A stretch of DNA of 40,260 nucleotides from a virus: the IMG/VR virus record IMGVR_UViG_3300021364_000056, positions 1 through 40,260 of that record; one strand, written 5' to 3'. Positions 1-40,260 of the stretch are shown one piece after another. Under the pieces are notes generated by a model. The model was not told the origin of the DNA. It made no database searches and worked only from the letters and a program-made list of their open reading frames with translations. The position numbers and the translations under genes were made by a program. Position 1 is the first letter of the stretch, and each line of letters begins with the position of its first letter.

Positions 1-88
1 TGCGAAAAAATTAGATAATGGGACTTATAGCATGGAACAATATACAAATTATCTAACACATTCAATGAAGCAACAAAAATTGTTTTAA
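1..88 (+). CDS. 3' end of an unidentified gene (partial)
   Basis: An open frame enters from the left edge (codons in frame with position 2) and ends at TAA 86-88. Its last 28 or so residues end in SMKQQKLF. It lies directly upstream of the virion-type genes on the same strand, so it may be the end of another structural gene, but nothing in the fragment is diagnostic. An internal ATG at 32 could in principle start an 18-residue peptide; continuation of a longer gene is simpler. Confidence 0.5.
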   Translation, partial: AKKLDNGTYSMEQYTNYLTHSMKQQKLF

Positions 89-169
89 AAGGAGTATGAT
101 GGTATTTCGATACCAGGAACAATTTGGTCAATAAATGTATAGTTAATTTTTTATTAATATGGAGTTATA
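89..169 (+). other. Short intergenic leader with a TTCG-loop hairpin
   Basis: The gap holds a perfect 5-bp hairpin, GGTAT (101-105) and ATACC (110-114), closed by a TTCG loop. It is followed by AT-rich sequence and an AGTT/GGAGT Shine-Dalgarno just before the ATG at 170. UUCG-loop hairpins are common punctuation in T4-like phage transcripts. A 12-codon frame (ATG 96) runs through the hairpin after a GGAGT, but I do not call it a gene. Confidence 0.35.
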
Positions 170-427
170 ATGAGTGAAAATCCGGAATTAAAATTGAGTG
201 ATGTGAAAGAAGATGAAAAAAATGGTGTAGATTTTGTTAAAATTATTGAAAACAAACTTCAAGAATTAACAGATCTGCACCAAACACATTATAATGCTTT
301 GGTAGAATTGAATAATAAAAAAAATGATATAAATAAACAAGAAGAAGCTATTCAATACGAATTGTCCGGTATACACGGTGCAAAATTAGTATTGGAGCAA
401 ATTTTAAAAGATGCACAAGATTCATAA
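170..427 (+). CDS. Small coiled-coil protein, 85 aa
   Basis: An acidic, charged protein with a heptad-like helical core (about residues 22-80) and no Cys, signal or membrane segment. Its C-terminal half (IHGAKLVLEQIL) resembles ISGAIQTCAYFLK in the 68-aa protein at 4939-5145. The two small coiled-coil genes therefore flank the pair of fibre-like genes and may be paralogues. The start is supported by TGGAGT about 8 bases upstream. A terminator-like hairpin follows at once. Function is not known; a chaperone or structural adaptor for the neighbouring fibres is only a guess from position. Confidence 0.75.
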   Translation: MSENPELKLSDVKEDEKNGVDFVKIIENKLQELTDLHQTHYNALVELNNKKNDINKQEEAIQYELSGIHGAKLVLEQILKDAQDS

Positions 428-443
428 AAAGACTAATAAGACG

Positions 444-475
444 TATATGGCATCCCCCATATATCTCTTTTTTAT
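444..475 (+). terminator. Rho-independent terminator
   Basis: A perfect 7-bp stem, TATATGG (444-450) with CCATATA (457-463), has a 6-base loop and is followed by TCTC and an uninterrupted T run (468-473). It sits between the 85-aa gene and the first fibre-like gene, so it likely ends transcripts from the left. Confidence 0.75.
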
Positions 476-532
476 TATGAACAGTCTTGGCTGAGTCCCA
501 GCAATCTCTAACTATAAAGGAGTATTAAAACA

Positions 533-1306
533 ATGGCTGATAAAAAAATGACACAACTAGAAAGTTTAGGTACAAGTATTCAATCTACCGATCTTTTACA
601 TGTTGTGACTGATCCAACAAATAATGCAGTAAATAAAAAAGGTACTGTTGCTGAAATTTTTGGCAATTTAAATCATACAACTGGTGTTGGCGATACCGGT
701 GGTAAAACATTTGTCAAAAGTTCATATACAGTAGGAGCATCAGGATCTCTTACATATACAGGAAACTTAGTAAATTTTTCAACTTCTACAATTTCTAGTC
801 CGACCACGGCAACAACTATTCCTGCAATATATGGTCAAAAAACACATATGACATTGACAGGTCAGAACGCTACTTATTCCGGACCGGTAATTGGTCATGA
901 AATTGTAATGGATTTTTCTGATACAATTTCAGATTCTCAATTTCAAGTGTCCTCCAAGCAATATGGAATAAAGATTTTAGTGGATGACAGTGATGATAAT
1001 AGAACAACTGGACCAACAGCATTCATTTGTTTGAATGATAAGGCGGACGGAACTTTATTGACAAGTGAAAATCCTGATCCTGGAGTAGTTACTAATTTGT
1101 TGGCCTTAGGCGATGAAGCAGATCAAAGAGTCAAAATCACGGCAAATTCAGCATTGTTTGAAGAAGGTAGTGCATTAGCTGGTACGGGTATGAGTTCTGC
1201 GACCTTGTTCGGTTCAACTGATTCTGAAATGTCTAAAATAAAAATTCAAATGAATGGTACTGACTTTTTTCTATTAGCAACTGCTAATGGTCATTATTCT
1301 GCATAA
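533..1306 (+). CDS. Putative virion or tail-appendage protein, 257 aa
   Basis: The N-terminus (MADKKMTQLESL, then a DLLHVVTDP-like stretch and NKKGTVAEIFGN) matches the first 50 residues of the next gene. A short N-terminal domain of this kind is common on tail fibre and other virion proteins of marine T4-like phages. The rest is Ser/Thr/Gly-rich and probably beta-rich, with no signal peptide or catalytic motif. The start is set by AAAGGAG about 10 bases before the ATG. I infer a virion protein that shares an attachment domain with the long fibre protein downstream. The exact role is not known. Confidence 0.7.
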   Translation: MADKKMTQLESLGTSIQSTDLLHVVTDPTNNAVNKKGTVAEIFGNLNHTTGVGDTGGKTFVKSSYTVGASGSLTYTGNLVNFSTSTISSPTTATTIPAIYGQKTHMTLTGQNATYSGPVIGHEIVMDFSDTISDSQFQVSSKQYGIKILVDDSDDNRTTGPTAFICLNDKADGTLLTSENPDPGVVTNLLALGDEADQRVKITANSALFEEGSALAGTGMSSATLFGSTDSEMSKIKIQMNGTDFFLLATANGHYSA

Positions 1307-1340
1307 TTAATTTTTTAAAACCATACATTTAGTGTAAAAA

Positions 1341-4300
1341 ATGGCAGACAAAACTATATCGGGTCTGCCTGCTTTACCGACTATCGCAAAAGAAGATGTT
1401 CTTTTGGTTGTCGATAATCCAGCAGGTACTCCTGTAAACAGAAAAATTTCTGTAGAAAATTTTTTTTCAAACGTTGAACCTATAGTATTTTTTTCTAATA
1501 CTAAAGGAGCATCTAGCAGTGAAGATGCATCGGTTGTATTCAGAGGTGGTGTAGGAATCAAGCAAAATTTAATTATTGATGGAAACATTGAAATTAGAGG
1601 ATCAACGGTTCAAGGAACAACCACTATAGGAGCTATTAGTGATAGTTTAGTATTTACAAATGATAACAAGTTCGATGTCGCAAACACTTCTAATGCTCTT
1701 AGAACAATATATGTAGGTAATGTTTCGGCAGGCGAGTCTGGAACAATTAATGTTTATTCAAACAGTACCGTTTTTTACTCTAATGTTGTTTTTAATGGGT
1801 CAAATTTACATGTAAATTCTACATCTTTAAATGTTCAATCAAATACTTCTTTTTTCTCAAATGTAAAAATTGAAAGTTCTGTAGATAGTTTTATCATAAA
1901 CTCTGATGATTTGACAACAACTAGTAATTTTAATATCAATGGAAATGATTTAAATATTAGTTCAAATACAACCGTTACAGGTAATTTCACTCATGCCGGT
2001 AAAATAACTTTATTTGATAATGATCAGTTAGTCGCCAATTCTAACACATTCATAGCATATGGTAATGTTATGCTGGGATTGTGGTCTTCAGATGGTAATC
2101 CTAAAGGAACAACGTCAAATGTTTACATAAGTTCTACAAACACTTATATAAAATCTGATTTGACATTTAAAGGTACCCGAGCGAATTATTTTTCAAATTT
2201 GTATGTTACAAGTCAAAATACATCCATCACCTCATCTAATACACATTTAACTTCGGATTTATTACTTAAAGGTAATTCTAAATTTGTAGGTAATACGGAA
2301 TATAATTCCACTAAATTTTCTGTTGTAGGTTCAAACAATTATTTCAAAGGAAAATTTACTACCACAAGTGATGTTTTAATGAAAAATACTGTTACATCTA
2401 CATCACCGACAACTGGTGCATTAGTTGTGCGTGGAGGTGTTGGTATTGTAAAAGATGTTTTCATTGGTGGAAATTTGAATATTGACAGTAATTTATTTTT
2501 AAATGATAATGTTCAATTTTTAGGACCAATTGCAGAAATACAATCAAATACAGAAATTCTAGGTTCTAATACTTATATTAGATCTAATACTATAAACATA
2601 ATTGGTAATACATTTAATATTACCAGTAATTCTCATTTTACATCTGATTTAAATTCAAGTGATACGACAACAGGTGCATTGATAGTTGATGGTGGTGTTG
2701 GTATTGCAAAAGATACAAATGTTGGCGGTAATTTAAGAGTAGATGGTAATATACATGCTGTTGGCAATATAACTGCTAATGGAAGTATACAATTAGGTGA
2801 TCAACCGTCAGATACAATTTCTCTTGCCGGTAGAGTGCAATCTGACATAGTTCCTGCAGTCAATGCGACTTATAATTTAGGTGTTCCTGGACTTAGATTT
2901 GCAAATGGACTTTTTAAGGATGTTTACACTACAGCAAATGCTACGATCAATGATTCTTTATTGGTTTTAGGTAAAAGAGGAAGATTCCAGGCAAATGTTG
3001 AATTTGTCGGTCCAGTGGTAAATTCAACGGCAAATTCAACATTTACAGGTAATATTTTTAAAATTTATGGACAAAATGCTCATGTAACATCAAATTTAAC
3101 AGTTGATGGAACACAAACAGTATTGACCTCAAATTTAAATTTAACAAATTCAAATGTTGATATTCAAACATCAAATTTTGATTTAAATTCTACAGATTTA
3201 ACTATTTCTAGTAATTCAATTTTTAATGGTTCTACATTAACCATCAATCATTCTAATACAAATTTTGCTGGAGATTATGTTGAATTTCAAACTGATGTTA
3301 CAATGTTGGGAACATCATTTAATGTTTCTTCAAACTCTGAAATAACAGGAACAACACTATCAGTTACATCAAACACTGAAATAACAGGATCAACTTTAAA
3401 TGTTTCATCTGATATTAGTTTTACTGGGTCAACTTTAGATGTTTCATCAAACACTGAAATAACCGGATCAACTTTAAATGTTTCATCCGACATTAGTTTC
3501 ACTGGATCAACTTTAAATGTCTCATCAAACACTGAAATAACCGGATCAACTTTAAATGTTTCAGCAGATATAATTTTTACTGGATCAACTTTAAATGTTT
3601 CATCCGACATTAGTTTCACTGGATCAACTTTAAATGTCTCATCAAACACTGAAATAACCGGATCAACTTTAAATGTTTCAGCAGATATAATTTTTACTGG
3701 ATCAACTTTAAATGTTTCATCCGACATTAGTTTCACTGGATCAACTTTAAATGTCTCATCAAACACTGAAATAACCGGATCAACTTTAAATGTCTCATCT
3801 AATACGATTTTTACAGATTCTGTATACCATACCGGTAATCTGAATGTTTTATCAAACGTTTCTATAGTTGCATCCAATACACATATCAATTCTGATGTGG
3901 AAATAATAGGATCTCAGTTTGTCATCACATCTGATAATACTGAGATAAATGGATCAAATACACATTTAACTTCAAATATAAATGTTATTAATACATCAAC
4001 TGTCATAACAAATGATATATTACAATTAAATTCATCTAATACGATTATAAATGGTAATAACTATACAATAAATTCTAATGTTCATGTAAATAATTCAAAT
4101 ACTTTTCTAAATGTTGAATTATTAAATATTCAAAATGGTCAATTAGAAATTTCTTCTAATGTTTATATAACTTCATCAAATTCGCAAATTATGAATTTGA
4201 CAAGTAATAATGTTACAATTAATTCTGAATTAGTTGCATTGGGTAATGTTTATTTTGGTCAAGATGGTTCAGCCAATGATATAATTATCTACGGAAAAAC

Positions 4301-4931
4301 TTCTGGTGAAAAAATAAAATATGATTCATTATTAGAAAAGTTGATAATTAATACAGATGTTGTCTCTAATTTGCCTCTGAGAGTAGAAAGTTCTATTCTT
4401 TTCGGAGAAGATCAAACTATATTATTTGATGGACAAATTATACAAAGAGATACTTCAGGTACAGAAGGTACAATAATCACTGAAGATGATAATAGGTTAG
4501 TTTTAGAAGATCTATCGAAAGACAAAATAACATCTGAAGTTACAGGTTTAAGATTCAAGAGTTTAAATTATGTTTTTGGATTAGGAAACTCTGACATTGG
4601 TTTTGGATCAACTAATGTTTTAGTTTTATCTGATGGTAACAGACCTTTAGATTCATCATCTTTACCTGCTGATCAATCACATTTATATTCTAAAAAAGAA
4701 AATATAGTGAATTCTTCAGGAATTGTAACGAGTAATGGTTCTTATTTACATACACTAAGTTCTGATGGATATGAATCAGTTTTGGGCATACATAATACAG
4801 ATGGAGATTTAGAATTATTGTCTAGAAATACGGCAAATAATTTGACTTATAGAATAAATATTTTTGAGCTAGCAAGAGCAATTGAAACATTAACAGGTAG
4901 TCCGGCAGGGACTTATTTAAAACAGGAGTGA
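1341..4931 (+). CDS. Long repetitive tail fibre-like protein, 1196 aa
   Basis: Residues 1-50 repeat the MADK...VNRKISVENFF domain of the upstream gene. Next come three copies of a GGVGI module (near residues 72, 366 and 453), two of them preceded by TTGAL and followed by GGNL. A very long Ser/Asn/Thr-rich beta-repeat region follows, then 11 near-perfect 13-residue units of the form SSNTEITGSTLNV (about residues 676-818). A non-repetitive C-terminal part (about 1000-1196) could be the trimer-forming or receptor-binding tip. This is typical of a long phage fibre or adhesin, although no tip domain is recognised. The exact nucleotide repeats point to recent copy-number change. There is no signal peptide. 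Confidence 0.75.
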   Translation: MADKTISGLPALPTIAKEDVLLVVDNPAGTPVNRKISVENFFSNVEPIVFFSNTKGASSSEDASVVFRGGVGIKQNLIIDGNIEIRGSTVQGTTTIGAISDSLVFTNDNKFDVANTSNALRTIYVGNVSAGESGTINVYSNSTVFYSNVVFNGSNLHVNSTSLNVQSNTSFFSNVKIESSVDSFIINSDDLTTTSNFNINGNDLNISSNTTVTGNFTHAGKITLFDNDQLVANSNTFIAYGNVMLGLWSSDGNPKGTTSNVYISSTNTYIKSDLTFKGTRANYFSNLYVTSQNTSITSSNTHLTSDLLLKGNSKFVGNTEYNSTKFSVVGSNNYFKGKFTTTSDVLMKNTVTSTSPTTGALVVRGGVGIVKDVFIGGNLNIDSNLFLNDNVQFLGPIAEIQSNTEILGSNTYIRSNTINIIGNTFNITSNSHFTSDLNSSDTTTGALIVDGGVGIAKDTNVGGNLRVDGNIHAVGNITANGSIQLGDQPSDTISLAGRVQSDIVPAVNATYNLGVPGLRFANGLFKDVYTTANATINDSLLVLGKRGRFQANVEFVGPVVNSTANSTFTGNIFKIYGQNAHVTSNLTVDGTQTVLTSNLNLTNSNVDIQTSNFDLNSTDLTISSNSIFNGSTLTINHSNTNFAGDYVEFQTDVTMLGTSFNVSSNSEITGTTLSVTSNTEITGSTLNVSSDISFTGSTLDVSSNTEITGSTLNVSSDISFTGSTLNVSSNTEITGSTLNVSADIIFTGSTLNVSSDISFTGSTLNVSSNTEITGSTLNVSADIIFTGSTLNVSSDISFTGSTLNVSSNTEITGSTLNVSSNTIFTDSVYHTGNLNVLSNVSIVASNTHINSDVEIIGSQFVITSDNTEINGSNTHLTSNINVINTSTVITNDILQLNSSNTIINGNNYTINSNVHVNNSNTFLNVELLNIQNGQLEISSNVYITSSNSQIMNLTSNNVTINSELVALGNVYFGQDGSANDIIIYGKTSGEKIKYDSLLEKLIINTDVVSNLPLRVESSILFGEDQTILFDGQIIQRDTSGTEGTIITEDDNRLVLEDLSKDKITSEVTGLRFKSLNYVFGLGNSDIGFGSTNVLVLSDGNRPLDSSSLPADQSHLYSKKENIVNSSGIVTSNGSYLHTLSSDGYESVLGIHNTDGDLELLSRNTANNLTYRINIFELARAIETLTGSPAGTYLKQE
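3366..3794 (+). repeat. 39-bp tandem repeats in a 117-bp higher-order array
   Basis: Eleven in-frame 39-bp units each encode 13 residues. A three-unit block of 117 bp recurs exactly: the word tcatccgacattag starts at 3483, 3600 and 3717, and the intervening sequence is the same. Every unit is a multiple of three, so gain or loss keeps the reading frame. This is a clear sign of recent tandem duplication inside the fibre gene. Confidence 0.95.
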
Positions 4932-4938
4932 AATAATT

Positions 4939-5145
4939 ATGAATATTGAAATGATTAAAAATGAACTTGAAAAACTAAACAGAGATAAAGCAAATATTGA
5001 CACTAGAATCGTGCAATTAAGAGAAGAATTGATTTCTACAGAAAAAAATAGAGATGTAATATCGGGCGCTATTCAAACGTGTGCTTATTTTTTAAAAATG
5101 CAAGAAGATGAAAACTTGGAAAAAGAAAATAAAACTACAGAATAA
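4939..5145 (+). CDS. Small coiled-coil protein, 68 aa
   Basis: Highly charged and helical (IEMIKNELEKLN, then IVQLREELISTEKNRDVISGA), ending in a Lys/Glu-rich tail. It begins 8 bases after the fibre gene, whose last codons supply the AGGAG ribosome-binding site. It resembles the 85-aa protein at 170-427 in size and in the GA-containing C-terminal helix. Position suggests a partner of the fibre protein; function is unproven. Confidence 0.75.
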   Translation: MNIEMIKNELEKLNRDKANIDTRIVQLREELISTEKNRDVISGAIQTCAYFLKMQEDENLEKENKTTE

Positions 5146-5147
5146 TA

Positions 5148-5540
5148 ATGAATTTTAATGATTTAACTGAAGAAAATTTTTTATTTTATGCGATGAAGAA
5201 TTATAATAATCCACAGTGTTTAAGTATGAAGGATTTTTATGATGATTTGAAAACATTAAAATATGTTAAAAGACTAATAAATCGATATTTAATCACTGGT
5301 GAATTAAAAGATCGTTTAATATTGAATCATTTAATTATGTTCGGAAATGTTTTTCCGATAGATGTTGCGTGTAGAATATTATTTTTTAAATTACCAAAAA
5401 ACATGTGGGTGGTGTTGAAGACTTTTTTATTATATTTAAATTATATGCCTGAGATGATTGAAAAAATAAATGGTCAAAATATTTATAGTGCTGATATAGG
5501 AATTGATATTCGAATTACTAAAATTTTGAGAGAAATTTAA
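5148..5540 (+). CDS. Conserved T4-like phage protein, 130 aa, function unknown
   Basis: The segment from FLFYAMKNYNNPQC through LILNHLIMFGNVFP to LKTFLLYLNYMPE has the look of a small helical protein that I associate with T4-like cyanophages and related marine phages, where it sits among virion genes. It has no signal peptide; the hydrophobic stretch near residues 95-110 is probably buried rather than membrane-spanning. It starts 2 bases after the previous stop and its last base overlaps the next start, which fits translational coupling. Confidence 0.65.
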   Translation: MNFNDLTEENFLFYAMKNYNNPQCLSMKDFYDDLKTLKYVKRLINRYLITGELKDRLILNHLIMFGNVFPIDVACRILFFKLPKNMWVVLKTFLLYLNYMPEMIEKINGQNIYSADIGIDIRITKILREI

Positions 5541-6274
5541 TGTCTACGTTAAGCAGTATAGGAAATATATATTTTGTTTATCAGTTTATAAAAAAATTGG
5601 TAACTCCGTTTACGGAAACCGAAGCATATAAATTGGGTATAATTGATGAAAAAGGTAAAGTATTGAGGAAAAGGTCTACACTCAATAAAATCGCAGAAAG
5701 AGAAGCATATACTCTATCGGATACTCTTATTTTCAATTTAAAGAAGATTCTAGCAAAAGTTCCAGGTGGTAGTACAAAATTTGCAACTTTTGCTGCCGCA
5801 TTATTTTTGATCAAGGAAAATAAAAATATAAACCATTACCTTGATCATTCTTTTTTGACTGATGAATTTATTAAATTTTTACAAGAGTGTAAAAATAATC
5901 CGAATGATGTTGACTTATTAATTGAAGAATATGACTCTAAAGAAAAATTTTTAAAAGAAGAATCATTATCAGTCGGAGGAGGAGGAATAGCAGGATTGGG
6001 TGTTGAAAATCCTAATCTACCGAATCAGGCCGAACCTCCTATGAAGAAAAAGAGGAAAAAATTTGCAGGAGCTACAGTTTTTGAAGTTGATTCTGATCGT
6101 TATATGAGAGCAAGATTGGGAAAGAAAAAATATGTTAAATATGAAAAATATGTGGGCAATGATGAAGTTGGGGAAGAAATTAGACTTTTTGCCAGAGAAA
6201 ATCCCAATGAGGCTATAATTTTACAAGATAATTCATCTGGTTACATGATGTATTTAAGGTATCAAAAAAAATGA
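5540..6274 (+). CDS. Conserved T4-like phage protein, 244 aa, function unknown
   Basis: The N-terminal half is helical and matches a pattern I recall from T4-like phages: YQFIKKLVTPFTETEAYKLG, then GKVLRKRSTLNK, then KKILAKVPGGSTKFATFAAAL. A Gly-rich linker with a basic patch (KKKRKK, near residues 168-173) leads to a C-terminal domain of about 65 residues. That last part (YMRARLGKKKYVKYEKYV) may be a small beta domain. It overlaps its neighbours by 1 and 4 bases, which places it in the virion operon. I cannot name it. Confidence 0.6.
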   Translation: MSTLSSIGNIYFVYQFIKKLVTPFTETEAYKLGIIDEKGKVLRKRSTLNKIAEREAYTLSDTLIFNLKKILAKVPGGSTKFATFAAALFLIKENKNINHYLDHSFLTDEFIKFLQECKNNPNDVDLLIEEYDSKEKFLKEESLSVGGGGIAGLGVENPNLPNQAEPPMKKKRKKFAGATVFEVDSDRYMRARLGKKKYVKYEKYVGNDEVGEEIRLFARENPNEAIILQDNSSGYMMYLRYQKK

Positions 6275-6618
6275 TTGATGATATAATAAATAAAATCGAA
6301 AATTTAGAATTTGATGATGATTTTTTTAATGACAACGAATTGCTGCTAAATGCTTTAGGATTAGCATTGGGACCTTCGGGTTTGGTGTTAATTACTGCAA
6401 TAAAAAAAGCAAATCAATTGAATTCAATAACTTCTGTTTTGGTAAATACCATAAAAAAAGCATGTGATGATTCAAATATAAATTTAGATAATAAATTTTT
6501 TAAAGATAATTTAAAATATATGCTAACAGATGATATTGAAAAAGAAATTTTAAGCAAAATATCAAAATCAAAAAATATTGATTTAATAGAAATTCCAACT
6601 GATGAAAGGTGGGCATAA
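6271..6618 (+). CDS. Unrecognised acidic helical protein, 115 aa
   Basis: It starts with an ATGA overlap on the preceding gene and stops in a TAATG overlap with the next, so it is clearly part of the operon. The central LALGPSGLVLITAIKKANQL segment is hydrophobic but short for a membrane anchor; the rest is charged and helical. No family is recognised. Confidence 0.6.
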   Translation: MIDDIINKIENLEFDDDFFNDNELLLNALGLALGPSGLVLITAIKKANQLNSITSVLVNTIKKACDDSNINLDNKFFKDNLKYMLTDDIEKEILSKISKSKNIDLIEIPTDERWA

Positions 6619-7553
6619 TGGCAATTTTTAAAGAGAATATAGATGTAGTAAATCCAGAAGGTTCTGATGCCGATCAATCTAGAAGATCGGATATTACATT
6701 TTATGGATTTTTGTCAACTGATGAATCATTAAATGAGGCATTCACCGGTATATCTGATACAAATTACACAGATGCTGATAATACACCTGGAACAGCATTA
6801 AATGATGCTGTATTTGGTGGTAAATTTACTGAAGCAACAACTCCTACATATACAGTAGAGATCGATAGTCAGGGTACGCCGGATACTTTTAAATGGTCTA
6901 AGGATAATTTTGCGACCACTGAAGCTGCGACAGTGGCAATTACAGGTTCTGCTCAAACATTAGATAATGGTGTTACGATTACTTTTGGCACAACTTCTGG
7001 ACACGGTTTAGGTGATCAATGGGATATGACAATTGTAAACACCACATCTCAATCACATGAAATGGCTAAAATATCATCATATCATGAAGATACATCAACT
7101 GATCATAAATCAAGATTATTATTATCAGTTAATAGTGATGGATATCCTTCTGCTCCAATTTTCACAGGAACAGGTTTGAATGATGCTACATTCGGAGGAA
7201 GGTATGATGCAAATAATAAAATTATAGAACAGCAGAATTATTATGTAAAAATTGATGGAACTGGAACTCCAGATACATTTTCTTGGTCTAAGGATAATTT
7301 TGATACTACAGAAGCTACAGGTGTTCAGATGAACGGGACTACACAAACACTTGATAATGGTGTTACGGTCACATTTGGTGCCACAACAGGTCATACACTT
7401 AACGATGTTTGGTGGTCAAGAGTATATGAGCCTGCATTGATGGTTTTTTCAAACAATTTAATTAAACTTGCTGGTGATACTGTTTTATCTGGTGGATCTA
7501 TTACATCATTCAAAGTATATGATGCAAATGGCACTCTATTGAATACCGCATGA
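6618..7553 (+). CDS. Virion-type protein with a duplicated beta domain, 311 aa
   Basis: Two copies of a domain of about 80 residues follow one another. Each runs from LNDA.FGG through Y.V.ID..GTPDTF.WSKDNF.TTEA to QTLDNGVT.TFG.T.GH.L.D.W. Such modules occur on phage and prophage surface proteins. A short C-terminal domain follows (SNNLIKLAGDTVLSGG). I take the ATG at 6618, preceded by AAGGTGGG and overlapping the previous stop, over a GTG at 6609 that would add three residues. Likely a virion decoration or appendage protein. Confidence 0.65.
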   Translation: MAIFKENIDVVNPEGSDADQSRRSDITFYGFLSTDESLNEAFTGISDTNYTDADNTPGTALNDAVFGGKFTEATTPTYTVEIDSQGTPDTFKWSKDNFATTEAATVAITGSAQTLDNGVTITFGTTSGHGLGDQWDMTIVNTTSQSHEMAKISSYHEDTSTDHKSRLLLSVNSDGYPSAPIFTGTGLNDATFGGRYDANNKIIEQQNYYVKIDGTGTPDTFSWSKDNFDTTEATGVQMNGTTQTLDNGVTVTFGATTGHTLNDVWWSRVYEPALMVFSNNLIKLAGDTVLSGGSITSFKVYDANGTLLNTA

Positions 7554-7557
7554 TAAT

Positions 7558-7722
7558 ATGGATACCACATTGGATTTAAATAAATTGAAATTAAAAAAAT
7601 TTGCTTATACTATGATGTTAAAAAACAAAATTAGAGATGTCAAACCGATTTATGAATATGGATACAAATTGAATTTGACCGATGAAAATATAACTATGAT
7701 TTTAACAGAAATAGGTTTTTAA
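7558..7722 (+). CDS. Small protein, 54 aa, unknown
   Basis: A 54-codon frame (MDTTLDLNKLKLKKFAYTMM... to ILTEIGF) starts 4 bases after the preceding stop and fills the gap to the next promoter. It is Lys/Leu-rich and helical, without Cys or membrane segments. There is no strong Shine-Dalgarno; the TGATAATATG context suggests reinitiation. The gene is plausible from its packing. Function is unknown. Confidence 0.5.
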   Translation: MDTTLDLNKLKLKKFAYTMMLKNKIRDVKPIYEYGYKLNLTDENITMILTEIGF

Positions 7723-7731
7723 TTTTTTATA

Positions 7732-7760
7732 TTGACATCATTTTGGCATCATGATAAACT
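7732..7760 (+). promoter_or_regulatory. Sigma70-like promoter for the replication module
   Basis: A perfect -35 TTGACA (7732-7737), a 17-base spacer and a -10 TAAACT (7755-7760, 4 of 6 matches) lie in the only gap between the virion genes and the primase. Predicted start of RNA is about 7766-7768. Likely a host-sigma (early) promoter. Confidence 0.75.
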
Positions 7761-7763
7761 GAG

Positions 7764-7780
7764 AGTTAAATCAATTAACT
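7764..7780 (+). repeat. Inverted repeat at the predicted transcript 5' end
   Basis: AGTTAA (7764-7769) and TTAACT (7775-7780) are separated by 5 bases and lie exactly where the promoter upstream should initiate. This could be an operator or a 5' RNA hairpin. Similar promoter-hairpin pairs occur at 23439-23501 and 28116-28176. Confidence 0.55.
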
Positions 7781-7795
7781 TTTAAAGGGTTTATT

Positions 7796-8806
7796 ATGTC
7801 TATTTTTGTTGATGTGAAGTTTTTGACTATGCTATCCAACCGTCTTTTGCTATTCAAGCAAAAGCAAGAATTCCTTTGGAATTTTCGATGCCCTATTTGT
7901 GGTGATTCTCAAAAAAAACTTACCAAAGCAAGAGGATATGTTCATAGAAAGAAGAATGATCTTTTTTACAAATGTCACAATTGTGGAATAGGACTTACTT
8001 TTTCCAACTTTCTTAAAAAAATCGATGTAAATCTTCATGCTGAATATGTCATGGAACGATATAAAAATGGCGAAAATGGTCACAGTAATTATAAAAAACC
8101 AACTTTTAAGTTTGATCATCCTATTTTCAAAAAACTCAAAAAAATAGATATAGGATTACCTTGTGTGGATGAATTGGGAGATGAACATATTTGTAAACAA
8201 TATGTTCTTTCTAGAAACATTGATTTGAAAAAACATAAATATCTTTACTTTGCTGAAAATTTTAAATCATGGGTTGAGAGTTTAAATCTTGACAATTCAT
8301 ATGAACTTATCAATAATGAACCTAGATTAGTAATACCTTTCTTTAATGAAAAAGGTGTTTTAATTGCAGCACAAGGTAGATCACTGGATAATAAGTCTAA
8401 ACTTAGGTATATTACAGTAAAAATCATTGAAGATGCGCCTAAGATATTTGGATTAAACACAATAGATCAAACTAAAACTGTCTACGTCTTGGAAGGACCT
8501 ATTGATTCTTTATTTGTTGAAAATAGTATTGCAGTAGCGGGTGCAGATTTATCAACAAGTATTAAATTTTTAACTGACACTGATTTAGTTTTTGTCTATG
8601 ATAATGAAAGAAGAAATAAAGAAATCATTAAAAAAATGGAAAAAAATATTAGTCAAGGACAAAAAATAGTCATCTGGCCTAATAATATTTCACATAAAGA
8701 TATTAATGATATGGTATTAAATAATATTGATGTGATGAAGATTTTAAAAGAAAATACTTATGATAGCCTTCAGGCAAAAATGAAACTTGTAATGTTTAAG
8801 GTTTAA
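7796..8806 (+). CDS. 61: DNA primase, T4 gp61-like
   Basis: The protein makes RNA primers for lagging-strand synthesis together with a gp41-type helicase that is outside this window. An N-terminal zinc ribbon has Cys pairs at about residues 32/35 (CPIC) and 60/63 (CHNC). A TOPRIM domain follows, with the catalytic Glu in VLEGPIDSLF (about residue 233) and an acidic VYDNE motif near 268. Length (336 aa) fits gp61 (about 342 aa). It is the first gene after the sigma70-like promoter, with AAAGGG as ribosome-binding site, and starts a run of replication and nucleotide genes. Confidence 0.9.
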   Translation: MSIFVDVKFLTMLSNRLLLFKQKQEFLWNFRCPICGDSQKKLTKARGYVHRKKNDLFYKCHNCGIGLTFSNFLKKIDVNLHAEYVMERYKNGENGHSNYKKPTFKFDHPIFKKLKKIDIGLPCVDELGDEHICKQYVLSRNIDLKKHKYLYFAENFKSWVESLNLDNSYELINNEPRLVIPFFNEKGVLIAAQGRSLDNKSKLRYITVKIIEDAPKIFGLNTIDQTKTVYVLEGPIDSLFVENSIAVAGADLSTSIKFLTDTDLVFVYDNERRNKEIIKKMEKNISQGQKIVIWPNNISHKDINDMVLNNIDVMKILKENTYDSLQAKMKLVMFKV

Positions 8807-8807
8807 C

Positions 8808-9599
8808 ATGCTAAAAATTTTAATAATGGGTTTACCAGGTTCTGGTAAAACAACATTGGTTGAAGAATTAAAAAAACATCTCTCTTTCGATCATTTTAAT
8901 GCTGATGAAATTAGAAAAAAATATGATGATTGGGATTTTTCTAATGAAGGTAGAGTGAGACAGGCGATAAGAATGTCTACACTTTCGAATGAATCCGTTA
9001 ATTCGAACAAAATAGCAATTTGTGATTTTGTTTGTCCTACCGAAGATTTGAGAACCGTCTTTAAAGGAGATTTAATTGTTTGGGTTAACACTATTCAATC
9101 TGGACGTTTTGAGGACACAAATAAACTATTTGAAGCACCTAAAAATCCGGATTATGTTGTTAGTCAACAAAAATGTGAGGTAGAAGCTCCAAAATTGACA
9201 TCTTTTATCATGAAAAAAATTAAAGAAAAGAAATATCCTAATAAATGGAATAATCAACATCCTACGGTACAGATGTTAGGCAGATGGCAACCTTGGCATA
9301 AGGGTCATAGATGGTTATTTGAACAAGCATTAGAAAAAACTGGACAAGTTAATATTATGATTCGTGATGTTTCAGGTGTTGGAGAAAATGTTTTTGATTT
9401 TTCTGCTGCCAAAAAGATGATACATGAAGATTTGAAAAATGATTTTAAAGGAAAATATCTAATCACTGAAGTGCCGAATATAGTTGACATTTCTTATGGA
9501 CGTGGTGTTGGATATTCATTTACAGAACATGTTCCTCCAAAAGAAATACATGATATTTCCGCAACAAAAATTCGTAAAGATATGGGAGTTAATAAATGA
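8808..9599 (+). CDS. APS kinase-like P-loop kinase fused to an NMNAT-like nucleotidyltransferase
   Basis: Residues 1-130 form a P-loop kinase with GLPGSGKT at 8-15. The arrangement (NADEIRKKYDDWDFSNEGR, then a PNP-like exit near 112) is most like adenylylsulfate kinase (CysC). Residues 150-263 form a small HIGH-superfamily nucleotidyltransferase with GRWQPWHKGH (158-167) and the matching ISATKIR (250-256), as in NMN adenylyltransferases. The order is the reverse of host NadR (NMNAT first, kinase second). It could act in NAD salvage or in making PAPS for the sulfotransferases in this window; the sequence does not decide. It overlaps thyX by 4 bases. Confidence 0.7.
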   Translation: MLKILIMGLPGSGKTTLVEELKKHLSFDHFNADEIRKKYDDWDFSNEGRVRQAIRMSTLSNESVNSNKIAICDFVCPTEDLRTVFKGDLIVWVNTIQSGRFEDTNKLFEAPKNPDYVVSQQKCEVEAPKLTSFIMKKIKEKKYPNKWNNQHPTVQMLGRWQPWHKGHRWLFEQALEKTGQVNIMIRDVSGVGENVFDFSAAKKMIHEDLKNDFKGKYLITEVPNIVDISYGRGVGYSFTEHVPPKEIHDISATKIRKDMGVNK

Positions 9600-10546
9600 G
9601 TGTATTGGGTGAAAAAAGCGTACATAAACATGGATTTGTTAAGCTATTAGAAGTTATGGGTTCTGATCAAACAATCGAAGAATCTGCTAGAATTAGTTAT
9701 GGTGAAGGAACTAGAAAAACTAGTGAGATTAGAAATTTGATACGCTATTTGATGAGAAATAAACATACATCTCCTTTTGAGATGGCTGAGGTTCGATTTC
9801 ATTTGAAAATGCCTATTTTTGTCATGAGACAGATGGTGCGCCACAGAACCGCAAATATCAACGAATATTCTGGAAGATATTCTATCATGAGTGATGATTT
9901 TTATTTACCTTCAGAATCGTCAGTTAATGAACAGTCGCCTTTTAACAATCAGGGAAGAGGTGATGAGGTGAATGATTTTAATAAAAATCTTGTATTAGGA
10001 TCCATGTCTGCTGTGAATGATATGGCGCATCATACTTATAAAAGAATTGTAGATCCTCAACCAACCGATGGTTTTGACGAAAATTTTAAAGGAGTTGCTA
10101 GAGAACTTGCGAGAACTATTTTACCTGTTTCAAATTATACCGAAGTTATTTGGAAATCAGATTTGCATAATTTTTTACATATGATAAAATTGAGAACTGA
10201 TAATCATGCTCAGGAGGAAATTCGTGATTTTGCGAATGCTATGTATGAATTGGTAAAACCTCATTTTCCTTTGTCATGTGAAGCATTTGAGGATTATGTT
10301 TTAAATTCTGTAACATTTAGTGGTGCGGAGATGAAATTTTTGAGAGAATGGATTATTGGAGATTTTTCTCAAAAAGAATCTTGGGAAGATTACATAATCG
10401 ATGGTTATTATGATAAATTAACCCAAGATAAAACCCTAGAAGAGCCTAAAGCAACACTAAAAAATGCAGAAAAAATATTATGCGAAGAATTTGGAATTTC
10501 CAAAAGAGAATTAAAAGAATTTAAGAATAAAATTTCAGATTTATAA
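9596..10546 (+). CDS. thyX: Flavin-dependent thymidylate synthase ThyX
   Basis: ThyX makes dTMP from dUMP with FAD, NADPH and methylenetetrahydrofolate. The diagnostic RHRxxxxxEYSxRYS motif is present (RHRTANINEYSGRYS, from residue 82), preceded by NKHTSPFE (55-62), and the C-terminal dUMP-binding helix LRTDNHAQEEIRDFA is intact. At 316 aa it is longer than usual bacterial ThyX (about 220-250 aa), because of an insertion in the middle and an acidic C-terminal extension of about 60 residues. It lies directly upstream of RNR, so the two supply dTTP and dNTPs together. Confidence 0.95.
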   Translation: MSVLGEKSVHKHGFVKLLEVMGSDQTIEESARISYGEGTRKTSEIRNLIRYLMRNKHTSPFEMAEVRFHLKMPIFVMRQMVRHRTANINEYSGRYSIMSDDFYLPSESSVNEQSPFNNQGRGDEVNDFNKNLVLGSMSAVNDMAHHTYKRIVDPQPTDGFDENFKGVARELARTILPVSNYTEVIWKSDLHNFLHMIKLRTDNHAQEEIRDFANAMYELVKPHFPLSCEAFEDYVLNSVTFSGAEMKFLREWIIGDFSQKESWEDYIIDGYYDKLTQDKTLEEPKATLKNAEKILCEEFGISKRELKEFKNKISDL

Positions 10547-10549
10547 ATA
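10542..10549 (+). promoter_or_regulatory. Possible T4-type late promoter element (TATAAATA)
   Basis: An exact TATAAATA overlaps the thyX stop codon 42 bases before the RNR start. This is the T4 late -10 consensus, but in such AT-rich DNA several chance copies per strand are expected in this window, so it is only a candidate. Confidence 0.25.
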
Positions 10550-10590
10550 AAAAGTCACTAAAAATTTATTATTGTTAAGGAGTTAAAACA

Positions 10591-12531
10591 ATGCCATTAC
10601 CGACCGAATATCAGAGATTCATTCACTTATCCCGTTATGCTAGATGGAACTACACTTTAAATAGAAGAGAAACATGGGAAGAAACAGTTGAAAGATACTT
10701 TAAATTTTTTGCGGAACATTTGGATGAAAATCACAATTACAAATTAGAAAACGGAACAAGAACAGAGTTAGAGCAAGCTGTTAGAGAATTGAAGGTCATG
10801 CCTTCAATGAGATGTTTAATGACAGCAGGTGAAGCGTTAAAAAAAGAAAATGTTGCCGGATATAATTGCTCTTATGTAAAAGTTGATTCTCCACGTTCTT
10901 TTGATGAGATACTTTACGTTTTAATGAACGGAACTGGAGTTGGTTTTAGTGTTGAAAAAAATTATGTTGATAAACTCCCAGTTGTAGCAGAGGAATTTTT
11001 TCCTACTGATACCTGTATTGTAGTGGCAGACAGTAAATTAGGTTGGGCAAAGGCATTGAGGGAATTAATTTCACTTCTTTACGATGGATTAATTCCCCAG
11101 TGGGATGTGTCAAAGGTTCGTCCAGCAGGAACTCCTCTAAAAACATTTGGAGGAAGAGCATCTGGACCAGAACCTTTGCAAGACTTGTTCCGTTTTATTA
11201 CGGAGATATTTAAAAATGCCGCAGGAAGAAAACTTAAATGCATCGAAGCACACGATATTGTATGTAAAATTGCTGAAATCGTGGTGGTTGGAGGTGTTAG
11301 GAGGTCTGCTCTTATTAGTCTTAGTGATCTTACAGATGAGCAAATGCGTCACGCTAAGTCAGGAAATTGGTGGGAACAAAATGCCCAAAGAGCTCTCGCA
11401 AACAACAGCGTTAGTTATAAAGAAAAACCAGACGTTGGAACTTTCATGCGAGAGTGGCTCGCCCTTTATGATTCAAAATCTGGAGAAAGGGGCATATATA
11501 ATGCGATGTCTGCGATGAAACAAGTAGAATCTTTAAATGTTGACGAAGAACAAAGAAGAGAACCGAGACCTGATTTCGGAACCAACCCATGCTCGGAAAT
11601 TATCCTTAGATCAAGAGAATTTTGCAATTTATCCGAGGTTGTTATTCGAAAGAGTGATAATTTAGAATCTTTGAAAACCAAAGTTAAAGTTGCAACAATT
11701 CTAGGAACGTTTCAATCAACATTGACAAATTACAAATATCTCAGTAAAGAATGGAAACGTAATTGTGATGAAGAGAGACTTTTGGGTGTTAGTTTGACTG
11801 GTATTATGGACAATGATCTTACAAATGGTAAAAAAGGCAAGAAAAAATTGACAGAGGCACTTGAAGAGTTGAGAGAAGTTGCCGTACAAACAAATAAAGA
11901 ATGGGCGGAAAAATTAGGCATTAATCAATCTGCGGCAATTACTTGTGTGAAACCATCAGGCACAGTATCACAATTAGTTGATAGTGCATCTGGAATTCAT
12001 GCAAGACACAATGATTATTACATCAGAACTGTTAGAGCAGACAATAAAGATCCTTTGTGTAAATTTATGAAAGATGCAGAATTTCCAAATGAACCAGATG
12101 TAATGAAACCACAGCATACAACAGTATTTTCATTCCCAATGAAGTCTCCTGAAGGGTGTGTTATGAGAAACGATATGACCGCCATTGAACAAATGGAATT
12201 GTGGTTGGCATATCAGACCCATTGGTGTGAACATAAACCTTCTGTAACTATTTCTGTCAAAGAAGATGAATGGCCAGAAGTAGGATCCTGGGTTTACAAT
12301 CATTTTGATAGAATTTCAGGAATTTCTTTCTTACCATTCAGTGAGCATACATATCGACAGGCTCCTTATCAGGATTGTACTGAAGAAGAGTATTTAAATG
12401 CCTTGGATGCTATGCCTAAAAATGTTGATTGGTCAAAACTTGCAGATTTTGAGAAGGAGGATTTTACAGTTGGATCTCAGGAGTTGGCATGTAGTTCTTC
12501 ATCTGGAGGTTGTGAAGTCGTAGATTTATAA
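10591..12531 (+). CDS. nrdJ: Adenosylcobalamin-dependent (class II) ribonucleotide reductase
   Basis: Reduces ribonucleotides to deoxyribonucleotides using coenzyme B12. The active-site motif NPCSEI (near residue 331) holds the thiyl-radical Cys with flanking Asn and Glu. The redox Cys pair is represented by YNCSYV (near 92) and EFCNLSE (near 344), and a C-terminal Cys pair is present (CSSSSGGC). At 646 aa it is a monomeric RTPR-type enzyme without intein. AAGGAG precedes the ATG. Codons look richer in G and C than in most neighbours. A class II enzyme makes the phage dependent on host cobalamin. A strong hairpin ends the operon. Confidence 0.93.
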   Translation: MPLPTEYQRFIHLSRYARWNYTLNRRETWEETVERYFKFFAEHLDENHNYKLENGTRTELEQAVRELKVMPSMRCLMTAGEALKKENVAGYNCSYVKVDSPRSFDEILYVLMNGTGVGFSVEKNYVDKLPVVAEEFFPTDTCIVVADSKLGWAKALRELISLLYDGLIPQWDVSKVRPAGTPLKTFGGRASGPEPLQDLFRFITEIFKNAAGRKLKCIEAHDIVCKIAEIVVVGGVRRSALISLSDLTDEQMRHAKSGNWWEQNAQRALANNSVSYKEKPDVGTFMREWLALYDSKSGERGIYNAMSAMKQVESLNVDEEQRREPRPDFGTNPCSEIILRSREFCNLSEVVIRKSDNLESLKTKVKVATILGTFQSTLTNYKYLSKEWKRNCDEERLLGVSLTGIMDNDLTNGKKGKKKLTEALEELREVAVQTNKEWAEKLGINQSAAITCVKPSGTVSQLVDSASGIHARHNDYYIRTVRADNKDPLCKFMKDAEFPNEPDVMKPQHTTVFSFPMKSPEGCVMRNDMTAIEQMELWLAYQTHWCEHKPSVTISVKEDEWPEVGSWVYNHFDRISGISFLPFSEHTYRQAPYQDCTEEEYLNALDAMPKNVDWSKLADFEKEDFTVGSQELACSSSSGGCEVVDL

Positions 12532-12538
12532 TTTTTTC

Positions 12539-12564
12539 ATCAGGGTTTTTTCGGAAACCCTGAT
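12539..12564 (+). terminator. Strong hairpin after the RNR gene
   Basis: A perfect 10-bp stem, ATCAGGGTTT (12539-12548) with AAACCCTGAT (12555-12564), has a TTTCGG loop. The T-rich tract lies before the stem and inside its left arm, not after it, so it may stop RNA polymerase poorly and rather protect the 3' end of the mRNA, or work for the opposite direction. Confidence 0.65.
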
Positions 12565-12565
12565 A

Positions 12566-12573
12566 CATAAATA
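12566..12573 (+). promoter_or_regulatory. Possible T4-type late promoter element (CATAAATA)
   Basis: CATAAATA directly follows the RNR hairpin and lies 45 bases before the next start codon. A hairpin followed by a late -10 element is the usual T4-type operon junction, which raises this above a chance match. No sigma70 -35 box is seen. Confidence 0.4.
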
Positions 12574-12617
12574 TAATAGAATTTTAAAATTATATTGCCG
12601 CAATTATAAAGGAAAAT

Positions 12618-12881
12618 ATGGATTGGAAATCAATCGAACCGTTGTTCGTGACATCTATCATCGGTCTAGTTGGTTGGTCATTGGTCGAAATTTCTAATTT
12701 AAAAGTTTCTACAGCTAAAATTGAAACTGAACTTAACTATGTCAAAGAAAGTATAAAAACAATTGCAGGTGATATAAGACAAATAAAAATAGAATCTATT
12801 GGATCAATAGATACAAGGAATCAATATGTTCCTGTGTCAGAACCACCAAAACCAAATGTTATAAATACGTCCTATGAATGA
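12618..12881 (+). CDS. Small membrane-anchored coiled-coil protein, 87 aa
   Basis: An N-terminal hydrophobic segment (LFVTSIIGLVGWSLVEI, residues 9-25) acts as an anchor. A heptad helix follows (about 30-65) and a Pro-rich tail (VSEPPKP). AAAGGA lies 6 bases before the ATG. The layout recalls small phage inner-membrane proteins such as holin accessories, but there is no specific signature. It overlaps pyrF by 8 bases. Confidence 0.6.
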   Translation: MDWKSIEPLFVTSIIGLVGWSLVEISNLKVSTAKIETELNYVKESIKTIAGDIRQIKIESIGSIDTRNQYVPVSEPPKPNVINTSYE

Positions 12882-13518
12882 TGATGAAATTTTAGAAAAA
12901 ACTATAGTATCTCTAGACGAACACACTCCAGAAACCGCAGAAAAAATAATACAAAAATGGAAATACAAAGTACACTCTTTTAAAGTAAACCATATTTTGT
13001 ATTCACACATTGGTAAAAATCATCGAAATATTTTTTGTGATTATAAATTGTATGATATACCGAATACTATGTGTAAAGTTATCGAAAATTTGATAGATAC
13101 TGGTGCTGATATGGTGACAATTAATATGAATAATAATATTAAATCAATGGAAGCAATATCACAATATGCAGAAGATATTAAATTATTAGGTGTAACTGTG
13201 TTAACAAGTTGGGACCATAATGATCCATACTTTATACATAAACAACAAATTGGTGATATGTATGAAAGAAGTTTATGGATGATGGAAAAATATGGTTTTT
13301 GGGGAATGATATGTTCAGCTAAAGATATTAAAATGTTTAAAAAAACAAAGTTAAAAAAAATTACACCAGGTATTAGATTTTCTCACGATATGCTAGGTGA
13401 TCAAGTAAGAGTTACAACTCCTGAAAAAGCAATTAGAAATGGATCTGATTATTTAGTAATGGGTAGAAGTTTTTTTACAAATTTTGAAAATGTAAAGGAG
13501 GAAAATGATAAAGCATGA
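12874..13518 (+). CDS. pyrF: Orotidine 5'-phosphate decarboxylase (PyrF)
   Basis: Decarboxylates OMP to UMP, the last step of de novo pyrimidine synthesis. The catalytic network is intact: SLD (D15), FKV (K37) and CDYKLYDIPNT (D56, K58, D61). The VTVLTSW and ICSAKDI strands match the bacterial enzyme. The phosphate-binding C-terminus TPGIRF, GDQVRVTTPEKAI and YLVMGRSFF keeps the Arg, although the usual Pro after GR is Ser. The usual VHASGG strand reads INMNNN. At 214 aa it is slightly short for the family (about 230-245). It overlaps both neighbours, so it is cotranscribed with the glutaredoxin gene. One of three pyr genes scattered through the window. Confidence 0.92.
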   Translation: MNDDEILEKTIVSLDEHTPETAEKIIQKWKYKVHSFKVNHILYSHIGKNHRNIFCDYKLYDIPNTMCKVIENLIDTGADMVTINMNNNIKSMEAISQYAEDIKLLGVTVLTSWDHNDPYFIHKQQIGDMYERSLWMMEKYGFWGMICSAKDIKMFKKTKLKKITPGIRFSHDMLGDQVRVTTPEKAIRNGSDYLVMGRSFFTNFENVKEENDKA

Positions 13519-13765
13519 ATTAGATTTTAGTGATGGTAATTATATTGTTGGACATTTTACATATCCTAAATGTCCTTCTTGTGATCAGGCAAAAGAATTA
13601 TTGCGTGAAAAAAACATTCAATATATGTTCATTCAAGCAGATAAAAAATTATTCGGTAAGGTTATGGGAGTTACAAAATCAACATCAGTTCCTCAGATTT
13701 TCTTGAATGGTGAATATATTGGGGGTTATGATGATTTAGTCGAGCATTTTAGAGAAGATGGTTAA
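13505..13765 (+). CDS. Glutaredoxin (CPSC active site)
   Basis: A small dithiol oxidoreductase of the thioredoxin fold. The active site is YPKCPSC (C23 and C26), the cis-Pro loop is TSVPQIF (P63), and the GSH-binding end is NGEYIGGYDDLVEHF. Length 86 aa is standard. The start overlaps pyrF, with AAAGGAGG as Shine-Dalgarno. It may serve redox balance, Fe-S transfer (IscU and IscA lie 3 kb downstream) or an RNR; class II RNR is reduced by thioredoxin-like proteins. Confidence 0.93.
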   Translation: MIKHELDFSDGNYIVGHFTYPKCPSCDQAKELLREKNIQYMFIQADKKLFGKVMGVTKSTSVPQIFLNGEYIGGYDDLVEHFREDG

Positions 13766-13937
13766 AAGTCCTTGTGTAAAAATTTGCAAACTAGACGAAT
13801 TTCAAATTTGTTTGGGTTGTGGTAGAAGTTTAGATGAAATTAGAAATTGGACTAAATATGACGAAACCTATAAATCGGAGGTTTGTCGAAGATCATTCGA
13901 CAGAATCTCAAAAAAAATTATTAACGGGGATGAGTGA
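13758..13937 (+). CDS. DUF1289 family protein, 59 aa
   Basis: The N-terminus MVKSPCVKICKLDEFQICLG continues with CGRSLDEIRNW, the classical SPCVxVCxxD...CxGCxRTxxEIxxW signature of DUF1289, with four Cys that may bind a metal. It starts 8 bases before the glutaredoxin stop, so the two genes are coupled. The family is small and common in proteobacteria, with no agreed function. A second reading frame overlaps its 3' end. Confidence 0.85.
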   Translation: MVKSPCVKICKLDEFQICLGCGRSLDEIRNWTKYDETYKSEVCRRSFDRISKKIINGDE

Positions 13938-14133
13938 AATTTTATTCATATTGACTGATGAAATGGAAAAAGTTGATCAGACAATAGATAGTATAAAAAG
14001 TAATCCAAAACCAGATATTGAATATATGACTATGCCTTTAAAGTTAAAATGTTATCGTGATGGTTTAAAATTTGCATTTAAAATTATAACAAAATATAAA
14101 CAAATGGAAAGTTTAATGGACGATGGAAAATAG
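13930..14133 (+). CDS. Small helical protein, 67 aa (start uncertain)
   Basis: The frame ends at TAG 14131-14133 and could start at ATG 13930 (overlapping the DUF1289 stop as ATGAGTGA) or at 13858 (91 aa, overlapping DUF1289 by 80 bases). I prefer 13930, because the upstream part reads through well-supported DUF1289 coding sequence and only 13930 has a G-rich lead (AACGGGG). The protein (SEILFILTDEMEKVDQTID... to YKQMESLMDDGK) is charged and helical, and not recognised. Confidence 0.55.
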   Translation: MSEILFILTDEMEKVDQTIDSIKSNPKPDIEYMTMPLKLKCYRDGLKFAFKIITKYKQMESLMDDGK

Positions 14134-14269
14134 TATTAAAATAGATTGCTCTTATTGCGATGTTAGATATGAAATATTAATCGAAGAAGATGAAAGACCA
14201 CAATACTGCTCTTTTTGCGGTGAAATGATTGACTTGAAAGAAGAAGAGGACGATAATTGGGATAATTAA
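14123..14269 (+). CDS. Zinc-ribbon mini-protein, 48 aa
   Basis: Two CxxC knuckles (CSYC near residue 9, CSFC near 29) spaced about 16 residues apart are followed by an acidic tail (EEEDDNWDN). It overlaps the previous gene by 11 bases. A similar small zinc protein often lies before the RuvC-like nuclease in T4-like marine phages, as I recall. It ends in an A-rich stretch inside the start of the nuclease gene. Role unknown; a nucleic-acid or protein-binding adaptor is plausible. Confidence 0.7.
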   Translation: MENSIKIDCSYCDVRYEILIEEDERPQYCSFCGEMIDLKEEEDDNWDN

Positions 14270-14846
14270 AAAAAAATATATTGTTGGTATAGATTATTCT
14301 CTGACTAGTCCTGCGGTTACGGAGTTTTATGGAAATGATTGGGATTATAATAGGAGTTGTATTTCTCATAATATTCTTGCTAATAATGATCGGAGACGGG
14401 ACCGGTGGTCCTCCATCACTCACTTGAATGTAGACATATATCCAGAATATTTTTCTGACATTGAGAGATATAACGGACTTTCTGATTGGGTTTATCATAA
14501 AATTATTAAACATAATCGTAGACCGATCATGGTATTTATTGAGGATTATGCATATTCGGCAACTGGAAAAGTTTTTCATATTGCTGAAAACATGGCAATT
14601 TTAAAAAATATGTTAGTTCAAACTGGAATTAAATACACGATGATTTCTCCGACCGCAATAAAAAAATTTGCAACAGGAAAAGGGAATGCTAATAAAGAAA
14701 AAATGTATGAATCTTTTAAAAATGAAACTGGAAGAGATTTGGAAAAAGAATTTGAATTAAGATGTGATAAAAATCCTATATCAGATATAGTAGATTCATA
14801 TTGGTTATGTAAATATGGCTTCGAAAATTTTATAAAGGAATTATAA
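14256..14846 (+). CDS. RuvC-like Holliday-junction resolvase with an atypical start codon
   Basis: The RNase H-fold nuclease has GIDYS (catalytic Asp about residue 13), a central FIEDYAYSATG (Glu) and a C-terminal ISDIVDSYWL (Asp pair), as in RuvC-type resolvases of T4-like marine phages. It would cut branched DNA during recombination and packaging. The frame upstream of the first Asp is closed by TGA at 14235 and contains no ATG, GTG or TTG. ATT at 14256, 6 bases after GAGG (14246-14249), is my best start; ATA at 14253 or 14262 and ATT at 14265 are alternatives. The first ATG (14424) would delete the catalytic Asp. Confidence 0.75.
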   Translation: MGIIKKKYIVGIDYSLTSPAVTEFYGNDWDYNRSCISHNILANNDRRRDRWSSITHLNVDIYPEYFSDIERYNGLSDWVYHKIIKHNRRPIMVFIEDYAYSATGKVFHIAENMAILKNMLVQTGIKYTMISPTAIKKFATGKGNANKEKMYESFKNETGRDLEKEFELRCDKNPISDIVDSYWLCKYGFENFIKEL

Positions 14847-14849
14847 TCA

Positions 14850-15212
14850 ATGGCAACTATACCTGAAGAATATTCTGATTTTGATTTTGGTTTTTCGGCA
14901 GTAGATGATGAAGAGTATAAGGCAAAAACTGCTGAAGTTGAACAAAGAATAGTAGAAATTGAAACAAAATCAGAAAGCTTAGTAAATTTAGAGAAGAAAA
15001 TTGATGCTGCAATAAACGAATTAAGTTATAAAAAAGAATATTTGGAAGAAAAATATCGTGAAGACATGCAAGAAATAGAAAAATTAATTTTACCTTTATT
15101 GTATAATTTGATGAAAAATCCCGAAAAAGATTATATATATTGGCCAAATCGTGAATCTATTATCACCAAGCAAATTGAGAAGATAAAAGACATTACTGGA
15201 GATTTAAACTAA
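14850..15212 (+). CDS. Conserved T4-like phage coiled-coil protein, 120 aa
   Basis: An acidic N-terminus with a DFDFGFSAVD motif is followed by a coiled coil (about 25-85) and a C-terminal LILPLLYNLMKNPEKDYIYW block ending WPNR. This layout I associate with a widespread protein of T4-like cyanophages and related phages, of unknown role. It starts 3 bases after the resolvase stop. The C-terminal block may be a docking site, by inference only. Confidence 0.65.
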   Translation: MATIPEEYSDFDFGFSAVDDEEYKAKTAEVEQRIVEIETKSESLVNLEKKIDAAINELSYKKEYLEEKYREDMQEIEKLILPLLYNLMKNPEKDYIYWPNRESIITKQIEKIKDITGDLN

Positions 15213-15262
15213 TGTCAATTTCAATAATTCTAGTTTCAATGTCAATGACATTCTTATGAAAA

Positions 15263-15811
15263 ATGCCAACATCAGAACTTACTTTTGAATCATCAAATTA
15301 TGATTGGAATATTAGATCAATTGATGAAACCGTTGGCAGTGAAACGGATTCTGGTCAATTAGCGATATTCAATGGGACAGATAAAATATGGGGCTTGACA
15401 CAGCACGGTTATGTTCTGAAAAAAAATAATCCAGCATTTAATGTTTACGGTAATTCTGGAGATCGTAATCAATTCATACAATTTACAACAGCAAGATTTG
15501 ATAACACTAATTCCTTTGATTTGTCAACTGGAAAATTTAATGTTCCAATTCAAGGATTGTATCATTTTTCTTTTGAAATTAATTTTGCCTTAACTCCGTC
15601 AACATTTAATAGACCATTATTTAATATTAATGGAACTACTTCTGCAGAATTTGGAGATTCATTTGTGCAAGAGAATTCTAATGCAAGATCTTCAGGTTTG
15701 GCTATGACTTTTAAGTTGGAAGTTGGTGATACAGTAGGAATTTATATTCTAGGTGGAAATAGGGTAAATTCAACTGATCGTGGAGCATTTTCTGGATTTT
15801 TTATAGGATAG
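15263..15811 (+). CDS. C1q-like domain virion protein, 182 aa
   Basis: An N-terminal module of about 50 residues (LTFESSNYDWNIRSIDET... to IWGLTQHGYVLK) is followed by a C1q/TNF-like jelly roll: AFNVYGNSG, FNVPIQGLYHFSF, MTFKLEVGDTVGIYI, and the terminal AFSGFFIG strand. Such domains trimerise and decorate phage appendages. It is a paralogue of the next gene with the same two-part layout. There is no signal peptide. The ATG at 15263 has only a weak A-rich lead, so expression may be coupled to upstream translation. Confidence 0.75.
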   Translation: MPTSELTFESSNYDWNIRSIDETVGSETDSGQLAIFNGTDKIWGLTQHGYVLKKNNPAFNVYGNSGDRNQFIQFTTARFDNTNSFDLSTGKFNVPIQGLYHFSFEINFALTPSTFNRPLFNINGTTSAEFGDSFVQENSNARSSGLAMTFKLEVGDTVGIYILGGNRVNSTDRGAFSGFFIG

Positions 15812-15814
15812 TTT

Positions 15815-16381
15815 ATGGCAACTGAATCTCTAAGATTTAAATCAACCAATCAAACATGGACCTTAAAAGCAGAGGATGCGGGATATACTGGATATCCTAA
15901 TAGTGGACAATTTTCTATCTATAATGGTGCTAATAAGTTGTGGGGATTGAATGAGAGTGGGTGGATTCAGAATCCAACTGTAATTTTATTTTCCAGCTAT
16001 GGAAATTCAGGTGGCACATCATTTAATTCAGCGACCGTTGTACCATACAATCAAATCGTGGATAATGTTGGCGGACATTATGACCCTACAACGTATACAT
16101 TTACAGCACCTATAGATGGTAAATATTTTTTTAGCGCAAGTTTTTTAGAATTTCCAAGTGCATCAACAGGTTTTGTTACGTTTTGGTGTTCAAAGAATGG
16201 AGCGGGTTATAATTCTAGTTATCCTATGTCGAGAGGAACTTTGACTTCTCAACAGACATTAGGATGGCATGGTCACGTATCGTTGTCGGCAGGAGATTAT
16301 ATACAAGCAAAAATTGAAGGAACGGGAACTTATTATACAAGTGGCGGTCATGCACATTTTTCAGGTCATTTAATAGGATAA
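15815..16381 (+). CDS. C1q-like domain virion protein, 188 aa (paralogue)
   Basis: It repeats the layout of the upstream gene: LRFKSTNQTWTLKAEDAG... to LWGLNESGWIQ, then a C1q-like domain with FTAPIDGKYFFSASF, HVSLSAGDYIQAKIEG and a terminal HFSGHLIG. The two genes are separated by 3 bases and clearly arose by duplication, but have diverged in the outer loops, as expected of surface-exposed binding proteins. Probably a virion appendage or adhesin subunit. Confidence 0.75.
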   Translation: MATESLRFKSTNQTWTLKAEDAGYTGYPNSGQFSIYNGANKLWGLNESGWIQNPTVILFSSYGNSGGTSFNSATVVPYNQIVDNVGGHYDPTTYTFTAPIDGKYFFSASFLEFPSASTGFVTFWCSKNGAGYNSSYPMSRGTLTSQQTLGWHGHVSLSAGDYIQAKIEGTGTYYTSGGHAHFSGHLIG

Positions 16382-16385
16382 AATT

Positions 16386-16772
16386 ATGGCATACAATGAA
16401 CACGTAATAGATCATTTCAATAACCCCAGAAATGTGGGATCACTAAATAAAGATGCTGACGATGTTGGAACAGGATTAGTTGGCGCACCCGAATGTGGGG
16501 ATGTTATGAAACTTCAAATTAGAGTTGAAGATAACAGAATTGTTGATGCAAAGTTCAAGACATTTGGATGTGGATCTGCTATTGCATCTTCCTCATTGGC
16601 GACTGAGTGGGTTAAAAACAAAACCATAGATGAAGCTATGGCAATTCAAAATACTGAGATAGTAGAAGAATTATCGTTACCTCCAGTCAAAATTCATTGT
16701 TCTGTTTTGGCAGAGGATGCCATAAAAGCAGCTATTAATAATTATAAAGAAAAGCAACTGAAAGGTGGTTAA
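16386..16772 (+). CDS. iscU: Iron-sulfur cluster scaffold IscU
   Basis: IscU assembles [2Fe-2S] clusters from IscS-derived sulfur. All key residues are present: APECGD (C37, D39), FGCGSAIASSS (C62) and the chaperone-binding LPPVKIHCS (98-106, C105). Length 128 aa equals cellular IscU. No IscS, HscA or HscB is seen here, so it would depend on host partners. The region looks somewhat richer in G and C than its neighbours, which suggests host origin or selection for expression. IscA follows within 400 bases. Confidence 0.95.
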   Translation: MAYNEHVIDHFNNPRNVGSLNKDADDVGTGLVGAPECGDVMKLQIRVEDNRIVDAKFKTFGCGSAIASSSLATEWVKNKTIDEAMAIQNTEIVEELSLPPVKIHCSVLAEDAIKAAINNYKEKQLKGG

Positions 16773-16777
16773 AGAAT

Positions 16778-17017
16778 ATGTTGGTATATTTGATGACAAT
16801 GATTAAAAGTTTTTTCGGTAATGATTCGGAAACACAATCCGAAAAACAACCTGAGAAACAACCCGAAACAGTAAAAAATAAATATTCTAAAGAAGTTTTG
16901 TCTTCTTTGACAAAACCCGAATTATTAAAAATGGCGGAAAACGAATTTAATTCAAAACTTTCTTCTAGGCTGAAAAAAGGTGATATTGTTGAAGAGATTT
17001 TGAAAATCCAAAAATGA
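16778..17017 (+). CDS. SAP/HeH-like small protein, 79 aa
   Basis: After a polar, Glu/Gln-rich linker (SEKQPEKQPE), the C-terminal 35 residues (LTKPELLKMAENEFNSKLSS to RLKKGDIVEEIL) resemble helix-extension-helix folds of the SAP, LEM or Rho N-terminal kind that bind nucleic acid or proteins. The start may be 16778, or a Met a few codons later (MTMIKSFF). It sits between iscU and iscA with a 4-base overlap to the next small gene. Confidence 0.6.
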   Translation: MLVYLMTMIKSFFGNDSETQSEKQPEKQPETVKNKYSKEVLSSLTKPELLKMAENEFNSKLSSRLKKGDIVEEILKIQK

Positions 17018-17157
17018 TTTATGTTGTAAAAATTGGATACAAAACTGTTTATAAGACTAATAAATGGGAAGATGCTCTAAAAGCAGTTAAAGAAGTATTC
17101 AAAAGAGGCCATGATGATGTATATTTGTTAGGAGGGAAAATTGGATATTGGAGGTAA
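17014..17157 (+). CDS. Small protein, 47 aa, unknown
   Basis: An ATGA overlap with the gene before and a 17-base overlap with iscA frame this 47-codon gene (MIYVVKIGYKTVYKTNKWED to GGKIGYWR). The beta-beta-alpha-beta pattern (a strand, a strand, a WEDALKAVKEVFKRG helix, a VYLLG strand) looks like a complete tiny fold. The GGAGGG that serves as the iscA ribosome-binding site lies inside it. Function not known. Confidence 0.6.
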   Translation: MIYVVKIGYKTVYKTNKWEDALKAVKEVFKRGHDDVYLLGGKIGYWR

Positions 17158-17485
17158 AAATTTTACAATATCTACTACAGAAAAAGCAAGAAATATATTT
17201 TCTCAGGCAGATGAAAAATTTATACGAGTTGGAGCAAATCCGGGAGGATGTTCAGGATGGAGATGGACGCTTGAGTCGACCAATGACCTCAAACTCACTG
17301 ATGTTACTTTTGAAAACGGAAAAATAATTATTGATAAAGATCTATTGACAAATGTGATTGGATCTATTACAATAGATTATAAAGATGATAACTTGATTGA
17401 GCAGGGTTTTGTATTTATTACAAATTCTGGTCAATGCGGATGTGGGGAATCATTTCAACCTATAAATTCCTCTTATAGAGGTTAA
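17141..17485 (+). CDS. iscA: A-type iron-sulfur carrier (IscA/ErpA-like)
   Basis: Transfers clusters from IscU to target proteins. The three conserved Cys are present: PGGCSGW (C37) and QCGCGESF (C99, C101), with a 61-residue gap as in the family. Length 114 aa is normal. I use the TTG at 17141, 4 bases after GGAGGG. No ATG lies between the upstream stop and the conserved core. It is in one operon with iscU and ends about 25 bases before the tmRNA promoter. Confidence 0.9.
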   Translation: MDIGGKNFTISTTEKARNIFSQADEKFIRVGANPGGCSGWRWTLESTNDLKLTDVTFENGKIIIDKDLLTNVIGSITIDYKDDNLIEQGFVFITNSGQCGCGESFQPINSSYRG

Positions 17486-17508
17486 AAATTCTGACAAGAT
17501 ATTAGGTT

Positions 17509-17536
17509 TTGCGGCAACAAAACTTTTACATATAAT
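17509..17536 (+). promoter_or_regulatory. Sigma70-like promoter for the tmRNA gene
   Basis: A perfect -10 TATAAT (17531-17536) lies 16 bases downstream of TTGCGG (17509-17514, 3 of 6 -35 matches). It sits in the gap between iscA and the tmRNA, with predicted start near 17543. Confidence 0.55.
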
Positions 17537-17576
17537 TATAGCAATTAAGCTTATTATGTAAGGGATATCAAGCTGA

Positions 17577-17880
17577 CATTGCCGAGTCAGGAGTCCAGTA
17601 TGTGACTTTCAGAATACAGAATTTGCTTGTTGACTTGTGAAGATATTTTCTAACACGCAGGTTCGATTCCTGCCACCTCCACTGAGAGCATTAAGGTGCT
17701 TTGAGTGGGGGTGTAAAGGTATTCGATTAGTTAAAAAAATAACAATGAGAGCAAATCGGGTAGTGACCAACACTAAATAAAGTAGACGCAGATAACTCTG
17801 ACTACTCTCCAACTCAAGTAGCAATAGCCGCTTGATGTTGATGGGTTTGGGAGTACCTTGAAACAGAAACTCCCATTTTT
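17577..17880 (+). ncRNA. ssrA: Circularly permuted (alphaproteobacterial-type) tmRNA
   Basis: tmRNA rescues stalled ribosomes and tags the unfinished protein. The acceptor piece comes first. Its T-arm is GCAGG (17657-17661), TTCGATT, CCTGC (17669-17673), then the 3' acceptor strand CACCTCC (17674-17680) and discriminator A. A 25-base spacer (17682-17706) follows, then the 5' acceptor strand GGGGGTG (17707-17713), which pairs over all 7 positions with one G-U, and the D-like GGTATTCGATTAG. ATTTGCT (17621-17627) can pair with AGCAAAT (17750-17756) as helix P2. The tag frame starts at GCA 17788 and reads ADNSDYSPTQVAIAA, stop 17833-17835. CCA is not encoded. The 5' boundary is approximate. Confidence 0.9.
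17848..17880 (+). terminator. Rho-independent terminator of the tmRNA gene
   Basis: TGGGAGT (17848-17854) pairs with ACTCCCA (17869-17875) and is followed by TTTTT (17876-17880). It begins 12 bases after the tag stop codon. It may also form the last helix of the coding piece before trimming. Confidence 0.7.
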
Positions 17881-17902
17881 CAAAAAAAAATTTAGAGAGC
17901 AT

Positions 17903-18643
17903 ATGTTTGAAACCAAAGATATTATTTTCATTCATCTTCCGAAAACAGGCGGAACATTTGTGCATAAATTTATTGAAGATCAATGCGCAAAAAATCCGGA
18001 TTTCATAAAAACTTATTTTAAAAATCCTGGACATGGATATAAACATGCTACAATTAATCTTGAAGAAAAAAAAATTCGCAAAAAACATGTTTTAGGTACT
18101 GTTAGAAATCCTTTTGATCATTATGTTTCATGGTATTCCTGGTCTTTTCGGTCTGGAAATATTATGGCAGTTAAAAAGGATAAACTATTTGAAGAATGGA
18201 GAGAATTTAGAAATAAATTCAAAAACCCGAAAGATACTGAAGGATTTAGATATTGGCTGAAAATGATATTGACAAAGTATTTTATCAATTCACCTATACC
18301 GAGCAACCGAAATTCAAAAAATAATCCTAGAAGTTATCTGGAAGATGATATTGGACATTCAACATGGCTTTTTTTAAAAATGTATTATCAGTCGGATTTA
18401 TCATATTTAAAAAACCCAGAATTAAATCTAATAGTAGATTCTTATATAAGAACTGAACATTTGTATGAAGATTTGATAAAACATTTTAGATTTTTAAAAG
18501 AAGATTTTGATAATTTTAAAATAAAAAAAATTAATTCTTCAAATAGATTAGATAACTATAGGGATTATTATGATGATGAATTGATTGAATTGGTCTATCA
18601 TAAAGATAAATATCTTTTTGATAAATTTAATTATGCTTTTTAA
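17903..18643 (+). CDS. PAPS-dependent sulfotransferase family protein, 246 aa
   Basis: Transfers sulfate from PAPS to a carbohydrate or other acceptor. The 5'-phosphosulfate loop is IFIHLPKTGGTFV near the N-terminus and the 3'-phosphate motif is GTVRNPFDHYVSWYSW; this matches the Sulfotransfer_2-type. I start at ATG 17903, which puts the P-loop where the family has it. A TTG at 17858 would lie inside the tmRNA terminator. No signal or membrane segment. Acceptor unknown; a change of host surface polysaccharide or of a virion glycan is possible. A CA-rich leader for the next gene follows. Confidence 0.85.
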   Translation: MFETKDIIFIHLPKTGGTFVHKFIEDQCAKNPDFIKTYFKNPGHGYKHATINLEEKKIRKKHVLGTVRNPFDHYVSWYSWSFRSGNIMAVKKDKLFEEWREFRNKFKNPKDTEGFRYWLKMILTKYFINSPIPSNRNSKNNPRSYLEDDIGHSTWLFLKMYYQSDLSYLKNPELNLIVDSYIRTEHLYEDLIKHFRFLKEDFDNFKIKKINSSNRLDNYRDYYDDELIELVYHKDKYLFDKFNYAF

Positions 18644-18646
18644 TTT

Positions 18647-18680
18647 CACACACTACTAACACACAACACACATAGGAGAC
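18647..18680 (+). promoter_or_regulatory. CA-rich leader with strong Shine-Dalgarno
   Basis: A stretch made almost only of C and A (CACACAC, AACACACAACACACA) runs directly into TAGGAGA, 7 bases before the ATG at 18687. Similar CACACA tracts precede the strong ribosome-binding sites at 19805-19824 and 28183-28202. A sequence without G or T stays unpaired and may help ribosome loading. Confidence 0.5.
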
Positions 18681-18686
18681 AAATTT

Positions 18687-18860
18687 ATGGACTTTTTATC
18701 ATATTGTAAACATTCAGAGTTAAAAACATATTTTAAAAATGAATATCGTGATGATTGGCAATACGCATATTCTAATTATATAAATGAAGTAACTGATTCA
18801 AGAAAAAATATCTTCAAAACACTTATTTCATCATTTTTAAACGTGAGCAGGAGTAATTGA
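18687..18860 (+). CDS. Small protein, 57 aa, unknown
   Basis: A 57-codon frame (MDFLSYCKHSELKTYFKNEY to SFLNVSRSN) with a strong TAGGAGA site. It ends one base before the next start, with the next gene's GCAGGAG inside its last codons. Aromatic and charged, probably helical. No family recognised. Confidence 0.6.
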   Translation: MDFLSYCKHSELKTYFKNEYRDDWQYAYSNYINEVTDSRKNIFKTLISSFLNVSRSN

Positions 18861-18861
18861 T

Positions 18862-19104
18862 ATGAATAGTGTTAATAAAAATCCATTTGAAATTCGATTA
18901 GAGACATTAAAAATGGCCAAGGAAATGTTAGATCGCCAATATGATGTAGCAGTTGATGCAACCATGCAATCTATGGAATTATGGAAAACTGCAGGTAAGA
19001 ATCAACAGCAATTTTTATCAGAATATGTTCCAAAAATGTATCAACCGGAGGAAGTTGTAAAAACTGCTAATGAATTTTATTCTTTTATAACTGAAAAAAA
19101 ATAA
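18862..19104 (+). CDS. Conserved phage helical protein, 80 aa
   Basis: The pattern NPFEIRLETLKMAKEMLDRQYD followed by a PEEVVKTANEFYSFI helix resembles a small protein I recall from many T4-like cyanophages and pelagiphages. Its function is not known. Helical throughout, no Cys or membrane segment. GCAGGAG provides the ribosome-binding site. Confidence 0.7.
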   Translation: MNSVNKNPFEIRLETLKMAKEMLDRQYDVAVDATMQSMELWKTAGKNQQQFLSEYVPKMYQPEEVVKTANEFYSFITEKK

Positions 19105-19110
19105 AATTTA

Positions 19111-19803
19111 ATGATTTTTATCGCTGCACCGTTCGGAAACTATTTAAAAATTAAAAATTTTAAATCTGTTTCAGGATCTTTTACTTTACATCCTAGAACA
19201 GGTAGGTTGATTCAAATTATAAAAACTCTTAGATATAAAAATGGTTGTTGGTATAATGCTATAGGACTTAGAAATCCAGGCATAGCTGCTGGACTTGTTA
19301 AACATGATACTTCTGACATAATGAGTCTAGCAGCAATACAACCTGATGATTGGAAAAAATTATCAGAGATTGTTCCCGAAAATCAAAGTTTAGAATTAAA
19401 TTTATCATGTCCAAATATTGAAAAATTTAATTCTTACTTTTCTGGAATAGAAAATTTCATTAATGATAAGAGAGAATTTTTAATAGCCAAAGTTTCGCCT
19501 CAAATTAATCAAATCCAATTAAAATATTTAATAGAGTTAGGTTTTAAAATTATTCATGCATCTAACACTTTTCCTACAGAATTTGGAGGACAGAGTGGTA
19601 ATATATTAATACCCTATACGATTCGAATTATACATGATATTCGAAAAAACTTTTCTCCGGATATCCAAATAATTGCGGGTGGTGGTATACAGAGTAAAAA
19701 AGATGTTGATAAATACTTAGGCGAAGGTGCCGATCATGTATCGATTGGAACTTTATGTTTTCACCCTATCAAACTATTTAATTTTTTACGAGAAATTACA
19801 TAA
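19111..19803 (+). CDS. pyrD: Dihydroorotate dehydrogenase (PyrD), class 1-like
   Basis: Oxidises dihydroorotate to orotate in de novo pyrimidine synthesis, with FMN. Motifs in order: TLHPRTGR, NAIGLRNPG (49-57), ELNLSCPN with the class 1 catalytic Cys (C100), ASNTFPTEFGGQSG, and the FMN-phosphate loops IIAGGGIQSKKDVDKYLGEG and SIGT. The Cys and the lack of an N-terminal membrane helix point to the soluble class 1 type. At 230 aa it is about 70-80 residues shorter than cellular enzymes. The Lys usually found in the TKS/T segment before the PR motif seems replaced (SVSGSFT), so activity needs proof. No clear Shine-Dalgarno is seen; coupling to the 80-aa gene is likely. Confidence 0.88.
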   Translation: MIFIAAPFGNYLKIKNFKSVSGSFTLHPRTGRLIQIIKTLRYKNGCWYNAIGLRNPGIAAGLVKHDTSDIMSLAAIQPDDWKKLSEIVPENQSLELNLSCPNIEKFNSYFSGIENFINDKREFLIAKVSPQINQIQLKYLIELGFKIIHASNTFPTEFGGQSGNILIPYTIRIIHDIRKNFSPDIQIIAGGGIQSKKDVDKYLGEGADHVSIGTLCFHPIKLFNFLREIT

Positions 19804-19804
19804 T

Positions 19805-19824
19805 AACACACACATCACAGGAGA
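19805..19824 (+). promoter_or_regulatory. CA-rich leader with strong Shine-Dalgarno
   Basis: AACACACACATCACAGGAG lies in the 25-base gap after pyrD and gives the ribosome-binding site for the next gene. It is the second of three similar CA-tract/SD leaders in the window. Confidence 0.5.
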
Positions 19825-19828
19825 AGAG

Positions 19829-20140
19829 ATGAGAAATTCAAGTTGGGATCAATTTCATTATTGGACAACGTATGGTAAAAATCCATTGGCCAAATATTAT
19901 GCGACAGAATATAAATTTTTAGGTGATGCTGAAGCGGCATTATTAGTTGGTATGAATATTCCTAAAACTTTTTATGAACGTATGATTGATGTTATTGATT
20001 CAATTGTAGAGTTTTTTACAAAAGATCGTGACAAAATTGCATATGAGAAATATCTATCTGAATCTGTTGATCATGTAGATCTGGAGTATAGAATGAGAAA
20101 ATGGGAAAGAGGATATAAGCAAAATACTCCCTATATTTAA
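19829..20140 (+). CDS. Unrecognised phage protein, 103 aa
   Basis: The protein (RNSSWDQFHYWTTYGKNPLAKYYATEYKF... to RMRKWERGYKQNTPYI) is rich in aromatics and charge, and helical, without Cys, signal or membrane segment. The start at 19829 is set by CAGGAGAAG just upstream; the frame is open further into pyrD, but those codons duplicate pyrD coding sequence. Not recognised with confidence. Confidence 0.65.
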   Translation: MRNSSWDQFHYWTTYGKNPLAKYYATEYKFLGDAEAALLVGMNIPKTFYERMIDVIDSIVEFFTKDRDKIAYEKYLSESVDHVDLEYRMRKWERGYKQNTPYI

Positions 20141-20160
20141 TATAATGTTAAGGAAAAACT

Positions 20161-20292
20161 ATGAATAAAAATAAAAGATATAACAATAGTAAACAAAAAA
20201 GAACTAGCATTGGAAAACATATTAGAAAAACTAAACCCAGAAACAAAAATAAAAGAAGAAATTGGAAAAATTATAGAGGTCAAGGTAAATAA
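20161..20292 (+). CDS. Very basic small protein, 43 aa
   Basis: Nearly half the residues are Lys or Arg (MNKNKRYNNSKQKRTSIGKH then IRKTKPRNKNKRRNWKNYRG). The C-terminal KPRNKxKRRxWKxYRGQG pattern resembles a small conserved protein I recall from T4-like marine phages. It has TAAGGA 6 bases upstream. Strong positive charge suggests binding to RNA, DNA or the ribosome, by composition only. Confidence 0.65.
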   Translation: MNKNKRYNNSKQKRTSIGKHIRKTKPRNKNKRRNWKNYRGQGK

Positions 20293-20305
20293 GATACAAA
20301 AAATT

Positions 20306-20401
20306 CAATAGAAATAAATAGGTTAAGATATTTTTTTAAATTTTTTTTTTGAAAGGAGTCAAATATTAATTTAAATTTTTCAACCTTAACCTTTTCTATT
20401 G
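20306..20401 (+). other. Long-range inverted repeat forming the phoH leader
   Basis: CAATAGAAA (20306-20314) pairs with TTTCTATTG (20393-20401). After a 5-base bulge, AGGTTAAG (20320-20327) pairs with CTTAACCT (20385-20392): 17 base pairs in all. The enclosed 57 bases are almost pure A/T, with one GAAAGGAG and an inner TTGAAA/TTTCAA pair. The right arm ends 7 bases before the phoH ATG, so folding would mask its start region. A candidate structured 5' UTR. Confidence 0.6.
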
Positions 20402-20407
20402 GAATTT

Positions 20408-21169
20408 ATGGCTAAAAGAAAAAGACAAAATTATATTTACACTGAGCAAGAAAATCATGATTTTCCCCTAAAACTTCACAAATCTTCAAATCTCGATAAC
20501 ATCACTAGATTGGATAATTTTAATCTTAAAAAAATAGAACCAAAAACTATAAATCAAAAAATAGTTTTTGATTCATATGAAAAAGGTAAAAATTTATTAC
20601 TTCACGGTTCTGCAGGAACAGGTAAGACATTTATTTCTATCTACCTATCTCTTGAGCAAATAATTGATAAAAAAGATTTCAAAAAAATTGCCATAATCAG
20701 AAGTGTTGTGCCGACTAGAGATGTTGGTTTTTTACCTGGAGATTTAGAAAAAAAGATTGAAGTTTATGAATTACCTTATAAGCAAATAATAAACGATTTA
20801 TTTCATCGTGGGGATGCTTATGAGATAATGAAAAAAAAGAAGAAATTAGATTTTTTATCAACATCTTTTATTAGAGGAGTCACTTTTGAAGATGCCATAC
20901 TAATAGTCGATGAAATACAAAATATGAATTTTGGTGAATTGGACACAATAATGACTAGAATGGGAGAAAACTGTAGAATCATCTTTTGCGGTGATTTTAG
21001 ACAATCCGATCTAAAAAAATCGGAGGAAAGACAAGGTATTCATAATTTTATGGAGATTCTGAGTGGTATGAAAAGATTTCAATATGTTCAATTTGAGCAA
21101 AATGATATTGTTCGTTCTCCCATTGTAAAAGATTATATAATAAATAAGGAAAATTTAAATATTTTTTAA
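20408..21169 (+). CDS. phoH: PhoH-like ATPase
   Basis: A P-loop ATPase of the PhoH family, common in marine phages. Walker A is HGSAGTGKT (66-74); TRDVGFLPGDLEKKIE (103-118) is the family signature; Walker B is ILIVDEIQNM; IIFCGDFRQSDL is the sensor strand. At 253 aa it has the single PhoH domain. The cellular role is unclear (RNA metabolism, phosphate stress), so a phosphate role in phages is inferred from association only. The start is ATG 20408; a TTG 9 bases earlier is possible. A folded leader precedes it. Confidence 0.93.
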   Translation: MAKRKRQNYIYTEQENHDFPLKLHKSSNLDNITRLDNFNLKKIEPKTINQKIVFDSYEKGKNLLLHGSAGTGKTFISIYLSLEQIIDKKDFKKIAIIRSVVPTRDVGFLPGDLEKKIEVYELPYKQIINDLFHRGDAYEIMKKKKKLDFLSTSFIRGVTFEDAILIVDEIQNMNFGELDTIMTRMGENCRIIFCGDFRQSDLKKSEERQGIHNFMEILSGMKRFQYVQFEQNDIVRSPIVKDYIINKENLNIF

Positions 21170-21180
21170 TAATAAATAAT

Positions 21181-21199
21181 GGTGGGGATATACCCCACC
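21181..21199 (+). other. GC-rich hairpin before the 121-aa gene
   Basis: GGTGGGG (21181-21187) pairs with CCCCACC (21193-21199) around ATATA, a 7-bp GC stem unusual in this AT-rich DNA. An ATAAATA element (21172-21178) lies just before it and the ribosome-binding site just after. It has no T run, so it is more likely a 5' end or processing structure than a terminator. Confidence 0.5.
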
Positions 21200-21214
21200 T
21201 ATTTGGAGAAAACA

Positions 21215-21580
21215 ATGAAAACAGGTATTAAAGAAACAAAAGAATTATTGAGATTTGTTTTTAGTCTAGCAAATGCGGTAAAAGAGAGCTTGAGTGATGG
21301 TGATCTATCATTATGGGACGCAAAAAAATTCATAGAACCATTAACTTTGCTGGTTGATGCATTAGATAATATTGATCAAATTTTACCAGAATTACAAGAT
21401 TTGGATGAAGATGAAATATCAGAATTGGTTACTTTTATGATGACAGAATTAGGAGTAAAAATTAAAATACCTGAAATACCTAATCCTCCTGCAGAGTTGG
21501 AAGTAGCAAGAGAACATATAACTCAAGCTTTGGATACTGGTAAATCAATTTTACAATTAGTTAATTTAGTAAAAGGATAA
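21215..21580 (+). CDS. Unrecognised acidic phage protein, 121 aa
   Basis: Starts at ATG 21215 behind TTGGAGA. It is helical and acidic (TKELLRFVFSLANAVKESLS, then LPELQDLDEDEISELV), with a Pro-rich turn (IPEIPNPPAELE) before a last helix. The helical pattern with DGDLSLWDAKKFIEPL resembles small phage-encoded helix-bundle proteins of unknown function. No membrane segment. Confidence 0.65.
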   Translation: MKTGIKETKELLRFVFSLANAVKESLSDGDLSLWDAKKFIEPLTLLVDALDNIDQILPELQDLDEDEISELVTFMMTELGVKIKIPEIPNPPAELEVAREHITQALDTGKSILQLVNLVKG

Positions 21581-21583
21581 GAA

Positions 21584-21673
21584 ATGTGCAATAATCCAGA
21601 ATGTAAAAATCCAGATTGTAAATGTGAAAATTGTCAATGCACAGAAACAAATCCTTGTAGTTGCTGTGCATAA
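21584..21673 (+). CDS. Metallothionein-like Cys-rich peptide, 29 aa
   Basis: Nine of 29 residues are Cys (positions 2, 7, 12, 14, 17, 19, 25, 27, 28), with CxC and CxxC spacings and no aromatic residue, as in metallothioneins. AAAAGGA precedes the ATG, and the stop abuts the next start (TAAATG), so it is translated with the secreted nuclease. It probably binds Zn, Cu or Cd; the role is inferred from composition. Unlike most prokaryotic metallothioneins it has no His. Confidence 0.75.
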   Translation: MCNNPECKNPDCKCENCQCTETNPCSCCA

Positions 21674-22504
21674 ATGAAAAAAATTTTATTGTTAATTTTA
21701 ATATTATTTTTACACAATTTTGCGTTTTCTGTTGATATAGAAACTACAAATATAAAAGAATTGAATAATATATTCAACAATAAAAATTGTGATTTAATTT
21801 TAATCGATTATTTTGTCACTTGTTATGATTATGATCGAAAAAGTCCTTCAGCAGTATATACGAAGATAGAAGGAAAAAAGGTGTCAAAAGATGGTATAAA
21901 GAAAAGACCAAGTTTTTATACTGATAAAAGAATACCTAAAGGTTTTGAGTCATCAACAAGTGACTATAGAAATTCAGGATATGATAGAGGTCATTTTGGT
22001 GCATCAGATGCATCATTTGATTGGGACGAAAATGCGCTGAATAGTACATATAAAATGTCCAATATTGTACCACAAACACCGAAGACAAATAGATACAAAT
22101 ATATTTCTCTTGAAAAATATGAGAGAGAAATGGCAGAAAAATTTGGTAGTTTGGAAACAATTAGTTTAGCGTTCTGGGATAATGATCCTGAAACAATAGG
22201 AAAAAATAATATACAAGTTCCTAGTTCATTTGCGAAGATATTCGTATCAAATACTGGGTACAGGGAATGTTTTTTTATCTGGAATGACGAGGAATATGAT
22301 AATATAAATGGTAAAGATCCGAAATTTTATGAAAAAAATTGTGATGATATAATCAAAATGTTTAATAAAAATATTGGAAAAAAAATAGTATTTAATAGTG
22401 CCAATAAAATAGAGTTATCAAATCTTTTAAAATTATATAAGAAAACTGATTTAAACCAAGAACAGTTAAATTCGATTAAAATAATTTTAAAATCATTACA
22501 ATAA
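21674..22504 (+). CDS. Secreted DNA/RNA non-specific endonuclease (NUC1 family)
   Basis: A clear Sec signal peptide (KKILLLILILFLHNFAFS, cut near residue 19-20) is followed by a beta-beta-alpha-metal nuclease. The DRGH motif (104-107) carries the catalytic His, and MSNIVPQTPKTNR (128-140) carries the metal-binding Asn. The last 45 residues form an extra helical tail. It should act in the periplasm or outside the cell. Possible roles: degrading DNA of superinfecting phages, host DNA after lysis, or nutrient scavenging. It begins in TAAATG with the metallothionein-like gene; the holin-like gene follows. Confidence 0.9.
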   Translation: MKKILLLILILFLHNFAFSVDIETTNIKELNNIFNNKNCDLILIDYFVTCYDYDRKSPSAVYTKIEGKKVSKDGIKKRPSFYTDKRIPKGFESSTSDYRNSGYDRGHFGASDASFDWDENALNSTYKMSNIVPQTPKTNRYKYISLEKYEREMAEKFGSLETISLAFWDNDPETIGKNNIQVPSSFAKIFVSNTGYRECFFIWNDEEYDNINGKDPKFYEKNCDDIIKMFNKNIGKKIVFNSANKIELSNLLKLYKKTDLNQEQLNSIKIILKSLQ

Positions 22505-22546
22505 AGAGAAAAATTGGGTGGTACAGAATTTATGAATAAGAGATAT

Positions 22547-22560
22547 TATCCTATAGGATA
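22547..22560. repeat. 14-bp perfect palindrome
   Basis: TATCCTATAGGATA reads the same on both strands and lies 7 bases before the next start codon. It could be a repressor or nuclease site or a short RNA hairpin covering the ribosome-binding region (which otherwise has only AGGATA). Confidence 0.5.
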
Positions 22561-22567
22561 AACTATA

Positions 22568-22951
22568 ATGTTTTACAACAAAAAAAGATTAGGCGATGGT
22601 AAGATTAACACTCCAGAGGAGTTGATAGAAGTGGATAATGAAAGAGTATGGGATCATGATCCGATTGAGGCATTAAAATATGAAAGTCTAGAAAGAAGAA
22701 AAATTTTAAATTGGATTGCAAGAATGATACTATCTTTAGTCATTTTTGGAACTTTTATATTTTTCTTTTGGTTATTATTTTATGCAGAATTACCTCAAGG
22801 TTCTAGGGATTTGGTCAACATCATGATTGGAGCATTTGTTGCTACGGTGGCAAAGACTGGAGATTATTGGTTCAAATCAGATGATAATGAATCGAAAGAA
22901 AATGCGGAAATGTACAGAAGAAGAAAATTAAAAAAAGAGGAATCAGATTGA
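22568..22951 (+). CDS. Two-helix membrane protein, holin-like, 127 aa
   Basis: A charged N-terminal half (about 50 residues) is followed by a strong membrane helix (ILSLVIFGTFIFFFWLLFYA), a short loop (ELPQGSRD) and a second helix (LVNIMIGAFVATVAKTGDYW). A Lys/Arg/Glu-rich tail ends it. The two-helix plan with a charged tail fits many phage holins. The position just after a secreted nuclease is compatible with a lysis gene, but no endolysin is seen nearby. Holin is therefore tentative. Confidence 0.6.
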   Translation: MFYNKKRLGDGKINTPEELIEVDNERVWDHDPIEALKYESLERRKILNWIARMILSLVIFGTFIFFFWLLFYAELPQGSRDLVNIMIGAFVATVAKTGDYWFKSDDNESKENAEMYRRRKLKKEESD

Positions 22952-23259
22952 TGGCTATCGAAAAAGAATATCTGACAACTTATGGATGGACTGCAAAAAA
23001 TGCTTATTTTAAAATAGATAATTTTAAAAAAATAGAAGAATTTGATGATTTATATGAGATGACTTTTTTTATTTACATGAATAAAAAGAATAGAGAAGAA
23101 AATCCTGATGTTCCGTTAACTAGAAATAAATTAAGATTTACGGTAGATGAGAATCTATTTGATAATACTATTTCGGAAATAGATAACTTAAAAAAACAAG
23201 GCTATGAATTTTTAAAAAAAATGACTAGAAGTTTTCAAAAATATTCAGTAGATGTATAA
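22951..23259 (+). CDS. Unrecognised phage protein, 102 aa
   Basis: The start is ATG 22951 in a TGATGG overlap with the previous stop. The pattern (YLTTYGWTAKNAYFKIDNFK... YEMTFFIYMNKKNREENPDV) looks like the small beta-rich proteins often found in phage structural or lysis regions. No motif is certain. AAGAGGAA lies upstream. Confidence 0.6.
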   Translation: MAIEKEYLTTYGWTAKNAYFKIDNFKKIEEFDDLYEMTFFIYMNKKNREENPDVPLTRNKLRFTVDENLFDNTISEIDNLKKQGYEFLKKMTRSFQKYSVDV

Positions 23260-23268
23260 GGATTTCTT

Positions 23269-23346
23269 ATGTTTAAAATGTCCAGTTTAATAAGGAGATT
23301 TATAGGATCTGAAAAAGATTCGTCTCATCTTAGTATCAACCAGTGA
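23269..23346 (+). CDS. Possible micro-protein, 25 aa
   Basis: A short basic peptide (MFKMSSLIRRFIGSEKDSSH to INQ) with a good AAGGA site 6 bases upstream. Its stop codon sits inside the left arm of the hairpin that follows, the usual layout at an operon end. An alternative frame without a normal start (CTG 23309) is open to 23479 through the hairpin; I do not call it. Confidence 0.4.
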   Translation: MFKMSSLIRRFIGSEKDSSHLSINQ

Positions 23347-23366
23347 AGAAAAAAATTCTTCACTGG
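23340..23366 (+). terminator. Strong 11-bp hairpin at operon end
   Basis: CCAGTGAAGAA (23340-23350) pairs perfectly with TTCTTCACTGG (23356-23366) around AAAAA. No T run follows on this strand, so it may be a 3'-end protector or a weak terminator. It lies 73 bases before a strong promoter. Confidence 0.6.
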
Positions 23367-23438
23367 TAATTGAAAAAAATTATACTATGGATGTTGTGAC
23401 AACAGAATATGGAAAAATAATAATTTATAAAAAAAGAC

Positions 23439-23466
23439 TTGACAAACATGAAAAAAATGATAAAAT
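23439..23466 (+). promoter_or_regulatory. Sigma70-like promoter before the bS21 gene
   Basis: A perfect -35 TTGACA (23439-23444), a 16-base spacer and a -10 TAAAAT (23461-23466, 5 of 6). Predicted RNA start is about 23473. Likely a host-type early promoter for bS21 and the RNA repair genes. Confidence 0.8.
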
Positions 23467-23478
23467 AATAAATGTCTG

Positions 23479-23501
23479 AGCAAAATAGTTTGCTTTTTTT
23501 T
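23479..23501 (+). terminator. Intrinsic terminator or attenuator just after the promoter
   Basis: AGCAAA (23479-23484) pairs with TTTGCT (23489-23494) around ATAG and is followed by a run of seven T. It starts only about 6 bases after the predicted RNA start. It may end transcripts from upstream, attenuate the new promoter, or act as a promoter-proximal RNA hairpin. Confidence 0.7.
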
Positions 23502-23524
23502 AATTTTTAAAATATAGAGTCGAT

Positions 23525-23767
23525 ATGGCAAAATGTGTTAGAGTAAATGTAGTCAATAAATCTGGAAATAATTTTAAAACCCTTCAGAAATTCAAAAACA
23601 GAGTGAATGATGAGGGTATTTTATCTGAACTGAAAAAGCGTGAGTTTTTTATCAAACCTTCTTTGAAAAAAAAATTAAAACGTGAAAATGCAGAAAGACA
23701 AAGAGTGAAAGACTTGCATCGTGAAATTAAAAACCTTGAGAAAAATTCTGACGAGATTTTCTTTTAA
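23525..23767 (+). CDS. rpsU: Ribosomal protein bS21 homologue
   Basis: The core FKTLQKFKNRVNDEGILSEL, then KKREFFIKPSLKKKLKREN, matches bS21 (FKR...GVL.EVRRREF.EKP..KRKRK). bS21 sits near the anti-Shine-Dalgarno of 16S rRNA and affects initiation. At 80 aa it is a little longer than bacterial S21 (about 65-70 aa), with an extended acidic C-terminus. Phage-encoded bS21 is known from marine phages, including pelagiphages. It is the first gene after its own sigma70-like promoter, so probably early. It may direct host ribosomes to phage mRNAs, by inference. Confidence 0.85.
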   Translation: MAKCVRVNVVNKSGNNFKTLQKFKNRVNDEGILSELKKREFFIKPSLKKKLKRENAERQRVKDLHREIKNLEKNSDEIFF

Positions 23768-23778
23768 TAAATAATGAG

Positions 23779-24291
23779 ATGAAAACGTTAAGAGGCTTTT
23801 TATCGGAAGCGAAAAAAACATCTACCGTGACCTTTATGATAGGTCCTCCAGGAGTTGGTAAATCTACCTATGTTTCTAGAGAAGGCCTCAAAAACGTTTT
23901 ATCAAGGGATGATATTGTAATGGATCATGGACATAAAATTGGACTAAAAAATTACAATCTCATTTTTTCGAAAGTTGATCAAAATTTAATTAATAAAGAG
24001 TTAAATAATAAATTCAAAAAATTTATCAATCGAGGAGAAAGTTTTGTCATAGATATGACCTTGATGAATAGAAAATCCAGGTCAAAATTTTTATCACAAA
24101 TTCCAAAACATTACAAAAAAATTGCTATAGCTTTCGAAACTAACTTAGATACATTAAAAAAAAGAAATTTATTGAGAGCAGAACAAGGTAAAAACTTGCC
24201 CATTTCAATAATTAGTGACATGTTATCTAAATATGAGCCTCCCAGTGAAACTGAAGGTTTTGATGATATTGAAATAAAAAAAATAAATTGA
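23779..24291 (+). CDS. Polynucleotide 5'-kinase-like P-loop protein, 170 aa
   Basis: The P-loop GPPGVGKST (22-30), a VLSRDDIV strand (T4 PNK and related kinases have S-R-D-D here) and a lid helix with paired Arg (KKRNLLRAEQGK) fit a T4 PNK-type 5'-hydroxyl kinase without phosphatase domain. The N-terminus MKTLRGFLSEAKK is a leader-like sequence seen on many proteins of T4-like marine phages. Followed after 3 bases by RNA ligase, then by a HAD-2H phosphatase: a complete RNA end-repair set. A nucleoside kinase role is less likely from context. Confidence 0.8.
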   Translation: MKTLRGFLSEAKKTSTVTFMIGPPGVGKSTYVSREGLKNVLSRDDIVMDHGHKIGLKNYNLIFSKVDQNLINKELNNKFKKFINRGESFVIDMTLMNRKSRSKFLSQIPKHYKKIAIAFETNLDTLKKRNLLRAEQGKNLPISIISDMLSKYEPPSETEGFDDIEIKKIN

Positions 24292-24294
24292 ATT

Positions 24295-25383
24295 ATGTTA
24301 TATGATGAAGCCCTAAAAATTGTCGAATCATCGACATCTTTTCAAGTCAAATATGATGTAGTGAATGGCTCAAAAGTTGCCATGTTTGGATATAGGTTAG
24401 CAGATTTCAATGATTTTTATGATAATAATGCATTTGAAATGAGAGGATTGACCTATGTTCAAGATAAAAATGGAATTTGGTCAAACCCTTATTTACATTT
24501 ACATAAATTTTTTAATTTAAATCAGACCACTAATTATATGATGTCTGATATTAAGAATAAAAAATTAATATCGGTATATGATAAATTAGATGGATCTATG
24601 ATTAGATTTATACCTATAAATGGCAAAGTTTTTGCTAAAACTAAAATGTCATTTACATCTGCTCAAGCTATCTCCGCTCAAGCAATATATGAAACAAATG
24701 AAAATATTAAAACTTTTGTAAATTATGCTCTTAAAAATAATTTAGCGCCTATTTTTGAATATGTATCACAATTTAATAGAATTGTTGTAGGTTATACATT
24801 CTCTGATTTAGTTTTGATAGCAGTTAGAAATAATGAAACTGGTGAATATTTAAATATCGCAAATTTTGCTGATAAATGGAAAATCAGATCTGTAAAAACT
24901 TTGAACATTTCATTCGATGAAATAATAAATTCAATAGATAGCTTAAAGAATATTGAAGGATATGTTTTGCATTTTGATGATAATCAGATGGTAAAAATAA
25001 AAACATCTTGGTATCTTGAAAAACATAGATTGCTCACGGTAGATATTTCATCAACTGATTTTTTAATAAAATGTGTTATTGAAAATAAAATTGATGATGT
25101 TTATTCATCAATACCTGTAGAAAATAGTGAGGTGAGAAATTATATTGTAGAACTGACGAAAAAAATATCGAGCTATGTTAATATAAAAACGAAAAAAATT
25201 GAAAATATATTAAAAGAATACGATGGTGATAGAAAGAAATTTGCTCAAAAACATAATCAGGATCAAGATTTTCATTTAATAATGCAGTCAATCAACGATA
25301 ATGTTACTAACAAAGTAAAAGAAAATATTTTAAGAAAAACTAATACTTTAAGCAAAGCAAAAGAATTTCTGGATAATATATGA
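24295..25383 (+). CDS. rnlA: T4 RNA ligase 1-like (Rnl1)
   Basis: Joins 5'-phosphate and 3'-hydroxyl RNA ends with ATP. Nucleotidyltransferase motifs appear in order: MRGLTY upstream of motif I, motif I KLDGS with K97 as the AMP-accepting Lys, motif III-like IFEYVS, motif IV EGYVLHF and motif V MVKIKTSWY. The C-terminal 110 residues match the Rnl1-specific helical domain. Length 362 aa compares with 374 for T4. The last 4 bases overlap the next gene. In T4 this enzyme repairs tRNA cut by host anticodon nuclease; the same defence role is likely here. Confidence 0.92.
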   Translation: MLYDEALKIVESSTSFQVKYDVVNGSKVAMFGYRLADFNDFYDNNAFEMRGLTYVQDKNGIWSNPYLHLHKFFNLNQTTNYMMSDIKNKKLISVYDKLDGSMIRFIPINGKVFAKTKMSFTSAQAISAQAIYETNENIKTFVNYALKNNLAPIFEYVSQFNRIVVGYTFSDLVLIAVRNNETGEYLNIANFADKWKIRSVKTLNISFDEIINSIDSLKNIEGYVLHFDDNQMVKIKTSWYLEKHRLLTVDISSTDFLIKCVIENKIDDVYSSIPVENSEVRNYIVELTKKISSYVNIKTKKIENILKEYDGDRKKFAQKHNQDQDFHLIMQSINDNVTNKVKENILRKTNTLSKAKEFLDNI

Positions 25384-26297
25384 TTACAATTAAAGAAATA
25401 CTCAATTCAAAAAAACCTAAAATTTATTGCGACATGGACGGTGTTGTTGCTGATTTTGAGGGTCAGGTAAAAAAAATTTATGGTCCAGATAAAAAGGTTG
25501 AGGATGTATTGCCTTTTCGTAACTTACCTGGTGATTGGTTTTTAAATCTTCCTAAAGTAAAAGATGCTGATTTATTAATGAGAGAATTGAAAAAATATGA
25601 TGTTCAAATGCTAACAGGTATGCCTGGAAAGAAAGCAATGCCTTATGCATCAGATCATAAAAAACAATGGATGAAAAAGAATTATGGATTGTCTGCAGAT
25701 AGGGTTATAACAGTTTTTACAAGTGATAAACCTAAATATGCAGTATCAAATGGAATATCAAATGTTTTAATTGATGATACATTAGAAAATATACAAAAAT
25801 GGGAATCAAGGGGCGGAATAGGTATATTACACAAATCAGCAACTGATACTATCAATAAGTTGAATGATATATTAAAACAAGAAGTTTCTGAAAATGTTGA
25901 GATAAAAAACGGAAAAGTAAATGGTTATTTTGCAATAGAATTAGATCAAAAAAGTCAAAACTTATTAAAAAAACATGCTATTTTCCCTATTGTAGTATCG
26001 CATCATGTTACAATTGCCTATAAACCGAATGAATATGATGCTAAAAATTTAGAAAGAAAATTAAACGATACTTTTGAAATAAGCACTAAAGAGTTAATGC
26101 ATAATGATAATATACAAGCTATATCTGTAGAAATAAAAAATTTGAAAAGAGTTGATCCTGGAATTGCACATGTAACAATTTCACATACAGATAAGGCAAA
26201 ACCTGTCGATAGCAATATAATGATGAATAATCCAAACAATTCAAAAAAAATAATTATGAAATTAAATGGTAAATTAAAATTTTACAAATTTAAATAA
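25380..26297 (+). CDS. HAD phosphatase fused to a 2H phosphoesterase domain
   Basis: Residues 13-165 form a HAD phosphatase of the 5'(3')-deoxyribonucleotidase type: CDMDGVVADF (nucleophile D18, acid D20), MLTGMPGKKA, and NVLIDDT as the last acidic motif. Residues 175-300 carry two HxT motifs, HVTIAY (209) and HVTISH (264), as in 2H phosphoesterases that open 2',3'-cyclic phosphates. With the kinase and Rnl1 genes just upstream this looks like the end-healing partner: the 2H domain opens the cyclic phosphate and the HAD domain removes the phosphate. The fusion differs from T4 PNK, where the HAD domain is joined to the kinase. Alternative: plain nucleotidase for dNMPs. Confidence 0.78.
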   Translation: MITIKEILNSKKPKIYCDMDGVVADFEGQVKKIYGPDKKVEDVLPFRNLPGDWFLNLPKVKDADLLMRELKKYDVQMLTGMPGKKAMPYASDHKKQWMKKNYGLSADRVITVFTSDKPKYAVSNGISNVLIDDTLENIQKWESRGGIGILHKSATDTINKLNDILKQEVSENVEIKNGKVNGYFAIELDQKSQNLLKKHAIFPIVVSHHVTIAYKPNEYDAKNLERKLNDTFEISTKELMHNDNIQAISVEIKNLKRVDPGIAHVTISHTDKAKPVDSNIMMNNPNNSKKIIMKLNGKLKFYKFK

Positions 26298-26301
26298 TCA
26301 A

Positions 26302-26309
26302 TATAAATA
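26302..26309 (+). promoter_or_regulatory. Possible T4-type late promoter element (TATAAATA)
   Basis: An exact TATAAATA followed by C lies in the only gap between the RNA repair genes and the next, virion-like genes. It is just 5 bases before the ATG at 26315, so RNA would start at or very near the start codon. Chance matches to this motif are frequent here. Confidence 0.4.
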
Positions 26310-26314
26310 CTTTT

Positions 26315-26494
26315 ATGATTACTTTTATACAGTTTTTAGAATTAATAGAAAAAGATATGTCTCATTGTAATTGTGATTCTCCTAAAGGTTTTTCATGCGT
26401 GGCATCTTGTAAAGCAAGAGGTAAAGTTGAAAGGAGTGGTGGTAAATATGATGGTAAAAAAATAAAATCAAAAAAATATGGTGGACCAGCATGA
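26315..26494 (+). CDS. Small Cys-containing protein with MxTFxxFLE leader, 59 aa
   Basis: Begins MITFIQFLELIEKDM, a leader-like N-terminus of the MKTFxxFLxE kind found on many T4-like marine phage proteins. A Cys cluster (HCNCDSPKGFSCVASCKARG) follows, then a Gly/Lys-rich tail (KYDGKKIKSKKYGGPA). Five Cys suggest metal binding. No Shine-Dalgarno is present if RNA starts at the TATAAATA, so the mRNA may be leaderless, or translation starts at Met14. It overlaps the next gene by 4 bases. Confidence 0.6.
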   Translation: MITFIQFLELIEKDMSHCNCDSPKGFSCVASCKARGKVERSGGKYDGKKIKSKKYGGPA

Positions 26495-27606
26495 CAACAC
26501 TTAATCAATTATTTCAAGAATTAAATGAAGTCAAAGTTGAGAATAAAAAGGCACATAAAAAAAGAGTTGAGAAATATAATTTAATAGAAACACCAAACGA
26601 ATTAAATGTTGAAAAAGAAATTGATAATATTTTTTCTCAAATTAATGTTTTAAAAGATCAAGTTAAAGAGCGTGAGAATGAACAAATAATAAAAAAAGAA
26701 AAAGAAAATAAATTATTAGGTGACTTAGAAGAATTACTGGTTAAAGAAGTTGAACAAAAAAATGAGCAGAAGCCTGAACAAAAAACTGAAAATGTGATTG
26801 AGGAGATATCTGAAGAATTGCCGGTTGAAGAAGTTGAACAAAAAACTGAAGAAAAAAGTAAAGAAATTTTGATTGATGAGAATAAACCGAAGTTAGAAAT
26901 AATTAATCAGTATACAAATCACATAACTCAGGAAGAGAATAAGAAAGATAAAAATGTTTTACATGAGCGGACTAATTATGATATTTTAAATCGTGAAATT
27001 GAATTACTGAAAAAAAGAATATCTTCATTGTCTACACAATTAGTAACTAATTCTACTCAATATTTAGGAAAATCACATGGAGATGGAGGAGGAGGAGAAC
27101 TTAATCTAGTTAATCCTATTAAAATTTATGAAGATTTTAATATATCGGGATATGGTAGTAACGATGTTTTTTTATGTTTCACGCACAATAATGATATCAA
27201 TATTTATTTGCCTAATTCTGATCAGAATTATGGTATGAAAGTGCATGTGAAAAAAATGCACAGAGATCATCAATTATATATAAGAGGATATAATGATAAT
27301 CAACTAATAGATGAGAAAGAATTCATAACAGTAACTACCGTATACCTGAATTACACTATGGTATGTGATGGAAAAGATTGGTATATAGTAGGAGTATCTG
27401 GTAGTGTTCCATATATTCATGATCAATCTACATCAGCAATTACCTGGACTATTAATCACAATTTAGACACTCGACCAGTAAATATTGTTGTCACTGATAG
27501 AAATTATAATTTAATCTTAATTGAAGATGTCTATTATGTAAGTTCAGACACCATTGAGATTACATTTCCATCTGCACAGGATGGGTGGGCAACGGTAACT
27601 GTTTAG
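26491..27606 (+). CDS. Putative virion protein: coiled coil plus beta C-terminal domains, 371 aa
   Basis: The first 180 residues are extremely charged (repeated VEQKTE/EQKPEQ) and predicted coiled coil. A Gly linker (GDGGGGE) follows, then a beta-rich domain (200-300). The C-terminal domain (WTINHNLDTRPVNIVVTD then a final WATVTV) resembles the carbohydrate-facing modules on phage tail and appendage proteins (W.v.HNL..rPv.v...). No signal peptide. Most likely a virion appendage or its adaptor. The start overlaps the preceding small gene (ATGA). Confidence 0.6.
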   Translation: MTTLNQLFQELNEVKVENKKAHKKRVEKYNLIETPNELNVEKEIDNIFSQINVLKDQVKERENEQIIKKEKENKLLGDLEELLVKEVEQKNEQKPEQKTENVIEEISEELPVEEVEQKTEEKSKEILIDENKPKLEIINQYTNHITQEENKKDKNVLHERTNYDILNREIELLKKRISSLSTQLVTNSTQYLGKSHGDGGGGELNLVNPIKIYEDFNISGYGSNDVFLCFTHNNDINIYLPNSDQNYGMKVHVKKMHRDHQLYIRGYNDNQLIDEKEFITVTTVYLNYTMVCDGKDWYIVGVSGSVPYIHDQSTSAITWTINHNLDTRPVNIVVTDRNYNLILIEDVYYVSSDTIEITFPSAQDGWATVTV

Positions 27607-27638
27607 AATTTAATATACAACGTAAGGAATCAAAAAAA

Positions 27639-28112
27639 ATGTCAAACTCTTTCAAAATTATTATAATGAGTTTGATGATGTCATATATTACAATGACAAA
27701 TATAATATTTGCAGATACACTGGAAAATAATCCATTCGAAAGACAGTCTAGAGTGTATTATACTGAAACAATTCAATCACCTCAACAACAGGTGGAATCT
27801 GATCCGACCGATAGAGCTGTTGGAATTTTATTGGATCATGGAATTACTGGTTTGGTATTGTTGATATTAGGATGGTGGTATTATAAAAGACAACAGCAGT
27901 GGGATGAAGAATCTGCAAGTATGAGAAAAGAACTGATGGATTATGTAAAGGCAGATCAGCAATCAGATTATGAGATGATGGCTAAAATTGAAACGCACAA
28001 AAATGAATTAAAGAATGAGATGCACGATCTTAATCAAAAATTACATGAATTGAAAGAAGAGGTTTTATATAGAACTTTTGATCGTAGAAAAGTTCCAAGA
28101 GATAACGATTGA
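27639..28112 (+). CDS. Exported membrane protein with signal, membrane helix and coiled coil, 157 aa
   Basis: An N-terminal signal-like helix (FKIIIMSLMMSYITMTNIIF, possible cut after FAD), a polar segment, a second membrane helix (GITGLVLLILGWWYY) and a long coiled coil (about 95-145) follow in order. This plan resembles phage lysis accessory or spanin-type proteins, but no Rz signature is present. The start is ATG 27639 with GGAATC upstream; open codons before it belong to the previous gene. The next strong promoter begins 4 bases after its stop. Confidence 0.6.
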   Translation: MSNSFKIIIMSLMMSYITMTNIIFADTLENNPFERQSRVYYTETIQSPQQQVESDPTDRAVGILLDHGITGLVLLILGWWYYKRQQQWDEESASMRKELMDYVKADQQSDYEMMAKIETHKNELKNEMHDLNQKLHELKEEVLYRTFDRRKVPRDND

Positions 28113-28115
28113 TTG

Positions 28116-28144
28116 TTGACAAAATGTTAGGTATTTGATATATT
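28116..28144 (+). promoter_or_regulatory. Strong sigma70-like promoter before the peroxiredoxin gene
   Basis: A perfect -35 TTGACA (28116-28121), a 17-base spacer and a -10 TATATT (28139-28144, 5 of 6). Predicted RNA start is about 28151. The best promoter match in the window. Confidence 0.8.
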
Positions 28145-28150
28145 ATAAAA

Positions 28151-28176
28151 AATGCAGCATTAATTCATGCTGCATT
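28151..28176 (+). other. 5'-terminal hairpin of the peroxiredoxin transcript
   Basis: AATGCAGCAT (28151-28160) pairs perfectly with ATGCTGCATT (28167-28176) around TAATTC. The stem begins at the predicted RNA start. There is no T run of terminator length (only AGTTT). A 5' hairpin often protects mRNA from RNase E, or may act as an antitermination (put-like) element. Confidence 0.65.
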
Positions 28177-28182
28177 AGTTTA

Positions 28183-28202
28183 ACGCATACACACACGAGG
28201 AG
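28183..28202 (+). promoter_or_regulatory. CA-rich leader with strong Shine-Dalgarno
   Basis: ACGCATACACACACGAGGAG lies between the 5' hairpin and the peroxiredoxin ATG at 28210. It is the third copy of the CA-tract/GGAG arrangement in this window. Confidence 0.5.
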
Positions 28203-28209
28203 TTATATT

Positions 28210-28740
28210 ATGAATAATAAATTAAGAGTACCAAATGTAACTTTTAAAACAAGAGTTAAAGATGAATCAATTGGTGGAGAAAATCCTTATCGATGGCAGG
28301 ATGTAACCACTGATGAATTATTTAAAAACAAAAAAATAGTAGTTTTTAGTTTACCCGGAGCATTTACACCTACCTGTTCGACATATCAAGTTCCCACTTA
28401 TAATAAAATGTATGATGAATTCAAGGCATTAGGAATTGATGATATATATTGTGTATCTGTAAATGATGCTTTTGTCATGAATAAATGGAAGGAACAACAA
28501 GACGCAAAAAACTTGACATTTATTCCAGATGGAAATGGTGAATTTACAAGAAAAATGGGATACTTAGTTGAAAAGAAAAATCTTGGGTTTGGCGAAAGAT
28601 CTTGGAGATATTCAATGTTAGTTGATAACGGTGAGATTATAAAGATATTTGAAGAACCTGGATTTGATGATAATGTGGAGGGTGATCCGTATGAAGTTTC
28701 AGATCCAAATACTATGTTAGAATATATTAAATCATCATAA
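28210..28740 (+). CDS. Peroxiredoxin, Prx5 type
   Basis: Reduces H2O2 and alkyl peroxides through a peroxidatic Cys. [14 protein letters not shown] (49-62) carries T53 and C56. [16 protein letters not shown] and [19 protein letters not shown] hold the active-site Arg, as in Prx5 enzymes. At 176 aa it is slightly longer than bacterial Prx5 (about 160 aa). It probably uses glutathione or glutaredoxin, and a glutaredoxin is encoded at 13505. It has its own strong promoter, a 5' hairpin and CA-rich leader, which suggests high early expression. A plausible defence against oxidative stress during infection. Confidence 0.9.
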
Positions 28741-28741
28741 G

Positions 28742-28969
28742 ATGATTTTTTATAAAATCATAGAACTGAATAATTATGACCAAGAAATTGGCATAATAAA
28801 TCTTGATGAATTGGAAACATCAAGAGGTATGAGTTTTTATTGGAACAAAGTATTAAAAAAAGATGATGAAATAAGAACTATGACATTATCTTCAGTTGAG
28901 GCAGAATACATATATAAAAAACTTGTTGAGAAATTTCCAGATAAGAGATTTGAAATTATAAATGAGTAG
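28742..28969 (+). CDS. Small phage protein, 75 aa, unknown
   Basis: Mixed alpha/beta pattern (MIFYKIIELNNYDQEIGIIN, then SSVEAEYIYKKLVEKFPDKR). It begins 1 base after the peroxiredoxin stop and overlaps the HNH gene by 8 bases. No Cys or membrane segment. Not recognised. Confidence 0.6.
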   Translation: MIFYKIIELNNYDQEIGIINLDELETSRGMSFYWNKVLKKDDEIRTMTLSSVEAEYIYKKLVEKFPDKRFEIINE

Positions 28970-29519
28970 TCAAGTATTATTATTAAATTCTGATTATCAA
29001 CCTTTTTTATGGAGTCCAATATCGACTGTATCTTGGCAATATGCTATAAAACAATATTTTACAGAAAAAATTGATGTAGTTGTATGGTATAAAAATTTTT
29101 TATGTCGATCTATGAACATTGAAATGTCAATGCCTTCAGTTATTAGATTGTATAAATATCAACATACAGCACAGAGATTATTGCCTGTGAGAAAAAATAT
29201 TTTATTGAGAGATAATTTTACATGCCAATATTGCATGAAACACTTTAAAGATGCTGAATTGACTTTAGATCATGTAATTCCTAAATCTAAAGGTGGTATT
29301 AATTCTTGGACAAACTTAGTGACTTCATGTAAAAAATGTAATGTGAAAAAAGGTTCTCAAAATAAAATGACCCCAAATAAAAATCCAAAGGAACTTTATT
29401 ATTGGGAAATGGTTTCTGTTATAAAACAGAAAAAAATATATATTCCTGACGGTGAATGGCAACACTTTTTGCAATGGCCGAATGAGAATGTTAAATTATA
29501 TACACCTATGTTTGATTGA
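28962..29519 (+). CDS. HNH endonuclease, 185 aa
   Basis: An N-terminal domain (VLLLNSDYQPFLWSPISTVS) as in the bacterial HNH proteins that begin with VLxLNxxYxPL is followed by a HNH domain. That domain has CQYC, the HNH core LTLDHVIPKSKGG, INSWTNLVTSC and KKCN. It has a complete zinc site and catalytic His, so it looks active. It is free-standing, not in an intron. Role is uncertain: homing nuclease, host DNA degradation or packaging. Confidence 0.85.
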   Translation: MSSQVLLLNSDYQPFLWSPISTVSWQYAIKQYFTEKIDVVVWYKNFLCRSMNIEMSMPSVIRLYKYQHTAQRLLPVRKNILLRDNFTCQYCMKHFKDAELTLDHVIPKSKGGINSWTNLVTSCKKCNVKKGSQNKMTPNKNPKELYYWEMVSVIKQKKIYIPDGEWQHFLQWPNENVKLYTPMFD

Positions 29520-29528
29520 AAGGTAATT

Positions 29529-29723
29529 ATGTCAAATGAAACAAATCAGTCCACTCATGAGAGAATTCAAGAACTTTATGATTCCTATATCTTAGAACAA
29601 ACAAAGTTCGAAGAAAAAGGAAATAAAGCAGCGGCAACTAGAGCAAGAAAAGCTCTTGGTGAAATGGGTAAATTAGCCAAAACTCGCCGTGCTGAAATCC
29701 AAGATAAAAAAAATAACATGTAA
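29529..29723 (+). CDS. Histone H1-like (Hc1-type) small DNA-binding protein, 64 aa
   Basis: The segment EEKGNKAAATRARKALGEMG then KLAKTRRAEIQDKK resembles the KAAGTRARKAxxELxKL core of chlamydial Hc1-like proteins, also common in marine T4-like phages. It has AAAGG upstream. It may bind DNA in the nucleoid or capsid; this is inferred from similarity and charge. Confidence 0.7.
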   Translation: MSNETNQSTHERIQELYDSYILEQTKFEEKGNKAAATRARKALGEMGKLAKTRRAEIQDKKNNM

Positions 29724-29725
29724 TC

Positions 29726-30202
29726 ATGGAAAAATATTGGTATGATTGGAAAGAAATGCGAAGAGATGTTAATGCTCTTTGCCGTCAAATTACACTTGAC
29801 AATTTTAATCCAAATTTGATAGTTGGTATATCTAGAGGCGGATTGGTTCCAGGAATTATGATGAGTCATTGGTTCAAAAAACCTTTTCGCCCCCTAGTAG
29901 CATCTCTAAGAGATTTTCCTGAATGGGAAGATTTTTTACCCAAACCACAAGACAAATCTGTTTTAATTGTTGATGATATTTGTGATAGCGGAGAAACTTT
30001 TTTCCGCATAAAACAGTTCATAGATGATCATAATCGGTCAAATAATTCTAACAAAATTAATGCGAATATAAAATTTGCCTCATTATGGTGGAATAATGAG
30101 GTCGAATTCAAACCGCATTATTATTCTCAGGAAATGGCAAAAGATTCAACGAATACTTGGATACATTTTCCTTGGGAATCCTGGTGGAATGCACCAGTTT
30201 AA
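29726..30202 (+). CDS. Phosphoribosyltransferase, Gpt (XGPRT)-like
   Basis: Transfers a phosphoribosyl group from PRPP to a base. VGISRGGLVPG (33-43) and the PRPP loop VLIVDDICDSGET (79-91) are intact. NTWIHFPWE near the C-terminus matches the TWIEQPWD signature of E. coli xanthine-guanine PRTase. The best guess is purine salvage; an orotate PRTase role (which would link PyrD and PyrF) is not supported by these motifs. At 158 aa it is of Gpt size. First gene of the 10-kb metabolic run, 2 bases after the histone-like gene. Confidence 0.82.
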   Translation: MEKYWYDWKEMRRDVNALCRQITLDNFNPNLIVGISRGGLVPGIMMSHWFKKPFRPLVASLRDFPEWEDFLPKPQDKSVLIVDDICDSGETFFRIKQFIDDHNRSNNSNKINANIKFASLWWNNEVEFKPHYYSQEMAKDSTNTWIHFPWESWWNAPV

Positions 30203-30217
30203 TTTCTACTGAAAAAA

Positions 30218-30236
30218 ATATCACGGAAGGTGATAT
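30218..30236 (+). other. Hairpin in the leader of the BMP-type gene
   Basis: ATATCAC (30218-30224) pairs with GTGATAT (30230-30236) around GGAAG, 26 bases before the next ATG. No T run and no promoter can be seen. A 5' UTR structure or RNA-processing site; too small for a known riboswitch. Confidence 0.45.
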
Positions 30237-30262
30237 GCCTATAACAACTTGGAAGGAGTTAA

Positions 30263-31318
30263 ATGAATAAAACAATCAGTCTATTTTTGACTACTTTTTT
30301 ATTTTTCACGTTTAATATTTTTGCATCAGAAAAACCAACCGCAGGATTAGTTCTTGTAGGCCCAAAAAGTGATGGTGGATGGAGTATGCGTCACTATCAA
30401 GGAATGCAAGAATCTGGTTACGAATTTGATTATGTTGAATCTGTAGCAGAAGCAGATTCAGAAAGAGTGTTTAGTCGATTGGCGAGAAAGCACGATGTAG
30501 TATTTGGTACATCATTTGGTTATATGGAACCGATGGTAAGTACAGCAAAGAAATATCCAAATGTAAAATTCATGCACGCTACAGGATTCAAGACTGCCGA
30601 GAACATGAATAACTATAATTGTAGATTGTTTCAAGCAAGATACCTAGCGGGTGTTGCTGCGGGATTGCTTACCAAAACAAACAAGATTGGATTTGTAGGT
30701 TCTCATCCAATTCCAGAAATCATTTCAAATATCAATGCTGCAACTCTTGGTGCAAAATCAGTAAATCCAGATATTACAGTTCAGATTGTTTGGATTAATT
30801 CATGGTTTGACCCAAGTAAGGATGCTGCCGCTGCTGATGCTTTGCACAGTGATGGTGTAGATGTATTCTTTACAACAACTGATTCACCATCTGTAGTGAT
30901 GCTTGCACAAAAGAAATCAACACCAGAAAATCCGCTTTGGGGTATGGGCAATGATGCACCAATGAATTCTTTTGGTCCTGACCGATATGCAACTGGTCCG
31001 ATGTTCAATTGGGATGTTTACTACAGTCATGTAATGAAATCTGTTGAAGATGGAACTTGGGAAGTAGACACACCATTCTGGGGCATGGAAAAAGGTTGTG
31101 TTGATCTAAGTCCTTGGGGTCCGAATGTTCCTACTGAAGTTGTGAATATTGTTGAATCAGAAAAGAAAAAGTTTGTATTAGAAAAATATGATGCTTCTTT
31201 TCCATTCTCATCTGGCTTTATGAAGCAAGATGGAACAGTAGTACCAGCAGGTATGGGAAGATCAGGAATTGAATCAATGGATTTCTTTGTTGATGGTGTA
31301 ATCTCACCAATGCCATAA
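30263..31318 (+). CDS. BMP family (PnrA/BmpA-like) ABC substrate-binding protein
   Basis: A Sec signal peptide (ISLFLTTFLFFTFNIFAS) is followed by a periplasmic BMP domain: GLVLVGPKSDGGWSMRHYQG (the DxxxN/W nucleoside-binding entry), VFGTSFGYMEP, KFMHATGF, LAGVAAGLLTKTNKIGFVGS and the Asp-containing GVDVFFTTTDSP. Members bind purine nucleosides or related compounds. No lipobox Cys, so it is soluble in the periplasm. The codons look richer in G and C than neighbours, which suggests recent host origin or expression tuning. AAGGAG lies upstream. The partner could be the ABC genes downstream or a host permease. Confidence 0.88.
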   Translation: MNKTISLFLTTFLFFTFNIFASEKPTAGLVLVGPKSDGGWSMRHYQGMQESGYEFDYVESVAEADSERVFSRLARKHDVVFGTSFGYMEPMVSTAKKYPNVKFMHATGFKTAENMNNYNCRLFQARYLAGVAAGLLTKTNKIGFVGSHPIPEIISNINAATLGAKSVNPDITVQIVWINSWFDPSKDAAAADALHSDGVDVFFTTTDSPSVVMLAQKKSTPENPLWGMGNDAPMNSFGPDRYATGPMFNWDVYYSHVMKSVEDGTWEVDTPFWGMEKGCVDLSPWGPNVPTEVVNIVESEKKKFVLEKYDASFPFSSGFMKQDGTVVPAGMGRSGIESMDFFVDGVISPMP

Positions 31319-31347
31319 TATTAAAAAATAATAAGAGGAAAATAAAA

Positions 31348-32280
31348 ATGAAAAAAATTTACAGCATAATTTTAGCAATTTTTATTTCCTCCCTTGCTTA
31401 CGCAAAGGAGGAAGTTACTTTACTGATGGATTGGTTTCCGCAAGGAAATCAAAGTGTGTTTTGGCAAGCAATGCTTGATAACGATAAATATAAATTAAAA
31501 ATTAATGTTAAACCTGGAGGTCCAAAAGTTAGTACTACTGCGGCAGTAGCCAGTGGTCAGGTCGAATTTGGTCTGAATGGTTCCGATAGTGTTATGCAAG
31601 CAAATTCTAAAGGTGCAGGATTAGTTGCAATTTTTGCTAATCTTGACCATGTGCCTTATACATTAGTTTTTCATCCTGATCAGGGTATTAAAACAGTAAA
31701 AGATTTAGATGGAAGACGTTTTGCTGTAGTTCCAGGCATTACATACTGGAAATGGGTAAAAAAAGAATATGAATTAAATAATGTTGATGAATTTCCTCTC
31801 ACTGGAGATTTAGGTTTGTTTGCGAAAAGTCCAACTATGTTTCAGCAGGGATATAGTTTATTTTTACCCGCAAGAATGGATGCAAAGGGTATTCCTAATG
31901 ATCAAATTAAAATTGCCGATTTAGGATACAAACCATATAGTGTTTTATTTACAACCCAGAAATTTATTGATGAAAATCCAGAAATTGTCAGAGAGGTTGT
32001 TTATCGTTTGAGAGCGGCATTTACCAAATCCTTAAACGATCCCAAACCAACTATGGATTTAATTTTGTCAAAAACAAATAAGGTGGGGCCTGAAATTCAC
32101 ATGAATGCTATCAACCTTATGAAGAGTGAATTTCTACCAACAGACTATTCTCAATTAGGATGTATGAAACCAGGTAGATGGTTTAAATTATCTTCTCAAT
32201 TAAAAGAGGTCGATGCTGTACCCTCAAGTTTTGATCCCTCATCGTCATTTAATTTGACATTTTTAGGAAATTGTAAATAG
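31348..32280 (+). CDS. NMT1/THI5-type ABC substrate-binding protein
   Basis: Signal peptide (IYSIILAIFISSLAYA) and then the NMT1/SsuA-type fold: VTLLMDWFPQGNQSVFWQAM, AAVASGQVEFGLNGSDSVMQ, VKDLDGRRFAVVPG. Relatives bind thiamine-precursor pyrimidines, riboflavin, taurine, alkanesulfonates or nitrate. The residues do not let me choose. SAR11-type cells need outside pyrimidine (HMP) for thiamine, which makes that an attractive but unproven substrate. The ATPase and permease genes follow directly, so this completes an importer. Confidence 0.85.
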   Translation: MKKIYSIILAIFISSLAYAKEEVTLLMDWFPQGNQSVFWQAMLDNDKYKLKINVKPGGPKVSTTAAVASGQVEFGLNGSDSVMQANSKGAGLVAIFANLDHVPYTLVFHPDQGIKTVKDLDGRRFAVVPGITYWKWVKKEYELNNVDEFPLTGDLGLFAKSPTMFQQGYSLFLPARMDAKGIPNDQIKIADLGYKPYSVLFTTQKFIDENPEIVREVVYRLRAAFTKSLNDPKPTMDLILSKTNKVGPEIHMNAINLMKSEFLPTDYSQLGCMKPGRWFKLSSQLKEVDAVPSSFDPSSSFNLTFLGNCK

Positions 32281-32291
32281 TTGGATTTTCA

Positions 32292-32990
32292 ATGATTGAA
32301 ATTTATAATGTTAATAAAGTTTTTGACAATATTCAAACATTAAATTCAATAAATTTGAAAATTGCCACAGGCGAGTTCGTTAGTTTGGTTGGACCTTCAG
32401 GCTGTGGCAAATCAACTTTGTTGCGTATTATTGCTAATCTAATATCTTATGATGGATTAGTGAAAAAACCTGATAATGGGGCATTTGTGTTTCAAGATAG
32501 CGCATTATTGCCATGGAGAACAGTTGAGAAAAATGTAGAATTATTAATGGAGTTAGAAAAAAAAGATGAAATCAAAGAAAAGTCAAAAAAAGCATTAAAA
32601 AGAGTAGGATTATCAGGATTTGAAAATCATTATCCGCATCAATTAAGTGGAGGAATGAAAATGAGATTGAGTTTAGCAAGATCCATAGTTTTAAATCCTG
32701 AATATTTACTGTTAGATGAACCATTATCTGCAGTAGATGAGTTTACTAGAGAAAAACTTCAAGAAGAAATACATCAAATATGGTCAAATGATAAATTCAC
32801 AAGTGTTTTAGTTACACATAATGTTTCTGAAGCCGTTTATTTGAGTAATAGAGTATTGATCATGTCACCACGTCCTAGCAAAATTATACATCAAATTGAA
32901 ATTCCTTTTGAAAAAAGAACACCTGAAATTAGAGAAACTGATAAATTTTACAATTTAGTTAATGAAATAACTAGAAAGTTGAGATTATGA
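32292..32990 (+). CDS. ABC transporter ATPase (SsuB/TauB/ThiZ type)
   Basis: Complete nucleotide-binding domain: Walker A GPSGCGKST (34-42), Q-loop FQDSALLPWRTVEKN, signature LSGGMKMRLSLARS, Walker B YLLLDEPLSAVDEFTR and the switch His in VTHNVSEA. Length 232 aa is a little short for the class (about 250). The FQD...LLPWRTVxxNV pattern is typical of nitrate/sulfonate/taurine and thiamine-precursor importers, which agrees with the NMT1-type binding protein before it and the permease overlapping by 4 bases after it. Confidence 0.92.
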   Translation: MIEIYNVNKVFDNIQTLNSINLKIATGEFVSLVGPSGCGKSTLLRIIANLISYDGLVKKPDNGAFVFQDSALLPWRTVEKNVELLMELEKKDEIKEKSKKALKRVGLSGFENHYPHQLSGGMKMRLSLARSIVLNPEYLLLDEPLSAVDEFTREKLQEEIHQIWSNDKFTSVLVTHNVSEAVYLSNRVLIMSPRPSKIIHQIEIPFEKRTPEIRETDKFYNLVNEITRKLRL

Positions 32991-33763
32991 AATTGTTGAA
33001 AGTGATTCCTCCTATTTTTATATTGTGTATTTTTTTAATCATTTGGAACATTTCTGCTAATTATTATAATATGCAATTTTTATTACCTACACCATATTCA
33101 GTTTTACAGACTTTTTTAAATGAATTTGAAATAATCTATCAAGGTGGTTTGATTACGTTTAGAGAAGCATTTACTGGTTATATAATTGCTATATTAATAG
33201 GAGTTTTTATTGCAACAATTATGAGTTTATCTAAAATATTGGAAAATAGTCTATATCCATATGCAATACTTTTGCAAACAGTTCCAATAGTTGCTGTTGC
33301 ACCTTTAATAGTTTTATGGTTTGGGTTTGAAGAAAAAAGTGTCATAATAATTAGTTTGATCATTTCATTATTTCCTATTATTAATAGTACATTATTGGGC
33401 TTAAAATCAACTCCTAAAACACTTATAGAACTTTTTCAAATGCACAAATCAAGCAAGTTAAAAAGTTTCATAAAATTACGTTTTCCATTTGCCATACCTA
33501 ATATTATATCTGGAATGAAAATTTCTGCCGGGTTATCGGTGATTGGTGCAATTGTGGGAGAGTTCATAATAGGCTCTGGTAGTAGTAGCGGAGGATTGGG
33601 TGTTCAGATAATTTATGCACAGGCAAATTTAGAAACATCTTTAGTTATCGCATTAATATTCACTGCAACATTTTTAGGATTTGCTTTTTTTTCTGCAGTG
33701 TCTCTTATAGGATATAGTTTTTTACATAAATGGCATGAGTCAGAATTTAAGGAGAATCAGTGA
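32987..33763 (+). CDS. ABC transporter permease (SsuC/TauC/ThiX type)
   Basis: Six or so membrane helices. The EAA loop, which contacts the ATPase, reads ELFQMHKSSKLKSFIKLRFP followed by FAIPNIISGMKIS. GLSVIGAIVGEFIIG is also typical of the BPD_transp_1 family. Length 258 aa is standard. Both ends overlap neighbours: ATGA with the ATPase and GTGA with pyrB. Transporter and pyrB are therefore translated as one unit. Confidence 0.92.
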   Translation: MKLLKVIPPIFILCIFLIIWNISANYYNMQFLLPTPYSVLQTFLNEFEIIYQGGLITFREAFTGYIIAILIGVFIATIMSLSKILENSLYPYAILLQTVPIVAVAPLIVLWFGFEEKSVIIISLIISLFPIINSTLLGLKSTPKTLIELFQMHKSSKLKSFIKLRFPFAIPNIISGMKISAGLSVIGAIVGEFIIGSGSSSGGLGVQIIYAQANLETSLVIALIFTATFLGFAFFSAVSLIGYSFLHKWHESEFKENQ

Positions 33764-34653
33764 TCGAAAAAGGCAAGCATTTTATAACCTGTGATGGTTA
33801 TACTAAAGATACATTTGATTTGTTAATGACGGATATTTTTAGATCAGATATCGAAAATCCAAAAAAATTCGAAATTGGAAATAAAAGAAAATTTGTTGCA
33901 AATTTATTTTATGAACCTAGTACTAGAACAAATTCAAGTTTTTATGCTGCAGAAAAGTTTTTAGGATTTGAGGTTCTGAACATCAATGAAGTTGTTTATA
34001 GTAGCGTATCAAAAGGTGAAACATTTGAAGATACTATCAGAAGCATACAGACCTATGCAGATTGTATTGTTTTAAGACATCCTGAAACTGGTGCGGCAAA
34101 ACGTGCATCAATTATAAGTGAAGTACCAATTATAAATGCTGGTGATGGTATTGGTGAACATCCAACTCAAACTGTTTTAGATTTGTATACCATTGTGAAG
34201 CATTTTAGAAAAAGAAAAATAGAAGATTTGACGATAACACTTGTAGGAGATCTGAAATATGGCAGAACAGTTCATGGATTAATAAAGATACTTCATTTGT
34301 ATGGATGTAAAATAAATTTAGTTTCGCCGCATCAATTAAAATTACCTGTAGAACTTTTGCGTAGGGATGATAATCAATTTTTGAATGTGACTGATGAAAT
34401 ATTGAAAGAAACAGATGTTTTGTATTTGACAAGAGTACAAAAAGAAAGAGGAGCTATTATTTCAGCAGGTTCTTATTCATTAAAAGAAGAACATGCGAAA
34501 ATTTTAAATCCCAATGCAATAGTGATGCATCCACTTCCCAGAATGGAAGAATTACCTACATGGTTTGACAATGATCCCAGAGCAAAATATTTTGAACAGA
34601 TGAAAAATGGACTAATAACAAGAAAATATATCTTGAAAAAAATATTGTCTTGA
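33760..34653 (+). CDS. pyrB: Aspartate carbamoyltransferase catalytic chain (PyrB)
   Basis: Makes carbamoyl aspartate, step two of de novo pyrimidine synthesis. The carbamoyl-phosphate site STRTNSSF (54-61), the 80s loop VSKGETFEDTI, RHPETGAA, GDGIGEHPTQTVLDLYTI, VGDLKYGRTVHG, LTRVQKERG and MHPLPRMEELPTWFDNDPRA are all present. At 297 aa it is full length, like the unregulated catalytic chain; no PyrI follows. GTG start at 33760 overlaps the permease stop, behind AAGGAG. PyrC and CarAB are not in this window, so the host must supply them or they lie elsewhere. Confidence 0.95.
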   Translation: MIEKGKHFITCDGYTKDTFDLLMTDIFRSDIENPKKFEIGNKRKFVANLFYEPSTRTNSSFYAAEKFLGFEVLNINEVVYSSVSKGETFEDTIRSIQTYADCIVLRHPETGAAKRASIISEVPIINAGDGIGEHPTQTVLDLYTIVKHFRKRKIEDLTITLVGDLKYGRTVHGLIKILHLYGCKINLVSPHQLKLPVELLRRDDNQFLNVTDEILKETDVLYLTRVQKERGAIISAGSYSLKEEHAKILNPNAIVMHPLPRMEELPTWFDNDPRAKYFEQMKNGLITRKYILKKILS

Positions 34654-34673
34654 GTTATAATGATAGGAGTAAA

Positions 34674-35162
34674 ATGTCGTATGAGGGCGAATTAAAATTT
34701 ACAACTGCTGGAGATTTTATGACTTATAAAAAACAAATAGCCATTGCATCAGATCATGCTGGCTACATTGCGAAAGATATGGTTAGAGATTGGCTTAGAG
34801 AAAGAGATTATGTGACGGATGATTTTGGGGTTTTAAATAATGACAGCGTGGATTATCCTGATTATGCTAAAAAAGTTTGTTTGAATATTTTAGGAAAAAA
34901 TAGTGATGTGGGAATTTTAATTTGTGGAACAGGAATTGGAATGTCAATGGTAGCAAATAGATTTCCTGAGATTAGAGCCGCATTATGCACTGATAACTAT
35001 ACTGCTGAAATGGCCAGATTGCATAATAATGCAAATGTTTTATGTTTGGGTGCCAGAGTTTTAGATCCAAATAATATATGTTCAATAGTTGAAACATTTT
35101 TAAATACCGAATTTGAATATAATGAAAAACATTTAAATAGAATTAATAAATTTTCCTATTAG
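34674..35162 (+). CDS. rpiB: Ribose-5-phosphate isomerase B (RpiB)
   Basis: Interconverts ribulose 5-phosphate and ribose 5-phosphate, the precursor of PRPP. IASDHAG (24-30), CGTGIGMSMVANR with the catalytic Cys (C84), RAALCTDNYTAEMARLHNNA and NVLCLGARV are diagnostic. I start at ATG 34674 behind TAGGAGTAAA. A TTG at 34650 would overlap pyrB and add 8 residues. About 15 extra N-terminal residues precede the fold; a Met at residue 16 could also start it. Following pyrB, it fits a ribose supply for nucleotide synthesis. Confidence 0.93.
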   Translation: MSYEGELKFTTAGDFMTYKKQIAIASDHAGYIAKDMVRDWLRERDYVTDDFGVLNNDSVDYPDYAKKVCLNILGKNSDVGILICGTGIGMSMVANRFPEIRAALCTDNYTAEMARLHNNANVLCLGARVLDPNNICSIVETFLNTEFEYNEKHLNRINKFSY

Positions 35163-35168
35163 GTAAGA

Positions 35169-36221
35169 ATGGATCAAAATACTATAAAAAGAAGAAAATT
35201 AGGTCTCATAGACAAAGATATTGAAAAAATGCGTCCAGGTTACATTTTATATGCTTTACAAACTGGAGGCGGAATTGTAGATTTAATTGATAAAAATGGT
35301 AAAAAAGTGCATAAATGGAAAATGCCTGTTAGACCTGGACGTGATGCTGTAATACTACCGTGGAATGGAAATTTAGGTTATAGTGGAAGTCATGAAAAAT
35401 CTGTAAATTTATATCCTGCCTGGGATATTTGGCATGGAGGTCATTTTTTCGAAGTTACACCAGAAGGAAAAATTGTCTGGGAATTTGAAGATCCATATCA
35501 TCATCATGATTCTGTTTGGTTAGAAAATGGAAATATTTTATATGCTGCAGCGCAGAGAATACCGGGTAATGAAGAAGTTATTGGAGATGTTGTCAAAGAA
35601 GTTAATAGGAAAGGTGAATTGGTTTGGGAATGGAAATCTTGGGAAAGATTAAATATGGAAAAATTTAAAAATCACGAAAATTTTCCACAAGACCACTATC
35701 CCATGATTAATGGATTGAGTCTAACTAAAAAAGGCAATGTTTTGATGAGTCTGAGAAATACGAGTGGAATTATTTGTGTAGATAGGCATGTCAATAATGG
35801 TTGTGTCATTTGGGATTTTCCTTATCCAAATGTGGCACAACAACATTGTCCGTCACAATTGGATAATGAAAATATTTTATGTTTTGATAATGGAAACATT
35901 AGACCTAATTCATTAGTTCACTCAAGAATTGTGGAATTTGTTCCTATCACAAAAAAAATTGTGTGGACCTACACTGATCCCATGCCTTCGGCTTTTTTCA
36001 GTCCTTACATGGGTAGCGTTGAGAGATTAGGAAATGGTAATAATTTAATATGTGAAAGCGCATATGGAAGAATTTTTGAAATTACAAAAAATAAAGAAAC
36101 CGTATGGGAATATGTAATTCCAGATTTCGCCGAATATCCTGAACCTCTAAATAGTTTTATTACAGGCTCTCACAATAGTTGCTTTAAAGCACATCATTAT
36201 GATTCTATAAACTGGTTATGA
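35169..36221 (+). CDS. Arylsulfotransferase-like beta-propeller protein, 350 aa
   Basis: The repeated W-containing blades (VWEFEDPYHHHDSVWLENGN, LVWEWKSWERLN, IVWTYTDP) and the His-rich motif match the ASST/arylsulfotransferase-like propeller family. In ASST a His carries the sulfate; candidates here are HHHDS and QDHYPMIN. No signal peptide, unlike periplasmic ASST, so a cytoplasmic role is likely. Many ASST-like proteins have no tested activity. It lies between rpiB and an oxygenase with 1-6-base gaps. Substrate unknown. Confidence 0.75.
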   Translation: MDQNTIKRRKLGLIDKDIEKMRPGYILYALQTGGGIVDLIDKNGKKVHKWKMPVRPGRDAVILPWNGNLGYSGSHEKSVNLYPAWDIWHGGHFFEVTPEGKIVWEFEDPYHHHDSVWLENGNILYAAAQRIPGNEEVIGDVVKEVNRKGELVWEWKSWERLNMEKFKNHENFPQDHYPMINGLSLTKKGNVLMSLRNTSGIICVDRHVNNGCVIWDFPYPNVAQQHCPSQLDNENILCFDNGNIRPNSLVHSRIVEFVPITKKIVWTYTDPMPSAFFSPYMGSVERLGNGNNLICESAYGRIFEITKNKETVWEYVIPDFAEYPEPLNSFITGSHNSCFKAHHYDSINWL

Positions 36222-36222
36222 A

Positions 36223-37065
36223 ATGAAAATACCCGTTATTGATACAAACAAAAAAAACTCCGAATTAAAACTATACGAAGCATTTACCTCAATTGGTTTT
36301 GCATATATCGAAACAGATATAGACATCTCTCAAATCTTAGAATATACAAAAAAATTTTTTTCATTACCAATGATTGAAAAAAATAGAGTAAAATATGAAT
36401 CTACAGAGTCAAATTCTGGATATCAAGGAATGATAGAAAGTTTGACACCAGGTACACCTGTTGATATAAAAGAAGCTTTTAATTGGTGTGAATATCGCAA
36501 TGATAATAAATGGTATGATGATGAACAACGGCAAATTTGTTCATCATGGAATTTTCAATTAAATATACAAACAGAAAAAATTTTATCACTAATTGAAAAA
36601 TCACTAAAAATAAAACCCGATACTCTCATAGAATCTCATAAAAAATCTAAATCAACTACGTCTAGAATATTGCATTATCCTCCGTTTAATGGTAAAATAT
36701 TAAAAAATCAAATGCGAGGAGGTGAGCATACTGATTATGGAACAGTTACTTTACTATTCATAGATGAAAACCCAGGATTACAGATCAAGCCAAGAGGATC
36801 AAATGACTGGATCGATGCCCCAAAAATTAAAAATACGTGCATTGTCAATGTTGGAGACTTGTTACAGAGGTGGACGAATGATATCTATGTTTCTACTCCT
36901 CACAGGGTGGTTAATACTAATCTTGATGTCAGTCGGTATAGTTTTCCTTATTTTGTACATCCCAATGATGATGTTGTTGTTGATAGTCTCATTGGCGAGA
37001 AAAAATACGAAGCAATTAGCGCCAAAGAATATTTGGTCTGGAGATTAAATCAAAGTTATCTATGA
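36223..37065 (+). CDS. 2-oxoglutarate/Fe(II) oxygenase, isopenicillin N synthase-like
   Basis: The N-terminal region has the FAYIETDIDISQILEY and FFSLPMIEKNR pattern of the family. The iron ligands are HTDYG (near residues 168-170) and the His of VSTPHRVV. The 2-oxoglutarate Arg is in SRYSFPYF. NVGDLLQRWTNDIY is the usual strand before the second His. Length 280 aa is normal. The substrate cannot be read from sequence; members modify small molecules, nucleobases or peptides. The surrounding genes point to a nucleobase or nucleoside, by inference. Confidence 0.85.
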   Translation: MKIPVIDTNKKNSELKLYEAFTSIGFAYIETDIDISQILEYTKKFFSLPMIEKNRVKYESTESNSGYQGMIESLTPGTPVDIKEAFNWCEYRNDNKWYDDEQRQICSSWNFQLNIQTEKILSLIEKSLKIKPDTLIESHKKSKSTTSRILHYPPFNGKILKNQMRGGEHTDYGTVTLLFIDENPGLQIKPRGSNDWIDAPKIKNTCIVNVGDLLQRWTNDIYVSTPHRVVNTNLDVSRYSFPYFVHPNDDVVVDSLIGEKKYEAISAKEYLVWRLNQSYL

Positions 37066-37544
37066 AAACGGCAATAGTAGTAGCAATGAAAGAGGAATAT
37101 GACAATTATGATTTATTAACAGGTGTCGGTCCAGATTATGTCAAGAATAGTTTTCCAGATTTCATCAAAGAAAATAATGATTTGGAATTAGTAATAAATT
37201 TTGGAACTTGTGGTAGTTTTAAAAAAGAATACCACGGCATGTATAGTATCAGTTCTTTTAGTAACACATTAAATTCAAAGAGATTAGGAGATGATCGAGG
37301 TTTACATCTAGTTTCACATTATGAATTTTTGACAGATGCGCAAGGTTTTTCTAATGCTGATTTAGTGGATTGTGAAGCATTTTGGTTAAAGGAATTGTGC
37401 GATGAAAATAATCTTCAATTTCAATGTTTCAAATATGTTACAGATTATGTGGGTGAAAATTGCATAGATGATTTTCGGAAACATGTTGAAGATGGTAAAG
37501 AATCATTTGACCTTATTTATAGGAAAATTTATGAGAATAGTTGA
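37062..37544 (+). CDS. Nucleosidase/nucleoside phosphorylase-like protein, shortened, 160 aa
   Basis: Features of the PNP/MTA-SAH nucleosidase family: [42 protein letters not shown] (the ribose-binding Glu) and [10 protein letters not shown] (the catalytic Asp region). At 160 aa it lacks about 70 residues compared with MTA/SAH nucleosidase (about 230), mostly around the GVGK.NAA helix. It may be an active short form or a degenerate one. It overlaps the oxygenase by 4 bases and guaC by 14, so it is cotranslated with purine genes. Likely splits a purine nucleoside to a base for the Gpt-like enzyme. Confidence 0.7.
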
Positions 37545-38595
37545 GGAAATTAAATTAGATTTCAAGGATGTTTTAATTAAACCAAAAAGATCACAATTGA
37601 ATTCACGTAAAGAAGTCAATTTGCAGAGAGAATTTAATTTTAAACATAGTAGAATCACTTGGACTGGAATACCCATAGTTGCTGCCAACATGGATGGTGT
37701 TGGTACTATTTCTATGCACGATATTTTACACAATTATTCGTGTTTGACGGCACTGACAAAATATGTGAATCCTAAAGATTATCCAAATTCTCCAGATGTC
37801 ATGATTACATATGGAATTAATGATGATGTGGACGAAAATAATATTCCTGATATTGTTAGTTGGATCTGTTTAGATGTGGCAAATGGTTATACAGAAAGAT
37901 TTGTAAATTTTGTTTCAAAAATGAGAAAGAAATTTCCAAATAAAATTTTAGTTGCCGGTAATGTTGTAACGGCAGAAATGACAGAACAATTGATTTTAGC
38001 AGGCGCAGATGTGGTGAAAGTTGGGATTGGCCCTGGAAGTGTATGCACTACTCGCAAGATGACTGGAGTAGGATATCCACAATTGTCTGCTATTATAGAA
38101 TGTGCTGATGCTGCTCATGGATTGGGTGGTCATATTATTGCCGATGGGGGATGTACAGTTGCTGGTGATATAGCAAAAGCATTTGGCGCAGGTGCTGATT
38201 TTGTCATGTTAGGTGGTATGTTGGCAGGACATGATGAGGGTGAGGGTGAGATTGTTTCTAAGGCTTATAAAAAAGAAGAATATGAAATTGATGAAGAAGA
38301 TGTAGTTATGGATAGTCCTGCTTACATTAGACAAAAATTTGTAGAGTTTTATGGCATGTCATCTAAACAGGCACAGGAAATTCATAGTGGAGGTATGGAA
38401 AATTATAAAGCATCCGAAGGTAAAGTTGTGAGAATAGCATATCGTGGTCCTGTAAAGAATACTATTGAAGAAATTTTAGGTGGTTTAAGAAGTGCCTGTA
38501 CTTATTCTGGTGCACAAACATTGAAATCCTTACCAAAATGCACTACCTTTGTGCGTGTTAACAGTCAATTGAATGAAGTTTTTGGTAAATCTTAG
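37531..38595 (+). CDS. guaC: GMP reductase (GuaC)
   Basis: Converts GMP to IMP with NADPH. The N-terminus [20 protein letters not shown], the [10 protein letters not shown] strand, [18 protein letters not shown] with the catalytic Cys, [31 protein letters not shown] and the tail [20 protein letters not shown] separate GMP reductase from IMP dehydrogenase; there is no CBS domain. Length 354 aa is typical. The start is ATG 37531; earlier codons lie in the nucleosidase gene. It may move host guanylate towards the A pool needed by an AT-rich genome, by inference. Confidence 0.95.
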
Positions 38596-38608
38596 TTGAG
38601 AGGGTGAG

Positions 38609-38950
38609 ATGATAATATTTGTAGACATTGATGGAACTATCTGTCAAAATAGAGATCATTTGAGAAGAGATAGAAATGATCCTACGATCAGTTATGATCA
38701 AGTCGAACCATACCACAATAGAATTGAAAAAATAAATAAATTATATGATGAAGGAAATAAAATTGTTTATTGGACCGCAAGAGGTGTTTTGTCAAAAATT
38801 GATCATACCGAGTTGACTTTAAGACAACTCAAAGAATGGGGGTGCAAATATCATGAATTAATGATTAATAATAAACCTCATTTTGATATGTACATATGTG
38901 ATAAAAGCTGGAATTCAGAAACTTATTTCAGTAATTATTACAAGATATAA
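38609..38950 (+). CDS. Small HAD-superfamily hydrolase, 113 aa
   Basis: FVDIDGTICQN (nucleophile and acid Asp), IVYWTARG (motif II Thr) and a C-terminal MINNKPHFDMYICDK with the Lys and Asp of motifs III/IV make a minimal HAD phosphatase. Similar small HAD proteins are often labelled capsular or sugar-phosphate phosphatases. GAGAGGGTGAG precedes the ATG. It may act on sugar phosphates or nucleotides; the substrate is unknown. Confidence 0.8.
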   Translation: MIIFVDIDGTICQNRDHLRRDRNDPTISYDQVEPYHNRIEKINKLYDEGNKIVYWTARGVLSKIDHTELTLRQLKEWGCKYHELMINNKPHFDMYICDKSWNSETYFSNYYKI

Positions 38951-38983
38951 TAGCAAAATAAACTTATAAAAAAAGGGAGACTA

Positions 38984-39949
38984 ATGGATGTAACATTACT
39001 CTACACGATTATAGGATTTACACTTGCTAGTTATTCGGTTATTGCCAATGACAGTGTTCAAACACTAGGCACTTGGATTGCTAGTAATTCAGAGAAATTT
39101 AAATGGTATGTGATGTGGGCCGCAAGCAGTATTGTGCTTTTGTTCACTATATGGTATGGATGGTATGTTAATGCAGGAGATATTTCTTACGGAAGATTGG
39201 AAAAAATACCATATCAACCCGTTCAATGGTACCATGCAGTGGCACCTCTTGTGCTTGTGATATTGACAAGATTTGGTATACCTGTCAGTACAACGTTTTT
39301 AGTTTTGAGTGCATTTGCCAGCACAGTTGTATTAGAAAAAGTTTTATTAAAATCGGCAATGGGTTACTTGGTTGCCGCAGCCGCAGCATATATTATATGG
39401 TTGGCCGTATCAAAATATTGGGAGACAAAAACAGAAATTCCAGCAAGTCATGACAAATGGTGGAGGGTTGCACAGTGGTGTACAACCGGTTGGTTATGGT
39501 TTACATGGTTGAGTCACGATATGGCAAACATTGCAGTATTCTTGCCTAGACAAATTCCGATAGAAACTATGTTTATGATTAGTTTGATTTTTGTTGCTGG
39601 ACTATCCTATATGTTTTATGAAAAAGGTGGGAGAATTCAAGATGTCGTATTGAGTAAAACAAATACAAAATATGTTAGATCGGCAACATTAGTGGATTTA
39701 ATTTATTGTATAATTTTATGGTATTTCAAAGAATATAATAGTATACCTATGTCAACTACCTGGGTATTTGTTGGTTTGTTGGCAGGTAGAGAACTTGCAT
39801 TTGCTTCAGTGAATGGCAAATACAAGTTTAAAACTGTCTTTCCTTTAGTTGGGAGAGACTTTTTCAAAATGATGATTGGACTGGCATTGTCAGTTGTAAT
39901 CGTCTTGGCTATCCATGGATTTGCGTTCCAAGGATTTGCTAACTTTTAA
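38984..39949 (+). CDS. PiT-family phosphate permease
   Basis: An integral membrane protein with about nine helices. The duplicated PiT signatures are ANDSVQTLGTWIAS near the N-terminus and SHDMANIAVFLPR in the second half, each followed by a (P)STT turn (GIPVSTTFLVLSAFAST and SIPMSTTWVFVGLLAGRE). It imports phosphate with H+ or Na+. At 321 aa it is shorter than many PiT proteins (about 400-500), lacking the long central loop. AAAAGGGAG is the ribosome-binding site. Followed by pstS, it forms a phosphate uptake pair for a P-poor ocean. Confidence 0.9.
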   Translation: MDVTLLYTIIGFTLASYSVIANDSVQTLGTWIASNSEKFKWYVMWAASSIVLLFTIWYGWYVNAGDISYGRLEKIPYQPVQWYHAVAPLVLVILTRFGIPVSTTFLVLSAFASTVVLEKVLLKSAMGYLVAAAAAYIIWLAVSKYWETKTEIPASHDKWWRVAQWCTTGWLWFTWLSHDMANIAVFLPRQIPIETMFMISLIFVAGLSYMFYEKGGRIQDVVLSKTNTKYVRSATLVDLIYCIILWYFKEYNSIPMSTTWVFVGLLAGRELAFASVNGKYKFKTVFPLVGRDFFKMMIGLALSVVIVLAIHGFAFQGFANF

Positions 39950-39954
39950 TTAAT

Positions 39955-39987
39955 AAACTAAAACAGGTGTAAAAACCCTTAGTTTTT
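39955..39987 (+). terminator. Weak terminator-like hairpin before pstS
   Basis: AAACTAA (39955-39961) pairs with TTAGTTT (39979-39985), with an inner GGT/ACC pair, and the right arm runs into TTTTT. It may limit read-through from PiT or form the pstS leader. No PHO-box-like repeat can be seen in the gap. Confidence 0.45.
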
Positions 39988-40001
39988 ATATAAAGGACAT
40001 A

Positions 40002-40260
40002 ATGAAAAAACTAATCGCACTTATTTCTTTTGTGTTTATTGCAACTGTTGCAATTGCAAAAGATCAAATCACTATTGTAGGCTCAAGCACAGTTTATCCG
40101 TTCACAACTGTTGTAGCAGAGAAACATGGTCAGAAAGGATTCCGAACACCAATTGTAGAAAGCACAGGAACAGGTGGAGGAATGAAATTGTTCTGTGCTG
40201 GTATCGGACCAACACATCCAGATTTCACAAATGCCTCTAGAGCAATCAAGAAAAGTGAAC
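40002..40260 (+). CDS. pstS: Phosphate ABC transporter binding protein PstS (5' part)
   Basis: Signal peptide (KKLIALISFVFIATVAIA) and then ITIVGSSTVYPFTTVVAE, VESTGTGGGMKLFCAG and TNASRAIKKSE, the phosphate-binding Ser/Thr loops of PstS; the FCAG/ASR pattern is typical of marine Alphaproteobacteria and their phages. The gene runs off the right edge after 86 codons. TAAAGGA lies 8 bases upstream. Codons look richer in G and C than those of nearby hypothetical genes. Marine phages often carry pstS alone and use the host PstCAB. Confidence 0.93.
   Translation, partial: MKKLIALISFVFIATVAIAKDQITIVGSSTVYPFTTVVAEKHGQKGFRTPIVESTGTGGGMKLFCAGIGPTHPDFTNASRAIKKSE

Follow-up and report, generated by a model that had tools for sequence, protein, structure and literature searches.

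The question raised by this locus is whether the two-piece tmRNA found among phage genes is an intact gene that the phage maintains, and what it might do during infection. The window, by which we mean the whole 40,260-base stretch that was analyzed, is a linear IMG/VR viral record, probably a fragment, with a G+C content of 30.7%. It carries T4-type genes (DNA primase, ribonucleotide reductase, Hoc-like protein, PhoH, and a T4-type RNA ligase), and the tmRNA sits amid phage genes on this virus genome. The preliminary description regarded a permuted phage tmRNA as unusual, a view that is out of date: 133 unique phage tmRNA structures have been reported from 18,146 phage genomes, 53 of them two-piece by ARAGORN, and 50 of these 53 came from marine or aquatic phages (PMC9004378). 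A 2025 tmRNA database holds 79 unique phage tmRNAs (PMC11915505). Two-piece phage tmRNAs are already known, and the window adds a member that belongs to a separate phage clade and has an unclassified leader.

A near-identical copy of the window contig (99%) with an identical tmRNA tag was present in another assembly (L002/L090). L002/L090 had no clear match to window positions 15994-16356 (360 bases), which fall inside the second of two similar ORFs. Elsewhere in the window, positions 30263-40259 form a long stretch of metabolism genes (aspartate carbamoyltransferase, RpiB-like, arylsulfotransferase, 2OG-Fe(II) oxygenase, and IMPDH/GMP reductase) and transport genes (Bmp and NMT1 substrate-binding proteins, an ABC ATPase and permease, a phosphate transporter, and a PstS-like protein).

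The window encodes a complete permuted tmRNA

Positions 17619-17874 encode a circularly permuted tmRNA (Table 1). The layout given in the preliminary description, in which the T-arm and 3' acceptor strand precede a 25-nt spacer and a 5' acceptor strand that pairs at seven of seven positions, was confirmed in every part, as were the D-like loop and the tag frame with its stop codon. A covariance-model search gave a match to the Rfam family RF04321 (tmRNA_permuted), with 68.4 bits (curated cut-off, 47 bits; E = 3e-11 for the window as a whole), covering 17622-17835 and the model end to end (positions 1-213). ARAGORN also called a permuted tmRNA, with the tag ADNSDYSPTQVAIAA followed by a stop. 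The sequence from 17619 to 17765 folded with z = -4.6, none of 200 shuffles being equally stable, and in a second fold test of the tmRNA (z = -5.0) the native sequence was more stable than every shuffle.

All of the sequence-level features by which we recognized a permuted tmRNA were found, namely the strand order with spacer, the RF04321 score, the G3-U70 pair (pair 3 of the acceptor stem), P2, the pre-tag pseudoknot, the resume site, a tag with the ending small-hydrophobic-AA, and the stop. In the resume region, U(-5) and A(-4) are kept, as in the established resume signal. The gene encodes no CCA, the discriminator A being followed by CTG, a point on which the preliminary description was silent. 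The 25-nt spacer is presumably removed to yield two RNAs. Judged by its sequence-level features, in all of which it is complete, the window holds a real, intact phage two-piece tmRNA.

Table 1. Coordinates of the tmRNA, its leader, and neighboring features
Feature	Position	Strand	Basis or remark
Two similar structural-type ORFs	15263-15811 and 15815-16381		second holds the gap relative to L002/L090
IscU/NifU-like gene	16386..16772	+	phrog_8429, E = 3e-40; upstream of tmRNA, syntenic in relatives
IscA/HesB-like gene	17141..17485	+	phrog_17776; weak Fe-S_biosyn match, below cut-off; directly upstream of leader
Structured leader RNA, 128 nt; 7-bp closing stem AUUCUGA/UCAGAAU around branched hairpins	17488..17615	+	fold, alignment
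Leader copies in relatives	L003 3267-3399; L004 7677-7818		covarying with window 17488-17615
TATAAT hexamer	17531-17536	+	within leader
5' P2 segment GAATTTGCTTGTTGA	17619..17633	+	sequence
P2 5' side: UUUGC 17622-17626, UUGUU 17627-17631, CUAA 17650-17653	17622..17656	+	pairing in relatives
T-arm GCAGG-UUCGAUU-CCUGC	17657..17673	+	pairing in 28 phage tmRNAs
3' acceptor strand CACCUCC 17674-17680, discriminator A17681	17674..17681	+	pairing in relatives
Intervening spacer, 25 nt; hairpin, no ORF	17682..17706	+	sequence, fold
5' acceptor strand GGGGGUG	17707..17713	+	RF04321 match, pairing in relatives
D-like loop UAAAGGUAUUCGA	17714..17726	+	RF04321 match
P2 3' side: UUAG 17727-17730, AACAA 17741-17745, GCAAA 17751-17755	17727..17755	+	pairing in close group
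Pre-tag pseudoknot, GGU/ACC crossing AGUG/CACU	17758..17775	+	pairing in close group
Resume region GUAGAC, then GCA	17782..17790	+	sequence
Tag reading frame ADNSDYSPTQVAIAA plus TGA	17788..17835	+	ARAGORN
3' H-type pseudoknot, GGGU/ACCU crossing GGGAGU/ACUCCC	17843..17874	+	kept in relatives; element also in beta_tmRNA alignment
Sulfotransferase-like gene	17903..18643	+	phrog_3347, E = 3.5e-6; directly downstream of tmRNA

Pairings are kept in related phages

Related viral contigs were gathered through relatives of the neighboring IscU gene and through the T-arm sequence. A permuted tmRNA exceeded the RF04321 cut-off in 17 of 50 related viral records, a count that does not measure prevalence, since several records were chosen by tmRNA pattern. 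The score of the window (68 bits) was lower than those of its relatives (70-111 bits). One pattern match, L433, was discarded as a chance hit inside a structural gene on the opposite strand.

Twenty-eight phage tmRNAs were aligned with the spacer taken out, and slid alignments served as controls. Every one of the 196 acceptor-stem cells was paired, as were 137 of 140 T-stem cells (98%) and 100 of 112 P2c cells (89%; 92% in the close group described below). All three helices showed several pair types and stood well above the slid controls. G3-U70, the alanine identity pair, was present in all 28 tmRNAs. P2a, P2b, and the 3' pseudoknot were only about 60% paired on this alignment because lengths vary and columns mismatch, and the comparison was therefore repeated on a close group of six. 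There, all 30 cells of P2a (UUUGC/GCAAA) were paired, one position occurring in GC, UA, and AU versions; P2b was paired in 87%, a value not clearly above one slid control. The two helices of the pre-tag pseudoknot were paired in 100% and 92% of cells, and its sequence variants in L186 and L004 still pair; those of the 3' pseudoknot were paired in 92% and 81%, with compensatory changes. The P2 helix between the pieces, put forward earlier as a possibility, is thus real, and the acceptor, T-arm, and P2 pairings, whose loss in related phages would have spoken against a tmRNA, were kept. On this comparative evidence the phage tmRNA is kept by selection.

The same data bear on whether the locus could be a functionless relic, either a captured fragment of a host gene or the remnant of an attachment site. 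Integration often takes place at tmRNA genes, and pieces of such genes occur in prophages (PMC9004378). The gene in the window, however, is complete and covarying and belongs to its own phage clade; it lies in a conserved IscU neighborhood on a T4-like contig, and no integrase was detected among the proteins scanned. We consider a relic highly improbable.

The hexamer and the 3' stem lie within structured RNAs

The preliminary description also gave the tmRNA its own promoter and terminator, for which we found no support. The TATAAT hexamer exists, but it lies in the most variable arm of the structured leader and is not kept in relatives, and a promoter scan, whose overall count of promoters was at chance level, placed no plus-strand promoter there. 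The leader itself folded with z = -2.63. In an alignment of the window leader with those of L193, L003, and L004, pairing held in 98.8% of cells, versus 35-46% in slid alignments, and nine pairs had changed on both sides among these four sequences, two of which are nearly the same. No Rfam family came near its cut-off for the leader, and a search of 99 loci found no copies beyond L002, L003, and L004.

The leader follows the IscA-like gene and adjoins the tmRNA in the window and in L003, a strongly covarying element without a known family. It might be a ligand-sensing, riboswitch-like switch of tmRNA output, a role that would be compatible with ribosome rescue and that has been proposed for the glutamine riboswitch reported with the ssrA of the OM43 phage Melnitz, one of the phages with a two-piece tmRNA (PMC9004378). 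No Rfam riboswitch matched the leader, however, and the L004 copy precedes a 263-aa ORF, absent from the window, that runs into the tmRNA; the leader therefore serves the operon. A switch of this kind seems rather unlikely to us.

At the other end of the gene, the stem that had been described as an intrinsic terminator (GGGAGU/ACUCCC, 17849-17874) is one of two helices that cross around the conserved loop CCUnGnAACAGAA and form the 3' pseudoknot kept in relatives. A short T-run follows the stem in the window; relatives retain the stem without a T-run. The terminator scan found no terminator at the tmRNA 3' end in the window, and the stretch from 17849 to 17881 has a loop that is long for an intrinsic terminator. 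The 3' stem may nevertheless have a second role in termination.

The tag and the tree set the phage tmRNAs apart from sampled hosts

The window tag has 15 residues, with the body DNSDYSPTQV and the ending IAA. Sister-phage tags start with A[N/D]N[S/N/D/A]DY, and most end in A[L/I/M]AA. The motif A[N/D]NxDY is common to a phage-only clade and was absent from the host tmRNAs sampled, whose tags start with ANDN, ANDE, or similar. Among these, ANDNRLALAA and ANDNELALAA occurred in one order of small AT-rich genomes, which we take to be probably SAR11, ANDERFALAA occurred in beta genomes, and ANDNYAPVALAA and similar tags occurred in other sampled genomes. Another set of phage tmRNAs bears tags of the host kind (ANDEKFALAA, for example). 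The earlier guess that the phage perhaps uses a different tag held against the host tags sampled.

A quick tree set the phage tmRNAs with A[N/D]NxDY tags apart from the host clades as a clade of their own (SH-aLRT 96), the alpha genomes were separate (99), and a group of beta genomes and other phages was likewise apart. A weak branch (77) joined the phage clade to the alpha genomes. The locus had been assigned to the alphaproteobacterial form, with an alphaproteobacterial host. Permuted tmRNAs occur in beta-proteobacteria and cyanobacteria too, and the window fell below the cut-offs of all three class models: alpha_tmRNA (RF01849), 16.3 bits versus 50; beta_tmRNA (RF01850), 57.5 versus 84; and cyano_tmRNA (RF01851), 31.6 versus 70. 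Seven sister phages (L177, L178, L180, which is the tmRNA of L004, L185, L186, L190, and L295) passed the alpha cut-off. With these sisters and the weak branch, an alpha origin of the phage tmRNA is possible; the assignment of the window and its host to the alphaproteobacteria is not supported. The window aligned with the beta model over its full length and shares its 3' stem and the loop CCUUGnnAC. A beta host was nevertheless rejected, because genomes with typical alpha tags score 55-73 bits on the beta model, which makes the beta score uninformative.

A pattern covering both tmRNA pieces found no close host match in 84,980 genomes. The aspartate carbamoyltransferase of the window was also tried as a host marker and gave no assignment, the best matches (56%) being MAG contigs of Flavobacteriales and Proteobacteria, followed by Chloroflexota.

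Comparison with known phage tmRNAs

Like Melnitz and the marine or aquatic phages with two-piece tmRNAs, the window combines a complete permuted ssrA with a T4-like marine myophage genome and an ssrA-associated structured RNA. Unlike in Melnitz, this RNA is an unclassified upstream leader and not a glutamine riboswitch. The window matches RF04321 over its full length but departs from that family in its low score, the absence of an encoded CCA, and a 15-residue tag in place of the usual 10. BLAST of the window and three sister tmRNAs against 50,697 phage records found no two-piece phage relative; the 1.6-kb tmRNA region of the window found none among the phage records, and neither did two sister tmRNAs. 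Other phage tmRNAs gave short T-arm matches only. Among them, those of mycobacteriophages and Stenotrophomonas phages are likewise phage-borne with a conserved T-arm; they come from other hosts and match only over a short T-arm stretch. We found no paper on a phage tmRNA with SspB or on an intervening segment in the literature searched.

A probable role in ribosome rescue

We think it very probable that the permuted ssrA of this T4-like marine phage is complete, under selection, and used for ribosome rescue during infection. The observed order of parts suggests a single precursor comprising the structured leader, the acceptor/T-arm piece, the 25-nt spacer, and the tag-bearing piece. Host tRNA enzymes would excise the spacer, with RNase P cutting at G17707 and with trimming and CCA addition after A17681. 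The acceptor stem and P2, whose pairing is shown by covariation, would join the two resulting RNAs. From known tmRNA biology, charging through G3-U70 would fall to host alanyl-tRNA synthetase and delivery to stalled ribosomes to host SmpB; translation would then restart at GCA, appending (A)ADNSDYSPTQVAIAA. SmpB was found in none of the 17 viral records searched (the window included, and many of them fragments) and in 10 of 14 control genomes; the phage tmRNA presumably uses host SmpB, although a phage copy could lie beyond the 40-kb fragment. The likely benefit would be that ribosomes are freed and broken proteins cleared as host transcripts, and perhaps the host tmRNA supply, collapse.

The first half of the tag appears to be set by phage lineage, and the tag might retarget the products that carry it. 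A body unlike all host tags sampled could also suit a tmRNA that mainly interferes, by competing with host tmRNA or by adding a non-degraded tag that spares phage proteins or poisons host clearance. However, the tag keeps the small-hydrophobic-AA C-terminus typical of degradation tags, and the resume site, pre-tag pseudoknot, and stop are under selection, features that a pure decoy could do without. We regard interference as improbable and favor ribosome rescue. The data show a lineage of two-piece tmRNAs that belongs to phages, has a tag motif of its own, is kept intact by selection, and stands apart from the host genes sampled, which would mean that phages maintain ribosome rescue of their own.

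Small ORFs inside the spacers of sister phages

The spacers of sister phages are often about 100-110 nt long and contain a small ORF. Right after the CCA end comes a purine-rich ribosome site, followed by an ATG and 22-32 codons with a single hydrophobic span, and the stop codon touches the 5' acceptor strand or falls just short of it (in L178, for example, the ORF reads MEKKLMWLAIIILLALGITYATLFIGYDFR followed by a stop). Among the 51 distinct spacer sequences 80-120 nt long, 47 had such an ORF, versus 0.19 expected from letter shuffling, although two of the search patterns favored ORF-like spacers. The six long spacers from loci that came in through the IscU gene alone all have the ORF (two of the six pairs are close copies). 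Substitutions in the spacers favor the ORF frame: simple sums over sequence pairs, with no correction for relatedness, gave dN/dS of about 0.41 for 26 sequences and 0.22 for 6. Viral loci with spacer ORFs include L178, L185, L190, L177, L179, L074, L295, and about 40 others.

The spacers of three beta genomes (26-44 nt) are too short for such an ORF. The window spacer has none either, and the finding therefore concerns the lineage and not the window tmRNA. In the literature searched there was no report of spacer ORFs in tmRNA, which is no proof of absence. The excised part of the precursor is probably itself a gene, so that one transcript would give both a two-piece tmRNA and a small membrane protein, the latter translated from either the precursor or the spacer once excised, with the window as a short-spacer member of the clade placed directly on the leader. 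If translated, these ORFs would represent a new form of gene nesting, inside the removed piece of a tmRNA precursor.

A few longer sister spacers hold basic ORFs of 53-59 residues. The spacers of L320, L329, L400, L291, and L365 are about 190-210 nt long, with basic ORFs of 55-59 residues that begin with MSFREIWNGPSFL or MSKFYNPRDYDL. These two families differ at the start, and their ends are mostly alike (EHF.K.WD.DLWD).

Other genes beside sister tmRNAs

In L082, L086, L091, and L186, the last codons of a basic protein of ~51 residues (RCTICT..RWLGN..GR) overlap the 5' end of the tmRNA. In the first three, the segment that matches window positions 17619..17633 also encodes the end of this upstream ORF (EFAC and the stop); the window lacks the ORF. 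The protein had no PHROG match, and the one copy tested had no Pfam match. The spacer of L345 encodes a relative of it (13 of 21 residues identical).

In the region 8611-9624 of L004, an intact tmRNA, whose tag has the odd ending ALAV, is separated from a second, displaced 3' end by a gene for a homing endonuclease (NUMOD3, SegE GIY-YIG-like; 8842-9459, minus strand). The displaced 3' end encodes YTPARMAIAA and a stop and has a 3' pseudoknot of its own. This arrangement looks like an endonuclease insertion with a regenerated tmRNA 3' end.
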